DNA of 64,000 nucleotides, from contig REBZ01000093.1 of the NCBI GenBank assembly GCA_007692495.1, positions 1-64,000 on the forward strand. Direction: 5' to 3'. The notes beneath the pieces are model-generated. The model worked only from the letters and a program-made list of their open reading frames with translations, was not told the DNA's origin and did no database searches. Below, piece after piece: positions 1 to 64,000 of this stretch. The DNA comes from Alkalicoccus sp. (lineage in GTDB: Bacteria; Bacillota; Bacilli; Bacillales; Salisediminibacteriaceae). A program made the position numbers and the translations under genes. Every line of letters starts with the position of its first letter. Position 1 is the stretch's first letter.

Positions 1-214
1 TGCAAAAAGTTTCAGTTTTACTATTCCCTTTTCCACTTCTTTTAAAGCTCTTATTGCTGTAAGGTTCTGCAGAGGTTACACTCGGTTCTTATTAGTTTGC
101 TGCTCGAGGACAGGCTGATGATAGATTAAATTTGGTTTTATCGAAATCCGGTGATCCCATGAGTATCAGTCCGATGCAAAAAATGTCTGTTTATCAATCT
201 CTACTAAACAGACT

Positions 215-245
215 GAGGTGCCGAACAGATATTGTCCGGCACCTC
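215..245. repeat. 31-bp palindromic repeat, copy 1
   Basis: A near-palindrome with 13-base arms around a 5-base centre; the arms differ by one base. The same 31 bases with perfect arms recur at 660-690. It lies in gene-free DNA and no T-run follows on either strand, so it is more like a dispersed REP-type palindrome than a terminator. No transposase is nearby. Confidence 0.8.
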
Positions 246-659
246 CAAGCTGTTGATAAAGTGTTTTTTTATGTACGGCTTCCTGCTTGTGCCTTCCGGG
301 GACGCTTTCCGGGCGGGCCGGGCTCAGCTAATTTCTTCCACCTGCAGGCTGGAAGAAATGGATCTTCGCCTCGTCCTTGATCGCCCAGGCGTCGCCCCTG
401 CGGCTGCAGCAGGAAAATAAAAAGAAGTTTTCTCTTCTAAAAAACGTGTTGATTCCGCTCTTTCTTCCATTTAGGAGAGGCTTTCTCCTCCGGAACGTCC
501 GGCGGAGACCCCGGTGGGATAGAGCGAAGTCGGAAGATCCTTTTCAAAGCCGGCAGGGCAAACAGCTGACGACGAGCCCCACGGCAAGGCTGAGCGCAGG
601 AAAAAGCTATACGTTCAGAAGAATAATTATTCTGAAATCAAGACTTAATCAACACTCTA
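246..659. other. Gene-free spacer with degenerate intergenic repeat
   Basis: This stretch lies between the two 31-bp palindromes. Several short open frames cross it but none has a ribosome binding site or a recognisable product. About 290-420 resembles, from memory, the GC-rich intergenic elements dispersed in alkaliphilic Bacillaceae genomes, and includes a hairpin with 10-base arms (331-340 and 350-359). About 478-600 resembles the reverse complement of a segment near 51.5 kb and is listed separately. Bases 1-214, to the left, show no gene or clear signal. Confidence 0.5.
478..600 (+). repeat. Diverged intergenic repeat, copy A
   Basis: The segment shares an ordered set of blocks with the reverse complement of 51462-51562: a short GC-rich stem region, then CCGGTGGGAT followed by GAGC, then GGGCAAACAG versus GGCCAAACAG, then GAGCCCC versus CAGCCCC. 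The order is conserved while the segments between blocks differ, as expected of a decayed non-coding repeat family. It does not encode a recognisable protein. Confidence 0.55.
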
Positions 660-690
660 GAGGTGCCGGACAGATATTGTCCGGCACCTC
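660..690. repeat. 31-bp palindromic repeat, copy 2
   Basis: Perfect 13-base arms flank the centre GATAT. It differs from copy 1 at 215-245 by a single base. It sits about 50 bases past the stop codon of the minus-strand DUF1002 gene. On that strand no run of T follows the hairpin, so a role as terminator is doubtful. Confidence 0.8.
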
Positions 691-739
691 ATCTTTATTC
701 TTACAGTTTTAAGAGCTTTCTTTTCATTATCTTCTTTTG

Positions 740-1627
740 TTATTTCCCAGTCCAGTAAATTTGTCCAAGCCAGCCGGCTGCACGGTCCAGGAGGGAATTA
801 AAGAAATCAATTATCGACTGAACAATTCCTTTGCCTTCATCACTTTCAACAAACTCAGTAATATTGCTCCTGACATTATCCAGCTGCCCTTTTACCTGGT
901 CCCAGTCTATATTCAGGCCTTTAATACGTTCAAACAGTGAAACAAGACCATCAATTTCTTCATCGCTCAAATTCATCCCAAGTTCTTCAGCAAGCCTTAC
1001 GATCAGCTCCCGCAGGTCTTCTTCGGTTTCTATGTCCTCCTCCGCTATCGCTTCCTTAATCCGTGCCATCAGTTCAGCTGCATCCTCGACCCCGTATTCT
1101 TCCCCGAGCTCCGCTGTTTTAACGAGCTCTTCGTTTGCCGTCTGTTTCTGTTCTTCCGGAATTTCTTCTTCCGTTGTTGCTTCATAGGCTTTTATGAGCC
1201 CCGTTAGAGCTCCTGTGCCGGAAACGTCGGAAGGAGCAGTAACGTACACTTCGGCATCCTCGACTCCTGCCGTGATCAGTGCATTGGCATACATGCCTTC
1301 CGACACCCACGTAATTCGATTCGTCTCCACATCAATTCCGCTGCCCTCTTCATTTATCGTAATTTTTGAAGAAGAAAGAGCATTGGAGCCTATTACCGAA
1401 GCGTCTATATAGTCTCCTAAGTATTGATGTTCTTCCTCGTTAGTGACCTCGATAATTTTATCATTTTCATCTGCGTTCATTTCCTGAAGCAGTTCTTCCC
1501 TCTGCTGCGGATTTAAATCTTCTCCCAGAGTGATTGTTTCATCTCCCGGAGATGCTGCAGAAGCACCTGCGGCTCCCCCTAATCCAATAAGAAGTGCTGC
1601 AGCTCCTGCTTTGATCCACTGATACAT
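740..1627 (-). CDS. Secreted DUF1002 domain protein
   Basis: The 295-residue product begins with a typical signal peptide: a Lys near the N-terminus, a hydrophobic Ala/Gly/Leu stretch and an AGASAA cleavage-like site near residue 24. The rest matches the DUF1002 family as I know it: an N-terminal TLGEDLNPQQRE-like segment, a conserved block with NEEEHQYLGDY, a TNRITWVSEGMYANALITAG segment and a helical acidic C-terminus. The family's function is unknown; proteins are extracytoplasmic in Bacilli and Clostridia. The ATG follows AGAGGG at good spacing. It stands alone, between the intergenic repeats and the divergently oriented ispG. Confidence 0.85.
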   Translation of the reverse strand: MYQWIKAGAAALLIGLGGAAGASAASPGDETITLGEDLNPQQREELLQEMNADENDKIIEVTNEEEHQYLGDYIDASVIGSNALSSSKITINEEGSGIDVETNRITWVSEGMYANALITAGVEDAEVYVTAPSDVSGTGALTGLIKAYEATTEEEIPEEQKQTANEELVKTAELGEEYGVEDAAELMARIKEAIAEEDIETEEDLRELIVRLAEELGMNLSDEEIDGLVSLFERIKGLNIDWDQVKGQLDNVRSNITEFVESDEGKGIVQSIIDFFNSLLDRAAGWLGQIYWTGK

Positions 1628-1904
1628 AATTAATCCCTCTCTTTTCTGACGCGCAGCTGAAAGCTCCGCTCTCTATTGAAGTTTAAGGCGTTTAACCCGT
1701 CCTCCAAATATATTGACGCTGCAGGCTGATGAAAAGTTTCACTCGTACTGCAATTTGTCTACCCAACCTGGCGGGAAATGTCTGACGCAGCGATGGAAAC
1801 ACTTTTTTCCGGACTCAAGTAAAAAGAGAACTTCAGACCTCCATTCCCCCCTCTTTCAGATTTTCCGAAGCGTTATTGCTGGAGGACACTGCATCAGTTG
1901 GCGC

Positions 1905-1933
1905 TTGTAAGTTGCCAAGTGCGTTGTTACAAT
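1905..1933 (+). promoter_or_regulatory. Putative sigma-A promoter of ispG
   Basis: TTGTAA (1905-1910) and TACAAT (1928-1933) are separated by 17 bases. The position, about 58 bases before the ispG start codon, fits. The rest of the 1628-1990 gap shows no gene; the promoter of the divergent DUF1002 gene was not resolved. Confidence 0.6.
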
Positions 1934-1990
1934 GTATTCTGAAACTAAACGTTTATTCGTTCGAAGACTATAAAGGGGCGATGATGAAGA

Positions 1991-3106
1991 ATGAGTGAGA
2001 TTACACACCGTAAAAATACCAGACCGGTTAAGGTCGGTCCATTAACAATAGGCGGACATGACGAAGTGATTATGCAGAGCATGACAATGTCCAAAACCCA
2101 CGACGTAGAAGCAACAGTAGCTGAAATTCTCCGCCTGGAGGAAGCAGGATGCCAGATTGTCCGTGTAGCCTGTCCGAATATGGAGGATGCGGAAGCTATT
2201 CCTGAAATCAAAAAACGTATAAATATTCCACTTGTTGTTGATATTCACTTTGATTACAAAATGGCTCTCAAAGCTATCGAAGGCGGCGCTGATAAAATCC
2301 GTATTAATCCAGGTAATATCGGTCGTAAAGAAAAGGTTGAAGCTGTCGTAAACGCTGCAAAAGAAAAAGGCATTCCAATCCGGATCGGGGTTAATGCCGG
2401 TTCTCTTGAAAAAAGAATTCTTGATAAATACGGCTATCCAACAGCTGAAGGTATGGTGGAAAGTGCGCTTCATCATATTAAAATTCTGGAGGATCTCGAC
2501 TTCTACGACATTATCGTTTCCATGAAGGCATCGGATGTTCATCTGGCTGTCGAAGCGTATGAACAGGCAGCAAAAGCTTTTGATTATCCCCTTCACCTTG
2601 GAATTACCGAGTCGGGCACACTATTTGCCGGCACCGTTAAAAGTTCTGCCGGCCTGGGTGTCCTGCTTCAAAAAGGGATTGGAAATACAATGCGCATTTC
2701 ATTAAGCGCTGATCCGGTAGAGGAGATCAAAGTACAGAAAGAACTTCTTAAAAGCTTTGGTCTTGCGACGAATGCTGCAACACTAGTGTCCTGTCCTACA
2801 TGCGGACGGATTGAAATCGATCTGATCAGCATTGCAAATGAAGTGGAAGAATATATTCAAAACATTAAAGCCCCTATCAAAGTTTCTGTTCTCGGGTGTG
2901 CGGTAAACGGTCCCGGAGAAGCTAAAGAAGCAGATATCGGAATTGCCGGTGCACGCGGGGAAGGACTTCTCTTCCGCAAAGGAAAGACTATCCGTAAAGT
3001 TCCGGAAGAAATTATGGTCGAAGAACTGAAAAAAGAAATTGATATACTGGCTGAAGAACATTACAAAAAACAGAAACTAGAGCAGGAAGCAGAACAGAAA
3101 GCCTGA
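1991..3106 (+). CDS. ispG: 4-hydroxy-3-methylbut-2-en-1-yl diphosphate synthase (GcpE)
   Basis: This 371-residue enzyme catalyses the penultimate step of the MEP isoprenoid pathway, reductive ring opening of MEcPP to HMBPP in the cytoplasm. The N-terminal TIM-barrel half carries the conserved start [16 protein letters not shown]. The C-terminal half holds the three 4Fe-4S ligands, Cys268 and Cys271 in SCPTC and Cys303 in [10 protein letters not shown]. Length fits the short bacterial form. The ATG at 1991 is the only in-frame choice behind AAAGGGG; upstream ATGs at 1981 and 1984 are out of frame. The last MEP-pathway gene, ispH, lies at 16 kb. The gene appears monocistronic, with a promoter before and a terminator after it. 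Confidence 0.97.
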
Positions 3107-3124
3107 TAATTATTATTTTTACAG

Positions 3125-3166
3125 ACTGTGTGATGCTGGTGTCTGACCAGTATCACACAGTTTTAT
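3125..3166 (+). terminator. ispG rho-independent terminator
   Basis: A 16-base stem (3125-3140 and 3146-3161, one G-T pair) with loop GTCTG is followed by TTTTATTTATT. Confidence 0.85.
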
Positions 3167-3196
3167 TTATTCCTTTTTTGAAGGACTTAAAGAAAC

Positions 3197-3225
3197 TTGA
3201 CTTTAACGATAACCGAAAGTATGAG
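3197..3225 (+). promoter_or_regulatory. Putative promoter of yqfW
   Basis: TTGACT (3197-3202), a 17-base spacer and TATGAG (3220-3225) precede yqfW. The -10 is imperfect; the overlapping GATAAT just downstream would give too long a spacer. Confidence 0.45.
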
Positions 3226-3266
3226 ATAATGCCTTCAGCAGAAGACATTATGAGGTGAAATAACTT

Positions 3267-3845
3267 ATGAAGAAATACCGCTTTGGTATAGATATTGATG
3301 GAACAGTTACAGACCCGGCCACCTTTATACCCCACTTAAATAAACATTTCAATAAAGACCTGACGCTTGATGATATTGTTGAATATGACCTTACAAAAGC
3401 ACTGGGAGTGACCGATGAGGAATTCTGGCAGTGGATGCAGAAGCATGAACCAATGCTTTACAGCAGCTCCACTATTGCTGATAATGCAAAAGACACTCTC
3501 CATACGTGGAGAAGCCAGTTTGAGCTCTTCTATATAAGCGCCCGTCCGAACCATCTTCTCGATGTGACGGAAGACTGGTTCCACCGTCAGGAAGTGCCGT
3601 ATGACCATATCGAACTGCTTGGACAGCATGACAAAATTGCGGCTGTTAAAAAACATGAAGTGGATACGTTTTTTGAAGATAAACACGACAACGCCGTTAA
3701 TATTGCCGAGGAATTTCAAATTCCCGTCGTGCTGATGGAAACACCATATAACCAGATGCCGGTTCCGGATAATGTTTACCGGGCGAAAAACTGGCTGCAT
3801 GCTAAAACTATCGTAGAAAATATTTTTCAGCCGCTGAAAAAGTAA
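3267..3845 (+). CDS. yqfW: HAD-superfamily nucleotidase, YqfW-like
   Basis: The 192-residue protein has HAD motifs in order: DIDGT near residue 9, with the likely nucleophile Asp9 and acid/base Asp11; a Ser at about residue 91 in YISARP (motif II); and FFEDKHDN near residue 137 (motif III). Family members are 5'-nucleotidase-like phosphatases; the substrate here cannot be read from sequence. The ATG follows GAGGTGAA. In B. subtilis yqfW also lies between ispG and zur, which supports the name. It is transcribed alone and ends in a bidirectional terminator shared with the convergent zur operon. Confidence 0.85.
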   Translation: MKKYRFGIDIDGTVTDPATFIPHLNKHFNKDLTLDDIVEYDLTKALGVTDEEFWQWMQKHEPMLYSSSTIADNAKDTLHTWRSQFELFYISARPNHLLDVTEDWFHRQEVPYDHIELLGQHDKIAAVKKHEVDTFFEDKHDNAVNIAEEFQIPVVLMETPYNQMPVPDNVYRAKNWLHAKTIVENIFQPLKK

Positions 3846-3865
3846 AACCTTTTCACCCCTCCAAA

Positions 3866-3899
3866 AAAGCAGCCCCTTCATTACGAAGTGGGCTGCTTT
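3866..3899. terminator. Bidirectional terminator between yqfW and zur
   Basis: The arms 3866-3879 and 3885-3899 pair around a short loop, with a run of six A on the left that reads as T on the minus strand. The minus-strand hairpin includes the last codons and stop of zur. The plus-strand T-run is weak. Confidence 0.75.
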
Positions 3900-4306
3900 C
3901 TGCATTCGCTGCAGTATCCATAGATTTCAAACTTATGGCCGATTACGTCGAAACCGGCCTCCTGGACAGGCTGATCGTCCATAGGACAATGGTGAATATG
4001 CTTCGTTTTTCCACATTCCAGACAGATAACATGGTGATGATGTTCATCCACCGCACATGTAAATCGGAACCGTTTTTCACCGTTAAGTTCTGTTGCTTCT
4101 AGAATTCCGAGCTCGGTAAACAGGGACAGATTCCGGTAAATCGTATCAAAGCTCATGCCGTCATACGTTTTCTGCATCGTTTCCAGTACATCTTTTGCAG
4201 CAAGATACCTGCTCTCTTCAGAAAATAACTGCAGCATATCCTGCCGTTTATCCGTATACTTATAACCTTTCTTTTTAAGAAGGTCCATTGCCTCCTGCAC
4301 ATTCAT
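3881..4306 (-). CDS. zur: Zinc uptake regulator, Fur family
   Basis: The 141-residue protein is a Fur-family repressor: an N-terminal winged helix (about 1-80, with DTIYRNLSLFTELGI as recognition region) and a metal-binding dimerisation domain rich in His (HHHH at 89-92). Structural zinc ligands are Cys95/Cys98 and Cys132/Cys135. Assignment to Zur rather than Fur or PerR rests on context: it is the last gene of a zinc-type ABC operon whose promoter carries a Zur box, and the same locus in B. subtilis holds zur. The ATG overlaps the upstream permease stop as ATGA and follows AAGGAGGA. Autorepression through the operon promoter is likely. Confidence 0.93.
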   Translation of the reverse strand: MNVQEAMDLLKKKGYKYTDKRQDMLQLFSEESRYLAAKDVLETMQKTYDGMSFDTIYRNLSLFTELGILEATELNGEKRFRFTCAVDEHHHHVICLECGKTKHIHHCPMDDQPVQEAGFDVIGHKFEIYGYCSECRKQPTS

Positions 4307-5169
4307 ACTGTTTCCTCCTTACTGAGAAATCCTTCAGGCAGAAGCTTTTTCACAGCTGCTGCTCCAATTAATATAATTATACCAGTTACAACGATCATAC
4401 CCCCGGTTGCAACATTTAAATAGTAGGAAGAAACAATTCCCCCGAGTACTGCTGCTTCACCGAATATAATGCCGAGAAACAGGACGTGCCGGAAGCTTTT
4501 TGCAAAAAGGATAGCTGCTGCCACAGGAAGTGTAATCAGGGCTCCGACGAGAAGTATTCCTACTACTTTCATGGACATCGAGATAACAAGAGCAACGAGC
4601 AGCGTAAATAGAAAATTAATTTTCCTTACAGAAATACCAGACGTAGAAGCAAACTCCTGGTCAAAAGAAATGGAAAGCAGTTCTTTATAAAAGAATCCGA
4701 TGATAAGCATGCTCAGTACACCGGTAAGAAATATAAACAGGAGATCGTTAAGCGTCACTGTCAGTATACTACCAAAAAGATAAGCGTACCACTCTGTATA
4801 CCCGGTTTCTGCTATGCTGATCATAACAGCACTTAATCCGACTCCGGCAGAAAGTATAATCGGTATAGCAAGTTCCTGAAAATGTTTGTATACCTGCCGG
4901 AGCTTTTCGATCAGAAGCGATCCGGCGAGAGCAGCAAGCAGTCCCGTGTACAAAGGATTAATGAAGGCAAAAAAAGCTGAAGTCTGCATCATCAATACTC
5001 CGGCTGTAATGCCTGTCAGGGTCACATGTGAAAGCCCTTCCGAGATAATAGTCATTCTCCGTACAAGAAGGAAAGCTCCGATCAGCGGACTGATGAAGCC
5101 AATCAGAAGACCGGCAGCAATTCCCCTTTCTAAAAAAGTAAGCTGCTGAAAAATTTCCATTCCGGTCAC
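4303..5169 (-). CDS. znuB: Zinc-type ABC transporter permease 2
   Basis: The 288-residue membrane protein belongs to the ABC-3 family of zinc/manganese permeases. It has about eight hydrophobic segments, the family's LVRRMTIISEGLSH motif near residue 37 and the cytoplasmic coupling region around FDQEFASTSGI. It is clearly paralogous to the gene at 5166-6014, with which it overlaps by 4 bases, so the pair probably forms a heterodimeric channel in the membrane. It precedes zur. No periplasmic-type binding protein gene is present in the operon. Zinc as substrate is inferred from zur and the Zur box. Confidence 0.9.
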   Translation of the reverse strand: MTGMEIFQQLTFLERGIAAGLLIGFISPLIGAFLLVRRMTIISEGLSHVTLTGITAGVLMMQTSAFFAFINPLYTGLLAALAGSLLIEKLRQVYKHFQELAIPIILSAGVGLSAVMISIAETGYTEWYAYLFGSILTVTLNDLLFIFLTGVLSMLIIGFFYKELLSISFDQEFASTSGISVRKINFLFTLLVALVISMSMKVVGILLVGALITLPVAAAILFAKSFRHVLFLGIIFGEAAVLGGIVSSYYLNVATGGMIVVTGIIILIGAAAVKKLLPEGFLSKEETV

Positions 5170-6014
5170 CCGCCTTTACGGTTCAATATTTTTTCTGAAG
5201 TCGCTGCTAAGACTATCAGAAGAATAAGAACGTTAACTACAACAATCATACCACCCGGGGCAACATCCAGGTGAAAAGCCGCAAAGATGCCTGCAAGCAC
5301 CGAAACTTCTCCGATAACTACAGAATAAAAAAACATCTGCTTGAAAGAAGCGGCAAGACGCATAGCTGCTGCGACCGGAAGTGTCATCAGTGCGGACACG
5401 AGCAGAATGCCTACAATCTGCATTGAAATACCGATAACCACTGCCGTAATAAGTATAAACAGAAAATGCAGGGATCTGCGCGGTATGCCTGAAATAACTG
5501 CCTGTTCTTCATCAAAACTTAAAAAGAACAGCTCCTTATAAAACAGCCCAAAAATGGCAACGACTACAGTTGTCAAAACAAGTACTACTGTAAAATCAGT
5601 GCTGGAAATTGCCGCTATGCTTCCGAACAAATAGCTGAAAAGATCCGTCGTGAATCCGTCGGCAAGAGAAATAAACACAACACCGATCCCAATTCCAGAA
5701 GACAAAATAATCGGTATGGCGAGTTCCCGGTAAAAACGGTAGGTATGACGCAGTCTCTCAATGAGCAGCGATCCTGTGGCAGCGAAAATCATTCCCATAT
5801 ATACTGGATTTAATACAGCGAAAAAATTAATATACCTTCCAAGAAGCAGGCTGAAAGCAATACCTGTCAGCGTAATATGGGATAATGCATCGGCCAGAAG
5901 AGAAAGGCGCCGGACCACGATAAAAACCCCGGTCAACGGCGCCAGAATTCCTATCAAAACTCCCGTAAACAGCGAATACCGCAGAAAATCATATTGAAAA
6001 AACACTTCGATCAT
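5166..6014 (-). CDS. znuB: Zinc-type ABC transporter permease 1
   Basis: This 282-residue ABC-3 family permease has the same segment order as its neighbour: VVRRLSLLADALSHITL near residue 33, repeated transmembrane helices and an FDEEQAVISGI coupling segment. It overlaps the ATPase gene upstream by 4 bases and the second permease downstream by 4 bases, so translation of the operon is tightly coupled. A tandem pair of permeases in one zinc operon suggests a heterodimer, or duplication with specialisation. Which paralogue corresponds to B. subtilis ZnuB (YceA) cannot be decided without alignment. Confidence 0.9.
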   Translation of the reverse strand: MIEVFFQYDFLRYSLFTGVLIGILAPLTGVFIVVRRLSLLADALSHITLTGIAFSLLLGRYINFFAVLNPVYMGMIFAATGSLLIERLRHTYRFYRELAIPIILSSGIGIGVVFISLADGFTTDLFSYLFGSIAAISSTDFTVVLVLTTVVVAIFGLFYKELFFLSFDEEQAVISGIPRRSLHFLFILITAVVIGISMQIVGILLVSALMTLPVAAAMRLAASFKQMFFYSVVIGEVSVLAGIFAAFHLDVAPGGMIVVVNVLILLIVLAATSEKILNRKGG

Positions 6015-6835
6015 GAGCGGACGCCGTCCAGATCGTCATGATCGTGAGAATGGTCATGATGGTCATGAGAATGGTTATGCTCTATAACATTAACTTTGTG
6101 ACCGTACATCGCCGTCATCATCTCTTCCCTGTTCACTTCAAAATCATTTTTATCCCCGTGAAAATGAAGACATTTATTCAGGCAGGCGACATCCGTAACG
6201 TACTCGCTCATAGCACCAATATCATGGGTCACAAGGATGAGCGTAATGTTTTTTTTATCATTCAATTCTTTCAGCATATCATAAAAATTCCTTACAGAAT
6301 CAGCATCAACACCGACCGTAGGTTCGTCCAGTATAAGCAGTTCAGGCTCACTCACGAGCGCTCTGGCAATAAAAACCCTCTGCTGCTGCCCGCCGGACAA
6401 CCGGCCGATGTTCTTATGCATATACTGTTCCATTCCTACCTGGGCAATGGCTTCTTTAATTTTTTTCTTATGTTCTTTTTTTAAAAACCGAAACAGGCCG
6501 ATTTTGCCGTACAAGCCCATCGCCACCACTTCAAAAACTGTGGCTGGAAAACCACTGTTAAAGCTGTTCGCTTTCTGGGAAACAAAGCCTATTCTACTCC
6601 AGTCCCTGAAGCTCTGCACAGGACTGCCGAAAAGCTCAATATTTCCTTTATCTGCTTTTAAAAGTCCGAGCAGAAGTTTCATAAAGGTCGATTTTCCGGA
6701 GCCGTTCGGACCTACGAGTCCGAGAAACGAGCCTTCACGAACCTGCATATTAATATCTTCCAGCACCATTTGTTTCCCGTAGCTGAAGCTGACATTTTTA
6801 ACTTCCAGTACATATGGGGCAGCTGAATTTTTCAA
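6011..6835 (-). CDS. znuC: Zinc-type ABC transporter ATPase with His-rich tail
   Basis: The cytoplasmic ATPase powers the two permeases encoded downstream. Numbered from the TTG at 6835 (274 residues), it shows Walker A GPNGSGKST (42-50), signature LSGGQQQR (146-153), Walker B LLILDEP (166-172) and H-loop His204. I chose TTG because AAGGGG lies 7 bases upstream; an ATG at 6859 would add 8 residues but has only a weak site. The odd part is the C-terminus: residues 253-266 contain eight His among Asp and Ser, a likely zinc-binding tail not needed for ATP hydrolysis. The operon runs znuC, two permeases, zur. Confidence 0.92.
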   Translation of the reverse strand: MKNSAAPYVLEVKNVSFSYGKQMVLEDINMQVREGSFLGLVGPNGSGKSTFMKLLLGLLKADKGNIELFGSPVQSFRDWSRIGFVSQKANSFNSGFPATVFEVVAMGLYGKIGLFRFLKKEHKKKIKEAIAQVGMEQYMHKNIGRLSGGQQQRVFIARALVSEPELLILDEPTVGVDADSVRNFYDMLKELNDKKNITLILVTHDIGAMSEYVTDVACLNKCLHFHGDKNDFEVNREEMMTAMYGHKVNVIEHNHSHDHHDHSHDHDDLDGVRS

Positions 6836-6900
6836 TGTAATTCCCCTTCTTTCTACCATCGATCTTTATCTGGCAGCTCTTTTCCATCCTGCCTTTTCTA

Positions 6901-6921
6901 AAATAGTAATAATTACGATTT
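6901..6921. promoter_or_regulatory. Zur box
   Basis: The 21-bp palindrome AAATAGTAATAATTACGATT plus a final T differs at one position from the B. subtilis Zur operator as I recall it (AAATCGTAATNATTACGATT plus T). It lies just downstream of the predicted transcription start of the znuC operon, a position suited to repression by zinc-loaded Zur. Confidence 0.9.
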
Positions 6922-6931
6922 AATCAATAAA

Positions 6932-6960
6932 AGTATACATGACGCATAGAAAAATGTAAA
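6932..6960 (-). promoter_or_regulatory. Promoter of the znuC-zur operon
   Basis: On the minus strand TTTACA (6960-6955), a 17-base spacer and TATACT (6937-6932) form a sigma-A promoter. The start site would fall near 6925, immediately before the Zur box. Confidence 0.75.
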
Positions 6961-7044
6961 TAATACTGATTTCAAGTGAGTATATGTCGCAGCGATTGAT
7001 CATCAAAGTTATAATGGAGAAAACGGTATGAAGGAGGCAGGAAC

Positions 7045-8589
7045 ATGGAAAAACAGCAGATAGGTATAATTGATATGGGCTCCAACTCTGTACGTTTTGT
7101 TATATATGAAGTTGATACCGACGGGTACCATCAGGAAATTCAAAATCTGAAAGTTTCCGCACGTCTGAGTACATATATTAATGATGAAGGCGAGATGACC
7201 AGTGAAGGAATTGATAAAATATTAAGCCTTCTGGATAAATTTGCTGACATTGCAGCAGGTTATCATTTAACCTCAGTACGAGGTGCCGCGACGGCAGCTG
7301 TCCGTAATGCGAAAAACCGGGAAGAAATTCTTAAAGCAGTAAGTCAGCATTCATCGTTCCCTTTCGAAGTGCTTTCTGAGGAGCAGGAAGCTTATTATGG
7401 ATATCTGGCTGTAACAAATTCCACCGACTTTCAGGAAGGTGTAACCATCGACATCGGCGGCGGAAGTACGGAGATCACTTATTTTGAACACAGAGAGCTG
7501 AAACATTCTTTCAGCTTTCCTTTTGGAGCTCTGACACTCAAAAATAAATTCATTAAAGGACACACCCCGACGAAAAAAGAGCAGAAGCAGCTTAACGCAT
7601 TTCTTCAGGAAGCCTATCGTTCACTTCCGTGGCTGAAGGATCTGCAGGTTCCTGTAATTGGTATCGGAGGTTCCGCTAGAAATCTGGCCCTTGTCCATCA
7701 AAATCGTCATTCCTATCCCCTTTCTGGACTGCACCAGTACATAATGTCAGCTGAAGAAACGGAGGAAACAGCAGAATGGCTTGCAGAGATGCCGCTGAAA
7801 AAGCGGGAAAAAACTGACGGATTGTCCAAAGACCGCGCTGATATTATTCTTCCGGCAGTCCAGGCGATGCAGATGCTTCTAAAGGAAACGGACTCAAATA
7901 CGTTTATCATCAGTAATTACGGCCTGAGAGAAGGGCTTTTCTTTGAAAAGCTTCTCCAGCCGATTCAGGTAACCCACTTCCCCAGTGTCAAAGAAGAAAG
8001 TCTGTATCAGCTGAGCAACCATAACCGCCTTAAAGCAGAAGATCAAAAGCAGCTGGCTGTACTCTCCTCCTATATTGCAAAAGAACTTATGCGGCACGGA
8101 CTGGCCGATTTCTCCGATCAGGAGGCCCAGCTGCTTCGTCTTGGGGCCAAAATGTTTTATGTGGGGAAAACTATTCATCCGGAATCCAAGAGCCAGCATA
8201 CGTTTTATATGCTTACTAACCAGTCTATCGACGGTCTCTCCCATATGGAGCGTCTCGGTCTGGCCTTTACCGCTTCATTTACTTCCCGCTCCCAGCTGAA
8301 GTTTTATGCAAGACCTTTCAGCCAGTGGGTCGATAAAGAATCTCTCGCTTCCTACGAACTGCTGGGAGCTGTGAATAAACTTGCCTACGCATTGAACATC
8401 ACCGGCCAGCAGGCTGTAAAGAAAATCGAAATTACGAAATCAGATAAAAAAAATCTTTATATGAAGCTCACCTGCCGTGGTGACATTCATTTTGAAGAGC
8501 AGCAGGCTGACAAGTATAAAAAACATCTGGAACGCCCTCTAAAACGGAATGTTCATCTGCGGTTCATACAGAATGAACTATCTTCATAA
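7045..8589 (+). CDS. ppx: Exopolyphosphatase / guanosine pentaphosphatase (Ppx/GppA)
   Basis: The 514-residue cytoplasmic enzyme releases phosphate from polyphosphate chains. It has the ASKHA phosphatase fold: phosphate-1 loop IDMGSNSVRFVIYE at residue 9, phosphate-2 loop TIDIGGGSTEITYF near residue 135, and IGIGGSARNLA near residue 209. The C-terminal half (from about 310) resembles the HD-like helical domain of long Ppx proteins. The ATG follows AAGGAGG. It is followed after 42 bases by ppk, so synthesis and breakdown of polyphosphate are encoded together. The upstream promoter is not clear; a TATAAT lies near 7009 without a good -35, and no Pho box was seen. Confidence 0.93.
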   Translation: MEKQQIGIIDMGSNSVRFVIYEVDTDGYHQEIQNLKVSARLSTYINDEGEMTSEGIDKILSLLDKFADIAAGYHLTSVRGAATAAVRNAKNREEILKAVSQHSSFPFEVLSEEQEAYYGYLAVTNSTDFQEGVTIDIGGGSTEITYFEHRELKHSFSFPFGALTLKNKFIKGHTPTKKEQKQLNAFLQEAYRSLPWLKDLQVPVIGIGGSARNLALVHQNRHSYPLSGLHQYIMSAEETEETAEWLAEMPLKKREKTDGLSKDRADIILPAVQAMQMLLKETDSNTFIISNYGLREGLFFEKLLQPIQVTHFPSVKEESLYQLSNHNRLKAEDQKQLAVLSSYIAKELMRHGLADFSDQEAQLLRLGAKMFYVGKTIHPESKSQHTFYMLTNQSIDGLSHMERLGLAFTASFTSRSQLKFYARPFSQWVDKESLASYELLGAVNKLAYALNITGQQAVKKIEITKSDKKNLYMKLTCRGDIHFEEQQADKYKKHLERPLKRNVHLRFIQNELSS

Positions 8590-8631
8590 GTTCACCATGA
8601 GTAATCATTTAAGAAAGAACGGAGGAAACAT

Positions 8632-10707
8632 ATGCCGTCCATCAATAATTTCGATCATCCCGACTATTATCATAATAGAGAGTTAAGCTGGCTGCGGTTC
8701 AACGAAAGAGTATTGGAAGAGGCGGAGGATAGAGCAAATCCTCTCCTGGAAAGACTCAAATTCACTGCTATTTTCAGTTCCAACCTCGACGAATTTTTTA
8801 TGGTTCGTGCCGCTGGACTGAAAGATCAGGTAAAAGCAGGCTATACGAAACCGGATAATAAAACCGGCCTCACACCGGGTATGCAGCTGCAGCAGATTGC
8901 ACAGTTTAACAGTTCCCTCGTTGAGAGGCAGTATGTTCATTATAAAGAAAAACTGCTTCCACTTCTTCACGAAGAAGGTCTTACATTTACGCGCATGAGT
9001 GAGCTGTCGTCAGAAAAAAAGAAGCTCGTAGAAAAACATTTTAAACATTACATTCTTCCTGTTTTGACACCGATGGCAATCGACGCCCACCGGCCCTTCC
9101 CTATTATATCCAATAAAAGCATCAATCTGGCAGTCGTATTAAAAGAGGATGATCTGCGCAGACTTGCTATCGTCCAGGTCCCTTCTGTATTAAATCGTAC
9201 AATACCCGTACCCGGAACGGAGGAAACATCCTGGCTGATGCTTGAAGATGTGATTACAGTATTTCTGCATCATTTGTTTTCCGGTTATAAAATCGAGTCG
9301 GTCTCTCCTTTTCGGATTACGAGAAATGCCGATTTAACGATACATGAAGAAGGGGCGAGAGACCTTCTCAGGGAAATTGAAATAGAGGTGCAGAAAAGAC
9401 GATGGGGAGCGGCCGTTCGTCTGGAAACAGAGGAAGGCAGAATGGACGAAAACGTTCTGTCACTGCTGGTGAGTGTACTTGAAATTCAGGAGGAAGACAT
9501 TTATCCCGTTAACGGTCCGCTTGACTTTTCTTTTTTATTTCAGTTCTATAAACTTTCATCCCCGAATTTTGAACAGCTTACTTACAGCCCAGCGCTCCCC
9601 CAGGCTCCCGCCGACTTGATCGATCAGGAAAACATCCTGCAGGCAGCGCTTAAAAAAGATATTTTTCTTCACCATCCGTACGAGTCTTTTCAGCCAGTTA
9701 TTGATTTAATGAGGCAGGCTGCAGAAGATGAAAATGTTCTCGCGATTAAACAGACCCTTTACAGAGTCAGCGGTGATTCTCCTGTTATTGCAGCCCTCGC
9801 AAGAGCTGCCGAACTCGGTAAGCAGGTCACAGTACTCGTGGAGCTGAAAGCACGCTTTGATGAAGAAAATAATATTCAATGGGCCAAAAAACTTGAAAAA
9901 GCCGGGTGTCACGTCATTTATGGGATTTCCGGCTTAAAAACACACAGCAAAATCACTTTGATTGTACGGCATGAGCAGGATAAAATACAGCGTATTGTTC
10001 ATCTTGGAACGGGCAACTACAATGATTCTACTGCGGAAATTTATACAGATATGGGAATCCTTACGAGCCGGCCTTCCTTTGGCGCAGATGCGACACATTT
10101 TTTTAATTACTTGAGTGGGTATACGACCAGACCTGAATGGAAGGAAATTGCAACTGCTCCCTTTGAAATCAGGGAGTTTTTTCTGAAAGCTGTCGACAAA
10201 GAGATTCAAAGCCACCAAAAACACGGCCGGGGCCGGATCGTTGCTAAAATGAATTCATTAACAGACAAGCCGATAATTATGAAGCTTTACGAAGCAAGCT
10301 GTGCAGGAGTAAAGATTGAGCTGATCATACGAGGTATCTGTTGTCTGAAACCGGGAATTCCCGGTGTCAGTGAAAATATAACTGTCCGCAGTATATTGGG
10401 ACGCTATCTTGAACACAGCCGGATTTTTTATTTTTATCGCAACGGGAAAGAAACCACCTACCTTTCTTCCGCCGACTGGATGACGAGAAACATGGAGAAA
10501 AGAATTGAAATCGTTTTTCCGGTGCACTCAGGGCACATTAAAGAACGTATAAAAGAAGTACTGTTTGTCTCACTGGAAGACAATCAAAAAGCAAGGATGC
10601 TTCAGCCCGACGGCTCCTATAAATATATACGCTCCCGTTCGAAGGCCCGCCTGAACAGTCAGGAAATATTCCGGAAAAAAGCTGTTCTTCCTTTTGAAGA
10701 TAGTTGA
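8632..10707 (+). CDS. ppk1: Polyphosphate kinase 1
   Basis: The 691-residue enzyme makes polyphosphate reversibly from ATP. Domains in order: the N-terminal helical region beginning with RELSWLRFNERVLEEA, the head domain, and two phospholipase-D-like catalytic halves. The first catalytic His lies in GLKTHSKI (residue about 440), the candidate for autophosphorylation; the second lies in YLEHSRIFYF (about residue 598). Length fits PPK1. The ATG follows GGAGGAAACAT. It is co-transcribed with ppx and ends at a strong hairpin. Polyphosphate can chelate divalent metals, which may explain its place between two metal transport loci, but that is inference. Confidence 0.97.
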   Translation: MPSINNFDHPDYYHNRELSWLRFNERVLEEAEDRANPLLERLKFTAIFSSNLDEFFMVRAAGLKDQVKAGYTKPDNKTGLTPGMQLQQIAQFNSSLVERQYVHYKEKLLPLLHEEGLTFTRMSELSSEKKKLVEKHFKHYILPVLTPMAIDAHRPFPIISNKSINLAVVLKEDDLRRLAIVQVPSVLNRTIPVPGTEETSWLMLEDVITVFLHHLFSGYKIESVSPFRITRNADLTIHEEGARDLLREIEIEVQKRRWGAAVRLETEEGRMDENVLSLLVSVLEIQEEDIYPVNGPLDFSFLFQFYKLSSPNFEQLTYSPALPQAPADLIDQENILQAALKKDIFLHHPYESFQPVIDLMRQAAEDENVLAIKQTLYRVSGDSPVIAALARAAELGKQVTVLVELKARFDEENNIQWAKKLEKAGCHVIYGISGLKTHSKITLIVRHEQDKIQRIVHLGTGNYNDSTAEIYTDMGILTSRPSFGADATHFFNYLSGYTTRPEWKEIATAPFEIREFFLKAVDKEIQSHQKHGRGRIVAKMNSLTDKPIIMKLYEASCAGVKIELIIRGICCLKPGIPGVSENITVRSILGRYLEHSRIFYFYRNGKETTYLSSADWMTRNMEKRIEIVFPVHSGHIKERIKEVLFVSLEDNQKARMLQPDGSYKYIRSRSKARLNSQEIFRKKAVLPFEDS

Positions 10708-10893
10708 GCTTTTAAAGCGTGAACTGGAACTTGTGCAGCTGCCTGTAAGTTATCAATCACAATGCCCGATAAATATGACGGAATAAATAGAAGTGCAAAG
10801 AAGGCTCTCCCGGACGATACGTCGGGACAGCCTGTGCTGATAAACTTATTCTTTTCGAATCACTGCTTTATCCGTAGTATACATGTATCCTTT

Positions 10894-10928
10894 GCTTTCC
10901 GGCAGCAGCCTTCCGGAAAGCATTTTTT
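10894..10928 (+). terminator. ppx-ppk terminator
   Basis: A perfect 9-base stem (10894-10902 and 10913-10921) with a 10-base loop is followed by ATTTTTT. The remaining gene-free bases of 10708-11007 show only an imperfect GC-rich hairpin near 10802-10831. Confidence 0.8.
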
Positions 10929-11007
10929 AATGACCTTCAGCATACAATCCCTTCAAATCTGCAAGGAATACTTATTGAAACAGAAAGCCGGCTGAAAAGC
11001 AATATTG

Positions 11008-11886
11008 TTATGCCGCTTTTTCAGATTGCTTTTCCGGACGTCTCAAGTTTTTAAATAACAGCCCCTGTTTCGGTGCGAAAAGAAAGGCAAGAAGGAAAAA
11101 CACGGACGCTGCAAGAACAATAGAAGCCCCTGAAGCAACATCATACATGACAGAAAAGAAAAGACCGATCACTGCCGAGAGAGCTCCGAAGAAAGCAGAA
11201 AATACGAGCATAACCGGAAATCTGTCTGTCAGGAGATAAGCCGTAGCACCTGGTGTAATCAGCATCGCTACTACAAGAATAATTCCAACCGTCTGCAGAG
11301 AAGCCACCGTCACGAGAGAAAGAAGAAGCATAAACAGATAATGTATCCATTTAACAGGAAGACCCGCTGCCCTGGCCATCGTTTCATCAAAAGTACTGAG
11401 AAGAAGCGGCCGATAAAACAGCAGGACAGAAACCAATACAAGCACTCCAATGATCAGTGTAATAACAAAATTCACGGATGAAACAGCCAGAACGTTTCCG
11501 AACAAATAATGCATCAAATCCACAGATGTTCCTCTCAGGGAAGTCATAACAACAATACCGAGAGCAAACATGGCGGTAAACATGATACCGATGGCTGCAT
11601 CATCCTTTATTCTGCTGTTTCTCGAAATAAATCCGATCGCAAGAGCTGTTACAACTCCCGTAATAAAAGCTCCAATAAACATGCTTGTACCAAGCATATA
11701 GGAAAACACGACGCCGGGAAGGACAGCGTGGGAAATAGCATCCCCCATAAGCGCCATACCCCTGAGAATAATAAAACACCCTATCACACCACAAATAATG
11801 CCGACCAGCACAGCGGTTAAAAGAGCGCTCTGAAGATACGGATACATCATCAGCTGGCTGGTGAAATTCTGTATTTCGCTGATCAT
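11008..11886 (-). CDS. mntC: Manganese-type ABC transporter permease
   Basis: The 292-residue ABC-3 family permease has about eight membrane segments, the LRGMALMGDAISHAVLPGV motif near residue 41 and a coupling segment FDETMARAAGLP near residue 167. Its sequence is closer in style to manganese/iron permeases (MntC, SitC, PsaC) than to the two zinc permeases at 4-6 kb. It overlaps the upstream ATPase gene by 4 bases. The usual binding protein (MntA) and second permease (MntD) are not next to it. The C-terminus is short and basic. Substrate assignment is by resemblance and by a candidate MntR operator. Confidence 0.82.
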   Translation of the reverse strand: MISEIQNFTSQLMMYPYLQSALLTAVLVGIICGVIGCFIILRGMALMGDAISHAVLPGVVFSYMLGTSMFIGAFITGVVTALAIGFISRNSRIKDDAAIGIMFTAMFALGIVVMTSLRGTSVDLMHYLFGNVLAVSSVNFVITLIIGVLVLVSVLLFYRPLLLSTFDETMARAAGLPVKWIHYLFMLLLSLVTVASLQTVGIILVVAMLITPGATAYLLTDRFPVMLVFSAFFGALSAVIGLFFSVMYDVASGASIVLAASVFFLLAFLFAPKQGLLFKNLRRPEKQSEKAA

Positions 11887-12635
11887 GGGCCGACAACCAC
11901 CATTTCTGAATCATCCGCCAGCACAGCAGCATTTCCACCGTAAGCCTGTTTTAAATTAGCGGGAGTAAACACTTCCCCTACTCTTCCTGAAGCAATAAGC
12001 TGCTTGTTTAATATAAGGATTTGATCAAAATATGTTTCTACTTTACTGAGATCGTGATGGATGACAAAGATCGTTTTACCTTTTGAACGGAGCTGTTTCA
12101 GCAGATTAACTATAATTTCTTCCGAATTTACATCAATACCTACAAACGGCTCGTCGAGAAAAAATAGATCCGTGTCCTGTGCCAGGGCCCTCGCGATAAA
12201 AACACGCTGCTGCTGCCCTCCGGAAAGCTCCCCGATCTGCCGGTTTTTATATTCTTCCATCCCTACTTCTTCCAGCGCTTCCTCTGCCCGTTGCCGGTCT
12301 TTTCTGCTTACGTTTTTATACCACGGAACATGTACATACCTGCCCATCAGTACCACATCCTTTACAAGCACGGGAAAATCCCAGTCTATGGATGTACGCT
12401 GAGGTACGTAGGCAATGTTCTTTCTTACATTATCCACTTTCTGTCCGAAGACAGCCACGGTTCCCCGGTACTTTACGAGACCGAGCACCGCTTTCATTAA
12501 TGTCGATTTTCCCGCCCCGTTCGGCCCGACTACTCCGATAATGTTTCCTTCTTCCACGCTTAGTGATATATCTTCGATTGCTGTGTTCCCGTAATAGTGT
12601 ACCGATACATTTTTTAATTCTATTGTTTGTTTCAT
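11883..12635 (-). CDS. mntB: Manganese-type ABC transporter ATPase
   Basis: The 250-residue ATPase has Walker A GPNGAGKST (37-45), the segment RTSIDWDFPV (80-89) typical of Mn/Fe/Zn importer ATPases of the SitB/MntB group, signature LSGGQQQR (137-144), DEP at 161-163 and an H-loop HHDLSKVE. It would drive the permease encoded immediately downstream. The start ATG follows AAGGAGGAAATA. It has its own well-formed sigma-A promoter. Whether the substrate is manganese, iron or zinc cannot be fixed from the ATPase alone. Confidence 0.85.
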   Translation of the reverse strand: MKQTIELKNVSVHYYGNTAIEDISLSVEEGNIIGVVGPNGAGKSTLMKAVLGLVKYRGTVAVFGQKVDNVRKNIAYVPQRTSIDWDFPVLVKDVVLMGRYVHVPWYKNVSRKDRQRAEEALEEVGMEEYKNRQIGELSGGQQQRVFIARALAQDTDLFFLDEPFVGIDVNSEEIIVNLLKQLRSKGKTIFVIHHDLSKVETYFDQILILNKQLIASGRVGEVFTPANLKQAYGGNAAVLADDSEMVVVGP

Positions 12636-12678
12636 TTTATTTCCTCCTTTCCGAGTGAAACTTGTGTAATAACTAAAA

Positions 12679-12696
12679 AGTTTCCTTAATACAACT
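12679..12696. promoter_or_regulatory. Candidate MntR operator
   Basis: AGTTTCCTTAATACAACT keeps the left half of the MntR-type palindrome (AGTTTCCTTAAGGAAACT as I recall the ideal form) and the last four bases of the right half. It lies a little downstream of the predicted start of mntB transcription. The match is partial. Confidence 0.4.
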
Positions 12697-12711
12697 TTTT
12701 CTGCTGATTCT

Positions 12712-12740
12712 ATTATAATTCATATTATTTCTCATGGCAA
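12712..12740 (-). promoter_or_regulatory. mntBC promoter
   Basis: On the minus strand TTGCCA (12740-12735), a 17-base spacer and TATAAT (12717-12712). The following 12741-12975 stretch holds no gene or convincing signal; a 22-codon frame starting with TTG at 12849 has no ribosome binding site. Confidence 0.8.
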
Positions 12741-12970
12741 ATGTCTTTATTTATCTTTGAAATCTGCTGTTTATATAAATTATCTTCTGTATGAAACGAT
12801 TTTCAGAAATACACACCATCATAATATGGAAATAAAGGCGTTGTTTAATTGGAAGGCTTGTTCATAAGAGGGCGCTTAAATTCGCCATTTGAACTGAAGG
12901 AGAAAGCATCAATATAATCTACTGAACTTCCAGAGAACAGGTTGAAGCGAAGTTTTTCCGGAAGCAGAGC

Positions 12971-13027
12971 TTAATAGAAAAAGCCTTCCGTTAATGAGAC
13001 AGTAATCTCATCATTAACGGAAGGCTT
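12971..13027 (-). terminator. nfo terminator
   Basis: A perfect 17-base stem (12981-12997 and 13011-13027) with a 13-base loop is followed on the minus strand by TTTTTCTATT. It lies just after the nfo stop codon. Confidence 0.9.
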
Positions 13028-13035
13028 ACAGATGC

Positions 13036-13938
13036 TTATTTAAGAGATATTTCTGCAGTTAACTCATCTTTCAAGGAAGCATTAAATTGACGCTTTCGAA
13101 GCATGGCTATTTCGCGTTCATATGGAGGCTTTTTGTTCTTTTTATCCGGTCCTACATATGGCGTTTCCAATATTTTTGGAATATCTTTAAAAGCTTCATG
13201 GTAGACGATTCTTTCGATCGCGTCGTAACCGATGTGTCCGAAGCCGATATTTTCATGACGGTCCTTGTGGGCTCCCTGCTCATTTTTGCTGTCATTCACA
13301 TGCAGTACTTTTATACGGTCGAGTCCGACAGTCTGATCAAAATGCTGGAGGGTCCCGTCGAGGTCGTTCACCAGGTCGTATCCGGCATCGTGTACGTGGC
13401 ACGTATCAAAACAGACTGAAAGACGGTGGCTGTGCGTTACTCCATCGATTATTTCTGCTATTTCTTCAAATGTTCTCCCGCATTCGGAACCTTTGCCGGC
13501 CATTGTTTCCAGCGCAATCTGAACGTCCTGATCCGGATCGATTACTTCATTCAGACCTTCTACGATTTTGGCAATTCCTTTTTCGGCTCCCTGCCCGACG
13601 TGCGCACCTGGGTGAAGGACGATCTGCTTCGCACCGAGAGCTTCCGTCCGGTCAATTTCACTCTTGAGAAAATCGACTCCAAGCTGATAAGTTTCCGGTT
13701 TGACAGTGTTCGCAATGTTAATAATGTAAGGAGCGTGCACAACAATATTGGAAATATTATGTTCCCTCATGTGCGTCTGCCCCTGCTCGATGTTCAGATC
13801 CTCCACAGCTTTACGTCTCGTATTCTGTGGAGCACCTGTGTAAATCATAAACGTATCTGCTCCGTAGGAGGCGGCTTCCTCACTGGCCGCCAGAAGCATT
13901 TTCTTTCCATTCATTGATACGTGGGATCCAAGAAGCAT
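13036..13938 (-). CDS. nfo: Endonuclease IV (AP endonuclease)
   Basis: The 300-residue TIM-barrel enzyme cleaves DNA at abasic sites during base excision repair, using three zinc ions. Visible conserved pieces are [10 protein letters not shown] at the start, [12 protein letters not shown] near residue 65, LHPGAH near 108, ALETMAGKG near 143, [13 protein letters not shown] near 176 and HVNDSK near 214. Start chosen at the ATG 13938 because AGGAGG lies upstream at normal spacing; the longer frame from 13956 would add six residues that include the binding site. It follows cshB by 21 bases, the same pairing as in B. subtilis (yqfS-yqfR). Confidence 0.96.
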
Positions 13939-13959
13939 GGTTTCTCCTCCTGACAAGTA

Positions 13960-15243
13960 TTATTTTTTTCTGCGGTCAATACGTCGCTTCCGCTTCATTT
14001 CCCGCTCGGCCTTTTCACGTGCTTTTTTCTTATAGCCGGGTTTTACTTTTGTTGTTTTTTTCTTTGGAGGCAGAGGAGCTTCCTTCTGCTTCGGCCGGCT
14101 GTCGCTTCGTTTCTCTACAGTTTTCCAGCTTCCCTGCTTCCATTCCTTATATACAAACTGTATACCTCGCTGTTTCAGCTTTGCAATTGCGGCCTCATCC
14201 GTCCGGCCATAGATGGTCAGGGCCATCCCGTCCCAGCCGGCTCTTGCTGTTCTTCCGACACGGTGGACATAATACTCCAGCTCTGTTGGTATCTCCGCAT
14301 TAATAATGTGGCTCACACCTGTAATATCAATACCACGGGCGATCAAATCCGTCGCTACCACGTATTGAATCTCGGCGTCCTGCAGTTTTTTCAGTACTTT
14401 TTTTCTTTTTCTCGGCGGAACTCCTCCGTGAAGTACGTCGACGTTCAGTCCTTTATCCAGAAGCACCTTGTAAAATTCATCCGCTGACTCTTTTGTATTC
14501 GCAAAGATAATGGCAAGAAACGGATTGATTCTATCTGTCAGACGGGAAAGAACTTCTTTTCTCTCCCTGTCCCGGTCGTTGATCAGCCAGTGCTCTATCT
14601 TCTGCGGTGCTGCTGTTTCCGGCTCCACTTCCACCTGTTTCGGCTGATTCATGTATTTTTTAAGAAATGGCATGAGACTTTCCGGAATCGTCGCAGAGAA
14701 GACGAGCAGCTGGACATTCTCGTGCAGAGCAGCTGCTATGCCGTTTACTTCTTCCAGAAATCCCAGATCCAGCATTTGATCAGCTTCATCAACAACAAAA
14801 CCTTTCACCGCATCCGTCTTAACAGCGTTTTCTCTTATCATATCCAGAACTCTTCCCGGAGTTCCGACTATAATATGAGGTTTTTGAGACACCTTTTCGG
14901 CCATACGCTTCCTGTCTGTTCCACCGACAATAAGCTGGGAAGTAACATCTGTCCCCCCGGTATAGACCTGACATACGTCATAAAGCTGAGAAGCAAGCTC
15001 TCTTGTCGGCGCTGTTATCAAATACTGGGTTTCCCGCTGCTCCGCATTTACCTGATTGATAATCGGAAGAAGAAAAGCCAGAGTTTTACCGGTTCCGGTC
15101 TGGGATTTTCCGATAACATCGCTTCCTTTATCTATGGAAGGAATAAGCCTCTCCTGTATAACTGTCGGCTGCTCAATCCCCTCTTTTATTAACGTTTCAA
15201 TTAATACGGGATTCAGCTGAAATCTTTCAAAGTTATGTTTCAT
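13960..15243 (-). CDS. cshB: DEAD-box RNA helicase CshB-like
   Basis: The 427-residue ATP-dependent RNA helicase acts in RNA remodelling, particularly in the cold and in ribosome assembly in related bacilli. Motifs in order: Q motif region, GKSQTGTGKT (Walker A, near residue 44), PTRELA, DEADQM (motif II, near 153), SAT, and HRVGRTARAG (motif VI, near 325). The last 60 residues are very rich in Lys and Arg, an RNA-binding tail typical of CshB. The ATG follows AAGGATGATG. Downstream nfo is probably co-transcribed. Confidence 0.94.
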   Translation of the reverse strand: MKHNFERFQLNPVLIETLIKEGIEQPTVIQERLIPSIDKGSDVIGKSQTGTGKTLAFLLPIINQVNAEQRETQYLITAPTRELASQLYDVCQVYTGGTDVTSQLIVGGTDRKRMAEKVSQKPHIIVGTPGRVLDMIRENAVKTDAVKGFVVDEADQMLDLGFLEEVNGIAAALHENVQLLVFSATIPESLMPFLKKYMNQPKQVEVEPETAAPQKIEHWLINDRDRERKEVLSRLTDRINPFLAIIFANTKESADEFYKVLLDKGLNVDVLHGGVPPRKRKKVLKKLQDAEIQYVVATDLIARGIDITGVSHIINAEIPTELEYYVHRVGRTARAGWDGMALTIYGRTDEAAIAKLKQRGIQFVYKEWKQGSWKTVEKRSDSRPKQKEAPLPPKKKTTKVKPGYKKKAREKAEREMKRKRRIDRRKK

Positions 15244-15405
15244 TTATTCATCATCCTTTTTATTCGTACCTGTACGTTCAAAATCACTAACAGTTTATTT
15301 TAGCATGAATGCATCTGTGTGCATACTGTTATGTGATTTATGATTAGGCTTATTTTTTAGAATATGGTAAACTGGTACTATTACACAAAGATAGGAGGAG
15401 TGCGC

Positions 15406-15900
15406 ATGTTTAAAGTAGGAGATCATGTCGTATATCCCGGACACGGTGCTGGAAAAGTACAGGAAGTTATGGAAAAAACAATTTTAAATGAGAAGCAGCT
15501 GTACTTTGTTGTGTTTTTTCCTCTTCAAGGAATTACTCTTATGCTTCCCGAGAAAAAAGTTATGAAGTCCGGGCTGCGTCCGGTTACAGACCCGGAACAT
15601 CTGATGCAGCTTCTCGCAGCCTGCGGCAGAAAAAATATTATGGAAGAGTTTCAAAAGCCTTCCCGCCGGCAGGACGAACGGCTTGCTTCAGGCACCATTG
15701 AAGACTGCATTGAAGTTTATTTCGAGCTGACATGTAAGAAATCCCACAGTCCTCAGAAACTTCACATAGAAGAAAAGAAAAGCCTTGATCTTGCACGAAA
15801 GCTTTTAATCAGTGAACTTATGCTCGTTCATAACACTACTGAGATGGAAGCTGTGTCCATGCTTGAAGCCCGGGTAAATACTCCTCTTAAAGAAGCATAA
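15406..15900 (+). CDS. CarD/CdnL-type transcription regulator
   Basis: The 164-residue protein begins with the CarD-TRCF RNA polymerase-interacting domain (MFKVGDHVVYPGHGAGKV, residues 1-18, through about 65), followed by a helical C-terminal half. CarD family proteins bind the RNA polymerase beta subunit and stabilise open complexes, chiefly at rRNA promoters; B. subtilis YdeB is of this type. I chose the ATG at 15406 behind AGGAGGAG; the frame could extend to 15364 but that adds residues unlike the family. In B. subtilis the slot between cshB and ispH is held by the spore-related yqfQ, so its placement here is unusual. Confidence 0.88.
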   Translation: MFKVGDHVVYPGHGAGKVQEVMEKTILNEKQLYFVVFFPLQGITLMLPEKKVMKSGLRPVTDPEHLMQLLAACGRKNIMEEFQKPSRRQDERLASGTIEDCIEVYFELTCKKSHSPQKLHIEEKKSLDLARKLLISELMLVHNTTEMEAVSMLEARVNTPLKEA

Positions 15901-15921
15901 TCCTTGCAGGGTGAACATTAT

Positions 15922-15950
15922 TTGTCACAACTTTTCTCCCGTACTATAAT
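15922..15950 (+). promoter_or_regulatory. ispH promoter
   Basis: TTGTCA (15922-15927), 17-base spacer and TATAAT (15945-15950) precede ispH by about 40 bases. Confidence 0.85.
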
Positions 15951-15989
15951 AGAAAAAGCACGAACTCAACCGGAGGAGGATTTAGTCGA

Positions 15990-16949
15990 ATGGAAGTATT
16001 AAAAATATCCCCCCGCGGCTACTGTTACGGTGTAGTAGACGCGATGGTAATGGCTAAAGAAGCAGCAGCAAATCCTGATCTGCCGAGGCCGATTTATATT
16101 CTGGGGATGATTGTCCATAATAAGCACGTAACAGACGCATTTGAAGAAGACGGGGTTATTACACTTGATGGGGAAAACCGCCTTGATATACTGCGAAAAG
16201 TGGAAAAAGGAACAGTTATTTATACTGCGCACGGCGTTTCCCCGGAAGTCAGACGTCTTGCGGACGAAAAAGGGCTGACTGCTATAGATGCCACCTGTCC
16301 TGATGTAACTGTTACACACGACCTGATCCGCGGACGTATGGATCAGGGGTACGAGTTTATTTATATAGGTAAACACGGCCACCCGGAACCGGAGGGTGCC
16401 ATCGGAGTGGCTCCCGATATTGTTCATCTCGTTGAAAACCTTGAGGACGTAGCTGATCTGGATATTAAATCCGATAAAATCATTATTACAAATCAAACTA
16501 CGATGAGCCAGTGGGACGTCCGTCACCTTATCAAAGCCGCAGCGGACAAATATCCTCATGCCGAAATTCATAATGAAATATGTAACGCTACGCAGGTAAG
16601 GCAGGAAGCCGTTGCAGAACAGGCCGGAGGAGCAGATCTCCTTCTCGTAGTCGGAGACCCGAAAAGCAATAACTCCAACCGTCTCGCGCAGGTCTCCAAA
16701 GAAGTCGCAGATACACCTTCCTACCGTATAAGCAACGTGTTTGATATCAATGTCGAATGGCTCCGCGGTATTAATAAAGTGGCTGTGACAGCCGGAGCAA
16801 GTACTCCTACACTAATTACAAAAGAGGTCATTAGATTTCTCGAGCAGTTTGATGAAGATGATCCTCATACGTGGGACACTACGAGCATGGTGAAATTATC
16901 TAAAATTCTTCCGAAAATCCGTAAAAAGAGGAACCCGGGAGCTAAATAA
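15990..16949 (+). CDS. ispH: 4-hydroxy-3-methylbut-2-enyl diphosphate reductase
   Basis: The 319-residue iron-sulfur enzyme performs the last MEP-pathway step, reducing HMBPP to IPP and DMAPP. The three cluster ligands are visible: Cys12 in RGYCYGV, Cys103 in DATCPDVT and Cys198 in EICNAT. The catalytic region [10 protein letters not shown] and TTMSQWDV (near 172) are present. Length is close to other Bacillus IspH proteins. The start ATG follows GGAGGAGG and its own promoter lies just upstream, so it is separate from the CarD-like gene. With ispG at 2 kb, both terminal MEP genes lie in this window. Confidence 0.97.
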
Positions 16950-16959
16950 ACAGATATGA

Positions 16960-17012
16960 AAGCTTGAAGCTCTCTCTTCCTCCTCGTGTGGAAGGAGTTT
17001 CAAGCTTTTTTT
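16960..17012 (+). terminator. ispH terminator
   Basis: AAGCTTGAA (16960-16968) pairs with 16999-17007, with partial pairing inside the long loop, followed by TTTTT. Bases 17013-17192 contain no recognisable gene or signal. Confidence 0.75.
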
Positions 17013-17192
17013 ATGCAGGAGTTCACCCTGGAGACTCGTCTTTTTACGAATTGAGATTTTTACGAGGTTTCAGCTCCGGTGGACAGAAAAACGGCATGAA
17101 TATTGTTTCGGCCCGTGCTGAAAAAAGAGCTCCCCCCGGCCTCTGATGAAACAGAGTTTTCCCGATTGCAGCAGTGAACATTAACCACACGT

Positions 17193-17230
17193 GATAAAAA
17201 GAGCCTGATCCGGCATGCCGGATCAGGCTC
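17193..17230 (-). terminator. yqfO terminator
   Basis: 17201-17230 is a perfect 30-bp palindrome with 15-base arms; a T-run follows on the minus strand (17196-17200). It lies seven bases after the yqfO stop. Confidence 0.85.
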
Positions 17231-17236
17231 TTCAGC

Positions 17237-18355
17237 TTATACGAAACGAAATGGATCGGTATTAATTTTTGAAACAATTACTTCCGTATCCCACTTTTCT
17301 TCCTTAACAAAACTGCTGAGCCTGTCTGCTGTATCCTGCTTCATGATCTGTTCGACATGATGTCCGGGATCAATCATCATCAGCCCTTCCATCCAGGCAT
17401 CGTGAGCTACATGAAAGTACAGATCTCCGGTTACGTAAACGTCGGCACCTTTGTGAAGAGCTGTCATTGCATATTTATTTCCGTCCCCGCCGAGTACTGC
17501 CACTTTTTCTACTTCAGCTGAACCTTCACCGACGACCCGGAGCCCTTCGACACCAAATGCTTTTTTCACTTTTTCCGCAAAATCATCCAGCGTCGTCTTT
17601 TCCGGAAGCCTGCCAATACGTCCCAGTCCCTGCTTTTTCCCGGGAACCGCCATGTCGAAAATGTCGTAGGCCACTTCTTCGTACGGATGGGCTTTCTTTA
17701 CTGCCTGCAGTACTTTCTTTTCCTCTGACGCGTAAAAAAGGGTTTCCACTTTTTCCTCCGCCGGTCTTTCCAATTTACCGGGCTCACCGATAAATGGGTC
17801 CGCCCCTGCTTCCGGACGGAACGCCCCCCTGCCTTCGGTGGAAAAGGAACAGTGAGTATAGTTGCCTATGTGCCCTGCCCCCGCATTTCCGAGCGCTTCC
17901 CGAAGATCATCTGCGTGCTCTACTGGAACGAACACGCTGAGTTTTTTCAATATATCTTCAGAAAGAGGAACGAGTACTTCTGTATTCTGCAGCTGAAGAG
18001 CATCAGCCATCAGATCATTGACCCCTCCTTCTGTAACGTCAAGATTAGTATGTGCGGCATAAACTGTAATATCATGCTTAATAAGTTTTTCCACTGTACG
18101 TCCGTATGCCGTATCTGTATTGAGTACTTTAATTGGACGGAATAGAAGTGGATGATGGGCGATAATTAAATCTACTCCTGCCTCAACAGCTTCATCGACT
18201 ACTGGTTCGAGCACATCGAGTGTTACCATAACTTTTCGAACCGGTTTTTGAAGAGAACCTACCTGCAGTCCGATTTTATCCCCTTCCACAGCCAGGTGTT
18301 TAGGGGAATATTTTTCAAATGCCTGTATAATTGTCTGGGCATGAGCCTGTTTCAA
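17237..18355 (-). CDS. yqfO: NIF3-family dinuclear metal protein YqfO
   Basis: The 372-residue protein belongs to the NIF3 family (GTP cyclohydrolase I type 2 homologues) with an inserted PII-like domain in the middle (about 130-235), as in Bacillus YqfO/CutA-like architectures. Metal-binding segments IIAHHPLLF near residue 63, AHTNLDV near 101 and the C-terminal GDLYFHVAHDA are visible. Its biochemical role is not established. I chose TTG 18355: its TTGA overlaps the trmK stop and GGAGGAGG stands at proper spacing; this gives almost the B. subtilis length. It is co-transcribed with trmK, as in B. subtilis. Confidence 0.9.
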   Translation of the reverse strand: MKQAHAQTIIQAFEKYSPKHLAVEGDKIGLQVGSLQKPVRKVMVTLDVLEPVVDEAVEAGVDLIIAHHPLLFRPIKVLNTDTAYGRTVEKLIKHDITVYAAHTNLDVTEGGVNDLMADALQLQNTEVLVPLSEDILKKLSVFVPVEHADDLREALGNAGAGHIGNYTHCSFSTEGRGAFRPEAGADPFIGEPGKLERPAEEKVETLFYASEEKKVLQAVKKAHPYEEVAYDIFDMAVPGKKQGLGRIGRLPEKTTLDDFAEKVKKAFGVEGLRVVGEGSAEVEKVAVLGGDGNKYAMTALHKGADVYVTGDLYFHVAHDAWMEGLMMIDPGHHVEQIMKQDTADRLSSFVKEEKWDTEVIVSKINTDPFRFV

Positions 18356-19056
18356 TGCAATACCTCCTCCAGCCATTTCATTTTTTGCTGCAGTTCCTCT
18401 TCCCTGTGCCTTGCCTGTTTTTGTCTGGCGAGCTGCAGCTGGCTGTATATTCTTTTCAGCTGATCATATTCCCTTTCCCATTTAATATGAAACGCTTCCG
18501 GTCGTCTTTCCATCAAGTAGGGGCCGAGCCACAGCTGTTTTCTTATCTTATCAGTTTCATATGGGTCCACCCCCGACCTATCTGCTACGAGTATTTCATA
18601 CACATGCCCATCTTCCATTACTATTGCTTCATCAATTAAAGACCAGCCGTTACTTTTCAGCCAGTACCGCACCTGATCTGCGGCTACATTCGGCTGAAGA
18701 ACAAGTCTTTTCACGTCCGGCAGGTATTTCTGCCCTTTTTTCAGGATAGACACAATTAATGGGCCTCCCATTCCTGCTACTACCACCGTATCTGCTTTTC
18801 TTCCTTCAAGAACGCTGAGACCATCTCCCTGTCTCGCTTCCACGCGTCCTTCCAAATCATTAGCCCGTATTTTTTCAATAGCTGAAGCGTAGGGACCTTC
18901 GTTTAATTCTCCAGCAATAGCGTATTCACACAAGCCATTTCCTACAAGATATACCGGAAGATAAGCATGGTCGGAACCAATATCAGCAACGGTTCCTTCC
19001 TCCAGGACATATTCCACTACTTTCTCAAGACGTTTTGATAAATGCTGCTCATTCAC
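18352..19056 (-). CDS. trmK: tRNA (adenine-22-N1)-methyltransferase
   Basis: The 234-residue SAM-dependent enzyme methylates N1 of A22 in the tRNA D-arm. It has the TrmK signature ADIGSDHAYLP near residue 24, VVAGMGG near 86 and LQPNVAADQVRYWL near 110, then a long helical coiled C-terminus (about 170-234). I prefer the GTG at 19056, five bases after AGGTGG; a GTG three codons earlier is possible. The gene is coupled by overlap to yqfO. No terminator is seen between them. Confidence 0.93.
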   Translation of the reverse strand: MNEQHLSKRLEKVVEYVLEEGTVADIGSDHAYLPVYLVGNGLCEYAIAGELNEGPYASAIEKIRANDLEGRVEARQGDGLSVLEGRKADTVVVAGMGGPLIVSILKKGQKYLPDVKRLVLQPNVAADQVRYWLKSNGWSLIDEAIVMEDGHVYEILVADRSGVDPYETDKIRKQLWLGPYLMERRPEAFHIKWEREYDQLKRIYSQLQLARQKQARHREEELQQKMKWLEEVLH

Positions 19057-19114
19057 CCATACCACCTATTTTCTTAAAATTTCTCATATCTGCGTATATT
19101 TTACCAACAAAGAA

Positions 19115-19146
19115 GGTGTCTTAAAAGAAATTCCCTTTAAGACACC
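19115..19146 (-). terminator. cccA terminator
   Basis: An 11-base stem (19115-19125 and 19136-19146) lies just past the cccA stop and is followed on the minus strand by a T-rich stretch. Confidence 0.75.
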
Positions 19147-19161
19147 CTGCTCTGTCAGCTA

Positions 19162-19539
19162 TTAATTTTCAGAAATAATAAACTCTGCCACTGCTTCGGC
19201 TTCTTCACCTTCAACAAGGTCTGCCGGCATGCTTCCCGGGCCTTCTTCAATCGCCGTTATAATGTCGTTTTCATCATAGTCTCCGGTATCAAGCGGCGGG
19301 CCTGAACCGCCTTCAAGTTCTCCTCCGTGACATGATGCACACTGGCCTTCGTAGACACTTTCGCCGAGTTCAATCGGGTCATCAAATTCTTCTTCCTCTG
19401 CATTGTTTTCTTCTGCGCCATTGTTTTCATCTGCTGCTTCTTCCCCGCCGATGTTGAGACCTACCAGCGACAAAGCAAACACAAGCAGAAGCCCCAGTAC
19501 AGCTGTTGCTGCAAATGGAAATAGAGGTGCTCCTCTCAT
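19162..19539 (-). CDS. cccA: Membrane-anchored cytochrome c550
   Basis: The 125-residue protein has one N-terminal transmembrane anchor (about 8-30), an acidic linker (about 32-58) made largely of Glu, Asp and Asn, and a class I cytochrome c domain. Heme attachment is CASCH (Cys67, Cys70, His71) and Met104 in GSMPADL is the likely sixth ligand. It carries electrons outside the membrane, probably to cytochrome c oxidase. The same place upstream of sigA is held by cccA in B. subtilis. The strongly acidic outer domain fits a high-pH or high-salt lifestyle. It is transcribed alone. Confidence 0.93.
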   Translation of the reverse strand: MRGAPLFPFAATAVLGLLLVFALSLVGLNIGGEEAADENNGAEENNAEEEEFDDPIELGESVYEGQCASCHGGELEGGSGPPLDTGDYDENDIITAIEEGPGSMPADLVEGEEAEAVAEFIISEN

Positions 19540-19691
19540 ACGTATGTACCTCCCTTACTTCACTGAAATCAAAATTAAATAAGGCGATAAACGCCAGTTT
19601 TTCACTCTATTACATTGTATATGAAATACCCCGGAATGGAAAGTGTTTTCAAAATAACTTTCTCTTCCTGCTCCATAAGTTCATAAATCAA

Positions 19692-20411
19692 TCAAATATT
19701 GAGAGTTGTCATCTGCTCGGGATCGTCTGTAATCACACCAGTTATTCCTGCTTTTCTGCAGCGGTTAAAATCAAAGGGGGTACGGATATTGTAAGCTCTT
19801 ACAGTAATATCCTGCTTTCTCCAGGGCCGGTAATACATTGATGCCTGAACACTGTGGCGGATGTGAATACCATCTGCCGCCACTTTGTTTACGTAATTAC
19901 GTCCTCTGCGAAAAGGAGTTTTCGTGAGCAAAGCTGTTTCGAGAAGCGGCTGCTGCTTTTTCGCCTCCCGGATATAACGGTGGTAAAATGTGGATACAAC
20001 CGTATTCATTATTATACCGTGGCGCTTTAAAACAGCAAGGCAGCTTTCTATAAACGCTTCTTCACTGACTCCGGCCTGCTCTTTAAGCTCCATATGAAGG
20101 GTAAGATCTTTTTTTGAAATCCATTCGCAGAGTTCCTCCAGTGAAGGGATTTTTTCCGATGCATAACGGGGATCGAAATAACTTCCCGCGTCCAGTTTCT
20201 GCAGTTCCTTCCACGTGTATGAAGCAACAGGTCCACTCCCGGAAGTTGTCCTGTCCACATCAGCATCATGGATAATAACAGGTACGTGATCCTTTGTCCA
20301 GTGGACATCGCATTCTATCCCCTGTATCGGATAAGCAGAGGCAGCTTTAAAAGAGCTCATCGTATTTTCCGGATATTTTCGTTTAAACCCTCTGTGCCCT
20401 ATAATTTCCAT
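19692..20411 (-). CDS. Glycerophosphodiester phosphodiesterase
   Basis: The 239-residue TIM-barrel enzyme hydrolyses glycerophosphodiesters to glycerol 3-phosphate and an alcohol. Motifs: IGHRGFKRKYPENT at residue 4 (catalytic His and Arg), ECDVHWTKDHVPVIIHDADVDR at 33-54 split over the metal-binding Glu/Asp and the second catalytic His, and HMELKEQ near 105. The C-terminal ITGVITDDPEQM is also typical. There is no signal peptide, so it is cytoplasmic, like UgpQ-type enzymes. It sits between cccA and sigA, where B. subtilis has no such gene, and is probably a lineage-specific insertion. Confidence 0.9.
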   Translation of the reverse strand: MEIIGHRGFKRKYPENTMSSFKAASAYPIQGIECDVHWTKDHVPVIIHDADVDRTTSGSGPVASYTWKELQKLDAGSYFDPRYASEKIPSLEELCEWISKKDLTLHMELKEQAGVSEEAFIESCLAVLKRHGIIMNTVVSTFYHRYIREAKKQQPLLETALLTKTPFRRGRNYVNKVAADGIHIRHSVQASMYYRPWRKQDITVRAYNIRTPFDFNRCRKAGITGVITDDPEQMTTLNI

Positions 20412-20457
20412 ATTAGCACCTTCCTATCCAGTACTCCTGTTTCGCAATCTAACTCAA

Positions 20458-20489
20458 CAAATAATAAGCCGGCTGTAAAAACAGCCGGC
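20458..20489 (-). terminator. sigA terminator
   Basis: GCCGGCTGT (20468-20476) and its complement (20481-20489) flank an AAAA loop, followed on the minus strand by TTATTATTTG. Confidence 0.85.
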
Positions 20490-20494
20490 AGGTA

Positions 20495-21610
20495 TTATTC
20501 CAGAAAATCCTTCAGACGCTTGCTGCGGCTTGGGTGACGCAGTTTGCGAAGGGCTTTGGCTTCAATCTGCCGGATCCGCTCCCTCGTTACTCCAAATACT
20601 TTTCCTACTTCTTCCAGAGTACGAGTCCGGCCGTCGTCGAGACCGAAACGCAGCCGAAGGACGTTTTCCTCCCGGTCTGTAAGCGTATCAAGTACATCTT
20701 CCAGCTGCTCTTTTAACAGCTCATAAGCTGCGGCATCTGATGGAGCCAGCGCCTCCTGGTCTTCAATAAAGTCCCCAAGATGGGAATCATCCTCTTCCCC
20801 GATCGGTGTTTCCAATGATACAGGCTCCTGCGCAATTTTAAGGATTTCCCGTACTTTATCAGAAGTAAGGTCCATTTCTTTAGAAACCTCTTCCGGTGTA
20901 GGTTCACGACCAAGATCCTGAAGCAGCTGACGTTGTACACGAATCAGTTTATTAATCGTTTCCACCATGTGAACCGGGATACGGATCGTACGTGCCTGAT
21001 CGGCTATAGCCCGTGTAATAGCCTGCCGGATCCACCAGGTAGCATACGTACTGAATTTATAGCCTTTATTATAATCGAACTTTTCAACAGCTTTAATGAG
21101 ACCCATATTACCTTCCTGAATTAAATCGAGAAACAGCATTCCACGGCCTACATAACGCTTTGCTATACTGACTACAAGACGAAGGTTCGCTTCTGCAAGA
21201 CGACGTTTTGCTTCTTCATCCCCTTCTTCTATCTTTTTGGCCAGTTCAATTTCTTCCTTTGCAGAAAGAAGCGGAACACGTCCGATTTCTTTCAGATACA
21301 TTCTAACTGGATCGTTAATTTTAATTCCCGGTGGTACACTTAGATCGTTCAGATCAAACGCCTCTTCTTTTTCTACCTGCTGCAGACTTGGAACGGTTTC
21401 GCTTTCGTTAATGATTTCCACGCCCTGCTCTCCAAGATATTCAAAGAATTCATCCATCTGCTCGGAATCCTGATCAAAAGCTCCCAGGCGCTCCGTAATT
21501 TCGGCATATGTCAAGGAACCCCTTTTCTTTCCGGATTCCAGAAGCTGTTCTTTTACCTGATCGATGGTCAAATCTCCTTCCGCCAGCGGGCGGATTGGTT
21601 TCTCAGCCAT
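20495..21610 (-). CDS. sigA: Primary RNA polymerase sigma factor SigA
   Basis: The 371-residue housekeeping sigma factor has the usual regions: 1.1 at the N-terminus ([21 protein letters not shown]), 1.2 near 97 ([16 protein letters not shown]), region 2 with the [17 protein letters not shown] and [15 protein letters not shown] segments near 150-195, region 3, and region 4.2 at 335-365 ([15 protein letters not shown]). Length is nearly identical to B. subtilis SigA. It follows dnaG by 49 bases in the classical macromolecular synthesis operon order, lacking rpsU, which lies at 39.7 kb. Start ATG follows AAGGAGG. Confidence 0.98.
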
Positions 21611-21659
21611 ACGATCCCTCCTTCCACGTTATCAAGGTGCTTTTTCTCCGATGAGCTGA

Positions 21660-23456
21660 TTACTGCATTTTCGTTTTAAGCTCCAGCATCTTAGCCGCAT
21701 AATTTTTAAGCTGTTCCACATCATTTGTCTGTTTCATCAGCTGCTGAAGCTCCTCTATCTGTTTTCTTGCAGGAGTGCGGTGTATAATCTGTCTGGCATA
21801 ATCCTCCATCACCTGCTCAGAAAGGTCAACGTGGACCTCCTTCATTGCAAGTGCTGCAGCAGTCTGCTTTAATTCCGCGTCTCCGATTGTTTCCAGAAAT
21901 CCTGCGGGATCACTTTCATGTCCAGCTGCATAGAAACTGTAAAGAAGTGCCGCAAGTGCCTGATAAGTTTCGTATTGAAAAGCAGAACCGATTCGTTTCT
22001 CAACCTCTTCGGCAGCTTCCCTTGAATGAATCATCATGGCAATGAGATCACTTTCTGCTTTTTCATCTGCTGTAAGCATTTTCCTGACCTGCTCGGCAGT
22101 GACTTTACGGTGAATCTGTTTCTGCTGTTTAGTCCGTGCCTGTACATTATTCTGGACATGTTCCTTCATTTCCTGCTTCAAAACATCATAAGATAAAGAG
22201 AATTCCTCTTCCAGCCGCCTGATATAATGATCTCTTTCTATAGCTTTAGGAAGTCTGCTGATTTCAATCAGCATTTCTTCTACGAAACGAAGCTGATCCG
22301 CTTCCTGGGACATATTTTTATTTCTCCGCAGATAAACAGATTTAAATTCCATTAAAGTGCGGGGCTGGCCGATTACAGTATCAGCAAAACGGTCAGCCCC
22401 GTACTCTTTAATATAATCATCCGGGTCCATTCCTTCCGGAAGTGCAGCAACAGAAACTTCCAGTCCGGATTTTTTTAAGATTTCTGCATTCTTCCAGGCC
22501 GCTTTCTGTCCTGCTTCATCTCCATCGTAGCAGAGAATTACTCTATCAGCATTTCGGCGGAGCATTTTTGCCTGTTCTTCTGAAAGCGCCGTTCCGAGTG
22601 CCCCTACTCCATGTTCTATACCCGCACGGAATGCAGATATAACATCAACGTACCCTTCAAACAAAACAGCTTCATTTTTACGTTTCACTGCCGGCCTGGC
22701 ACCATGGAAGTAGTAGAGCAGCCGGCTTTTATTGAACACCTGGGATTCCGGACTGTTTAAATACTTCGGCTTGTCATCTGCTTCCAGCACGCGTCCCCCA
22801 AAAGCTATGACCCTGCCAGACTTGTCCCAAATGGGAAACATAATTCTGTTGCGAAAACGGTCGAATGGTCTTCCGTCACTTTCTCTCAGTGCAAGCAGTC
22901 CGCAGTCAGCCATATCGTTTGGAAGGAAATTTCTTTTTTGAAGAAAATCTGTCAGAAACGACCACGAATCAGGAGCGTAACCCAGCTGAAACCGCTCAAT
23001 CATTTCTTTCGTGAATCCACGTTTCCTTAAATATTCACGGGCCCGTCTGCCTTCCGGGGAAGAAATAAGCAGATGATGATAAAGCTTCATGGCCAGTTCG
23101 TGACCCTCATACCAGACACCTGCCTCTTCCCGTTCCGGTGTACTTTGTTCCGGGGCTATTTCTGGAAGTTCGACAGATGTCTTTGAAGCAAGCTTCTGAA
23201 CTGTCTCCAGAAAACTCAACCCTTCGAATTCCATTACAAAAGTAAAAATACTCCCGCCGGCTCCGCAGCCGAAACAGTGATAAAGCTGCTTATCCTGGGA
23301 GACAGAAAAAGAAGGTGTTTTTTCCCCATGAAATGGGCAGAGTCCGGTAAAATTACGTCCTTGTTTTTTCAGCTGTACATACTCACTTATGACATCAACT
23401 ATATCCAGTTCCCGCCGGACTTTCTCCACCGTTTCTTCAGGAATACGCTGGGCCAT
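21660..23456 (-). CDS. dnaG: DNA primase
   Basis: The 598-residue enzyme makes RNA primers at replication forks. The N-terminal zinc-binding domain has CPFHGEKTPSF (residue 41) and HCFGCG (residue 61). The TOPRIM core begins at about 260 with EGYVDVISAF and includes CYDGDEAGQKA near 309. The C-terminal DnaB-interacting helicase-binding domain spans about 450-598. Start ATG lies behind AGGTGGTGA. It is upstream of sigA in one transcriptional unit and follows yqxD. Confidence 0.97.
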   Translation of the reverse strand: MAQRIPEETVEKVRRELDIVDVISEYVQLKKQGRNFTGLCPFHGEKTPSFSVSQDKQLYHCFGCGAGGSIFTFVMEFEGLSFLETVQKLASKTSVELPEIAPEQSTPEREEAGVWYEGHELAMKLYHHLLISSPEGRRAREYLRKRGFTKEMIERFQLGYAPDSWSFLTDFLQKRNFLPNDMADCGLLALRESDGRPFDRFRNRIMFPIWDKSGRVIAFGGRVLEADDKPKYLNSPESQVFNKSRLLYYFHGARPAVKRKNEAVLFEGYVDVISAFRAGIEHGVGALGTALSEEQAKMLRRNADRVILCYDGDEAGQKAAWKNAEILKKSGLEVSVAALPEGMDPDDYIKEYGADRFADTVIGQPRTLMEFKSVYLRRNKNMSQEADQLRFVEEMLIEISRLPKAIERDHYIRRLEEEFSLSYDVLKQEMKEHVQNNVQARTKQQKQIHRKVTAEQVRKMLTADEKAESDLIAMMIHSREAAEEVEKRIGSAFQYETYQALAALLYSFYAAGHESDPAGFLETIGDAELKQTAAALAMKEVHVDLSEQVMEDYARQIIHRTPARKQIEELQQLMKQTNDVEQLKNYAAKMLELKTKMQ

Positions 23457-23491
23457 GCTTTGTCACCACCTCTATTAGTCAAAGAGATAAT

Positions 23492-23941
23492 CTATGTACA
23501 ATCTGCGGCAGCCTTTCTCAGGGAAACCGCAAAAGCTTTTTCATCCTCTATTGTCCTTTTTGCGGGCCCTGAACGGTACTTACCCCGGCGCCGTTCCTTT
23601 TGTGCAGCATGACGAATTTCCAGGAGAAGATCCATTTCCTGATGCTGAATCAGTTTACCGGACGAATTCACTACTACAGCTCCTCCGGAAAGGACTATAC
23701 CTGCGAGCCCAAGATCATCGGTAATGACGATATCTCCTCTTCTGGCCCTTCCGGCGATTTCATAGTCTGCCGCATCCGGGCCGGACTCTACGATTATTAC
23801 CTGGACATCCTCCGGCAGAGGTTCTCTGCGAAGGTGAGACCGGGAATGAACGAGAACTACCCGTGCTTTCAGTTCTTCTCTCATGGATAATACGGTTTTC
23901 ACAACCGGACTGGCATCAGCGTCAATATATATGGTCAGCAT
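23492..23941 (-). CDS. yqxD: YaiI/YqxD family protein (DUF188)
   Basis: The 149-residue protein matches the UPF0178/DUF188 family: MLTIYIDADASPVVK at the start, VLVHSRSH near residue 31, IVESGPDAADYEIAGRA near 49-65 and VITDDLGLAG near 72. The Asp-rich positions recall a PIN-like nuclease fold, but no activity is established. It is upstream of dnaG, as in B. subtilis. The 23942-24140 gap upstream holds a short GC hairpin near 23996-24010 and a TATAAT-like -10 on the minus strand near 24111, with only a weak -35. Confidence 0.9.
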   Translation of the reverse strand: MLTIYIDADASPVVKTVLSMREELKARVVLVHSRSHLRREPLPEDVQVIIVESGPDAADYEIAGRARRGDIVITDDLGLAGIVLSGGAVVVNSSGKLIQHQEMDLLLEIRHAAQKERRRGKYRSGPAKRTIEDEKAFAVSLRKAAADCT

Positions 23942-24134
23942 AGTTAGTTATCCTCTTTATCTCAGGTTCTCTCAGCATCAGCTGTTATGATTACGGGAAT
24001 GCAATCCCGGCCTAAAAAAATTCCCCTAAAAAGATATTCGTTCTTTATAATTAAAAATCCTGCTAGTTTAACAAATTCAATGTTCTTTTAAACTCAACAC
24101 TTCATTATAATAGATATTCTTAAAAATAGCCAGC

Positions 24135-24177
24135 GGAAAATCCAAAAGGACCCATCGGCATTTTAAGTCCGATGGGT
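24135..24177 (-). terminator. Putative yqfL terminator
   Basis: A 9-base stem (24150-24158 and 24169-24177) with a 10-base loop is followed on the minus strand by CCTTTTGGATTTTCC. The T-run is interrupted. Confidence 0.6.
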
Positions 24178-24197
24178 GCTGCTTCTGAAAGTTCTGC

Positions 24198-25013
24198 CTA
24201 ATCCGACTGTACCATCTGGAAAATAATATTTGCTGTTTCTTCTACCGCTTTTGCTGAAACATCGATGACCCGGCAGCCAAGACGTTTCATCACTTCTTCC
24301 GAATAGCTGAGTTCTTCTTCAATCCGCTGCAGTGTGGCGTAGTTCGCCTCTGATTTTAATCCGAGAGCCTTCAGACGCTCTGTACGGATACCATTTAATT
24401 TTTCAGGGCTGATTTTCAGCCCGACCACTTTTTCCGGACTTATGTTGAACAGTTCCTCCGGAGGTTCTACTTCCGGGACGAGTGGAACGTTAGCTACTTT
24501 CAGCCGTTTATGAGCAAGATACTGGGAAAGAGGTGTTTTGGACGTTCTGGAGACCCCCACAAGCACAACATCTGCTCTTAACACCCCTCTCGGATCTCTT
24601 CCGTCATCGTATTTTACGGCAAATTCGATGGCTTCCACCTTTCGAAAATAATCTTCGTCAAGTGTGTGAATCAGGCCCGATTCATTTTTCGGCGGCACCT
24701 GCAGCCGCTCTTCCATCATCATCAGAAGAGGGCTCAGTATATCGTGAACAGGCAGGCCTTCTTCGTTGGCACGTTTAATAATGTGCTGTCTAACATCCGG
24801 AAGTACCATTGTAAAAGCAATCATTCCTTGATTATCCCGTGCCTCCGCTATTACTTCGTCAACAGTTCCTATATCTTCGACGTAAGGTATTCTCCGGATA
24901 GTCGTTTTATTTTCATCAAACTGGCTTATTGCTGCTTTTACTACGAGCTCAGCAGTTTCACCTACCGAGTCAGACAGCACATATACAGTAACATGGTCCT
25001 GCTTCTCAGACAT
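24198..25013 (-). CDS. yqfL: Pyruvate,phosphate (or water) dikinase regulatory protein
   Basis: The 271-residue protein belongs to the PPDK/PEP synthase regulatory family (DUF299), bifunctional enzymes that inactivate the dikinase by ADP-dependent phosphorylation and reactivate it by phosphorolysis. The P-loop-like [11 protein letters not shown] near residue 154 and the N-terminal [14 protein letters not shown] are typical. The target dikinase is not in the window. It lies 23 bases after ccpN, which represses gluconeogenic genes; in B. subtilis yqfL is likewise co-transcribed with ccpN and modulates its activity, so a carbon-control role is likely. Confidence 0.92.
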
Positions 25014-25036
25014 ACTAACGCTTCCTTTCTTAAGCT

Positions 25037-25672
25037 TTACTCTTCCGCCCCAATGTAAACAAAGGCTTTCGTTATATTAGTTTTAGTAATACGACCGATG
25101 ACATCATACTCTCCATTTTCATCCTTTTTCACCACGGGGAGGCCGTCGATCTGCTTACTGATAAGTTTATTAGCGATTTCCAGCATGGAATCCTCTGCTG
25201 TGCATGTCGTTACATTCGGCATTCTTGTCATAATAATACCGATCGGCAGAGCCTCCAGATCCTGTTTTCCCATGCTGGCTCTGAGAAGATCCTTCCTGGA
25301 AACAATCCCGATCAGCTTCCCGCTTTCATTTACAACAAATAACGTTCCGACATCTTCCAGAAACATGGAACATATGGCATCGTAAACGGAAGAATTTTCT
25401 GGAATGACTACAGGGATGGACTGAAAATCTTTGACTTTCATTTTTAAAAGACGTTCCTGAAACAGCTGGCTTCCAGTTTTCCCTGTATAGTAATAGCCGA
25501 CTCTCGGCCTGGCATCAAGATAGCCGGACATAGTCAGTACTGTGAGATCCGGCCTCAGTGTAGCCCTCGTCAATTCCAGAATATCTGCGATCTTTTCACC
25601 GGTGATAGGACCTTTTTCTTTCACAATCTCTACGATACGCTGCTGTCTAGCTGATAATTCCACATTTTTCAC
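25037..25672 (-). CDS. ccpN: Repressor of gluconeogenic genes CcpN
   Basis: The 211-residue regulator has an N-terminal winged helix-turn-helix (about 8-60, with [21 protein letters not shown]) and two CBS domains (about 80-140 and 148-205), which in CcpN sense ATP and ADP. In B. subtilis CcpN represses gapB, pckA and the sRNA SR1 during growth on glucose. Start is uncertain: the frame begins with GTG at 25672, but a GTG three codons later (25663) has the AGGCGGTG segment at better spacing. It is followed by yqfL. Confidence 0.93.
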
Positions 25673-25701
25673 CGCCTTTGCGCACCGTATTCAAGGTGCT
25701 G

Positions 25702-27792
25702 TTAACTTTGAGAGTGGAACACGATTTTCTGAAATTCTGCAAAAGAAAGAATCAATGCAGCTGTCTGTTTCATCTGTGCCAGTCTGTTCGACTTTATTTT
25801 CTCATCTTCTGCCATCACCATAATATTATCGAAATAATTATGAATGTACGGGACCAGCTTCTGTAACGATTTATACGTTTTTTCCACGCTGTCCGATGCA
25901 AGACTTTCGGAGGCTTCTTTAGCGGCTTCTTTTACTGCAGCGTCCAGGTCTTTTTCCTCCTGCTGCTCGAAAAGACCTTCGTCCATCATTTTATCCGAAT
26001 CAGCTGCTTTGTAGGAAATGTTTGTTACCCGGCTGAAAGCTTCCACTTCTTTTTTGAATTCCCTGCTGTCCAGGCGGTTCATCAGGAACTCTGCTTTTTT
26101 CACAACGAGTCCCGGGTAGTTCAGCCCGGTCTCCATAACTGCTTCTGCTACATCGTACCTGACACCGCGGTCTTTAAGAAGGTTTTTCCATCGCAGTTTA
26201 AAAAACTCCTGCAGATCCTTCAGCACTGATTCTTTATCTTTTTTAAGGAGCCCGAGCGAAGCAGTATGATCCACTGCTTCCTCTATCAAATCAGTTAAAT
26301 TAAATTCCCATCCTGCGGTAAGGTATATCTGCAGAACTGCAGCTGTCTGTCTGCGGAGACCGTGGGGATCCTGGGAACCTGTCGGTATATTTCCAATACC
26401 AAAGCTTGTCACGAGCGTGTCGAGCTTGTCTGCTGTACTGACAAGGCTCCCCGCTTCAGAGGAAGGTGTCTTATCTCCGGACTGTTTAGGTAGATAGTGC
26501 TCTTTTACGGCGAGAGCAGTCTCAGGTGTTTCCCCATCATGAAGCGCATAGTATTCTCCCATTCTGCCTTCAAGCTCCGGAAATTCGTCCACCATGTGCG
26601 TGACAAGATCTGCTTTACACAGTTTAGCTGCCCGGTCGGCAGTCTGCCTGATTTCATCGGATAGTTGTATTTTATCTGCAAGCAGGGAAGCGAACAGACG
26701 GATTCTTTCTGTTTTGTCTGCGACAGTTCCAAGATCTTCATGGTATACTACCGATCCAAGTTTAGGCAGACGTTCTTCCAGAGATACCTTTTTATCTTCC
26801 GCGAAGAAAAATTCAGCATCTGACAGGCGGGCCCGCAGCACTTTTTCATTTCCTTTCTGAACATTTTCCAGGTGGCGATGATCTCCGTTACGCACAGTGA
26901 TGAAATGCGCGAGAAGTTCTCCTTCCTGATTCATTACCGGGAAGTAGCGCTGGTGTTCACGCATCGAGGTAATTAATACTTCTGAAGGTACATCAAGAAA
27001 GCTTTCATCAAAATTTCCTGATAAAGCAGTCGGGTACTCCACCAGATTATTCACTTCTTCCAGAAGTCCTTCGTTCACAGGAACATTCCAGTTTTCGGTT
27101 GCAGCAATTTCTTTAATCTGGTTATTAATCGCGCTTTTTCTTTCTTCCGGGTCAGCAATTACATGCTGGGATAAAAGGACGTTCTCGTAATCACCTGCGC
27201 TTAGCAGTTCGGCGGACTCTCCGAGAAAACGGTGTCCCCACGTCGTTCTTCCGGATTTCACGTTCGTTACTTCAAAAGGGATGACTTCCTTGTCGAATAA
27301 AGCAGTAATCCATTTGATTGGACGAACATAGCGCAGCTCGTAGCTGCCCCAGCGCATGTTTTTAGGGAAAGTCAGCTGAAGCATAACTTCTTTAATTTCC
27401 GGAAGAAGCGCTGCCAGATCTTTACCTTCCGTGTGCTTTTTTGTAAATACATAATTTTCGCCTTTATATTGTTTCATATACAGATCGGAAGGCGACACAC
27501 CCTGGCCGCGTGCAAATCCTTCAGCGGCTTTCGTCCAGCTGCCATCCTTTACGGCAATCTTCTCTGCAGGGCCCTTGGCTTCTTCTTCCATATCCTCCTG
27601 CTTTTCCGGCAGCCCGGTCACCTGGACGGCCAGCCTTCTCGGTGTGGAAAAACGTTTAACATGATCATAATCGATGCGGCGTTCTTCCATCCATTTAATG
27701 AGCCGGTCTGCAAATTCATTCATAGCATCGGTAACAAAGCGCGCCGGCATTTCTTCCAATCCGATTTCAAATAAGAGAGTTTTTTTATTCAT
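25702..27792 (-). CDS. glyS: Glycine-tRNA ligase beta subunit
   Basis: The 696-residue subunit of the heterotetrameric (alpha2 beta2) bacterial glycyl-tRNA synthetase recognises and binds tRNA-Gly. It starts with [15 protein letters not shown] and contains REHQRYFPV near 290, an HD-like central region and the C-terminal anticodon-binding DALR domain. The ATG at 27792 follows AAGGAGGAG; the frame stays open to 27930 only through overlap with glyQ. It overlaps glyQ by 8 bases, so translation is coupled. Expression is controlled by the T-box in front of glyQ. Confidence 0.97.
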
Positions 27793-28669
27793 AGCTTTTC
27801 TCCTCCTTGCGCATTGGGAAGCCGAGTTTTTCCCGGGATTCATAATAAGTTGCGGCACAGTTTCTTGCCAGCGTACGCACTCTTCCAATGTAGCCTGTGC
27901 GCTCTGTAACAGAAATAGCTCCCTGGGCATCGAGCAGGTTAAAAACGTGGGAGCACTTCAGGACATAGTCGTAGGAAGGAATAACAAGACCGAGTTCCAG
28001 CGTTCTTTTCGCTTCTTTTTCGTATGTCGCAAACAGATCGAACAGCATCGTGCGGTCCGCCGCTTCAAATGAGTATTTGGACTGTTCGTATTCATTCTGC
28101 CTGAACACATCGCCATACGTAAAATCTCCGACCCATTCCAGATCGTATACATTTTCTTTATCTTGAATGTAGGAGGCAAGCCGTTCAATTCCGTAAGTGA
28201 TCTCCACGGTGACGGGATGTGCTTCCAGCCCCCCCACCTGCTGGAAATAAGTAAACTGGGTGATTTCCATGCCATCGAGCCACACTTCCCAGCCGAGACC
28301 CCAGGCTGCCAGAGTCGGCGCTTCCCAGTTATCCTCTACGAACCGTATATCATGCTCGTCCGGGTTAATACCTAACTTTTTAAGGCTTTCAAGGTATAAC
28401 TCCTGAATATTGTCCGGGGACGGTTTCATTACTACCTGGAATTGATGATGCTGATACAGCCTGTTCGGATTTTCTCCGTATCTGCCGTCAGCCGGACGTC
28501 GTGAAGGCTCCACGTAGGCGGCGTTCCATGGTTCGGGTCCGATACTTTTTAAAAACGTCATAGGGTTCATTGTTCCTGCCCCTTTTTCAACGTCGTATGG
28601 CTGAAGAAGCAGACAATTCTGCTTTCCCCAGAAGTCCTGCAGTGTTAAGATCATCTCCTGTACATTCAT
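27785..28669 (-). CDS. glyQ: Glycine-tRNA ligase alpha subunit
   Basis: The 294-residue catalytic alpha subunit is a class II synthetase. It starts with [26 protein letters not shown] split over the conserved N-terminus, then [28 protein letters not shown] near 56 and motif 3-like GIERL near 185. It charges tRNA-Gly together with GlyS in the cytoplasm. The ATG follows GGAGGGATTGTA. It is the first gene of the glyQS operon and is preceded by a T-box leader. Confidence 0.97.
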
Positions 28670-28704
28670 TACAATCCCTCCGTTGTCATTAGTTGACTCC
28701 GCGG

Positions 28705-28919
28705 CAAAAAAACTCCCGCCGCTATATCTTGAGTCAAGATATAGGGACGAGAGTTACCCGCGGTTCCACCCTATTTGTGCCTCGCCGGCACCACTTTCTG
28801 CGTACTGCTCCAAAGCGCCTTCCCCGATCAGTAACCACCCGGCTCACACTATCCCGGACTCGCTGACAAAACGATTCTGTCTTCAGGTACTACTCTTCTT
28901 CCACACAGCTTTTATACGT
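28705..28919 (-). promoter_or_regulatory. Glycine T-box riboswitch of glyQS
   Basis: The leader contains the T-box proper (GGGTGGAACCGCGGGT, minus strand 28771-28756), followed by a terminator hairpin (28754-28712) and seven T. A likely glycine specifier GGC lies at minus 28819-28817 in GAAGGCGC, matching the place of the specifier in the B. subtilis glyQS leader. Uncharged tRNA-Gly would pair with the specifier and the UGGA of the T-box and prevent termination. Confidence 0.93.
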
Positions 28920-28925
28920 GTTTAA

Positions 28926-28954
28926 ATACTACGAGAAATCCTTTCCGCTGTCAA
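28926..28954 (-). promoter_or_regulatory. glyQS promoter inside the recO 3' end
   Basis: On the minus strand TTGACA (28954-28949), a 17-base spacer and TAGTAT (28931-28926). The -10 element starts with the recO stop codon TAG, so the promoter lies in the last codons of recO. Confidence 0.8.
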
Positions 28955-29705
28955 GATTTCCTGCTTCAAGATCCTCCATTTGTTTAAGAAAACGCTTTGC
29001 TTTAATATATACTCCGACATATTCTTCATAATATGCCTCAAGTGTGTCCTTAAGCTCTTTTTTTGTTGACGATTTCACGGAAATCTTTCCAATCCTTGAA
29101 GGATTGATCTGCTGAAAAAGCCGGAGCAGTTTTACTGCGTGAGGTCCTGCGGGAGACGGCCTTTCATCAATATGAGCACAGTGACGGCAGAGGACACCTG
29201 CATACTTTAAGGAAAAACGCGTAATTTCTTCCATATTTCCACAGTTTACACAGGCATTCAGCACCGGTGGGGCCCCGGATACGTAAAGCATTTTCGTTTC
29301 GAAAATGCGTATGAGGATTTCCGGATCGTCCTCTTCATTCATTCGTGAAAATATGTTAAGCAGCAGATCGAAAAGCGGAGCAGCCGGCTGTTTATCTTCC
29401 GTTAATTTATCCAGCAGCTCCACAGCATAGGAAGCGTAGGCTGTTTTCATTAAATCACTGCGTATATAGCGAAAAGAGTCCACTATATCTGCCTGGTTAA
29501 GACTCCCCATTCCCCGGGACTGATGGTAAATAAAAACTCCATGGACAAACAGCTGGCTTGCCGAGGCAAATTTACTTTTCGTTTTTTTAGCCCCCCTGGC
29601 CATAAGAGCGGTTTTCCCATTTTCACGGGAGTATATAGTAATTATTTTATGATTTTCACCATAATCTGTTGTCCGGAGTACAATTCCTTCTACTTTTTGC
29701 AGCAT
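28929..29705 (-). CDS. recO: DNA repair protein RecO
   Basis: The 258-residue protein loads RecA onto SSB-coated single-stranded DNA with RecR. It has an N-terminal OB fold (MLQKVEGIVLRTTDYGE, residues 1-80) and a central zinc finger with CVNCG near 148 and LCRHCAH near 172. It is the last gene of the era operon, 22 bases after era; the small yqzL that lies between them in B. subtilis is missing. Its final codons contain the glyQS promoter. Confidence 0.95.
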   Translation of the reverse strand: MLQKVEGIVLRTTDYGENHKIITIYSRENGKTALMARGAKKTKSKFASASQLFVHGVFIYHQSRGMGSLNQADIVDSFRYIRSDLMKTAYASYAVELLDKLTEDKQPAAPLFDLLLNIFSRMNEEDDPEILIRIFETKMLYVSGAPPVLNACVNCGNMEEITRFSLKYAGVLCRHCAHIDERPSPAGPHAVKLLRLFQQINPSRIGKISVKSSTKKELKDTLEAYYEEYVGVYIKAKRFLKQMEDLEAGNLDSGKDFS

Positions 29706-29726
29706 TGAACTCCCTCCGCCCGGGTT

Positions 29727-31422
<1,696 letters not shown>

Positions 31423-31439
<17 letters not shown>

Positions 31440-31890
31440 GAGCTTTCAATATCTCTTCCTGAAGTGTAAACATTTCTTTCTCTTGTTCTTCCGAATCGTG
31501 AATATAACCATTCAAGTGGAGAAAGCCATGCACTGCAAGAAAACTGAGTTCCCTGTCAAGCGAGTGTCCGTATTCTTCGGCCTGTGCAGCAGCCCTTTCC
31601 AGCGATATAATTACATCTCCCATGATGTTCGGTGCATCCTCTGTGAACCCCGGATCCTCCACTCCTTCATTAAGGGCAAAGGACAGCACATCTGTCGGTT
31701 CGTCTTTTCCCCTGTAGTCCCGGTTTAAATTCTGAATTTCTTCGTCATCTACAATACTTACCGACACTTCTGAACCGGCAGCAACATTTTCTTTTATCAT
31801 TGCTGTCTCAATCACCTGTCTGATAAGGCTGTTCTGCTCATCCGTAAGTTTCCCGGAATGGTCTGTTATTTCGATGTCAAAATCGTTCAT
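31423..31890 (-). CDS. ybeY: Endoribonuclease YbeY
   Basis: The 155-residue metalloprotein matures the 3' end of 16S rRNA and takes part in ribosome quality control. The zinc site is AVHGFLHLNGYIHDSEEQ near residue 117, with three His in the pattern HxxxHxxxxxH. The usual residue before the last His is Asp (GYDH); here it is Ile (GYIH), a small departure. The FRGKDEPTDVLSF-like segment near 60 (YRGKDEPTDVLSFAL) is conserved. It begins one base after the pgpH stop and overlaps dgkA at its end. Confidence 0.94.
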
Positions 31891-31891
31891 A

Positions 31892-34084
31892 TTATTTCCC
31901 CTCCGCTTTTGGAAGTTTGTCGTCTTCCGGATAATCTATTCTGGAATGGAATGTCCCTTTTAACGTTTCGCAAATAGAAGTATAGACGATGTGAAGTTCC
32001 TTTAATGTGAGATCGCATTCGTCAAACTGGCCGTCTTCCAGCCTGTCATTAATAATTTTTTTGACGAGTTGTTCGATTTTCTGCTGAGTGGGGGCCTGCA
32101 TTGATCTTACCGCGGCCTCCACACTGTCCGCAACACCTACTACGGCACTTTCCTTTGAAGATGCTTTTGGCCCTGGATATCTGTAGTCTTCTTCCTGCGG
32201 CTCTTCGCCGGCTTCCCTGGCTTTAAAATAAAAATATTTTAATAATGTAGTTCCGTGATGCTGCTCTGCAATATCAATAATCTCCCGGGGCATTCTCTCT
32301 TTTTTCAGCATTTCTGCCCCATCGTAAGGGTGGGCTATTATTATTTCTGCACTTTTCTTTGGAGGGGTTCTATCGTGCGGATTTGCCATTTTAAGCTGAT
32401 TTTCAATAAAAAATTGAGGCCTTTTCGTTTTTCCTATATCGTGGTAGTAGGCTCCCACTCTGGCGAGAAGCCCGTTTGCTCCTATAGCTTCACACGCCCC
32501 TTCAGCAAGGTTTGCCACCACCACACTATGATGATACGTCCCCGGCGCTTCCAGTAATATTTTTCTGAGAAGCGGTTTGTTCGGATTCGATAGTTCGATC
32601 AGTCTGGAAGCTGAGAGCACCCCGAACCCAGCTTCAAAAAATGGAAGCAGACCGACAGCCAGAATAATAGAGGTATAGCCTGCTCCCACAGCAAAACCGG
32701 CATAAAATCCGGTCTCAGTGAGTGGGAGGGGCAGACCCTTCAACAGCAGCAGTGCTGAAACGACACACAGGTTAACTATAGCAATCAATGTTCCGGTTTT
32801 CAGCATATAAGACAGCCGATTCGATTTGTTCAGGAAAAACACCGAAGCTACCCCACCAAAAAATACATACAGCATGTATGAGTAATCCATTACTGCCGTC
32901 GTCTGCTGGTTGAAAATAACTCCTGCCGCGACACTGAGAAGAAAACTAAGAAACAGTGCTGCCCGCTTCTGCAGCAGCATTCCTGCAAGAAGAGTCCCTG
33001 CAGCTGCCGGTACAACATAGACAATTCCTTCTACATCATATACCTGGAGCAGACTCGTCAGCTTCATGATAACGAGAGTAACACTGTATATAAGTATAAA
33101 AAGCAGAAGGTGCGTATTATTGGACTTTAAACTCGTGTTTGCCTGACTTAAATATTGAGACAGCATCACCATGAGCATCGTAATAATCAGCGCAAGTCCA
33201 CTGTAGGGAATCAGTGCGGAATTTTCCTCCGTCAACCCTGCGAGATTCAGCTGGTTATATATTTCAGAAGTAACAACCTGTCCTTCCTCAACAATGAGTT
33301 CTCCTTCACGAATCAATACAGGCTCCACTTCGTCTGCAGCTGCCTCACGGGCCTCCATGGTAGCTTCTTCGTCAATCATATAGTTCGGAGTGATACCGTG
33401 GCGTACCAGATCTGCCATAGCATCCTCCATCGTTTTTCTGACAGAAGCTGCTCTTACCCGTGACTCAGCACTGTCACGGGCCTCTGTAACTTCGTTCAGC
33501 CCGATCTCTTCTGACATAACATCGTATACAGCACTGCCTACCGTTTCCTGCATATTTTGCAGTTCCTCTGAGGAGGCGTCCAGGAGGGTCTCAAGTGTTT
33601 CATCCTCCAGCTGCTCTCCAATCTCAGGAGAAAATCTGGAACGCAGTTCATCCACCTGCTCGGCCCTTGACCAGAGCTCTGCTTCTTCCGAATTATCTGC
33701 TCCTTCATCACCGACCGCTGCAAGCTCTCCTTCCTGTTCACGGATTTCAAGCTGCACAAGTCTTATAGACTGAAAAACATCGTTCAGCCGCTCCAGCTGA
33801 TTATCAGCATACCTTGATTTTAATGAGTAGACAGGCTCCACACTTCCGGCGGCTTCCTGTTCTCTTCTTTCTGTTTCTTCTCTATCTTCTACAGTAACAG
33901 GGGAGCGGATATCTTCAGGAGAAACTTCTCCGGTTTCTATATCGAGATTTTCCGGAGCAGTATTAGTGAACAGAAGGGCAAATGTTATCATTCCTGCTGT
34001 TAAAAATAATATAAATCGGATGTAGGGGTGATCCTTTATTCGATTCCACCATTTCTGCTGATCTATTGATGAGCGGTCTGCCAA
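31892..34084 (-). CDS. pgpH: 7TM-HD cyclic-di-AMP phosphodiesterase PgpH
   Basis: The 730-residue membrane protein has an N-terminal helix, a large outer domain (about 50-275), seven clustered transmembrane helices (about 280-465) and a C-terminal cytoplasmic HD domain. The HD residues appear in the GAYYHDIGKTKRPQFF segment near 545. Members degrade c-di-AMP, which controls potassium and osmolyte transport. I chose TTG at 34084, since AAAGGAGGG stands 6 bases before it; a start at 34138 would add 18 residues without a site. B. subtilis PgpH (YqfF) is about this length. It lies between phoH and ybeY. Confidence 0.93.
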   Translation of the reverse strand: MADRSSIDQQKWWNRIKDHPYIRFILFLTAGMITFALLFTNTAPENLDIETGEVSPEDIRSPVTVEDREETERREQEAAGSVEPVYSLKSRYADNQLERLNDVFQSIRLVQLEIREQEGELAAVGDEGADNSEEAELWSRAEQVDELRSRFSPEIGEQLEDETLETLLDASSEELQNMQETVGSAVYDVMSEEIGLNEVTEARDSAESRVRAASVRKTMEDAMADLVRHGITPNYMIDEEATMEAREAAADEVEPVLIREGELIVEEGQVVTSEIYNQLNLAGLTEENSALIPYSGLALIITMLMVMLSQYLSQANTSLKSNNTHLLLFILIYSVTLVIMKLTSLLQVYDVEGIVYVVPAAAGTLLAGMLLQKRAALFLSFLLSVAAGVIFNQQTTAVMDYSYMLYVFFGGVASVFFLNKSNRLSYMLKTGTLIAIVNLCVVSALLLLKGLPLPLTETGFYAGFAVGAGYTSIILAVGLLPFFEAGFGVLSASRLIELSNPNKPLLRKILLEAPGTYHHSVVVANLAEGACEAIGANGLLARVGAYYHDIGKTKRPQFFIENQLKMANPHDRTPPKKSAEIIIAHPYDGAEMLKKERMPREIIDIAEQHHGTTLLKYFYFKAREAGEEPQEEDYRYPGPKASSKESAVVGVADSVEAAVRSMQAPTQQKIEQLVKKIINDRLEDGQFDECDLTLKELHIVYTSICETLKGTFHSRIDYPEDDKLPKAEGK

Positions 34085-34149
34085 GCAGTTCCCTCCTTTC
34101 CATACCTGAAGGTAATGGAAAGCGTGCATGAGCTGCACTCATCCACGCT

Positions 34150-35130
34150 TCAGATTTTATCCTGCTTTTTCACTTCTTCTTTATCATATGCATCAATAAT
34201 TTTCTGTACTAAAGAATGACGGACCACATCTGTTGACTGAAGATAAATGACAGAAATTCCATCAACTTTCTTCAAAGTCTGCAGAGCTGTCTGGAGACCG
34301 GATTTTTTACCGGCGGGAAGATCCACCTGGGTTAAATCACCGGTTACTACCATCTTGGAATCGAATCCAAGCCGGGTTAAAAACATCTTTATCTGCTCCG
34401 GCGTTGTGTTCTGCGCTTCATCCAGAATAACAAAAGCGTCATCGAGCGTTCTTCCTCTCATATAGGCGAGCGGAGCAATCTCTATCGTTCCCCGTTCAAT
34501 CAGCCGCGCTGTATGCTCTGTCCCAAAGACATCATGGAGCGCGTCGTAAAGAGGTCTGAGATAAGGGTCCACCTTTTCTTTCAAGTCCCCGGGAAGAAAA
34601 CCAAGGCTTTCCCCCGCCTCTACGGCCGGCCGGGTAAGTACTATCCTTTGGACGTGGCCTTCTTTAAGCGCGTGCACTGCGAGTACGACAGCGAGATAAG
34701 TCTTCCCGGTACCGGCCGGACCGATTCCAAATACGACATCGTTTTTACGGATGGAAGAAACGTAATGTCTCTGTCCTAATGTTTTGGCGAGAATCGGCTT
34801 TCCTTTTGCTGTGACTGTAATTTTGTCATCGTACAATTCGTTCATTTCACCGAGCATGTTTTCTTTAGCCAGCTGAGCCGCATATATTACGTCACGCTCA
34901 TGAATTCTAATTCCTTTGCGGATAAGCTGAAGCAGTGTAGCCATTATATCCTCTATCTGCTTTGCCTTTTCTTCTTCAGCCTGGACAATTATGTCCTGCC
35001 CCCGTGTAATAACGGATATATTGTATGCTTCTTCCAGACGGGAAAGGTGTCTGTCGTTCGGTCCAAAAAGGGCCTGAACTTCATTTGCACTATCCGCCGG
35101 AATAGCTATCGTACGGTTCAATTCTGTCAA
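34150..35130 (-). CDS. phoH: PhoH family ATPase
   Basis: The 326-residue cytoplasmic protein has a PhoH ATPase domain: Walker A GIGPAGTGKTYLAV near 130, AYMRGRTLDDAFVILDEAQN near 225-244 (Walker B) and VTGDLTQVDLP near 267. The family is linked to RNA metabolism; its exact role is unknown. The TTG at 35130 is the likely start: the frame is open to 35208, but the promoter at 35180-35208 lies inside that extension, and the family begins here. It heads the operon phoH-pgpH-ybeY-dgkA-cdd-era-recO. Confidence 0.93.
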   Translation of the reverse strand: MTELNRTIAIPADSANEVQALFGPNDRHLSRLEEAYNISVITRGQDIIVQAEEEKAKQIEDIMATLLQLIRKGIRIHERDVIYAAQLAKENMLGEMNELYDDKITVTAKGKPILAKTLGQRHYVSSIRKNDVVFGIGPAGTGKTYLAVVLAVHALKEGHVQRIVLTRPAVEAGESLGFLPGDLKEKVDPYLRPLYDALHDVFGTEHTARLIERGTIEIAPLAYMRGRTLDDAFVILDEAQNTTPEQIKMFLTRLGFDSKMVVTGDLTQVDLPAGKKSGLQTALQTLKKVDGISVIYLQSTDVVRHSLVQKIIDAYDKEEVKKQDKI

Positions 35131-35179
35131 TAGCCTCAGTCTCCTTAACTTTAAGAGATGCTTTCTGTAAACTACCTTT

Positions 35180-35208
35180 ACTTTACCACTCCCACTAACG
35201 AGGTGCAA
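35180..35208 (-). promoter_or_regulatory. Promoter of the phoH-recO operon
   Basis: On the minus strand TTGCAC (35208-35203), 17-base spacer, TAAAGT (35185-35180), 50 bases before the TTG start. Confidence 0.6.
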
Positions 35209-35321
35209 AATGTTTTATAGTTATATACATTCCCGGAAGACTAAAAAAAGTAACGGTTCTTTTAAATCCGGACCGGCGGCTGCTGGTCTGAAAATCAGCG
35301 ATTGATTTTACTTACTTCCAT

Positions 35322-35362
35322 TCAGAGAAAAGGCGCCGGGACCATAAAGTCACGACGCCTTT
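35322..35362 (-). terminator. Terminator of the nfeD-floA operon
   Basis: AAAGGCG (35329-35335) pairs with 35356-35362 with partial pairing inside, followed on the minus strand by TTTTCTCTG. It lies after the last gene of the operon. Confidence 0.55.
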
Positions 35363-35398
35363 CAAGCTTTTCAGATGATCTTTTTTAATTAAAAAGCA

Positions 35399-35917
35399 TT
35401 AACGGTGCTTTTTCTGCCTTGAGCGCGGCTTTCCCAGCACTTCAGACCATACTACACCTTTAATTACATCCTGTTTCGACATGTCCTTAAAATCCAGATC
35501 TATTTTCTGATTCGCCTGGCTGGTAAGATCTCCCTTAACAATCGGTGAGTTTTCTATCTTCCCGGAAGCTTCCTCTGCCCTGCGCTGCTTTTTCTTCGCT
35601 TTTTCGTAGTGCTCCTGAATAGCAGTCATGGATTTAGGAGAGTCCGGTTCAGCAGGAACCTGCCTCTGCGGTTCCTGTTTTTTCGGCTCCTGCTTAGGTT
35701 CTTCACGTTCGAAAAAGATATCTTTCCAGTCCAGATCAGGACGACCTTCCCCGGAAGGACGCTGCGTTCTTCCTTGTTCCTGCTGCTGTGGACGGGGACG
35801 TTCCCGTGTTTCTTCCTGTTTCGAAGAGTTCCGGGACTGTATAAAACTGAAAATAGCAGCAAGAATAAGAAATAAAAGGAGCGGCGATTCCAACAAAAGG
35901 TTAATAAAACCCGTCAT
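35399..35917 (-). CDS. Unrecognised membrane-anchored protein, yqfB position
   Basis: The 172-residue product has one N-terminal transmembrane helix (about 5-25), then a cytoplasmic, charged, low-complexity region rich in Gln, Glu, Pro, Arg and Lys (about 28-125), and a short more conserved-looking C-terminus (SKQDVIKGVVWSEVLGKPRS). I do not recognise a catalytic domain. It is the third gene after nfeD and floA behind one SigW-type promoter, the place of yqfB in B. subtilis, and ATG is preceded by AGAGGAGCGATC. A role with the flotillin FloA at the membrane is plausible by association only. In B. subtilis yqfC and yqfD would follow; they are missing here. Confidence 0.8.
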   Translation of the reverse strand: MTGFINLLLESPLLLFLILAAIFSFIQSRNSSKQEETRERPRPQQQEQGRTQRPSGEGRPDLDWKDIFFEREEPKQEPKKQEPQRQVPAEPDSPKSMTAIQEHYEKAKKKQRRAEEASGKIENSPIVKGDLTSQANQKIDLDFKDMSKQDVIKGVVWSEVLGKPRSRQKKHR

Positions 35918-35939
35918 ACTGATCGCTCCTCTCTACTGA

Positions 35940-36950
35940 TCATAGCTTGGAAGTGCGGGACTGCTGAGAATCGTCATCCTCTCCATCACCAGTTGCTTTA
36001 CCGATAGAATCTCGCATATCAGTATCTGCTTTAATATTATTATAGTTCATATAATCCATGACCCCAAGATTACCTTTACGGAGAGCATCAGACATGGCCA
36101 TTGGAACTTCAGCCTCAGCCTCCACAACTTTCGCGCGCATTTCTTCAACGCGGGCTTTCATTTCCTGCTCCTGGGCTACGGCCATTGCACGACGTTCTTC
36201 AGCCTTGGCCTGGGCAATTTTCTTATCAGCCTCAGCCTGGTCTGTCTGAAGTCCGGCTCCAATATTTTTACCGATATCAATATCAGCAATATCAATGGAT
36301 AATATTTCAAAAGCTGTTCCGGCATCCAGACCCTTTTTAAGTACAGTCTGAGATATCATGTCCGGATTTTCAAGGACAGCTGCGTGGCTGTTCGCAGAAC
36401 CAATTGTTGATACAATACCTTCACCTACACGGGCAATAACTGTATCTTCCCCAGCACCACCTACAAGACGGTCGATGTTGGCTCTGACTGTAATTCGTGC
36501 TTTGGCTTTTACTTCAATTCCGTCCATCGCTACACCGGCAATAAATGGTGTTTCGATTACCTTCGGGTTTACACTCATCTGTACTGCTTCGAGTACGTCC
36601 CGCCCGGCAAGGTCAATGGCTGCACACCGTTCGAATGTGAGCTCGATGTTTGCACGCTGGGCCGCGATAAGAGCGTTTACTACGCGGTCCACGTTACCCC
36701 CGGCGAGATAGTGCCCTTCCAGCTTATTCGTACTGATGTCCAGGCCTGCTTTAACCGCCTTAATGAGCGGGTTGACAACACGATGAGGGATTACCCTCCG
36801 CAGACGCATACCGACAAGCTGGAAGATTCCAACTTTTACTCCGGCTGCCCATGCAGAGATCCATAGTGCGACCGGTACGAACGTAAATAGAACGACGACT
36901 CCGATCACGATAATCCCGAGGATGATATACACCCCAATTTCATCTGGCAT
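35940..36950 (-). CDS. floA: Flotillin-like protein FloA
   Basis: The 336-residue protein has a membrane-inserted N-terminal hydrophobic segment (about 5-40), a PHB/SPFH-like central part and a helical Glu/Ala-rich segment (about 230-285, [18 protein letters not shown]) typical of flotillins. It organises functional membrane microdomains and affects membrane fluidity. Its ATG overlaps the nfeD stop by one base (TAATG). B. subtilis FloA (YqfA) has almost the same length and the same neighbours. It is probably induced by SigW under envelope stress. Confidence 0.96.
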
Positions 36951-38308
36951 TATTCATCTTCCTCCTTCTTTTTTAAAGTTTCATTTTCCGCTATTTCGCG
37001 GACGACAATTCTTGAGCCCGAAACGGAAATGACCTTTATTTTCCTACCTTGTTCAATATATCCTCCCTCAGACACTACGTCAAGACGTTCCTCATTAATC
37101 AGAGCAGTTCCTGACGGACGAAGGGTAGTAAGAGCTTCTCCTGTGCTCCCCTGAAGCTCACTGCGTGTTTCAGTGGAAACATAGCCGAGTTCAGAAGATG
37201 TAGCATCTGTCAGTATAACCCGCTTCATAGGACCGGCACGGTCCGCGTACTTTATAAGCAGAGCCATTCCAGTAATGGTAACGAGCATGGCAATCACAAA
37301 GGATATGAGAATATTAACCGTTGAAAAAGAGCTGAGTACAAGACTTGCAAGCACCGCGCCGAGACCAAGTATACCAAAGATACCGAAACTCGGCGAAAAC
37401 ACTTCCAAAACGAGCAGCCCGGCTCCTACGACAAATAGAATAAGTGACTCGAGCCCGGCAAATCCAGCTACGGTATGACCAAAAAAGAATAAAAACAGAG
37501 CTGAGGCCCCCATGATTCCCGGAATTCCAAACCCTGGTGAGTAAAGCTCCAGGATGAGTCCAAGTCCTCCAATAGACAGAAGAATTGGAATTACTACCGG
37601 ATGAGTTACGAGACGGGCGATATTTTCTGCCAGGCTCAGCTCAAACTCCTCCTGGGAAGCTTCTTCCAGCTCCAAATACTCCAGCAGTTCTTCCCGGTTA
37701 TCAACCACTGCTTCTGCATACCCGACCGATAAAGCTTCTGAAGCTGTCAGTGTAAGAAGCTCACCTTCTCCAACCCCGAGATCTTCCAGTTCAACAGAAG
37801 GATCCGCCATAGCCAGAGCGTAACGAACATCCCGGTCGTTCAGTTCTGCTGCCGACCTCATATTTCCGAGCCAGGCAGACTGCGCTTTATCGTCTGCTGC
37901 CTGACCTGTACCATCAATCACCTGAGCAGAACCCATTTCCGTTCCAGGCTGCATAACTATCTCATCTGCATTAAGTGATATATAGGCTCCGGCAGACATA
38001 GCTTCCCTTACAATGAAAGCTGTAGTGGGAATTTCTGTTTCCCGAACAATTTTGGCTATTTCTCCGGCTGCATCAACACGTCCGCCGGGGGTGTTCATCT
38101 CAAATACAATATGATCGACATTTTCTTCTTCAGCAGTTTCCACTGCCCTTTTCATAAAAGCTTCCAGTCCACGTTCCACAGTTTCCTCTACGGGAACAAA
38201 GAAGACAGTCTGACCCTCTCCATCTTCTGCCTGGGAAGGTGAAACCCAGATAAGAACAAAAGCGACTGCTAGCAGCGCTGAATACAGGGCAATCCGAGTC
38301 AGTTTCAC
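36950..38308 (-). CDS. nfeD: NfeD-family membrane serine protease
   Basis: The 452-residue protein (YqeZ type) has a signal peptide or anchor (about 7-27), a ClpP-like protease domain (about 30-225) with the nucleophile Ser in [17 protein letters not shown] near residue 107, four to five transmembrane helices (about 240-345) and a C-terminal OB-fold NfeD domain (about 375-452). NfeD proteins work with stomatin or flotillin partners, here FloA. The start is GTG preceded by GGAGAGGAGG. The SigW promoter upstream makes it first gene of the operon. Confidence 0.93.
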
Positions 38309-38350
38309 TTTTCCGGCCTCCTCTCCTGTACCTATAGTTACAGTATAGCT

Positions 38351-38376
38351 TACGTTCGAAACCGGGGAAAGTTTCA
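38351..38376 (-). promoter_or_regulatory. SigW-type promoter of nfeD-floA
   Basis: On the minus strand TGAAAC (38376-38371), a 16-base spacer and CGTA (38354-38351). This matches the SigW consensus TGAAAC-N16-CGTA as I know it, and the B. subtilis yqeZ-yqfAB operon is SigW-dependent. It lies about 45 bases before the GTG start. Confidence 0.88.
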
Positions 38377-38512
38377 GGGTTTATGTATGCGACCCATTTT
38401 TTTCATCCTCTTCTCCTTTGTACTTGCCGTACATTTTTTTGGAAGAGAGTGTATTAAGATGGAAGAAGCAGGTGCACCTGCATAAACACCGGTAAAGGTT
38501 TGGTACTGACAT

Positions 38513-38542
38513 TTAAAAAGCCTGTCAAACGAATTGACAGGC
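38513..38542 (-). terminator. Terminator of the 106-residue orphan gene
   Basis: A 9-base stem (38520-38528 and 38534-38542) with a 5-base loop is followed by TTTTTAAAT on the minus strand. Two further small hairpins lie between it and the gene (38545-38559 and 38560-38581), so the 38377-38608 gap is mostly hairpins. Confidence 0.88.
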
Positions 38543-38608
38543 CTGCGGCTCGCAGCCGCCCTTATTATACAGAAAGGGCTTTTATCGACCGGGAGCTCCA
38601 CTTTGATA

Positions 38609-38929
38609 TCAAGTTTCGTAATACAGCTCTTCCATCTGTTTTTTTGTCTTTGAGGAACCGTACCTGTAAATTAAATGAAACAAATCATTTTCATCTTCTC
38701 CCAGTTCCATTTTTTCTTTCTCATCTTTCGTTTCATCAAATGGAGAACCAAATACCTGCTCAGGCATAACATCTCCGCTCCGCACTTCTGCCAGTTTGTC
38801 TTCCAGTATTCCTTTTTCTTCCTTATCCAGTTCCACTTCGTAATTGATGAGCTGGGTATCCGGAAGAATTGGAGATAATTCTACGTATGATCCACTTCTC
38901 CAGATTACAAAATGAGTTTCTTTAGTCAT
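38609..38929 (-). CDS. Hypothetical 106-residue acidic protein
   Basis: I do not recognise this family. The product is soluble, acidic and has no signal peptide or membrane helix. It starts with an apparent beta-strand segment (HFVIWRSGSYVELSPILPDT), followed by charged helices (DKEEKGILEDKLAEV) and a Lys/Glu-rich end. A good ribosome binding site (AGGAGGAA) and a clear terminator show it is a real monocistronic gene. It sits between nfeD and yqeY, adjacent in B. subtilis. The following gap 38930-39198 shows no gene and no clear promoter. Confidence 0.75.
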   Translation of the reverse strand: MTKETHFVIWRSGSYVELSPILPDTQLINYEVELDKEEKGILEDKLAEVRSGDVMPEQVFGSPFDETKDEKEKMELGEDENDLFHLIYRYGSSKTKKQMEELYYET

Positions 38930-39198
38930 TGATATTCCTCCTTTAGCTTATTTTTCTATACCCTAATGTGAAATTCATTATTCATTCGTATGCAAATTTT
39001 CCGGAAAGAAGTTACAGAAAGTTGAATATGGTGGGAAAGCCGGTTTAAATCTTTTTCAATGTTTCTTTATAACACTGTATAAAAACAAAGCTGTATTACA
39101 AGTCGAGTATTGTTTTACAGGGCTGTCTGCAGCTTTGATGCCTCACCGGCCAGCAAAGTTGTCTACAATAAACAGCAGTGAACATCAAGCAGACCGAA

Positions 39199-39232
39199 AC
39201 ACAAAAAAGCACAGGAGCGCATCCTGTGCTTT
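39199..39232 (-). terminator. rpsU-yqeY terminator
   Basis: An 11-base stem (39206-39216 and 39222-39232) with loop GCGCA is followed by a T-run on the minus strand. Confidence 0.88.
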
Positions 39233-39243
39233 CATTCGTTAAC

Positions 39244-39693
39244 TTATTTTAAAGACTGCTGAACGAGAGTCCTGACTGCTGCACCATCTGCTCTGCCCTT
39301 TACTTTCGGCATCACGGCTCCCATCACACGGCCCATATCGGCCTTTGAGGAAGCACCGGTTTCTGCAATCGTCTCGTCGACAACCGCCTGCAGTTCCTTG
39401 TCGGACAACTGTTCAGGCATATAGTCTGCCAGTACAGAGATTTCCTGCTGTATTTTATCCACAAGATCTTCTCTTCCGGCTTTTTCGAACTCCTGGAGGG
39501 ATTCGCGGCGCTGCTTCATTTCCCGATTCAACACAGTAAGCACTTCTTCATCAGATAGCTCGTGACCAGCGTTGATCGCTTCATTCTGAACAGAGCTTTT
39601 CACAGAACGGATAACGGTCAGGCGCTGCTTATCTTTCGCACGCATGGCCTCTTTCATGTCCTGATTAAGCCTATCAAGAATCGATAAAGACAC
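39244..39693 (-). CDS. yqeY: GatB/YqeY domain protein
   Basis: The 149-residue protein is entirely a GatB/YqeY domain: an N-terminal helical bundle ([21 protein letters not shown]) and a C-terminal tail domain (about 95-149, [22 protein letters not shown]) like the tRNA-binding tail of amidotransferase subunit B. Function is unknown; a link to tRNA is inferred from the domain. It follows rpsU by 13 bases, as in B. subtilis, and ends at a strong terminator. Confidence 0.94.
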
Positions 39694-39706
39694 GGCAACC
39701 CTCTCC

Positions 39707-39880
39707 TTAGAACTTACGCTTGCGAGCTTCTTCAGACTTTTTCTTGCGGCGAATACTAGGCTTTTCGTAATGCTTACGCTTTTTTACCTCCGCTAAAGTC
39801 CCTTCTTTAGACATCGTTTTCTTGAAACGACGAAGAGCAGTATCGAGATTTTCATTTTTGCGAACTCGTGTTTCTGCCAT
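39707..39880 (-). CDS. rpsU: 30S ribosomal protein S21
   Basis: The 57-residue basic protein has the S21 sequence [22 protein letters not shown] near the start and an Arg/Lys-rich C-terminus. It takes part in translation initiation on the 30S subunit. The ATG at 39880 follows GGAGGGAGGGAT; 13 upstream in-frame residues are leader, not protein. The promoter lies 60-90 bases upstream. The gene is here co-transcribed with yqeY and not with dnaG-sigA. Confidence 0.97.
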
Positions 39881-39938
39881 TCTGTATCCCTCCCTCCGGA
39901 CAACCAGTAACACATACATTACTGCATGTTATAGATAG

Positions 39939-39967
39939 ATTATATAAGATTTGCTTCTTCAGGTCAA
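39939..39967 (-). promoter_or_regulatory. rpsU promoter
   Basis: On the minus strand TTGACC (39967-39962), 17-base spacer, TATAAT (39944-39939). Confidence 0.85.
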
Positions 39968-39977
39968 TATTGGATTT

Positions 39978-41315
39978 TTATGACAGTACCGAGGAACCAG
40001 TTTTGTTTTCCGTTTTCACAAATATTCCTTCGTTGAATGGATAACCTGCCTTTGTTATTTTCACTTTTACGATTTCCCCGATGAATTTTTCCGGCAGTTC
40101 CACTTTTACCTTCATATAGTTATCCGTATATCCTGTTAAAAGGCTGCTGTTTTCTTTGTCCGCTTCTTCCGGAATCATTTCCAGTACTTCCCCTTCAAAA
40201 AGCGAAGCATATTCCTTTGCCTGCTGATTCGATAATTCGATCAGACTGCGAACTCTTCCATGTTTAATATCGTCATTCACCTGATCTTTCATACGTGCAG
40301 CCGGTGTACCGGTACGCTTGGAATAAGGAAAGACGTGAAGCTCTGAGAATCCGATATCTCTTACTGCATCGTAGGTTTCCTGGAATTCTTCATCTGTTTC
40401 CCCCGGAAAGCCGACGATAACGTCGGAAGTGACTGCAAGTCCCGGAAGTGCATCTTTCAGGCGGTCTACACGCTCTTTATAAAATTCCATCGTATATTTC
40501 CGGCGCATACGTTTCAATACCGTATCCGACCCCGACTGCATCGGAACATGGAGGTGTCTGACAATTTTATCTGAGGCATCAATCGCCTGAATTACTTCAT
40601 CTGTAATCTGGCTTCCTTCGATGGAGGAAATTCTGATCCGTTTAAGCCCCTCCACCTTTTCGAGCTCTTTAAGAAGTCTGGCAAGATTATAATCTTTCAT
40701 ATCTTCTCCGTATCCGCCCGTGTGGATGCCTGTGAGAACTATTTCTTTATAGCCTGCCTCCACGAGCTGCCGGGCCTGTTTCAATACTTCTTCCGGATCC
40801 CGTGAGCGCAGCAGGCCTCTTGCCCATGGAATAATGCAGAAAGTACAGAAATTATTGCATCCTTCCTGTATTTTAAGAGAGGCACGGGTCCGGTCGGTAA
40901 AAGAAGGCACATCCAGCTCTTCATACACTCTCGTCTTCATGATATTGCCTACTCCGTTGATCGGCTCTCTCTCCTGCTGGAACTGCTCAATGTAGGGAAT
41001 CATTTTATGCCTGTCCTGAGTACCAACTACAATATCCACGCCGGGTACAGCCATTACTTCTGCCGGAGAAGTCTGAGCGTAACAGCCTGTGACACATATT
41101 ACTGCGTCGGGATTTCTCCGCACAGCCCGCCGGATAACCTGCCGGCTTTTTTTATCTCCTGTATTCGTAACTGTACACGTGTTGATAACATATACATCCG
41201 CTGTCTGATCAAATTCTACTTTTTCGTAATTTTCTTTTTGAAACAGCTGCCATATCGCTTCTGTTTCGTAATGATTTACTTTACACCCTAACGTATGGAA
41301 TGCTACTTTACGCAT
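39978..41315 (-). CDS. mtaB: tRNA t6A37 methylthiotransferase MtaB
   Basis: The 445-residue radical-SAM enzyme converts t6A37 to ms2t6A37 in tRNAs reading ANN codons. The N-terminal methylthiotransferase domain starts with TLGCKVNHYETE and has further Cys in NTCTVT and VTGCYAQ. The radical-SAM cluster is CNNFCTFC near residue 154. A C-terminal TRAM domain (about 370-432) binds RNA. It is last in the hrcA-to-mtaB gene string, 6 bases after rsmE. Confidence 0.95.
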   Translation of the reverse strand: MRKVAFHTLGCKVNHYETEAIWQLFQKENYEKVEFDQTADVYVINTCTVTNTGDKKSRQVIRRAVRRNPDAVICVTGCYAQTSPAEVMAVPGVDIVVGTQDRHKMIPYIEQFQQEREPINGVGNIMKTRVYEELDVPSFTDRTRASLKIQEGCNNFCTFCIIPWARGLLRSRDPEEVLKQARQLVEAGYKEIVLTGIHTGGYGEDMKDYNLARLLKELEKVEGLKRIRISSIEGSQITDEVIQAIDASDKIVRHLHVPMQSGSDTVLKRMRRKYTMEFYKERVDRLKDALPGLAVTSDVIVGFPGETDEEFQETYDAVRDIGFSELHVFPYSKRTGTPAARMKDQVNDDIKHGRVRSLIELSNQQAKEYASLFEGEVLEMIPEEADKENSSLLTGYTDNYMKVKVELPEKFIGEIVKVKITKAGYPFNEGIFVKTENKTGSSVLS

Positions 41316-41321
41316 ACCTTT

Positions 41322-42068
41322 TCACCTCAACAATTCAAAATGGTAGGAAAGCACAGACAGTGCATACAGCGGCGCTGTTTCTGTACGGAGTATTCTCGGC
41401 CCGAAAGCACAACTTATTCCTCCGGCCTTCTGAAGTGCCTTAACTTCTCTTTCACTCAGTCCGCCTTCTGGTCCAATTACTACCATCACCCTGTCCCCGG
41501 GTTCCATTGCTGAAAGGGTACTGTGTAAAGCAGAAGCCTCCCCCTGTTTCGCATCTTCTTCATAGGCGATCAGGACGAAAGCTGTTTCTTCCGCCCTTTT
41601 TACGAGCTGTTCAAAGTCCTGCACAGATATAACAGCAGGGATTTTTTGGCGGTGTGCCTGTTCCGCTGCTTCTTTAGCTATTTTCTGCCATCTGCTCTCT
41701 TTTTTTGCTGCCTTTTTTTGATCCAGCTTCACGATCGATCTGTCTGCACGGAAAGGAAGGAAAGTCTCTGCTCCAAGCTCTGTGCCTTTCTGAAGGACAG
41801 ATTCCAGTTTATCTCCTTTAGGAAGCCCCTGTGCTATCGTAACTTTTACCGGAAGTTCCGCGGACGGTGCTTCTTCTTTCAGCAGCCGTACGGCAGAAGA
41901 CGGTTCTTCTTCAAGTTCTGAAAGGTAGCAGGTTCCATCCATCCGGCATACAATCAATTGATCTCCCGGACTCATCCTCATAACTGTAAGGGCGTGATGG
42001 GAAGATTCATCGTCAAGCAGTGCCCTCTCCTTCTGAAACAGACTATTGTCCAAAAAATAGCGCTGCAT
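41322..42068 (-). CDS. rsmE: 16S rRNA m3U1498 methyltransferase RsmE
   Basis: The 248-residue SPOUT methyltransferase modifies U1498 in the 30S decoding region. It has an N-terminal PUA-like domain (MQRYFLDNSLF, residues 1-70) and a C-terminal SPOUT knot with MVVIGPEGGLSEREV near 195 and GPRILRTETAPLYAL near 221. It starts one base after the prmA stop, with a ribosome binding site (GAGGTG) inside the end of prmA. Confidence 0.95.
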   Translation of the reverse strand: MQRYFLDNSLFQKERALLDDESSHHALTVMRMSPGDQLIVCRMDGTCYLSELEEEPSSAVRLLKEEAPSAELPVKVTIAQGLPKGDKLESVLQKGTELGAETFLPFRADRSIVKLDQKKAAKKESRWQKIAKEAAEQAHRQKIPAVISVQDFEQLVKRAEETAFVLIAYEEDAKQGEASALHSTLSAMEPGDRVMVVIGPEGGLSEREVKALQKAGGISCAFGPRILRTETAPLYALSVLSYHFELLR

Positions 42069-42069
42069 G

Positions 42070-43023
42070 TTACACCTCTTCCGGCCTGATGGCGGTTACG
42101 GAGATCCAGTCTTCCATTTCTGTGATTTCCTCAATATGAAAGCCTGCCTGATTAAGTGCTTCTTTTACCATTTCTCTTTTGCGCTGTATAATTCCAGATA
42201 CGATGAGCTTACCACCCGGACGAAGTGCTGTATAGGCATCTTCTGTCATGTTCACGATAACTTCAGCCAGAATATTAGCAGTGATCACATCATATGTATC
42301 TTCAATGTGATCCAGCAGGTTGGCTTTCATCACCTTTACCCGGTCTTCAACTTTATTCCACTTTACGTTATCTGCAGCCGACTGTACGGCCACCTCGTCG
42401 AGATCGAGAGCTTCAATACTCTCTGCACCGAGCCTGGCAGCAGCTACGGCGAGCACACCGGATCCTGTGCCGACATCGATCATTCTGTCTCCAGAATTCA
42501 GATGTTTTTCCATCGCCTGAATACACAGAACTGTCGTAGGATGGGTCCCGGTACCGAAGGCCATCCCGGGATCCAGTTCCACAACAAGCTCCTGATCGGT
42601 AACAGGCTCGTATTTTTCCCAGCTTGGGGAAATCGTGATACGCGAGCCCACTTTTACCGGTTTATAATACTTTTTCCAGGCGGTAGCCCAGTCTTCTTCG
42701 TCCACTTCGCTGACAGAAACGAGATTTTTTCCGATGTCAATGCTGTAACGGCGAAGCTGGGTGATGGACTCCTTAATCTCTTTCACTGTTTCTCCGAGAA
42801 AGCTGTTTTCGGGAAGGTATGCTTTAAGAAGCACTCCTTCTTCCGGATAATCTTCTTCCGACAAGTAGTATATTTCTCCAAATGCAGACTCCCTGTCCCG
42901 GTAAAGATCCTCTCTATCCTCGATTACTACACCGCCTGCGCCTGCTTCATGCAGAATATTACTGATAGGCTCCACAGCTTCCTGAGTAGTGTGAATACAG
43001 ATTTCAGTCCATTTCATTTTCAT
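42070..43023 (-). CDS. prmA: Ribosomal protein L11 methyltransferase
   Basis: The 317-residue SAM enzyme trimethylates several residues of ribosomal protein L11. An N-terminal substrate-binding domain (about 1-95) precedes a Rossmann methyltransferase domain with DPGMAFGTGTHPTT near 150, MIDVGTGSGVLAVAA near 178 and the NILAEV motif near 243. Start at the ATG 43023; a second Met two codons later is possible. It lies between dnaJ and rsmE. Confidence 0.96.
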   Translation of the reverse strand: MKMKWTEICIHTTQEAVEPISNILHEAGAGGVVIEDREDLYRDRESAFGEIYYLSEEDYPEEGVLLKAYLPENSFLGETVKEIKESITQLRRYSIDIGKNLVSVSEVDEEDWATAWKKYYKPVKVGSRITISPSWEKYEPVTDQELVVELDPGMAFGTGTHPTTVLCIQAMEKHLNSGDRMIDVGTGSGVLAVAAARLGAESIEALDLDEVAVQSAADNVKWNKVEDRVKVMKANLLDHIEDTYDVITANILAEVIVNMTEDAYTALRPGGKLIVSGIIQRKREMVKEALNQAGFHIEEITEMEDWISVTAIRPEEV

Positions 43024-43043
43024 TCCAGCTCCCTGCTTTTAAT

Positions 43044-44168
43044 CTATTCCCCGAAGCTTTTAAAGGCTCTTTTTACTTTTGCGAAGAAATTGCGGCTCTG
43101 TTCGTCCGGTGCTTCTGTTCCGCTTTCTTCTGCAAAATCACGAAGCAGCTCTTTCTGTCTGTCGTTTAGTTTTTTAGGCGTAATAATCTTCACCTGTATA
43201 TGCTGATCGCCCTGGCCCATTCCCCGGACATTCGGCGCTCCTTTTCCACGCAGACGGAAATGTGTGCCTGTCTGCGTACCTGCAGGCACTTTCACTTTCA
43301 CTTTTCCTTCAAGCGTAGGTACCTCTATTTCATCGCCGAGAGCAGACTGGACAAATGTAATCGGCATTTCACAATAAATGTCGTCTCCTTCCCGGTGGAA
43401 AAATTCATGTTCTTTTACATTAAATACGACGTAAAGATCTCCAGGAGGGCCGCCATTGACCCCAGGTTCTCCCTGCCCGGCTACACGTATCTGCTGACCA
43501 GTATCCACTCCGGCAGGAATTTTTATATGAATTTTTTTCCTCTTTTTCACTTTGCCGCGTCCGCCGCACGTGCCGCACTTGTCTTTTACCTGCTGGCCTG
43601 TCCCTTCACAGCGGTCACAGACTCTTCGGTTGACTACCCGGCCGAAAGGTGTGTTCTGTTCCACATTCAGCTGACCTGCACCTCCGCACTGCCGGCATGT
43701 TTCAGGCTGGGTTCCGGGCTTCGCTCCGCTTCCATCACAGGTTGTACACTCTTCCTCCCGTGGGATTTCAATGTCTGTTTCTTTACCAAATACAGCTTCT
43801 TTAAATTCCAGTGTCATAGTGTACTGCAGATCGGATCCCTGCATTGGGGCGTTTGGATCACGGCTTCTGCCTCCCCCACCGAAAAACATATCAAATATAT
43901 CGCTGAAGCCGCCGAAATCACCTGCTCCGGCTCCGCCGAATCCCTGGTTTGGATCTGTATGGCCGAACTGGTCGTAATGTGCCCGTTTGCTGCTGTCACT
44001 CAATGTATCGTAAGCATCTTTAACTTCCTTAAATTTCTCTTCTGCATCAGCTTCTTTGTTTACATCCGGATGATACTTTCGTGCCAGTTTTCTGTATGCT
44101 TTTTTTATTTCCTGTTCCTCGGCGTTTTTATCCACGCCGAGAACGTCATAAAAATCTCGTTTACTCAT
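43044..44168 (-). CDS. dnaJ: Chaperone DnaJ
   Basis: The 374-residue co-chaperone stimulates DnaK ATPase and delivers clients. The J domain (residues 4-68) has the HPD motif in KYHPDVN; a Gly/Phe-rich linker follows (about 70-105); the zinc domain has four CxxCxGxG-type repeats (about 140-215); the C-terminal substrate-binding domains follow. The ATG follows GGGAGTGG. A hairpin between dnaK and dnaJ (44244-44282) may reduce its transcription relative to dnaK. Confidence 0.97.
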
Positions 44169-44243
44169 TTTTTACCACTCCCGACTTTTCTCCATAACGA
44201 GTATCTTATCATCTGTCTGTCAGACAGTAAAGGTGCGTTTCAG

Positions 44244-44282
44244 AGAAAAAAGTCAAAGCCAAGATGCCCTGACTTTGACTTT
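44244..44282 (-). terminator. Hairpin between dnaK and dnaJ
   Basis: A 10-base stem (44249-44258 and 44273-44282) with a 14-base loop is followed on the minus strand by a short T-run. Since dnaJ follows, it probably acts as a partial terminator or as a processing or stability element. Confidence 0.65.
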
Positions 44283-44289
44283 CTTTCTG

Positions 44290-46691
<2,402 letters not shown>

Positions 46692-46704
46692 CTCCTTCTA
46701 TTAA

Positions 46705-47733
46705 TTAATTTTTATTTCTTCTATTCAATAGTTCCGACATGTCCCGCGAAAAATATTCCATAAGGCTGATCACCCTTGGATATTCCATTCTTGTAGGCCC
46801 CAGCAGACCTATGGTGCCCACATATTTACCATCGAGCGTGTAGGTAGCCGTAACGAGGCTCAGATCCTCAAACGGCTTGAAGTCATTTTCTTCCCCTATT
46901 CTAATTGTGAGCCCCTGGTCTTCGGAGCGGATCAGCCTCGATACGAGGGCATCTTCTTCAAAAATATTCAGGATGTTCCGTACTCTCTCGACATCATTGA
47001 ACTCAGGCTGGCTTAGAATATTTGTTTTACCGCCATAGTAAACCTTTTCCTGCTGATGGTCCCGGAATACTTCCCGTAATGCCGTAAGCATCGTCTCGTA
47101 CTTGGAAACGTATTTTTTAAACACGGAGGCAATTTCCTGGGAAAGTTTCTGCTGGAGCTGATAGATAGGCACGCCCCGCAGGCGTTCATTAAGAATATTG
47201 ACTACTTTTTCCACATCTGATCCGGAAACATTTTCCGGAAAATACACTGTCTGATTTTCCACATGCCCTGAATCAGTCACGATAATGATAACCGCCTGGG
47301 TTGTGGAAATAGGTATGAGCTGTATCTGCTGCAGCTTCGATTCAAAAACTTCCGGTCCAAGAACAATCGAAGTGTAGGAAGTCAGCTGGGAGAGGATTTT
47401 GGCTGACTGCTGAATAACCTGTTCCGACTCCTGGAACTTCTCTGCCAGCTGGGAGCGGATGTCTGTCACGTCCCTGGAAGACAGCTGTGTAGGTGATAAA
47501 AGGTGATCTACGTAGTAACGGTAGCCTTTTTGAGAAGGAATACGCCCGGCTGAACTGTGGGGCTTTTCAAGAAAACCCATTTCCTCCAGATCCGACATTT
47601 CATTACGAATCGTTGCGGGACTGAAATTGATATCCTGACGCTTGGAAATCGTCCGGGATCCGACAGGTTCTGCATTCGTAATATAATCGTCGACAATCGC
47701 CTTTAATATATACAGCTGCCTTTCTGTTAACAT
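46705..47733 (-). CDS. hrcA: Heat-inducible transcription repressor HrcA
   Basis: The 343-residue repressor binds CIRCE elements and is kept active by GroEL. An N-terminal winged helix (LTERQLYILKAIVDDYI, then GSRTISKR and SPATIRNEMSDLEEMGFLEKPHSSAGRIPS parts up to residue 60) precedes GAF-like and dimerisation domains. I chose the third of three consecutive ATGs, 6 bases after AGGAGGG, which gives the same length as in B. subtilis. It heads the operon hrcA-grpE-dnaK-dnaJ-prmA-rsmE-mtaB and represses itself through CIRCE. Confidence 0.97.
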   Translation of the reverse strand: MLTERQLYILKAIVDDYITNAEPVGSRTISKRQDINFSPATIRNEMSDLEEMGFLEKPHSSAGRIPSQKGYRYYVDHLLSPTQLSSRDVTDIRSQLAEKFQESEQVIQQSAKILSQLTSYTSIVLGPEVFESKLQQIQLIPISTTQAVIIIVTDSGHVENQTVYFPENVSGSDVEKVVNILNERLRGVPIYQLQQKLSQEIASVFKKYVSKYETMLTALREVFRDHQQEKVYYGGKTNILSQPEFNDVERVRNILNIFEEDALVSRLIRSEDQGLTIRIGEENDFKPFEDLSLVTATYTLDGKYVGTIGLLGPTRMEYPRVISLMEYFSRDMSELLNRRNKN

Positions 47734-47747
47734 CATCATCCCTCCTG

Positions 47748-47774
47748 TTAGCACTCTTATTCGCCGAGTGCTAA
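47748..47774. promoter_or_regulatory. CIRCE operator
   Basis: TTAGCACTC, nine bases, GAGTGCTAA: an exact match to the HrcA-binding CIRCE element. It lies directly before the hrcA ribosome binding site. A promoter is expected just upstream on the minus strand; TTGACA (47816-47811) is present but TATAAT follows at an overlong distance, with TACTTT at 18 bases as the alternative, so the exact -10 is unresolved. Confidence 0.97.
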
Positions 47775-47829
47775 ATCTATTATATAAAGTACCAAAGAAG
47801 GATTTGGTTTGTCAACGAATCAGCGCGCA

Positions 47830-48975
47830 TTAATCTGAAGCAAACAGAAATTTTTCAAAAACTTCATTGCCGAGAAGGATACCTTCCTCAGTGAGCATAA
47901 ACCGCTCCGGTGTTTCGCAAAGCCATCCTGCTTTTTTAAGGTCTTCCGTAACTCCAGGGAATGCTTTCTGCACTGTCTGCCCATAACGGGCCTCGAAACG
48001 TTCCTTTGACACTCCTAACCGTTTCCGGAGCCCCATAAACATTTCTTCCTCCATTTTTTCCGAAAAAGTCACTTCATGTATTTCCAGATATGGGAGCTTT
48101 TTTTCTCTTACGGATTTCATGTATTTCGGAAGCGGGCCGTGGTTCCTGATTCTCAGTCCCTCAACGTAGCTGTGGGCCCCCGCTCCAATACCGTAATATT
48201 CGTCGTTGTTCCAGTACGCAAGATTATGTCTGCTGAGAGCTTCCCCGCGGGCAAAGTTGCTTATTTCATAAGCATCAAATCCACTTTCTTTGAGGAATTT
48301 AAGCATGAAAGCATACATCTCTGCTTCCAGTTCCTGTTCCGGAAGCTTGAGTTTACCTTTGTTCATCATCTGATAGAAGACAGTTTTCGGTTCAATCTTT
48401 AAGGAATAGGCGCTTATATGGGTAATAGGAAGAGAGACCGCTCTGCGCAGCGTATTCTTCCACTGCTCCATCGTATGATCCGGAAGACCGAACATCAGAT
48501 CAACAGACAAGTTTTGGATTCCCGCTTCCAGGGCAAGCCGTACCGTTTCTTCCACCTGCTCCGGCTTATGATCTCTGTTTATCGCTTTAAGCAGTTCCGG
48601 ATCAAACGTCTGCGCACCGATGCTCAGACGGTTCACGCCTGCTTTACGCATCATTGCAAATTTTTCTGTACCGGCACTTCCCGGATTTACTTCGACTGTC
48701 CATTCTACGTCCTCCGCCAGATCGAAATGCTTCGGAACAGCTTCAAGAAGCCGCTGAAGCTGCTCGGTGGTCAGCGAAGTAGGTGTTCCTCCACCCACGT
48801 AGATCGTTTCGACAGCATTTGTCTGCGGATATTTTTTTACCGTATGCTTCATTTCTTCTATTGTTAAATCAATATATTCATCCACCGGCTGGTTTTCCAG
48901 AAAAAATTTATTGAAATCACAGTAATGGCATATCTGCTCACAAAACGGCACGTGAATATAAATTGATTTTCTCAT
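47830..48975 (-). CDS. hemW: Heme chaperone HemW (HemN-like)
   Basis: The 381-residue radical-SAM protein resembles oxygen-independent coproporphyrinogen oxidase. The cluster motif is CEQICHYC (Cys12, Cys16, Cys19), followed by YVGGGTPTSL near 62 and EVNPGS near 97. Members without the extra N-terminal region of HemN, as here, act as heme-insertion chaperones rather than oxidases; that reassignment is from family knowledge. It is preceded by the lepA terminator and followed by hrcA's promoter region. Confidence 0.92.
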   Translation of the reverse strand: MRKSIYIHVPFCEQICHYCDFNKFFLENQPVDEYIDLTIEEMKHTVKKYPQTNAVETIYVGGGTPTSLTTEQLQRLLEAVPKHFDLAEDVEWTVEVNPGSAGTEKFAMMRKAGVNRLSIGAQTFDPELLKAINRDHKPEQVEETVRLALEAGIQNLSVDLMFGLPDHTMEQWKNTLRRAVSLPITHISAYSLKIEPKTVFYQMMNKGKLKLPEQELEAEMYAFMLKFLKESGFDAYEISNFARGEALSRHNLAYWNNDEYYGIGAGAHSYVEGLRIRNHGPLPKYMKSVREKKLPYLEIHEVTFSEKMEEEMFMGLRKRLGVSKERFEARYGQTVQKAFPGVTEDLKKAGWLCETPERFMLTEEGILLGNEVFEKFLFASD

Positions 48976-49000
48976 AAATCATTTTCCTTTCTTCAAGTAA

Positions 49001-49030
49001 ACAAACAGAAAAAGGGTGACAAGGTCACCC
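49001..49030 (-). terminator. lepA terminator
   Basis: GGGTGAC (49014-49020) pairs with GTCACCC (49024-49030) and is followed on the minus strand by TTTTTCTGTTTG, between lepA and hemW. Confidence 0.8.
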
Positions 49031-49041
49031 CTCTTTTCTGT

Positions 49042-50868
49042 TTACTTATTCTCATCCATGCTGAGAACGGACATAAAAGCTTCCTGGGGAACTTCTACGT
49101 TCCCGACACTCTTCATCCGCTTCTTTCCTTCTTTCTGCTTCTCCAGAAGCTTCCTCTTACGGGAGATGTCTCCCCCGTAACATTTGGCAAGCACGTTTTT
49201 ACGCATCGCCTTAATTGTGGAGCGGGCGATAATTTTTTGACCGATACTGGCCTGTACAGGCACTTCAAACTGCTGTCTCGGTATAAGATTTTTCAGTTTT
49301 TCAGCAATAATTTTCCCGCGGTCATAAGCGGAATCCCGGTGAACGATGATAGACAGCGCATCCACCTTTTCACCGTTCAGTAGGATATCCATTTTTACGA
49401 GATTGCTTTCTTTATAGCCGATCAGTTCATAGTCAAAAGAAGCATAGCCTTTCGTGTTCGATTTGAGCGCGTCGAAAAAGTCATACACAATTTCTGAAAG
49501 TGGAATTTCGTAGACGATGTTCACTCTGTTCTCATCCAAGTATTTCATATCCAGATAGTCTCCGCGCTTTCGCTGGCACAGTTCCATAACTGGTCCAACA
49601 TATTCGTTCGGCACCATTACCTCCGCTTTTACATAAGGCTCGCGTACGTGGTCCACCTGCTGCGCATCCGGCATTTCCGAAGGATTGTCAATTTCGATGA
49701 CTTCTCCATCGGTTTTAGTTACTTCGTAAATAACACTCGGAGCCGTAGTAATAAGGTCGATACCAAATTCCCTTTCGATACGTTCCTGAATAATTTCCAT
49801 ATGCAGAAGTCCTAGAAATCCGCATCGGAAACCAAAGCCAAGCGCCTGGGATGTTTCAGCTTCGAATTGAAGAGAAGAGTCGTTCAGCTCCAGTTTTTCC
49901 AGTGCCTCCCGCAGATCCGTATAATTGTTTGTATCTACAGGATAAAGCCCGCAGAAAACCATAGGATTAAGCTTCCTGTAGCCGGGCATCGGCTCAGCAG
50001 TAGGTTTCGCAGCATGAGTTACTGTATCACCGACCTGACTGTCCCCTACATTTTTTATGGAGGCAATCATGTATCCTACATCCCCAACAGTGAGCTCTTC
50101 TTTAGGAACCGGTTTAGGGGTGAAAACACCGATTTCCTGCACTTCGAACTGCTTGTCGTTGGCCATCATCTTAATTTTCTCCCCTGGTTTCACGGTACCT
50201 TCCATAATGCGGATGTATACGATAACCCCTCTGTATGGATCGTACAGTGAGTCAAAGATCATCGCCTTAAGCGGCGCTTCCGGGTCACCGGATGGTGCGG
50301 GCACTTTTTTCACTACCGCTTCAAGAATCTCATCGATACCGATGCCTGCTTTAGCAGAAGCAGGAATGCAGTCTTCCCCTGGAAGTCCGATGACATCTTC
50401 CACTTCTTTACGTACTCTGTCAGGCTCTGCACTCGGAAGATCAATTTTATTAATTACCGGCAGTATTTCCAAATCGTTATCCAGCGCTAAGTATACATTT
50501 GCGAGCGTCTGCGCCTCGATACCCTGGGCAGCGTCAACTATCAAAAGGGCTCCTTCACACGCTGCAAGGCTGCGGGATACTTCATAGGCAAAATCGACAT
50601 GACCCGGGGTATCAATCAGATGAAAAATATATTCCTTTCCGTCTTCCGCTTTATACAGCAGCTGTACGGCATTGAGCTTAATCGTAATGCCTCTTTCCCT
50701 CTCCAGATCCATAGCATCCAGCATCTGATCCTGCATTTCTCTTGAGGTAAGCGCACTCGTTTTTTCCAAAATACGGTCTGCCAATGTGGATTTACCGTGG
50801 TCAATGTGGGCGATGATAGAAAAGTTTCTTATTCTGTCCCGCCTGTTAATTCGATCTTCTGGTTTCAT
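49042..50868 (-). CDS. lepA: Elongation factor 4 (LepA)
   Basis: The 608-residue ribosome-bound GTPase is thought to back-translocate stalled ribosomes or aid 30S assembly. The G domain begins [20 protein letters not shown] near residue 14, with DTPGHVDF and NKIDLP. The unique C-terminal domain ends with the basic [26 protein letters not shown] region split across 545-570. Two ATGs are possible, 50874 and 50868, behind TAGGAG; upstream codons to 50946 cover the promoter and are not used. Transcribed alone, divergent from rpsT. Confidence 0.96.
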
Positions 50869-50916
50869 AATCATATCACTCCTACTTCCTGCTTCCGTGC
50901 AATAACACTGCTTTCT

Positions 50917-50946
50917 ATTATAACAAGAATAAAAGCTCTTGTTCAA
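50917..50946 (-). promoter_or_regulatory. lepA promoter
   Basis: On the minus strand TTGAAC (50946-50941), 18-base spacer, TATAAT (50922-50917). It nearly abuts the divergent rpsT promoter. Confidence 0.8.
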
Positions 50947-50953
50947 TTATTGT

Positions 50954-51009
50954 TTGCACAGGCTCCTGAGTAAAATTATATTGCTTTTTAAATTTGCATT
51001 TGATAAAAT
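50954..51009 (+). promoter_or_regulatory. Tandem promoters of rpsT
   Basis: Two candidates: TTGCAC (50954-50959), 17 bases, TATATT (50977-50982); and TTGCTT (50981-50986), 17 bases, TAAAAT (51004-51009). Both suit a ribosomal protein gene starting at 51066. Confidence 0.6.
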
Positions 51010-51065
51010 CTCTATTGTTGCAATTATTGAGAAACGGTAACGTTGCATCAGAGGAGGTGAAGCAG

Positions 51066-51332
51066 TTGGCAAACATTAAATCCGCTAAAAAGCGTGTCGT
51101 CGTTAACGAACTGGCCCGCGCACGTAATAATGCGTTCAAATCCGACCTTCGTTCTACAATGAAAGGCTTTTATGCAAAAGCTGAAGAACAGGAAGTTGAA
51201 AAAGCACAGGAACTTTTCGTCAGCGCTACTAAAAAGCTGGATAAGGCCGTAGGTAAAGGCCTACTTCAGCGTAATGCCGCAGACCGACGCAAGTCGCGCC
51301 TGCAGAAGCGTCTGAACGAAATTACTGCATAA
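51066..51332 (+). CDS. rpsT: 30S ribosomal protein S20
   Basis: The 88-residue basic helical protein binds 16S rRNA early in 30S assembly. It begins ANIKSAKKRVVVNELARARN after a TTG start at 51066, with AGGAGGTGA upstream; the non-ATG start is common in rpsT and allows translational autocontrol. The C-terminus NAADRRKSRLQKRLNEI is typical. Divergent from lepA: the B. subtilis genes gpr, spoIIP and yqxA, which lie between these two, are absent. Confidence 0.97.
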   Translation: MANIKSAKKRVVVNELARARNNAFKSDLRSTMKGFYAKAEEQEVEKAQELFVSATKKLDKAVGKGLLQRNAADRRKSRLQKRLNEITA

Positions 51333-51348
51333 TTTCTTTAAAGCAGAA

Positions 51349-51391
51349 AAAGCTGTACAAAGGTGATAATTCACCTTTGTACAGCTTTTTT
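51349..51391 (+). terminator. rpsT terminator
   Basis: A perfect 18-base stem (51349-51366 and 51371-51388) with loop TAAT is followed by TTT. Confidence 0.92.
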
Positions 51392-51461
51392 CAGCTTATT
51401 GATTAAGTTATCGGTGCAGAATCTTTATTCCAGTCAGTATTTAAGCTCCCTTTCTTGGTGG

Positions 51462-51565
51462 AAGCCTGAGCACGGGGCTGGTCTTCTACTGTTTGGCCTG
51501 CGCTCTGGTCTGACCGTGCTCCATCCCACCGGCCTCTCCGCCATTACGGAGGGAAGCCATTTCCT
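51462..51565 (-). repeat. Diverged intergenic repeat, copy B
   Basis: The minus strand of this segment shares ordered blocks with 478-600 (see copy A), including CCGGTGGGAT, GAGC, CAAACAG and AGCCCC. It occupies most of the gene-free stretch between rpsT and holA (51392-51650). No open frame with a binding site is found in that stretch. Confidence 0.55.
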
Positions 51566-51650
51566 TTTCAAAGAAAACGGCTTCATTAAGGGAATTTTTC
51601 ATGGAAAAAAATTTCTTCCTATCCCCTCTGCAGCAGCCGCTGCTTCTTTT

Positions 51651-52688
51651 CTACGTCCGTCTCTGTACTGCCCGGCTTCTTGCCAGCAGAAACATTTCTA
51701 CTCCCAGCTCTTCGCTCACTTTTCCTGTTTTAATCCGGTAGTCCAGGTCTGCAAGATCATCGAGCAGCTGCAGAAGCGTTTCTGCCTGAAAACTGCGGGA
51801 CTGTTTTGCAGCAAGTTTTACAGCAAAAGGATGGAGCTTCAGGCGTGAGGCAATCATCTTTTCGCCATAGCCCTGCTGCGCAAGCTGCTTAACTTGATAA
51901 AGTATGCGGAACTGGCGCACCATAAGCGCCAGAATTTTCAGGGGAGCTTCTTTTTGCTTTATTAAATCTCTGTATATACGCATCGATGAAGCTACATCAG
52001 CTTTTACTACATAATCGACCAGTGCAAATATGTCCTGTTCGAGAGACCGGGTAACGAGCTCATTTACCGCTTCTTCATAAATGACCCCGCTGCTTCCGGC
52101 ATGCACAGCCAGCTTGTTCATTTCAGAAGTCAGCATCAGCAGATTGTCTCCGGCGAGTGTCAGCAGTCTTTCCTTCGCACGGTCATCGATCGAAACTTTC
52201 AGTTCGAAAGCTTTTTCGTCCAGCCATTTTCGCAGTTCTCCGCTCTGAAGAGGCTTGGCTTCGAGTATCCGGCCATTTTTACGAAGCTGTTTCACTAATT
52301 TTTTCCGCTCATCCAGTTTTTCATAAGGAGCTGAAACAATCATTATTGTTTCTTCAGGGAGATTTTCCGTATAGGCAGCCAGCTTAGCTGTGTCGTGGTC
52401 CATTTTTTCCCTGCTTTTTTGAGCAGTGAGAAAATAAGCATCCTTGACGATAACTACTTTCCTTCCCCCCATGAAAGGAAACGTGTAGGCCTCTTCCACT
52501 GCAAGGTCCACAGGCTGCTCCGTCATGTCGAAGCGGAGCAGGTTCATCTCCTGCTCTTCAGGGGAGAGGGCGCTGTTTGTCAGCCTTTGAATTAAATCCT
52601 CCATCAGATAGGTTTCCGTCCCATACATCAGGTACAGTGGACCCATATCTCCTTTTTTCACTTCTTTCAGCCGTTCTAAATAGGACAT
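51651..52688 (-). CDS. holA: DNA polymerase III delta subunit
   Basis: The 345-residue subunit opens the sliding clamp within the clamp loader. It begins SYLERLKEVKKGDMGPLYLMYGTETYLMEDLI over residues 2-33, showing the degenerate nucleotide-binding fold without a true Walker A, as is usual for delta. The C-terminal helical collar domain (about 215-345) has SFQAETLLQLLDDLADLDYRIKTG-like ends. Start ATG follows GGAGGGAAATAT. In B. subtilis (yqeN) it is next to yqzM and comEC, as here. Confidence 0.94.
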   Translation of the reverse strand: MSYLERLKEVKKGDMGPLYLMYGTETYLMEDLIQRLTNSALSPEEQEMNLLRFDMTEQPVDLAVEEAYTFPFMGGRKVVIVKDAYFLTAQKSREKMDHDTAKLAAYTENLPEETIMIVSAPYEKLDERKKLVKQLRKNGRILEAKPLQSGELRKWLDEKAFELKVSIDDRAKERLLTLAGDNLLMLTSEMNKLAVHAGSSGVIYEEAVNELVTRSLEQDIFALVDYVVKADVASSMRIYRDLIKQKEAPLKILALMVRQFRILYQVKQLAQQGYGEKMIASRLKLHPFAVKLAAKQSRSFQAETLLQLLDDLADLDYRIKTGKVSEELGVEMFLLARSRAVQRRT

Positions 52689-52838
52689 ATATTTCCCTCC
52701 ATGTTTTGCTTTCTATATATTATCACACTTGTTTTTACTCCATCACACAAAAAAATTTACGCTGTTTTACATTTTTATATTCCTCTATGGATTTTTCTTT
52801 AATTTTCGCTTATACTTTTTATGACAGGAGGGATACGT

Positions 52839-52970
52839 ATGAACGAGTTCGAAAAAGACGTGCAGTCGAACCGCAACGATGCGATTGATAGTGGGATCGG
52901 CTTTGTCGTTTCCTTTGTTTTCTTTATGATTATTTTCTCTATCGGTCATATTGTAGACCTGTTTTTTTAA
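52839..52970 (+). CDS. yqzM: Small membrane protein YqzM
   Basis: A 43-codon gene: the product starts MNEFEKDVQSNRNDAIDSG and continues into one hydrophobic helix (about 20-43) ending in Phe-Phe. The first 19 residues closely resemble B. subtilis YqzM, which has the same size and the same neighbours (holA and comEC). The ATG follows CAGGAGGGATAC. A TATACT sequence lies about 30 bases upstream. Function is unknown. It is followed by a strong bidirectional terminator. Confidence 0.9.
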   Translation: MNEFEKDVQSNRNDAIDSGIGFVVSFVFFMIIFSIGHIVDLFF

Positions 52971-52982
52971 GAGCTTACGCAG

Positions 52983-53032
52983 AAAGGCTGCCCCGAATCG
53001 ATTATTATCGGCTTCGGGGCAGCCTTTTTTTT
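52983..53032. terminator. Bidirectional terminator yqzM / comEC
   Basis: A perfect 15-base stem (52983-52997 and 53013-53027) with a 15-base loop, followed by a run of T on the plus strand. Confidence 0.92.
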
Positions 53033-53059
53033 ACTCCGTCTTCTCAGAAGTAAAAAGGT

Positions 53060-55297
53060 TCAACTGCCTTCCTTATCATGGAAAAAAGACAGGGTCTCCA
53101 ATACTCCCTCTTTTACTTTCATCGTTACAGTGCCGTGGAGATTCGTTTGATATACTGTAATTCCATTCGATTCCAGCCGTTCCACCACCTCTTCATGGGG
53201 ATGGCCGAAGCGGTTATCCACCCCCGCCTGAATCACAGCTGTGTCCGGAGCCGAGGCGTTCAGAAATGTTTCAGTTGAAGAGGTTCTGCTTCCATGATGT
53301 GCCACTTTCAGCACGTCGGTCTTTAAAAGCTCCGGATGCTTTCCGAGTTCCTTTTCTGCCGCCTCTTCTATGTCTCCCGTAAATAAAAAAGTGACTTCTT
53401 CCAGCTCTGCTTTTAAAACGATAGACCGGTCATTTTCACTCCAGTTTTCACTATTGGTCGGATGAAGAATGTGGAATCGGCTGTTTCCTGTTTCCCACCT
53501 TTCGCCTCTGCCGGCAAAATACAGTGGTATGTCATTCTCCTCGAGACAGGCGAAAGCTTCCGTTACAATTTCCGGTACCGTTTCGGAAACCGGATAAATA
53601 ACCTGACCAATGGAAATCCTGCTGCTCAGATAGCATATTTCACCCATATGATCAGCGTGTCCGTGGGAAATAATCAAAGCATCTATTTTATCGATCCCCC
53701 TTCCTCTCAAAAACGGCAGAACAACCTGCTTTCCCGGCCCGTTGCGGGATAACTCCATTCCTTCTTCTGTGTACTTCACGAGTCCGCCTGTATCAATCAT
53801 ATATACTGCTTCTCTCCCCGGCAGTTCAATTACAGAAGCATCCCCCTGACCAACATCAAGAAAGTGAATGTAGGCATGTTTATCCAAAACAGGAAGCAGC
53901 GTGGGTACGAGAAGCATGAGAGCTGATAAAAGAGCAGCCGCAGCCCATTTTTTTCTTTTGTCCCAGATGATAAATCCTATCAATATAAAAGTGTACCAGA
54001 TGATAATAAATACAGGCAGTGGTTTTCCGGATGTAATCAGGTGGCCCGGGAAAAATTCCAACATATCCAGCCACTGATGAAGAATATACATACACGTTTC
54101 CACCCGGGAAAAAACCCACTCTGCTCCCCACGGAAAACCAGGCTCAATAAAAACGCCGGCAAACGAAAGCGGCAGAACAATAAACGAAATAACTGGAATA
54201 AACAGGGCATTGGCAGCAAACGTCATAAGTGATATGGAATAAAAATAATAAATGATAAGAGGCAGCGATACGAGCTGGGCTGCAAATGTTACTTTCATCA
54301 TTAATGAAAAACCGTGTCCCTTCAAAATCCCCGTAGATAAAATCAACCCTGCCGAAGTAACAAAAGAAAGCTGAAAGCCTATATGGTAAATAACAGAAGG
54401 CTGCATTAATACGTATAAAATACCTGTCACACTATATATTTCAAGAAGAGGTATCTTCTTTTTACTTAAGAGAAAAATCAGGGCGAGCATTGTCATGGTA
54501 CCTGCCCTTATTACTGATGGTGCCGCGCCTGCATAAACAATGTACAGAGGCATGAGTAAAAAAAGAATGACAGCTGCCGTCTCCCTCGTTATCCCGATTC
54601 TCACCAGCAAAAGCCAGACCCCTGCCGTAATAAGGCCTACGTGCAGCCCGGAAACTGCAAGAAGGTGAATGACACCAAGCAGCTGATATTGATTGATTCT
54701 TTCCTCTTCTATAAAACTCCGCTCTCCAAAAACAAGGGCTGCTGCAAGTGCACCTCCCGGACCCATCCCCCCTACACGGTGAAGCTGCTCAAAACGTCTG
54801 TCGAAAAATTCTGTCCTTAAGCTCCTTTCTCCCGGACACTCCACTTTATCGGCAAAAATCTGCCAGGATATATTTTGCCTCAGCAGATAATTTTTATAAT
54901 CAAACTGGAAAGGACTTCTTGCTTCCTCCGGTTTAATAAGCGTTCCATAGACAAGGCACTTATCCCCTGCGCCGGGGCGTTCAGCAGTATAGACAGTAAT
55001 CTGGTCCTGTTCTTCTGTTCGGAGGGTGAAACGGTACCCTTCCCCGGACACCTCTGAACTGCCGGCTGTTCCTTCCACGTATTCTTCTTCTCCCGAGAGA
55101 TCACTTGAAGATTCATCAAAGGAGGGAGCGAAAAATACTCCCACCAGAAACGCTGCACCCACCGCTGCTTTCCGGGGGACCCGTAAAAAAACAGCCAGAG
55201 CGGCCGCTGCTGCACCGATTCTCCATTCTATATTCGTTCCGGAGGCAGCAGCCATCCCGCAGAGCAGAGAAATGAAAATATAAAAAAACGGATACAC
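53060..55297 (-). CDS. comEC: DNA uptake channel ComEC
   Basis: The 745-residue polytopic membrane protein forms the transformation DNA channel. An N-terminal OB-like domain (about 60-165) is followed by the Competence domain with many membrane helices (about 210-465; VIHLLAVSGLHVGLI near 207) and a C-terminal metallo-beta-lactamase-like domain with HFLDVGQGDASVI and ISHGHADHMGE near 530, probably a nuclease. The start is GTG after AGGAG; both are enclosed in a 15-bp hairpin (55288-55343). It is last in comEA-comEB-comEC. Confidence 0.96.
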   Translation of the reverse strand: MYPFFYIFISLLCGMAAASGTNIEWRIGAAAAALAVFLRVPRKAAVGAAFLVGVFFAPSFDESSSDLSGEEEYVEGTAGSSEVSGEGYRFTLRTEEQDQITVYTAERPGAGDKCLVYGTLIKPEEARSPFQFDYKNYLLRQNISWQIFADKVECPGERSLRTEFFDRRFEQLHRVGGMGPGGALAAALVFGERSFIEEERINQYQLLGVIHLLAVSGLHVGLITAGVWLLLVRIGITRETAAVILFLLMPLYIVYAGAAPSVIRAGTMTMLALIFLLSKKKIPLLEIYSVTGILYVLMQPSVIYHIGFQLSFVTSAGLILSTGILKGHGFSLMMKVTFAAQLVSLPLIIYYFYSISLMTFAANALFIPVISFIVLPLSFAGVFIEPGFPWGAEWVFSRVETCMYILHQWLDMLEFFPGHLITSGKPLPVFIIIWYTFILIGFIIWDKRKKWAAAALLSALMLLVPTLLPVLDKHAYIHFLDVGQGDASVIELPGREAVYMIDTGGLVKYTEEGMELSRNGPGKQVVLPFLRGRGIDKIDALIISHGHADHMGEICYLSSRISIGQVIYPVSETVPEIVTEAFACLEENDIPLYFAGRGERWETGNSRFHILHPTNSENWSENDRSIVLKAELEEVTFLFTGDIEEAAEKELGKHPELLKTDVLKVAHHGSRTSSTETFLNASAPDTAVIQAGVDNRFGHPHEEVVERLESNGITVYQTNLHGTVTMKVKEGVLETLSFFHDKEGS

Positions 55298-55343
55298 GGC
55301 GCTGCTCCTCTCCTGTTAAAAAAGCACTGCGCCGTATATCCGT
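55288..55343 (-). promoter_or_regulatory. Hairpin enclosing the comEC start
   Basis: On the minus strand the arm 55343-55329 can pair along all 15 bases (one G-U) with 55302-55288. The loop contains TTTTTT and the ribosome binding site GGAGAGGAG; the start codon GTG is in the 3' arm. Such a structure should hide the start codon. No coding need explains the pairing, because the 5' arm is untranslated. Confidence 0.65.
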
Positions 55344-55374
55344 TCCGCGAAAATGTCTTTTGAATTCTGCTTAT

Positions 55375-55944
55375 TTACATCGGTTGTGTAAAAAGTGAAT
55401 TCGCTTTGTTTCTCATGTCCTGCAATTCCGCTTCCGAAAGCCCTTTTTCTTCGAGTTTTCCGAGCAGTTCTGCTGTAAAGGCGAGTTTTTCTTTGTTTTT
55501 TGTATCAAGTATCATTTCTTCCAGTTCCACCTGAGCTACTTCAACACCTGCTTCTTCAAATAAGTTTTCAGCAAACGGATGATTTTTATAGTCCGCTGCA
55601 TAATACATTCTCTTAATTCCTGCCTGAATAATCGCTTTACAGCAGTTGAGGCAGGGAAAATGCGTAACGTAAATTTCTGCTCCTTCCGATGCTACACCAA
55701 ACTTTGCACATTGGATTATCGCATTAATTTCTGCATGGATCGTCCTTACACAATGATTATCAACAACATAGCATCCATCCTCCGAGCAGTGGCTGCCCCC
55801 GGAGATCGAGCCGTTATACCCTCCGGCAATAATCCGTTTCTCTCTTACTATCGTCGCCCCGACCATCAGTCTTGTACACGTGCTTCTTAATGCAAGCAGA
55901 TGACTCTGAGCCATAAAATACTGATTCCAGGAAATGCGTTCCAT
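55375..55944 (-). CDS. comEB: dCMP deaminase ComEB
   Basis: The 189-residue zinc enzyme deaminates dCMP to dUMP, feeding thymidylate synthesis. The zinc site has His70-Ala-Glu72 and Cys98/Cys101 in FPCLNC; GYNGSISGG near 42 is the nucleotide-binding loop. A C-terminal extension (about 145-189) is helical and charged. Although it lies in the comE operon, ComEB is not needed for DNA uptake in B. subtilis. ATG follows AAGGGGGAG. Confidence 0.94.
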   Translation of the reverse strand: MERISWNQYFMAQSHLLALRSTCTRLMVGATIVREKRIIAGGYNGSISGGSHCSEDGCYVVDNHCVRTIHAEINAIIQCAKFGVASEGAEIYVTHFPCLNCCKAIIQAGIKRMYYAADYKNHPFAENLFEEAGVEVAQVELEEMILDTKNKEKLAFTAELLGKLEEKGLSEAELQDMRNKANSLFTQPM

Positions 55945-56056
55945 ATCGTTCTCCCCCTTATGATGTCTTTCATCAGTTTAGGGAAAAATATATCCTTTCG
56001 TCAACTTATTGTTTCTGAAGTTTTTGACAAGGAAGAAACAATAAGACGCAAACGGT

Positions 56057-56668
56057 TTAGTAAGGCGCCAGATGCTCCCTCAACGTCTCGAGTGTTTTCT
56101 CCCCGATTCCGGGTACGTTAATTAAATCATCCACCTGCTGGAACGGACCGGACTCCTCCCTGTAGCTGATAATTGCTTCAGCTTTTGCCGGACCTATTCC
56201 CGGAAGCGTTTCCCACTCCGCCTGTTCCGCCAGGTTCATGTTCAGTCTGGTATCGTCTGTCCCGACCGGCTCCCCGCCTTCCACATGCTCTTCAGAAGTA
56301 CTGACCGCCGGAACGTTTATCACCATTTCATCAAATGCACGCTGAGCAAGATTCACTCCTGCTATATCCGCTTCCTCTGTGAGACCCCCCGCCTCCTCTA
56401 TAACCTGTTCCACACGCTGGCCCTCCTGCATTTTATATACTCCGGGATGTACCACCTCTCCTTTGATATCCACTTTTATATCCCCCTGCTCCGTTAAGAC
56501 CGCTTCGTCCTCCTGAGGCCCTTCTGCCGCTGTTTCAGTGAGAGGGCTGTCTGCTTCGGAATGATGCAGCGTATAAAAAATTATCAGAAGCAGTCCTGCA
56601 GCGCCTCCTGCAACTTTTATCAGCAGACTCCGGTCTACTCTTTTCAGCCAGAATTTCAAATTCTCCAT
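56057..56668 (-). CDS. comEA: Competence DNA receptor ComEA
   Basis: The 203-residue protein has a single N-terminal transmembrane helix (about 17-35), an acidic linker, an SLBB-like domain (about 68-120, KVDIKGEVVHPGVYKMQEGQ) and a C-terminal double helix-hairpin-helix (about 140-203, LNMNLAEQAEWETLPGIGPAKAEAI), which binds double-stranded DNA at the membrane surface and hands it to ComEC. The divergent comER that adjoins comEA in B. subtilis is missing; 56669-56751 holds no gene. Confidence 0.95.
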   Translation of the reverse strand: MENLKFWLKRVDRSLLIKVAGGAAGLLLIIFYTLHHSEADSPLTETAAEGPQEDEAVLTEQGDIKVDIKGEVVHPGVYKMQEGQRVEQVIEEAGGLTEEADIAGVNLAQRAFDEMVINVPAVSTSEEHVEGGEPVGTDDTRLNMNLAEQAEWETLPGIGPAKAEAIISYREESGPFQQVDDLINVPGIGEKTLETLREHLAPY

Positions 56669-56751
56669 TTTTCACCTCTTTTACATTTTATTTATACTGA
56701 ATTAATGAGTGTAAACAGCCGGCCACTTGCTGGAAAGATTGCTTCCGCACA

Positions 56752-56788
56752 TAAAAAAATCCACCCGGCCTGTCATCGGCGGGTGGAT
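56752..56788 (-). terminator. Terminator of the yqeG-yqeM operon
   Basis: A 9-base stem (56759-56767 and 56780-56788) is followed on the minus strand by seven T. It lies about 90 bases after yqeM. Confidence 0.8.
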
Positions 56789-56880
56789 ACGTAGTTATCA
56801 GGTTCTGTTAAGGTGTACCGCATGAGGCGGTAATTATAAGAGTGTTTCTATATTATAAGAAATAAACGGAAAAATATCCA

Positions 56881-57606
56881 CTATTTTTTTACAGCTTTAA
56901 AAAAGTAACGGTCATCCTCGGGACCAGGGTTCTTTTTCCCGAAATCTCCTGAAAGTTCAATTTTATAAAAACCGGCTGATTCCAGCCACTCTTTGTAACG
57001 GGAAGGCTCAAAGGTCCTCTGGTACAGTTCTTCATCATACCTTTCATAGCTGCCATTTTCCTTTTTTAGAAAAAAAGTAAGGATATGGTGTACGCTCATT
57101 GGTTCTTCACCAGGTTCACAGTACCACATGTACGTGAGGTTGTCCCGGTCTTCCCCGTAAAGCTGCTCAAAAAATTCATTTTCCATTTTGTGAACAGAAT
57201 GTACATCAAACAGGAAGACCCCCCCCTGTTTTAAACTGGCTGCTGCCTGCTGAAAGGTTTTTTGAACTTCCTCCCCGGAGGAAAGGTAGTTTAATCCGTC
57301 ACAGAACAGCGTAACCGCATCCATGTTTTCAAATCCATTTAATTCTGTCATGTTCTGCTCATAAAAAGAAATTCCGCTTCCTTCCGCCCAGGCTTTCTGA
57401 TCGGCTTCCGCAAGCATTTCTCCTGAAATATCCACACCGTGGGCTTTAAAACCTTCTTTTTCAAGCAGAAGCGTAAAAGATCCGGTACCACAGGCCGTAT
57501 CAACTATTTCCGCTCCGTCCGGGACATTCTTTTTCGTATATTCGAGCCATTTCCTGTAAGGGATTTCCTCCATCAGCTCGTCATATAGTGAAGCAAAGTG
57601 GCGCAT
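56881..57606 (-). CDS. yqeM: SAM-dependent methyltransferase YqeM
   Basis: The 241-residue cytoplasmic class I methyltransferase has motif I VDTACGTGSFTLLLEKEG near 36, HGVDISGEML near 57 and motif IV-like VTLFCDGLNYL near 99. The substrate is unknown. It is the last gene of the operon and starts ATGCGCCACTTTGCTTC after CCGTGGAAGGAGACC. Its place after rsfS is the same as in B. subtilis. Confidence 0.92.
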   Translation of the reverse strand: MRHFASLYDELMEEIPYRKWLEYTKKNVPDGAEIVDTACGTGSFTLLLEKEGFKAHGVDISGEMLAEADQKAWAEGSGISFYEQNMTELNGFENMDAVTLFCDGLNYLSSGEEVQKTFQQAAASLKQGGVFLFDVHSVHKMENEFFEQLYGEDRDNLTYMWYCEPGEEPMSVHHILTFFLKKENGSYERYDEELYQRTFEPSRYKEWLESAGFYKIELSGDFGKKNPGPEDDRYFFKAVKK

Positions 57607-57625
57607 AACTGGTCTCCTTCCACGG

Positions 57626-57979
57626 TTACCTTAAAACTTCCTCTGAACTGCTCACCGGGGCATCACCCCAGAGTTTTTCAAGCTGGTAGTAGTCACGATC
57701 TTCTTTATGGAACACGTGGACGATGACATCCCCAAGATCGATAAGCACCCATCTTGCTTCCTTCAGTCCTTCCATGCGGTTGATTTCGACACCGGCTTCA
57801 GCTGCTTTATGCTTAATTTCATTGGCGATTGCCTCAACCTGTGTTTCAGAGTTTCCGTGACAGATCACAAAAAAATCGGCAATCGAAGAAAGCTGATCCA
57901 TTTCCAGTGTAATTATATCCCTTGCATTCTTTTCGTCGGCAGCACGTACCGTTAAATCCAGCAGATCTTTATTTTTCAT
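57626..57979 (-). CDS. rsfS: Ribosome silencing factor RsfS
   Basis: The 117-residue protein binds ribosomal protein uL14 and blocks subunit joining when nutrients are scarce. Family motifs: ADFFVICHGNSETQV near 34, MEGLKEARWVLIDLGDVIVHVF at 68-89 split over its core, and YYQLEKLWGDAP near 95. I placed the start at ATG 57979, four bases after the yqeK stop, matching the family N-terminus; the frame continues upstream inside yqeK. AAAGGA lies 11-12 bases before, a loose spacing. Confidence 0.94.
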   Translation of the reverse strand: MKNKDLLDLTVRAADEKNARDIITLEMDQLSSIADFFVICHGNSETQVEAIANEIKHKAAEAGVEINRMEGLKEARWVLIDLGDVIVHVFHKEDRDYYQLEKLWGDAPVSSSEEVLR

Positions 57980-57983
57980 TAAT

Positions 57984-58556
57984 TCATGCATCCTTTCTTT
58001 TTTGTATAAAATCATTATAAGCTTCAAATGTATCCGGATACACCGCTGTCCGCTTTGACACTAAAAACTCTATCGTCTGCGCGAGAGCCGTCAAACACCC
58101 TTCATTGAGACTGGATACTGCCGCTTCACGGGCCTTTTCTGCCCCTGAAAACGTTCTGCCGGGCTCAATATAATCTGCAAGAAAAAGTATTTTCTCCTCC
58201 AGGCTCATGTCCTTTCGTCCAGTTGTATGCACAGCTATCATTTGTAGAATATCCTCATCCATGATGCCGAGTTCCTCTTTCACGAAAAAGGCCCCGACAA
58301 AAGCATGCAGCAGTTCATCTCCATAATCGTTGAGCCGGGATGGAATTTCGGGATGCTCTTCCACTTTTCTCCTCATTTCTTCCGCCGGCCTGTATTTAGC
58401 ATAGTCATGGAGAATTGCTGCCTTACGCACTTTTTCGGTATCCCCCCCATATTTACGACAGAGTTCTTCCGCTGTCTGCACTACACGCCGGGTATGTTCA
58501 TACCGTGCAGGTTTCAGGGCGTGTCTGACTGCTTCATAAGCTTCTGTTTCATTCAT
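57984..58556 (-). CDS. yqeK: HD-domain Ap4A hydrolase YqeK
   Basis: The 190-residue metal enzyme belongs to the HD superfamily; family members split diadenosine tetraphosphate symmetrically into two ADP. HD residues are in YEHTRRVV near 19, AAILHDYAKYRP near 46 and LLHAFVGAFF near 83, plus ADYIEPGR near 127. I use the ATG 58556, ten bases after GGAG; the ATG at 58565 is too close to it. It overlaps nadD by 8 bases. Pairing of nadD and yqeK links NAD synthesis to nucleotide damage control. Confidence 0.92.
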   Translation of the reverse strand: MNETEAYEAVRHALKPARYEHTRRVVQTAEELCRKYGGDTEKVRKAAILHDYAKYRPAEEMRRKVEEHPEIPSRLNDYGDELLHAFVGAFFVKEELGIMDEDILQMIAVHTTGRKDMSLEEKILFLADYIEPGRTFSGAEKAREAAVSSLNEGCLTALAQTIEFLVSKRTAVYPDTFEAYNDFIQKRKDA

Positions 58557-59127
58557 ACAGGTCATGCTCCTTTATATAGGCATTAACATCTTCTGTCACA
58601 AGAAATTTGTTCCACATTCCCGTCGTGGCTCTATGTCTCAGAGCTGTCGAAGAAATGTTCAGCTCCACCTGATCCATAAACAGTATTTCTTTAAAATCTT
58701 TTTCCTCCACCTGTGCCCGTGCTGTTCCCGGTCTTTTCATAACTATGAAAGAAACAAGCTGCTGCAGTTTCTGATAATTATTCCACAGATGGAAGTTCTC
58801 GTAACTGTCCCCGCCCATAATAAAGTAGAATTTGTCTCCAGGGTATAATTCAAGAAGAGACTGAAGCGTTTCTGTCGTGTAGGAAGGACCTTCCCGTTCC
58901 ATCTCCTTCAAGCATAGCTGAAAACTTGAAGATAATCGAACCATGTGCTTAACCATGTCGATCCTCTGTTTTTCAGTCGTATCCGTCCTGGCTTTGTGGG
59001 GAGGGATTTTGTTCGGCACCCACCATACTTCATCCAGTCCGCCTTCCAGCCGGGCTTCTTCCGCCATAACAAGGTGTCCTGTGTGGGGAGGGTCAAATGT
59101 CCCTCCCAATAGGCCGATTTTTTTCAT
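58549..59127 (-). CDS. nadD: Nicotinate-nucleotide adenylyltransferase
   Basis: The 192-residue enzyme joins nicotinate mononucleotide with ATP to form deamido-NAD. The nucleotidyltransferase motif GGTFDPPHTGH spans residues 8-18, PNKIPPHK lies near 39 and ISSTALRHR, the ISSTxxR motif, near 166. A GTG codon directly precedes the ATG and could be the start (59130). The gene follows yhbY and overlaps yqeK. Confidence 0.96.
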   Translation of the reverse strand: MKKIGLLGGTFDPPHTGHLVMAEEARLEGGLDEVWWVPNKIPPHKARTDTTEKQRIDMVKHMVRLSSSFQLCLKEMEREGPSYTTETLQSLLELYPGDKFYFIMGGDSYENFHLWNNYQKLQQLVSFIVMKRPGTARAQVEEKDFKEILFMDQVELNISSTALRHRATTGMWNKFLVTEDVNAYIKEHDLYE

Positions 59128-59142
59128 CACATATAAACTCCC

Positions 59143-59436
59143 TCAGCGTGGAAGTACTATTTCTTTGTTTTCTTTTGATTCCTTATAAAGAATAATAGTA
59201 CTGCCGATGATCTGAACAATCTCTGCACCAGTTCCTGAAGCAATCGCTTCTGCTGTAGCATTTTTGTCGTCTGAGTTATTCTGCAGTATGCTTATTTTTA
59301 TCAATTCCCGTGCTTCCAGAGCATCTTCCGCCTGTTTAATCAGGTTCGCATTTACTCCGCCTTTTCCTACCTGAAGAATAGGTTTTATATTATGGGCCTG
59401 TTTTCTCAAAAAACGTTTTTGTTTTCCACTGAGCAT
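59143..59436 (-). CDS. yhbY: YhbY-family RNA-binding protein (YqeI)
   Basis: The 97-residue protein is a single CRM domain: KQKRFLRKQAHNIKPILQVG at 5-24, the GKGGVN loop and LIKISILQNN near 45. CRM proteins associate with pre-50S ribosomes. It starts 2 bases after the aroE stop and is followed by nadD. The operon is thus rich in ribosome assembly genes (yqeH, yhbY, rsfS). Confidence 0.94.
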   Translation of the reverse strand: MLSGKQKRFLRKQAHNIKPILQVGKGGVNANLIKQAEDALEARELIKISILQNNSDDKNATAEAIASGTGAEIVQIIGSTIILYKESKENKEIVLPR

Positions 59437-59438
59437 AT

Positions 59439-60275
59439 TTACACCTCTCTCAATTTTTCCACAACTATTCTTTCCATTACCTTTACAGGTGCCTGAATCC
59501 CTGTCCAGATCTCAAAGGCCATCGCTCCCTGGTGCACGAACATCCCTGCTCCATTCATCGTTTCAGCTCCCTTTTTATCAGCTTCCCGAAGAAAGCGCGT
59601 TTTCCACGGTGTATAGATCAAGTCACTGACGAGGGTTCTGCCTGAAAGTTTTTCGAGAGAGATCGGCATCTGGCCTGTGTTGGGTGTCATACCTACAGAC
59701 GTAGAATTAATAACAATATCAAATTCCATCAATGAAGCCTGGGCGGTTTCCAGTGAAAGAGCTCGTACTCCTTCCCCGCATTCTTCTGCCAAAGCTTCTG
59801 CTGAAGAGAGTGTCCGATTGGCAATGGTCAGCTGTCTGACGCCTTTCCGGGCAAGGGTCACTGCTACGGCCCTTCCTGCACCTCCAGCTCCAAGAAGAAG
59901 TACTCTCGTTTCTGACAGAGGTTTTCTCATCCGGGGGCGTAAAGAGCGCAGATAGCCTTCTCCATCTGTATTATATCCAATCAGTTTGTTTTCTTTCCTG
60001 TCATGAGCAATCGTATTAACGGCCCCTATCAGTTCAGCGGTTTCATCCAGTTCATCGAGATACTCCATAACAGTAATTTTATGAGGAACTGTTACGTTGA
60101 TTCCAGCCAGCCCAAGCCCCCGGATACCACGCACAGCATCGGCCAGCCCGTCATTTTTTACGTGAAACGGGACGTAGGCAGCGCTGATACCCGTTTCCCT
60201 GTATGCTGCTGTATGCATCATTGGTGAAAGACTGTGAGCCACCGGATTACCTATTACTCCAAAAACCTGTGTCAT
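59439..60275 (-). CDS. aroE: Shikimate dehydrogenase
   Basis: The 278-residue NADPH enzyme reduces 3-dehydroshikimate to shikimate in aromatic amino acid synthesis. The substrate-binding part begins VIGNPVAHSLSPMMH at residue 7 and has INVTVPHK with the catalytic Lys near residue 66. The NADP-binding part has LLLGAGGAGRAVA near 125 and NRT near 152. Start ATG follows GGAGGGATGTTAGG. It lies between yqeH and yhbY as in B. subtilis. Confidence 0.97.
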   Translation of the reverse strand: MTQVFGVIGNPVAHSLSPMMHTAAYRETGISAAYVPFHVKNDGLADAVRGIRGLGLAGINVTVPHKITVMEYLDELDETAELIGAVNTIAHDRKENKLIGYNTDGEGYLRSLRPRMRKPLSETRVLLLGAGGAGRAVAVTLARKGVRQLTIANRTLSSAEALAEECGEGVRALSLETAQASLMEFDIVINSTSVGMTPNTGQMPISLEKLSGRTLVSDLIYTPWKTRFLREADKKGAETMNGAGMFVHQGAMAFEIWTGIQAPVKVMERIVVEKLREV

Positions 60276-60290
60276 CCTAACATCCCTCCA

Positions 60291-61397
60291 CTAAAAAATT
60301 GAGTCACGCATCGTTACGTGCACACCTTCCGGTGCATGAGTGCGAATAATACTTCCTTCCCCGCTGACAGTGACCCACCCGAGTCCGGAAAAAACAATGT
60401 CCACTTTCCCAGGAGGAATTTTCCACTCCTTCATTTGAAGCGCAGGGAAGCTTTTTATGTCATCCATTCCTGGAGGAGAAAGCATCTCTCCGGCATGCTT
60501 TTCGTACAGCTCCTCCGCTTTTTCCATTTTCGTTCTATGAATATGCAGTTCATTCGACATATATACGATAAAGGACTGCTTCTGCCCCTCCTTAAAATCC
60601 ATTCGGCTCAGTCCGCCAAAGAAAAGTGTCTGGGCTTCCTCCAGCTGAAAAATAATCGGCTTTACTTCTTTACGTGGACTGATGACTTTAAGGTCTTTTT
60701 TCGATACAAGATGTGCCATTTGATGATGATTGATTATCCCCGGTGTGTCATAAAGCGTTTTTCCATCTTCCAGTGGAATATCTATCATATCCAGCGTAGT
60801 ACCTGGAATATTGGATGTAGTGATCATTTCTTCTTCCCCGGCACCAAACTCTTTGAGAAGCTTGTTGATAAACGTGGATTTACCGACATTGGTGCAGCCT
60901 ACTACGTAGGCATCCCCGCCGTTTCGCAGCTCATCTATTGCTTTTGCCGTTTCCATGACGCCTTCTCCGGATTCTGCACTCATCAGCATGACGTCCACCG
61001 GTTTAAGCCCATATTCCTTCGCCTGACGACGCATCCAGTTAATCACTTTATTTCTTTTGACCGATTTCGGGAGAAGATCTATTTTATTCCCGACGAGCAG
61101 CACAGAGTTCCCTCCTGTAAAGCGGTGCATACCGTCAAGCCAGCTGCCATCAAAATCAAATAAATCGACAACTTTAACGATAAGTGCTTTTTTCACGGAC
61201 AGCTGATTCAGCATATTTAAAAAATCGTTGTCTGTCAGAGAAACATCCTGAACTTCATTATAATGCTTCAGCCGGAAGCACCTCTGGCATATTACGACAT
61301 CTCTTTTCAGAGCCGAAGGAGGGGCGTATCCCGTCTCCCCTTCATTTTCTGTCTGAATTTCCACTCCGCATCCGGAACAGATTATTTTTTCTCCCAT
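60291..61397 (-). CDS. yqeH: Circularly permuted GTPase YqeH
   Basis: The 368-residue GTPase is required for 30S ribosome assembly in B. subtilis. An N-terminal zinc finger has Cys7, Cys10, Cys37 and Cys40. The G motifs come in permuted order: G4 NKIDLL near 104, G5 SAESGEG near 140, G1 GCTNVGKST near 165, G2 and G3 DTPG near 217, followed by a C-terminal RNA-binding domain. It overlaps yqeG by 16 bases, showing translational coupling. Confidence 0.96.
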   Translation of the reverse strand: MGEKIICSGCGVEIQTENEGETGYAPPSALKRDVVICQRCFRLKHYNEVQDVSLTDNDFLNMLNQLSVKKALIVKVVDLFDFDGSWLDGMHRFTGGNSVLLVGNKIDLLPKSVKRNKVINWMRRQAKEYGLKPVDVMLMSAESGEGVMETAKAIDELRNGGDAYVVGCTNVGKSTFINKLLKEFGAGEEEMITTSNIPGTTLDMIDIPLEDGKTLYDTPGIINHHQMAHLVSKKDLKVISPRKEVKPIIFQLEEAQTLFFGGLSRMDFKEGQKQSFIVYMSNELHIHRTKMEKAEELYEKHAGEMLSPPGMDDIKSFPALQMKEWKIPPGKVDIVFSGLGWVTVSGEGSIIRTHAPEGVHVTMRDSIF

Positions 61398-61900
61398 TCA
61401 ATTAACCCCTTTCGTTTCATTGCCCTGAAAACCCGGCGTTCGATCGCCCGGTTAAACTTCGTAGCGAGCCCGTCCGTTTCAGCAACTGGAACAACGAGAA
61501 TTGTTTGAAATCCCGCTCTGTTGCCTCCCAGAATATCTGTCAGGAGCTGATCTCCAAGAACGACCACTTCGCGGCGCTGCAGTCCCATCAGTCTGCATGC
61601 AGATTTAAATGCTCTGCTGAAAGGCTTTTTGGCACTATGAATAAATGTCAGGCCATGCGGCGCAGCAAATGTGTGTACTCTTTTCTCGTTGTTATTAGAC
61701 ACAATCACAACTTCAAATCCAGCTTCCTGCAGTCTTTCAAACCAGTGCAGCAGCTCTTCTGTAGCTTCCTTTCTATCCCATTCGACCAGCGTATTATCAA
61801 GGTCTGTAATGATTCCTTTAATGCCCCGTTCTTTCAATTCATCGATTTGTATATTATATACAGATTGAACATATTGATCGGGTATAAAATTTTTCAGCAT
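61382..61900 (-). CDS. yqeG: HAD-IIIA phosphatase YqeG
   Basis: The 172-residue protein is a HAD phosphatase of the YqeG/Gep4 type. Motif I GIITDLDNTLVEWD lies near 30 with two Asp, motif II IVSNNNEKR near 65, and motif III VVLGDQLLTDILGGNRAG near 112. Eukaryotic relatives dephosphorylate phosphatidylglycerophosphate; activity here is not proven. The ATG follows GGAGGAAGC. It is first in the operon ending at yqeM. Confidence 0.92.
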   Translation of the reverse strand: MLKNFIPDQYVQSVYNIQIDELKERGIKGIITDLDNTLVEWDRKEATEELLHWFERLQEAGFEVVIVSNNNEKRVHTFAAPHGLTFIHSAKKPFSRAFKSACRLMGLQRREVVVLGDQLLTDILGGNRAGFQTILVVPVAETDGLATKFNRAIERRVFRAMKRKGLIEWEKK

Positions 61901-61929
61901 AAGCTTCCTCCATTTCTGCTCATCACAAT

Positions 61930-61959
61930 ATCATACATTTATTTTAACAATCATTTCAA
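61930..61959 (-). promoter_or_regulatory. Promoter of the yqeG operon
   Basis: On the minus strand TTGAAA (61959-61954), 18-base spacer and TATGAT (61935-61930), about 30 bases before yqeG. Confidence 0.65.
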
Positions 61960-62122
61960 TCGAAACAACAAAATCTGTTAAAAATATTGTCTGTTTTCTG
62001 CTTGCTTTTTGAACTTCATAAATTTTTATGAAAAATTTTTTCTGCGTTTCTACATATATATTAGTTTTATAAATAATCGCCTTACATACAGCCCCCGGGG
62101 ATGCAAGGCTTTACGTTTTATA

Positions 62123-62259
62123 TTATAATTTACGTTGTGTCTGACTAAAGGATAATACCTTGTCAATTTTGTGGAAGGAAGCGCATGCTTCCTTTCTTGT
62201 TTTCCCGGGGGGGTAAACGGGGAAAGTAAAGCAGAGCGCTGAATGCACTGGCTAACAAG
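62123..62259 (+). promoter_or_regulatory. mrpA leader with structured RNA elements
   Basis: The 385-base gap before mrpA holds a TATAAT near 62130 without a good -35, then a hairpin AAGGAAGC-GCAT-GCTTCCTT (62175-62194), then a likely helix CTTGTT (62196-62201) with AACAAG (62254-62259) that closes over two smaller stems, TTTCCC/GGGAAA (62201-62206, 62220-62225) and a bulged AG-CAG/CTG-CT stem (62230-62253). This looks like a three-way junction just before the ribosome binding site. I cannot assign it to a known riboswitch class. Confidence 0.4.
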
Positions 62260-62285
62260 ATAAATTATTAAGGAGGTTATAACCG

Positions 62286-64000
62286 TTGTCGACTTTACAT
62301 TTTGTTGCTTTAGCTCCATTTATTATGGCGGTTCTGATCCCGGTATTTTACTTTAAATTCCGTAAAATACATACCGGGTGGTTTGTTCTGCCGCTGCCGC
62401 TGGTGCTGTTCCTTTATCTTTTGACATACATACCAGCCGGCGGAGATCCAATGAACCCGGTGCTGAATTCAGTACCGTGGGTGCCTTCTCTCGGTATTGA
62501 TTTTACTGTATACCTGGATGGCCTGAGTTTATTATTCTCCCTTCTGATCACAGGAATTGGTACACTCGTAGTTCTTTATTCTATCTATTATATTGCGAAT
62601 AAAAATGGAGAGCCCCTCCACAATTTCTACGTATACCTTCTTATGTTTATGGGGGCTATGCTCGGCGTTGTACTATCGGATAATCTGATAGTTCTTTATG
62701 TGTTCTGGGAATTAACGAGTCTGGCATCTTCCCTCCTTATTGCTTACTGGTTCCATAAGGAAAAATCCCGGTACGGCGCACTTAAATCCATGCTGATCAC
62801 AGTTACAGGCGGATTTTCGATGCTGGCCGGTTTCTCTTTTCTTTATGTGCTTACAGGCTCTTTCAGCATACAGGAAATTATTGCCGCCGCCGGGACAATT
62901 TCAGGAGAACCGCTCTTTATTACAGCGATGCTGCTGATCCTTGTCGGTGCTTTCACAAAATCAGCCCAGTTTCCTTTCCACATCTGGCTTCCCGATGCCA
63001 TGGAGGCACCGACTCCAGTCAGTGCCTACCTCCATTCAGCTACAATGGTAAAGGCCGGTCTTTACCTCGTAGCAAGAATGACTCCGGTCTTTGGAATGCT
63101 CACAGAGTGGTTCTGGATTCTCGTTATCTTCGGATTGACGACCCTTTTGTGGGGATCCATATCAGCAGTTAGACAAACTGACTTAAAAGGGCTTCTTGCC
63201 TTTTCCACAATAAGTCAGCTGGGGCTGATTATGTCCCTTCTCGGTATGAGTTCAGCTGCCATGCATTATGGAGCAGCCGGTTCAGAGGCTCTTTATACGA
63301 CAGCAGCCCTCGCCGCTGTTTTTCATCTGATTAACCATGCCACCTTTAAAGGAAGCCTGTTCATGGTTGTTGGTATTATTGATCACGAAACAGGGACACG
63401 AGACATAAGAAAACTCGGAGGTCTGATGACAATCATGCCGGTAACATTTACCGTGTCACTGATTGGACTTGCATCCATGGCCGGTCTCCCTCCATTTAAT
63501 GGCTTTCTGAGTAAAGAGATGTTCTTTACCGCTTCTCTGAATGTGGCAAGTATGGACATTCTCAATTTGGAGACCCTCGGGTTTTTCATTCCGGTGGCCG
63601 CCTGGACCGCCAGTGTTTTCACTTTTCTTTACTGTATGATTATGTTTGTCCGCACGTTTACCGGAAAGTTCAAACCTGACAATTATGAAAAGCACGTGCA
63701 TGAAGCACCTGCCGGCCTGCTCGTTTCCCCAATCATTTTAGGAGGTCTTGTCATTTTGTTCGGTATGTTCCCGAACCTGCTGGCTTACACAATTATTGAG
63801 CCTACGATGCAGTCTATACTGCCGGGCCTTCTGAACGGCGGTGAACAGTTTTACGTTAACATTTATCACTGGCACGGCATTAACGCAGAAATTATGATGA
63901 CGATTGGTGTGGTGTTTGCCGGGGCTGCAATTACGCTCAACTTGAAAAAATGGCAGCAGACATTCTTTTTCAACCGGGAACGTGATCCGCTTAATGCCGT
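62286..64000 (+). CDS. mrpA: Na+/H+ antiporter subunit MrpA, partial (cut at right edge)
   Basis: The frame starts with TTG at 62286, ten bases after AAGGAGG, and is still open at 64000 (571 codons; full MrpA is about 770-800 residues). The product is a chain of hydrophobic helices related to complex I subunit NuoL/ND5: YVFWELTSLASSLLIAYWF near 140, FTKSAQFPFHIWLPDAMEAPTPVSAYLHSATMVKAG over 223-258 (with the conserved Lys and His), then INHATFKGSLF near 347. MrpA is the large subunit of the multi-subunit Mrp antiporter, central to pH homeostasis in alkaliphiles. The rest of the operon (mrpB-G) should follow outside the window. Confidence 0.95.
   Translation, partial: MSTLHFVALAPFIMAVLIPVFYFKFRKIHTGWFVLPLPLVLFLYLLTYIPAGGDPMNPVLNSVPWVPSLGIDFTVYLDGLSLLFSLLITGIGTLVVLYSIYYIANKNGEPLHNFYVYLLMFMGAMLGVVLSDNLIVLYVFWELTSLASSLLIAYWFHKEKSRYGALKSMLITVTGGFSMLAGFSFLYVLTGSFSIQEIIAAAGTISGEPLFITAMLLILVGAFTKSAQFPFHIWLPDAMEAPTPVSAYLHSATMVKAGLYLVARMTPVFGMLTEWFWILVIFGLTTLLWGSISAVRQTDLKGLLAFSTISQLGLIMSLLGMSSAAMHYGAAGSEALYTTAALAAVFHLINHATFKGSLFMVVGIIDHETGTRDIRKLGGLMTIMPVTFTVSLIGLASMAGLPPFNGFLSKEMFFTASLNVASMDILNLETLGFFIPVAAWTASVFTFLYCMIMFVRTFTGKFKPDNYEKHVHEAPAGLLVSPIILGGLVILFGMFPNLLAYTIIEPTMQSILPGLLNGGEQFYVNIYHWHGINAEIMMTIGVVFAGAAITLNLKKWQQTFFFNRERDPLNA

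Follow-up and report, generated by a model that had tools for sequence, protein, structure and literature searches.

What does it mean for a DNA-uptake channel that the start codon of its gene lies within one arm of a long predicted RNA hairpin? This question is raised by comEC in a 64,000-nucleotide stretch of Alkalicoccus sp. DNA (hereafter the window), in which comEA (56057..56668, first in the comE cluster), comEB (55375..55944, 189 aa), and comEC (53060..55297, 745 aa) follow one another on the minus strand. The comEC product, the uptake channel, matches ComEC/Rec2 (TIGR00361) with 346.5 bits, and its upstream neighbour, a dCMP-deaminase family gene, matches ComEB (TIGR02571) with 273.3 bits; the closest comEC in a named record, among those found, belongs to Alkalicoccus saliphilus (86% identity). 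The assignment of the comEC start to the GTG at 55297-55295 looks sound, since this is the sole candidate in the open frame ahead of the profile match, its Shine-Dalgarno duplex energy is -12.7 kcal/mol, and MYxFF-type ComEC N-termini were found repeatedly in relatives.

With respect to the hairpin itself, the original prediction described 15 pairs with one internal G-U between 55343-55329 and 55302-55288, and these are present letter for letter. The helix extends by three further pairs, an A-U followed by two G-U pairs at the base, to give 18 uninterrupted pairs between 55346-55329 and 55302-55285 (minus strand). Its 5′ arm (GGAACGGATATACGGCGC, 55329..55346), located past the comEB stop codon (55377-55375), is untranslated and non-coding, and covaries with its pairing partner. 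The 3′ arm (55285..55302) is coding sequence that takes in the comEC GTG and codons 2-4 and reaches one base into codon 5. Between the arms, an apical helix and loop (55303..55326) contain the Shine-Dalgarno. Specifically, TGCTTTTTT (55326-55318) pairs with AGAGGAGCA (55311-55303) over 9 bp to enclose a loop at 55317-55312, and the Shine-Dalgarno AGGAGAGGAG (55314-55305) contributes only three bases to this loop, with the remainder held in the apical helix. The ribosome binding site is thus more fully covered than in the original prediction, which had placed it simply in the loop. The 3′ arm runs directly into TTTTTTT (55282..55288), which spans the two Phe codons 4 and 5 and ends on the first base of codon 6, and the first four bases of this U tract also pair, at the base of the stem. 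Together, the comEC hairpin and U tract take the form of an intrinsic terminator with a protein-coding downstream half.

Folding of the intergenic RNA recovered the same hairpin. A 91-nt region was predicted to fold at -38.7 kcal/mol, as compared to -16.8 ± 3.0 kcal/mol for 200 dinucleotide shuffles (z -7.4, with none of the 200 as stable), and the 63-nt hairpin by itself gave -38.3 kcal/mol (z -10.1). When only the spacer was shuffled, with the Shine-Dalgarno and codons held fixed, none of 1000 shuffles in the window was as stable (z -7.6). The stem also survives in the predicted fold when flanked by 150 nt from comEB and 60 nt from comEC.

In terms of other gene starts, we compared comEC with a set of 323 drawn from the window and 400 kb of G003, which comprised genes of at least 120 aa with a usable Shine-Dalgarno as identified by a home-made caller. 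Six of these starts lie in a hairpin of -10 kcal/mol or better that is followed by a U tract, and comEC (-38.1 kcal/mol) is the only strong case among them, the next reaching -14.1 kcal/mol. Plain folding energy from -75 to +18 is also lowest for comEC (-41.1 kcal/mol), yet five others of the 323 reach -30. Second lowest by this measure (-35.9 kcal/mol) is a TTG start at about 34085 on the minus strand, which is without a U-tract hairpin. A terminator-like site on the lepA side (49035-49009) folds at -18.4 kcal/mol for 41 nt, and the comEC hairpin, at -38 kcal/mol, is much stronger. Codon bias within the U tract was considered as a sign of selection and was rejected, as TTT already accounts for 79% of the Phe codons in genus comEC genes outside the start; a tract that encodes Phe-Phe therefore needs no selection for termination.

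The hairpin architecture is present in nine genomes, namely all eight genus genomes examined and one genome of a neighbouring genus in the same family (G013), and these carriers share the position of the hairpin while differing in its letters. The best start-spanning hairpin with a U tract was predicted at -38.1 kcal/mol in G000, -37.5 in G007, -34.6 in G006, -34.4 in G001, -24.1 in G003, -22.1 in G005, -21.3 in G002, -20.7 in G013, and -18.8 in G004. All nine have, at some register, at least five T in the eight positions after the stem, the tract overlapping the stem base. The stem begins 10-33 nt past the first base of the comEB stop codon and varies in length: it is continuous for 17-18 pairs in the three closest genomes and short or interrupted in G004, G002, and G013. 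In spacer-only shuffling, the native stability was equalled or exceeded by 9/1000 shuffles in G005, 9/1000 in G002, and 102/1000 in G004, and the G004 fold is unremarkable when shortened to end at codon 4 (236/500 shuffles). In the predicted folds, the start codon pairs with upstream sequence with a probability of 1.00 in six of the nine genomes and of 0.60-0.66 in the other three (G003, G005, and G004). In a tree built from comEB and partial comEC of 36 genomes, the nine carriers group together as a single clade (support 98/95), a distribution consistent with a single origin and retention in 9/9 members over long branches.

Outside this clade the picture is different. Our scan for start hairpins with upstream sequence covered 57 of 60 genomes (the nine clade members and 48 others); the remaining three were G043, in which no start was found, and G050 and G051, for which the available stretch gave no comEC match. 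An initial scan, which began at the comEB stop codon, had covered 36 non-clade junctions. No hairpin of -18 kcal/mol or better was found at the tested comEC starts of the 48 non-clade genomes, and the hairpin was consequently rejected as a general feature of comEC. Weaker hairpins were seen at a likely start in G010 (-14.0 kcal/mol), a doubtful start in G041 (-16.0), internal starts in G042 (-16.9, a weak start) and G027 (-14.8), and, mostly at internal or doubtful starts, in G012 (-12.5), G044 (-12.4), and G035 (-10.5). The automatically chosen order-level starts are doubtful in several cases (e.g., G036, G038, G040, G041, and G055). In G046 and G011 the start codon pairs with upstream sequence without forming such a hairpin. 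A family-wide terminator after comEB was likewise rejected, as only two of 23 spacers from non-clade members of the family are distinguishable from shuffles (defined as at most 2/40 shuffles as good), and three of 23 reach -10 kcal/mol. Relatives that keep the gene order and lack the pairing, which the original prediction had counted against itself, do exist outside the clade, and there are none within it. Being absent at comparable strength from the 48 genomes outside the clade and kept by all nine members inside, the pairing is a clade-specific feature rather than a general property of comEC.

Within the clade, compensatory changes of the kind that the original prediction had pointed to were found both by permuting the arms and by covariation analysis. 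Pairing every genome's left spacer with every genome's right arm revealed the native combination to be the best of 5040 permutations over seven lineages, and the best of 720 over six, as compared to 51/720 for a control test at the comEB start. In an alignment of eight genomes, 92.6% of cells are paired and 6 of the 18 pairs show two-sided changes; the last base of codon 3, for example, varies among G, A, and T, with C, T, and A as the respective partners. The covariation score of 0.379 exceeds that of shuffled alignments (0.202 ± 0.030) and of slid registers (at most 0.117). Considering the 11 basal pairs alone, covariation is 0.276 versus 0.136 ± 0.026 for shuffles, with an ordinary count of further pair types (90/500 shuffles as high). 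The ends of this alignment were trimmed at the stem base, which leans it toward structure, and G004 is still gapped in the upper stem; the permutation test is independent of the trimmed alignment. Individual arms do not always prefer their own partner, in that the left arm of G005 pairs better with the right arm of G000, and the right arm of G004 pairs better with the left arm of G002. With identical arms, the three closest genomes contribute no covariation. Overall, these comparisons indicate that base pairing has most likely been kept by selection in one clade, made up of the genus together with G013 from a neighbouring genus.

The comE cluster also contains a candidate promoter between comEA and comEB (TTGACG-N18-TAAACT, 55975..56004, minus strand). 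The pattern TTGACN-N17/18-TANACT occurs upstream of comEB at 37 of the 55 order-wide junctions (24/32 within the family and 13/23 outside it), a count that is descriptive because the pattern was derived by inspecting these same junctions. Its background is one occurrence per 800 kb of G003 on both strands, which renders a chance origin unlikely. In a few junctions the motif is far from comEB (e.g., L084, 819 nt). Six of the eight genus genomes carry it; G006 has a variant recognized by eye (TTGACG-N17-TACAAT), and G005 gave no clear match. This conservation suggests that comEB has its own promoter. The motif is sub-consensus and sigma-A-like, and its shared deviations, a G ending the -35 box and a C in the -10 box, are odd.

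Building from the structure, position, conservation, covariation, clade distribution, and promoter motif established computationally above, we consider it moderately probable that comEB is a nested unit whose terminator doubles as the comEC start and lowers comEC twice; termination, repression, promoter activity, and purpose are what we infer. Polymerases leaving comEB would tend to stop within comEC codons 4-6, and in mRNAs that read through, the comEC Shine-Dalgarno and start codon would be locked in the same stem, hindering translation. The terminator at the end of comEB would thereby shield comEC from comEB transcription, such that comEB could be expressed alone from its own promoter without making the uptake channel, and comEC would be made at a low leak or once something opens the hairpin. 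B. subtilis polymerases have been reported to outpace ribosomes (PMC13323073), and, with a stem that begins so shortly after the comEB stop codon, the hairpin and U tract could act before any ribosome arrives. Use of comEB alone is likely in that it is an enzyme of nucleotide metabolism with its own conserved promoter motif. ComEB is described as a dCMP deaminase in B. subtilis (in a study cited in PMC10564135), and its function is plausibly wanted outside competence. In Listeria monocytogenes, comEC expression is reported to change without comEA and comEB (PMC4627465); this indicates that comEC can be uncoupled from the two elsewhere, and nothing more. The accessible part of the same report makes no mention of a comEC terminator.

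If this proposal is correct, the channel is probably scarce or made under some conditions only, and the channel step would be gated in cis by an RNA lock, apart from the regulators thought to switch competence. The "comE operon" would in fact comprise two units that overlap, comEB being driven by a separate promoter. Moreover, weakening the left arm should raise ComEC and leave the protein unaltered, because this arm is non-coding. A narrower version appears to us possible, though rather doubtful. In it, comEB would be expressed vegetatively from the order-wide promoter as a unit nested within the competence operon, and its terminator, fused in the Alkalicoccus clade with the comEC start, would form one RNA element that shuts off the channel in transcription as well as translation until a signal specific to competence relieves it by antitermination or unfolding. 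Competence control of the comE cluster is itself assumed here, because a simple-pattern search upstream of comEA found nothing consistent in the way of ComK boxes and comK was found in seven of the eight genus genomes, with no ComK match in G001, a genome given as 99% complete.

Several other explanations of the conserved stem deserve consideration. The element might act by translational occlusion alone, with the U tract merely coding for Phe-Phe and causing little termination, and with a helicase, sRNA, or protein as the opener, in the manner of the sxy stem of Haemophilus. The start codon fully paired with upstream sequence in six of nine genomes, the covered Shine-Dalgarno in the window, and the use of TTT, the usual Phe codon, all fit this reading; it accords less well with the partial pairing of the start in G003, G005, and G004, and with a stem adjoining a U tract in all nine genomes, and we judge it unlikely on balance. 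Less likely still is a regulated attenuator or switch in which a ligand, an antiterminator protein, an sRNA, or temperature flips the hairpin between closed and open. Here the position and form of the hairpin are suitable, and double restraint by a terminator and a Shine-Dalgarno hairpin is known for B. subtilis vmlR (PMC9226507). Nonetheless, no conserved competing structure emerged in the wider context, where the stem was retained, and an Rfam search of 1,101 bases gave no match up to E 1. Inspection by eye for a leader peptide over the left arm found no consistent form. Temperature as the trigger is disfavoured by predicted melting: the probability that the start is unpaired is at most 0.04 at 65 °C in six of nine genomes, and in the other three it is 0.34-0.36 at 20 °C and only 0.39-0.55 at 65 °C. 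The RNA thermometer raised in the original prediction is thus not supported by these predictions; of its broader expectation of low or conditional translation, the computed occlusion of the start codon stands. Its suggestion that the hairpin may act as an attenuator after comEB finds computational support in the hairpin adjoining a U tract in 9/9 clade genomes and in the compensatory changes.

The stem could alternatively be an mRNA processing or stability element, serving as an RNase III site or protecting the comEB 3′ end. The 17-18 continuous pairs of the three closest genomes would suit such a role, which is harder to reconcile with the short or interrupted stems of G004, G002, and G013 and leaves unexplained why the stem keeps a fixed register relative to the U tract and start; we regard it as quite improbable. 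A coincidence, or a recent inverted duplication without function, appears slightly more improbable again. The weak stability in G004 and the identical arms of the three closest genomes, which add no covariation, would be compatible with it, and the same fold built from different letters in seven lineages, the first rank of the native arms among 5040 pairings, and retention in 9/9 clade members over long branches argue that, as judged by sequence comparison, this possibility is largely refuted.

Relative to known systems, the comEC hairpin resembles an ordinary intrinsic (Rho-independent) terminator between operon genes in that a stable stem leads directly into a U tract, and differs in that its 3′ arm and U tract belong to a coding sequence and contain the start codon of the next gene. 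Judging from the accessible parts of the respective reports, three further systems are informative. In Haemophilus influenzae, an mRNA stem lowers translation of sxy, with compensatory mutations having confirmed the pairing (PMC3739930); sxy likewise belongs to the genes of natural competence. However, sxy encodes a regulator rather than the channel and has no terminator, whereas the predicted comEC hairpin is intra-operon, leads into a U tract, and is conserved with covariation. The B. subtilis vmlR leader combines the SL-3 terminator, the SL-4 Shine-Dalgarno hairpin, a uORF, and an antiterminator (PMC9226507), and thus also places two layers, termination and Shine-Dalgarno sequestration, upon one gene. 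It does so with two stem-loops in a 5′ leader, as opposed to the single, partly coding hairpin predicted at comEC, for which no antiterminator was found. Finally, Legionella RocR/RocC control competence mRNAs via the 5′ untranslated region (PMC7973641), so that DNA-uptake genes are again subject to RNA pairing in that region; the agents are a trans-acting sRNA and a chaperone, unlike the cis pairing at comEC. The literature searched, which was mostly without subscription papers and in part accessible, contained no report of RNA structure at the comEC start; the related matches concerned another gene's folded 5′ UTR in Micrococcus and, in another paper, cold shock. A terminator and a start-occluding hairpin combined in one element at the channel gene would appear to be a new form of an established type of element.

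Three minor observations were made around comEB. An 11-bp inverted repeat (TTATTGTTTCT / AGAAACAATAA, about 56005-56042, minus strand) lies immediately next to the -35 box of the promoter motif upstream of comEB and is incomplete in the two closest relatives of the window genome. The comEB Shine-Dalgarno is itself predicted to be paired (TTTTTCCC with GGGGGAGAA, about 55945-55990, minus strand) in the window and in these two relatives. At L144 (G008, same family), approximately 8 kb with five ORFs of more than 340 aa lie between comEB and comEC.
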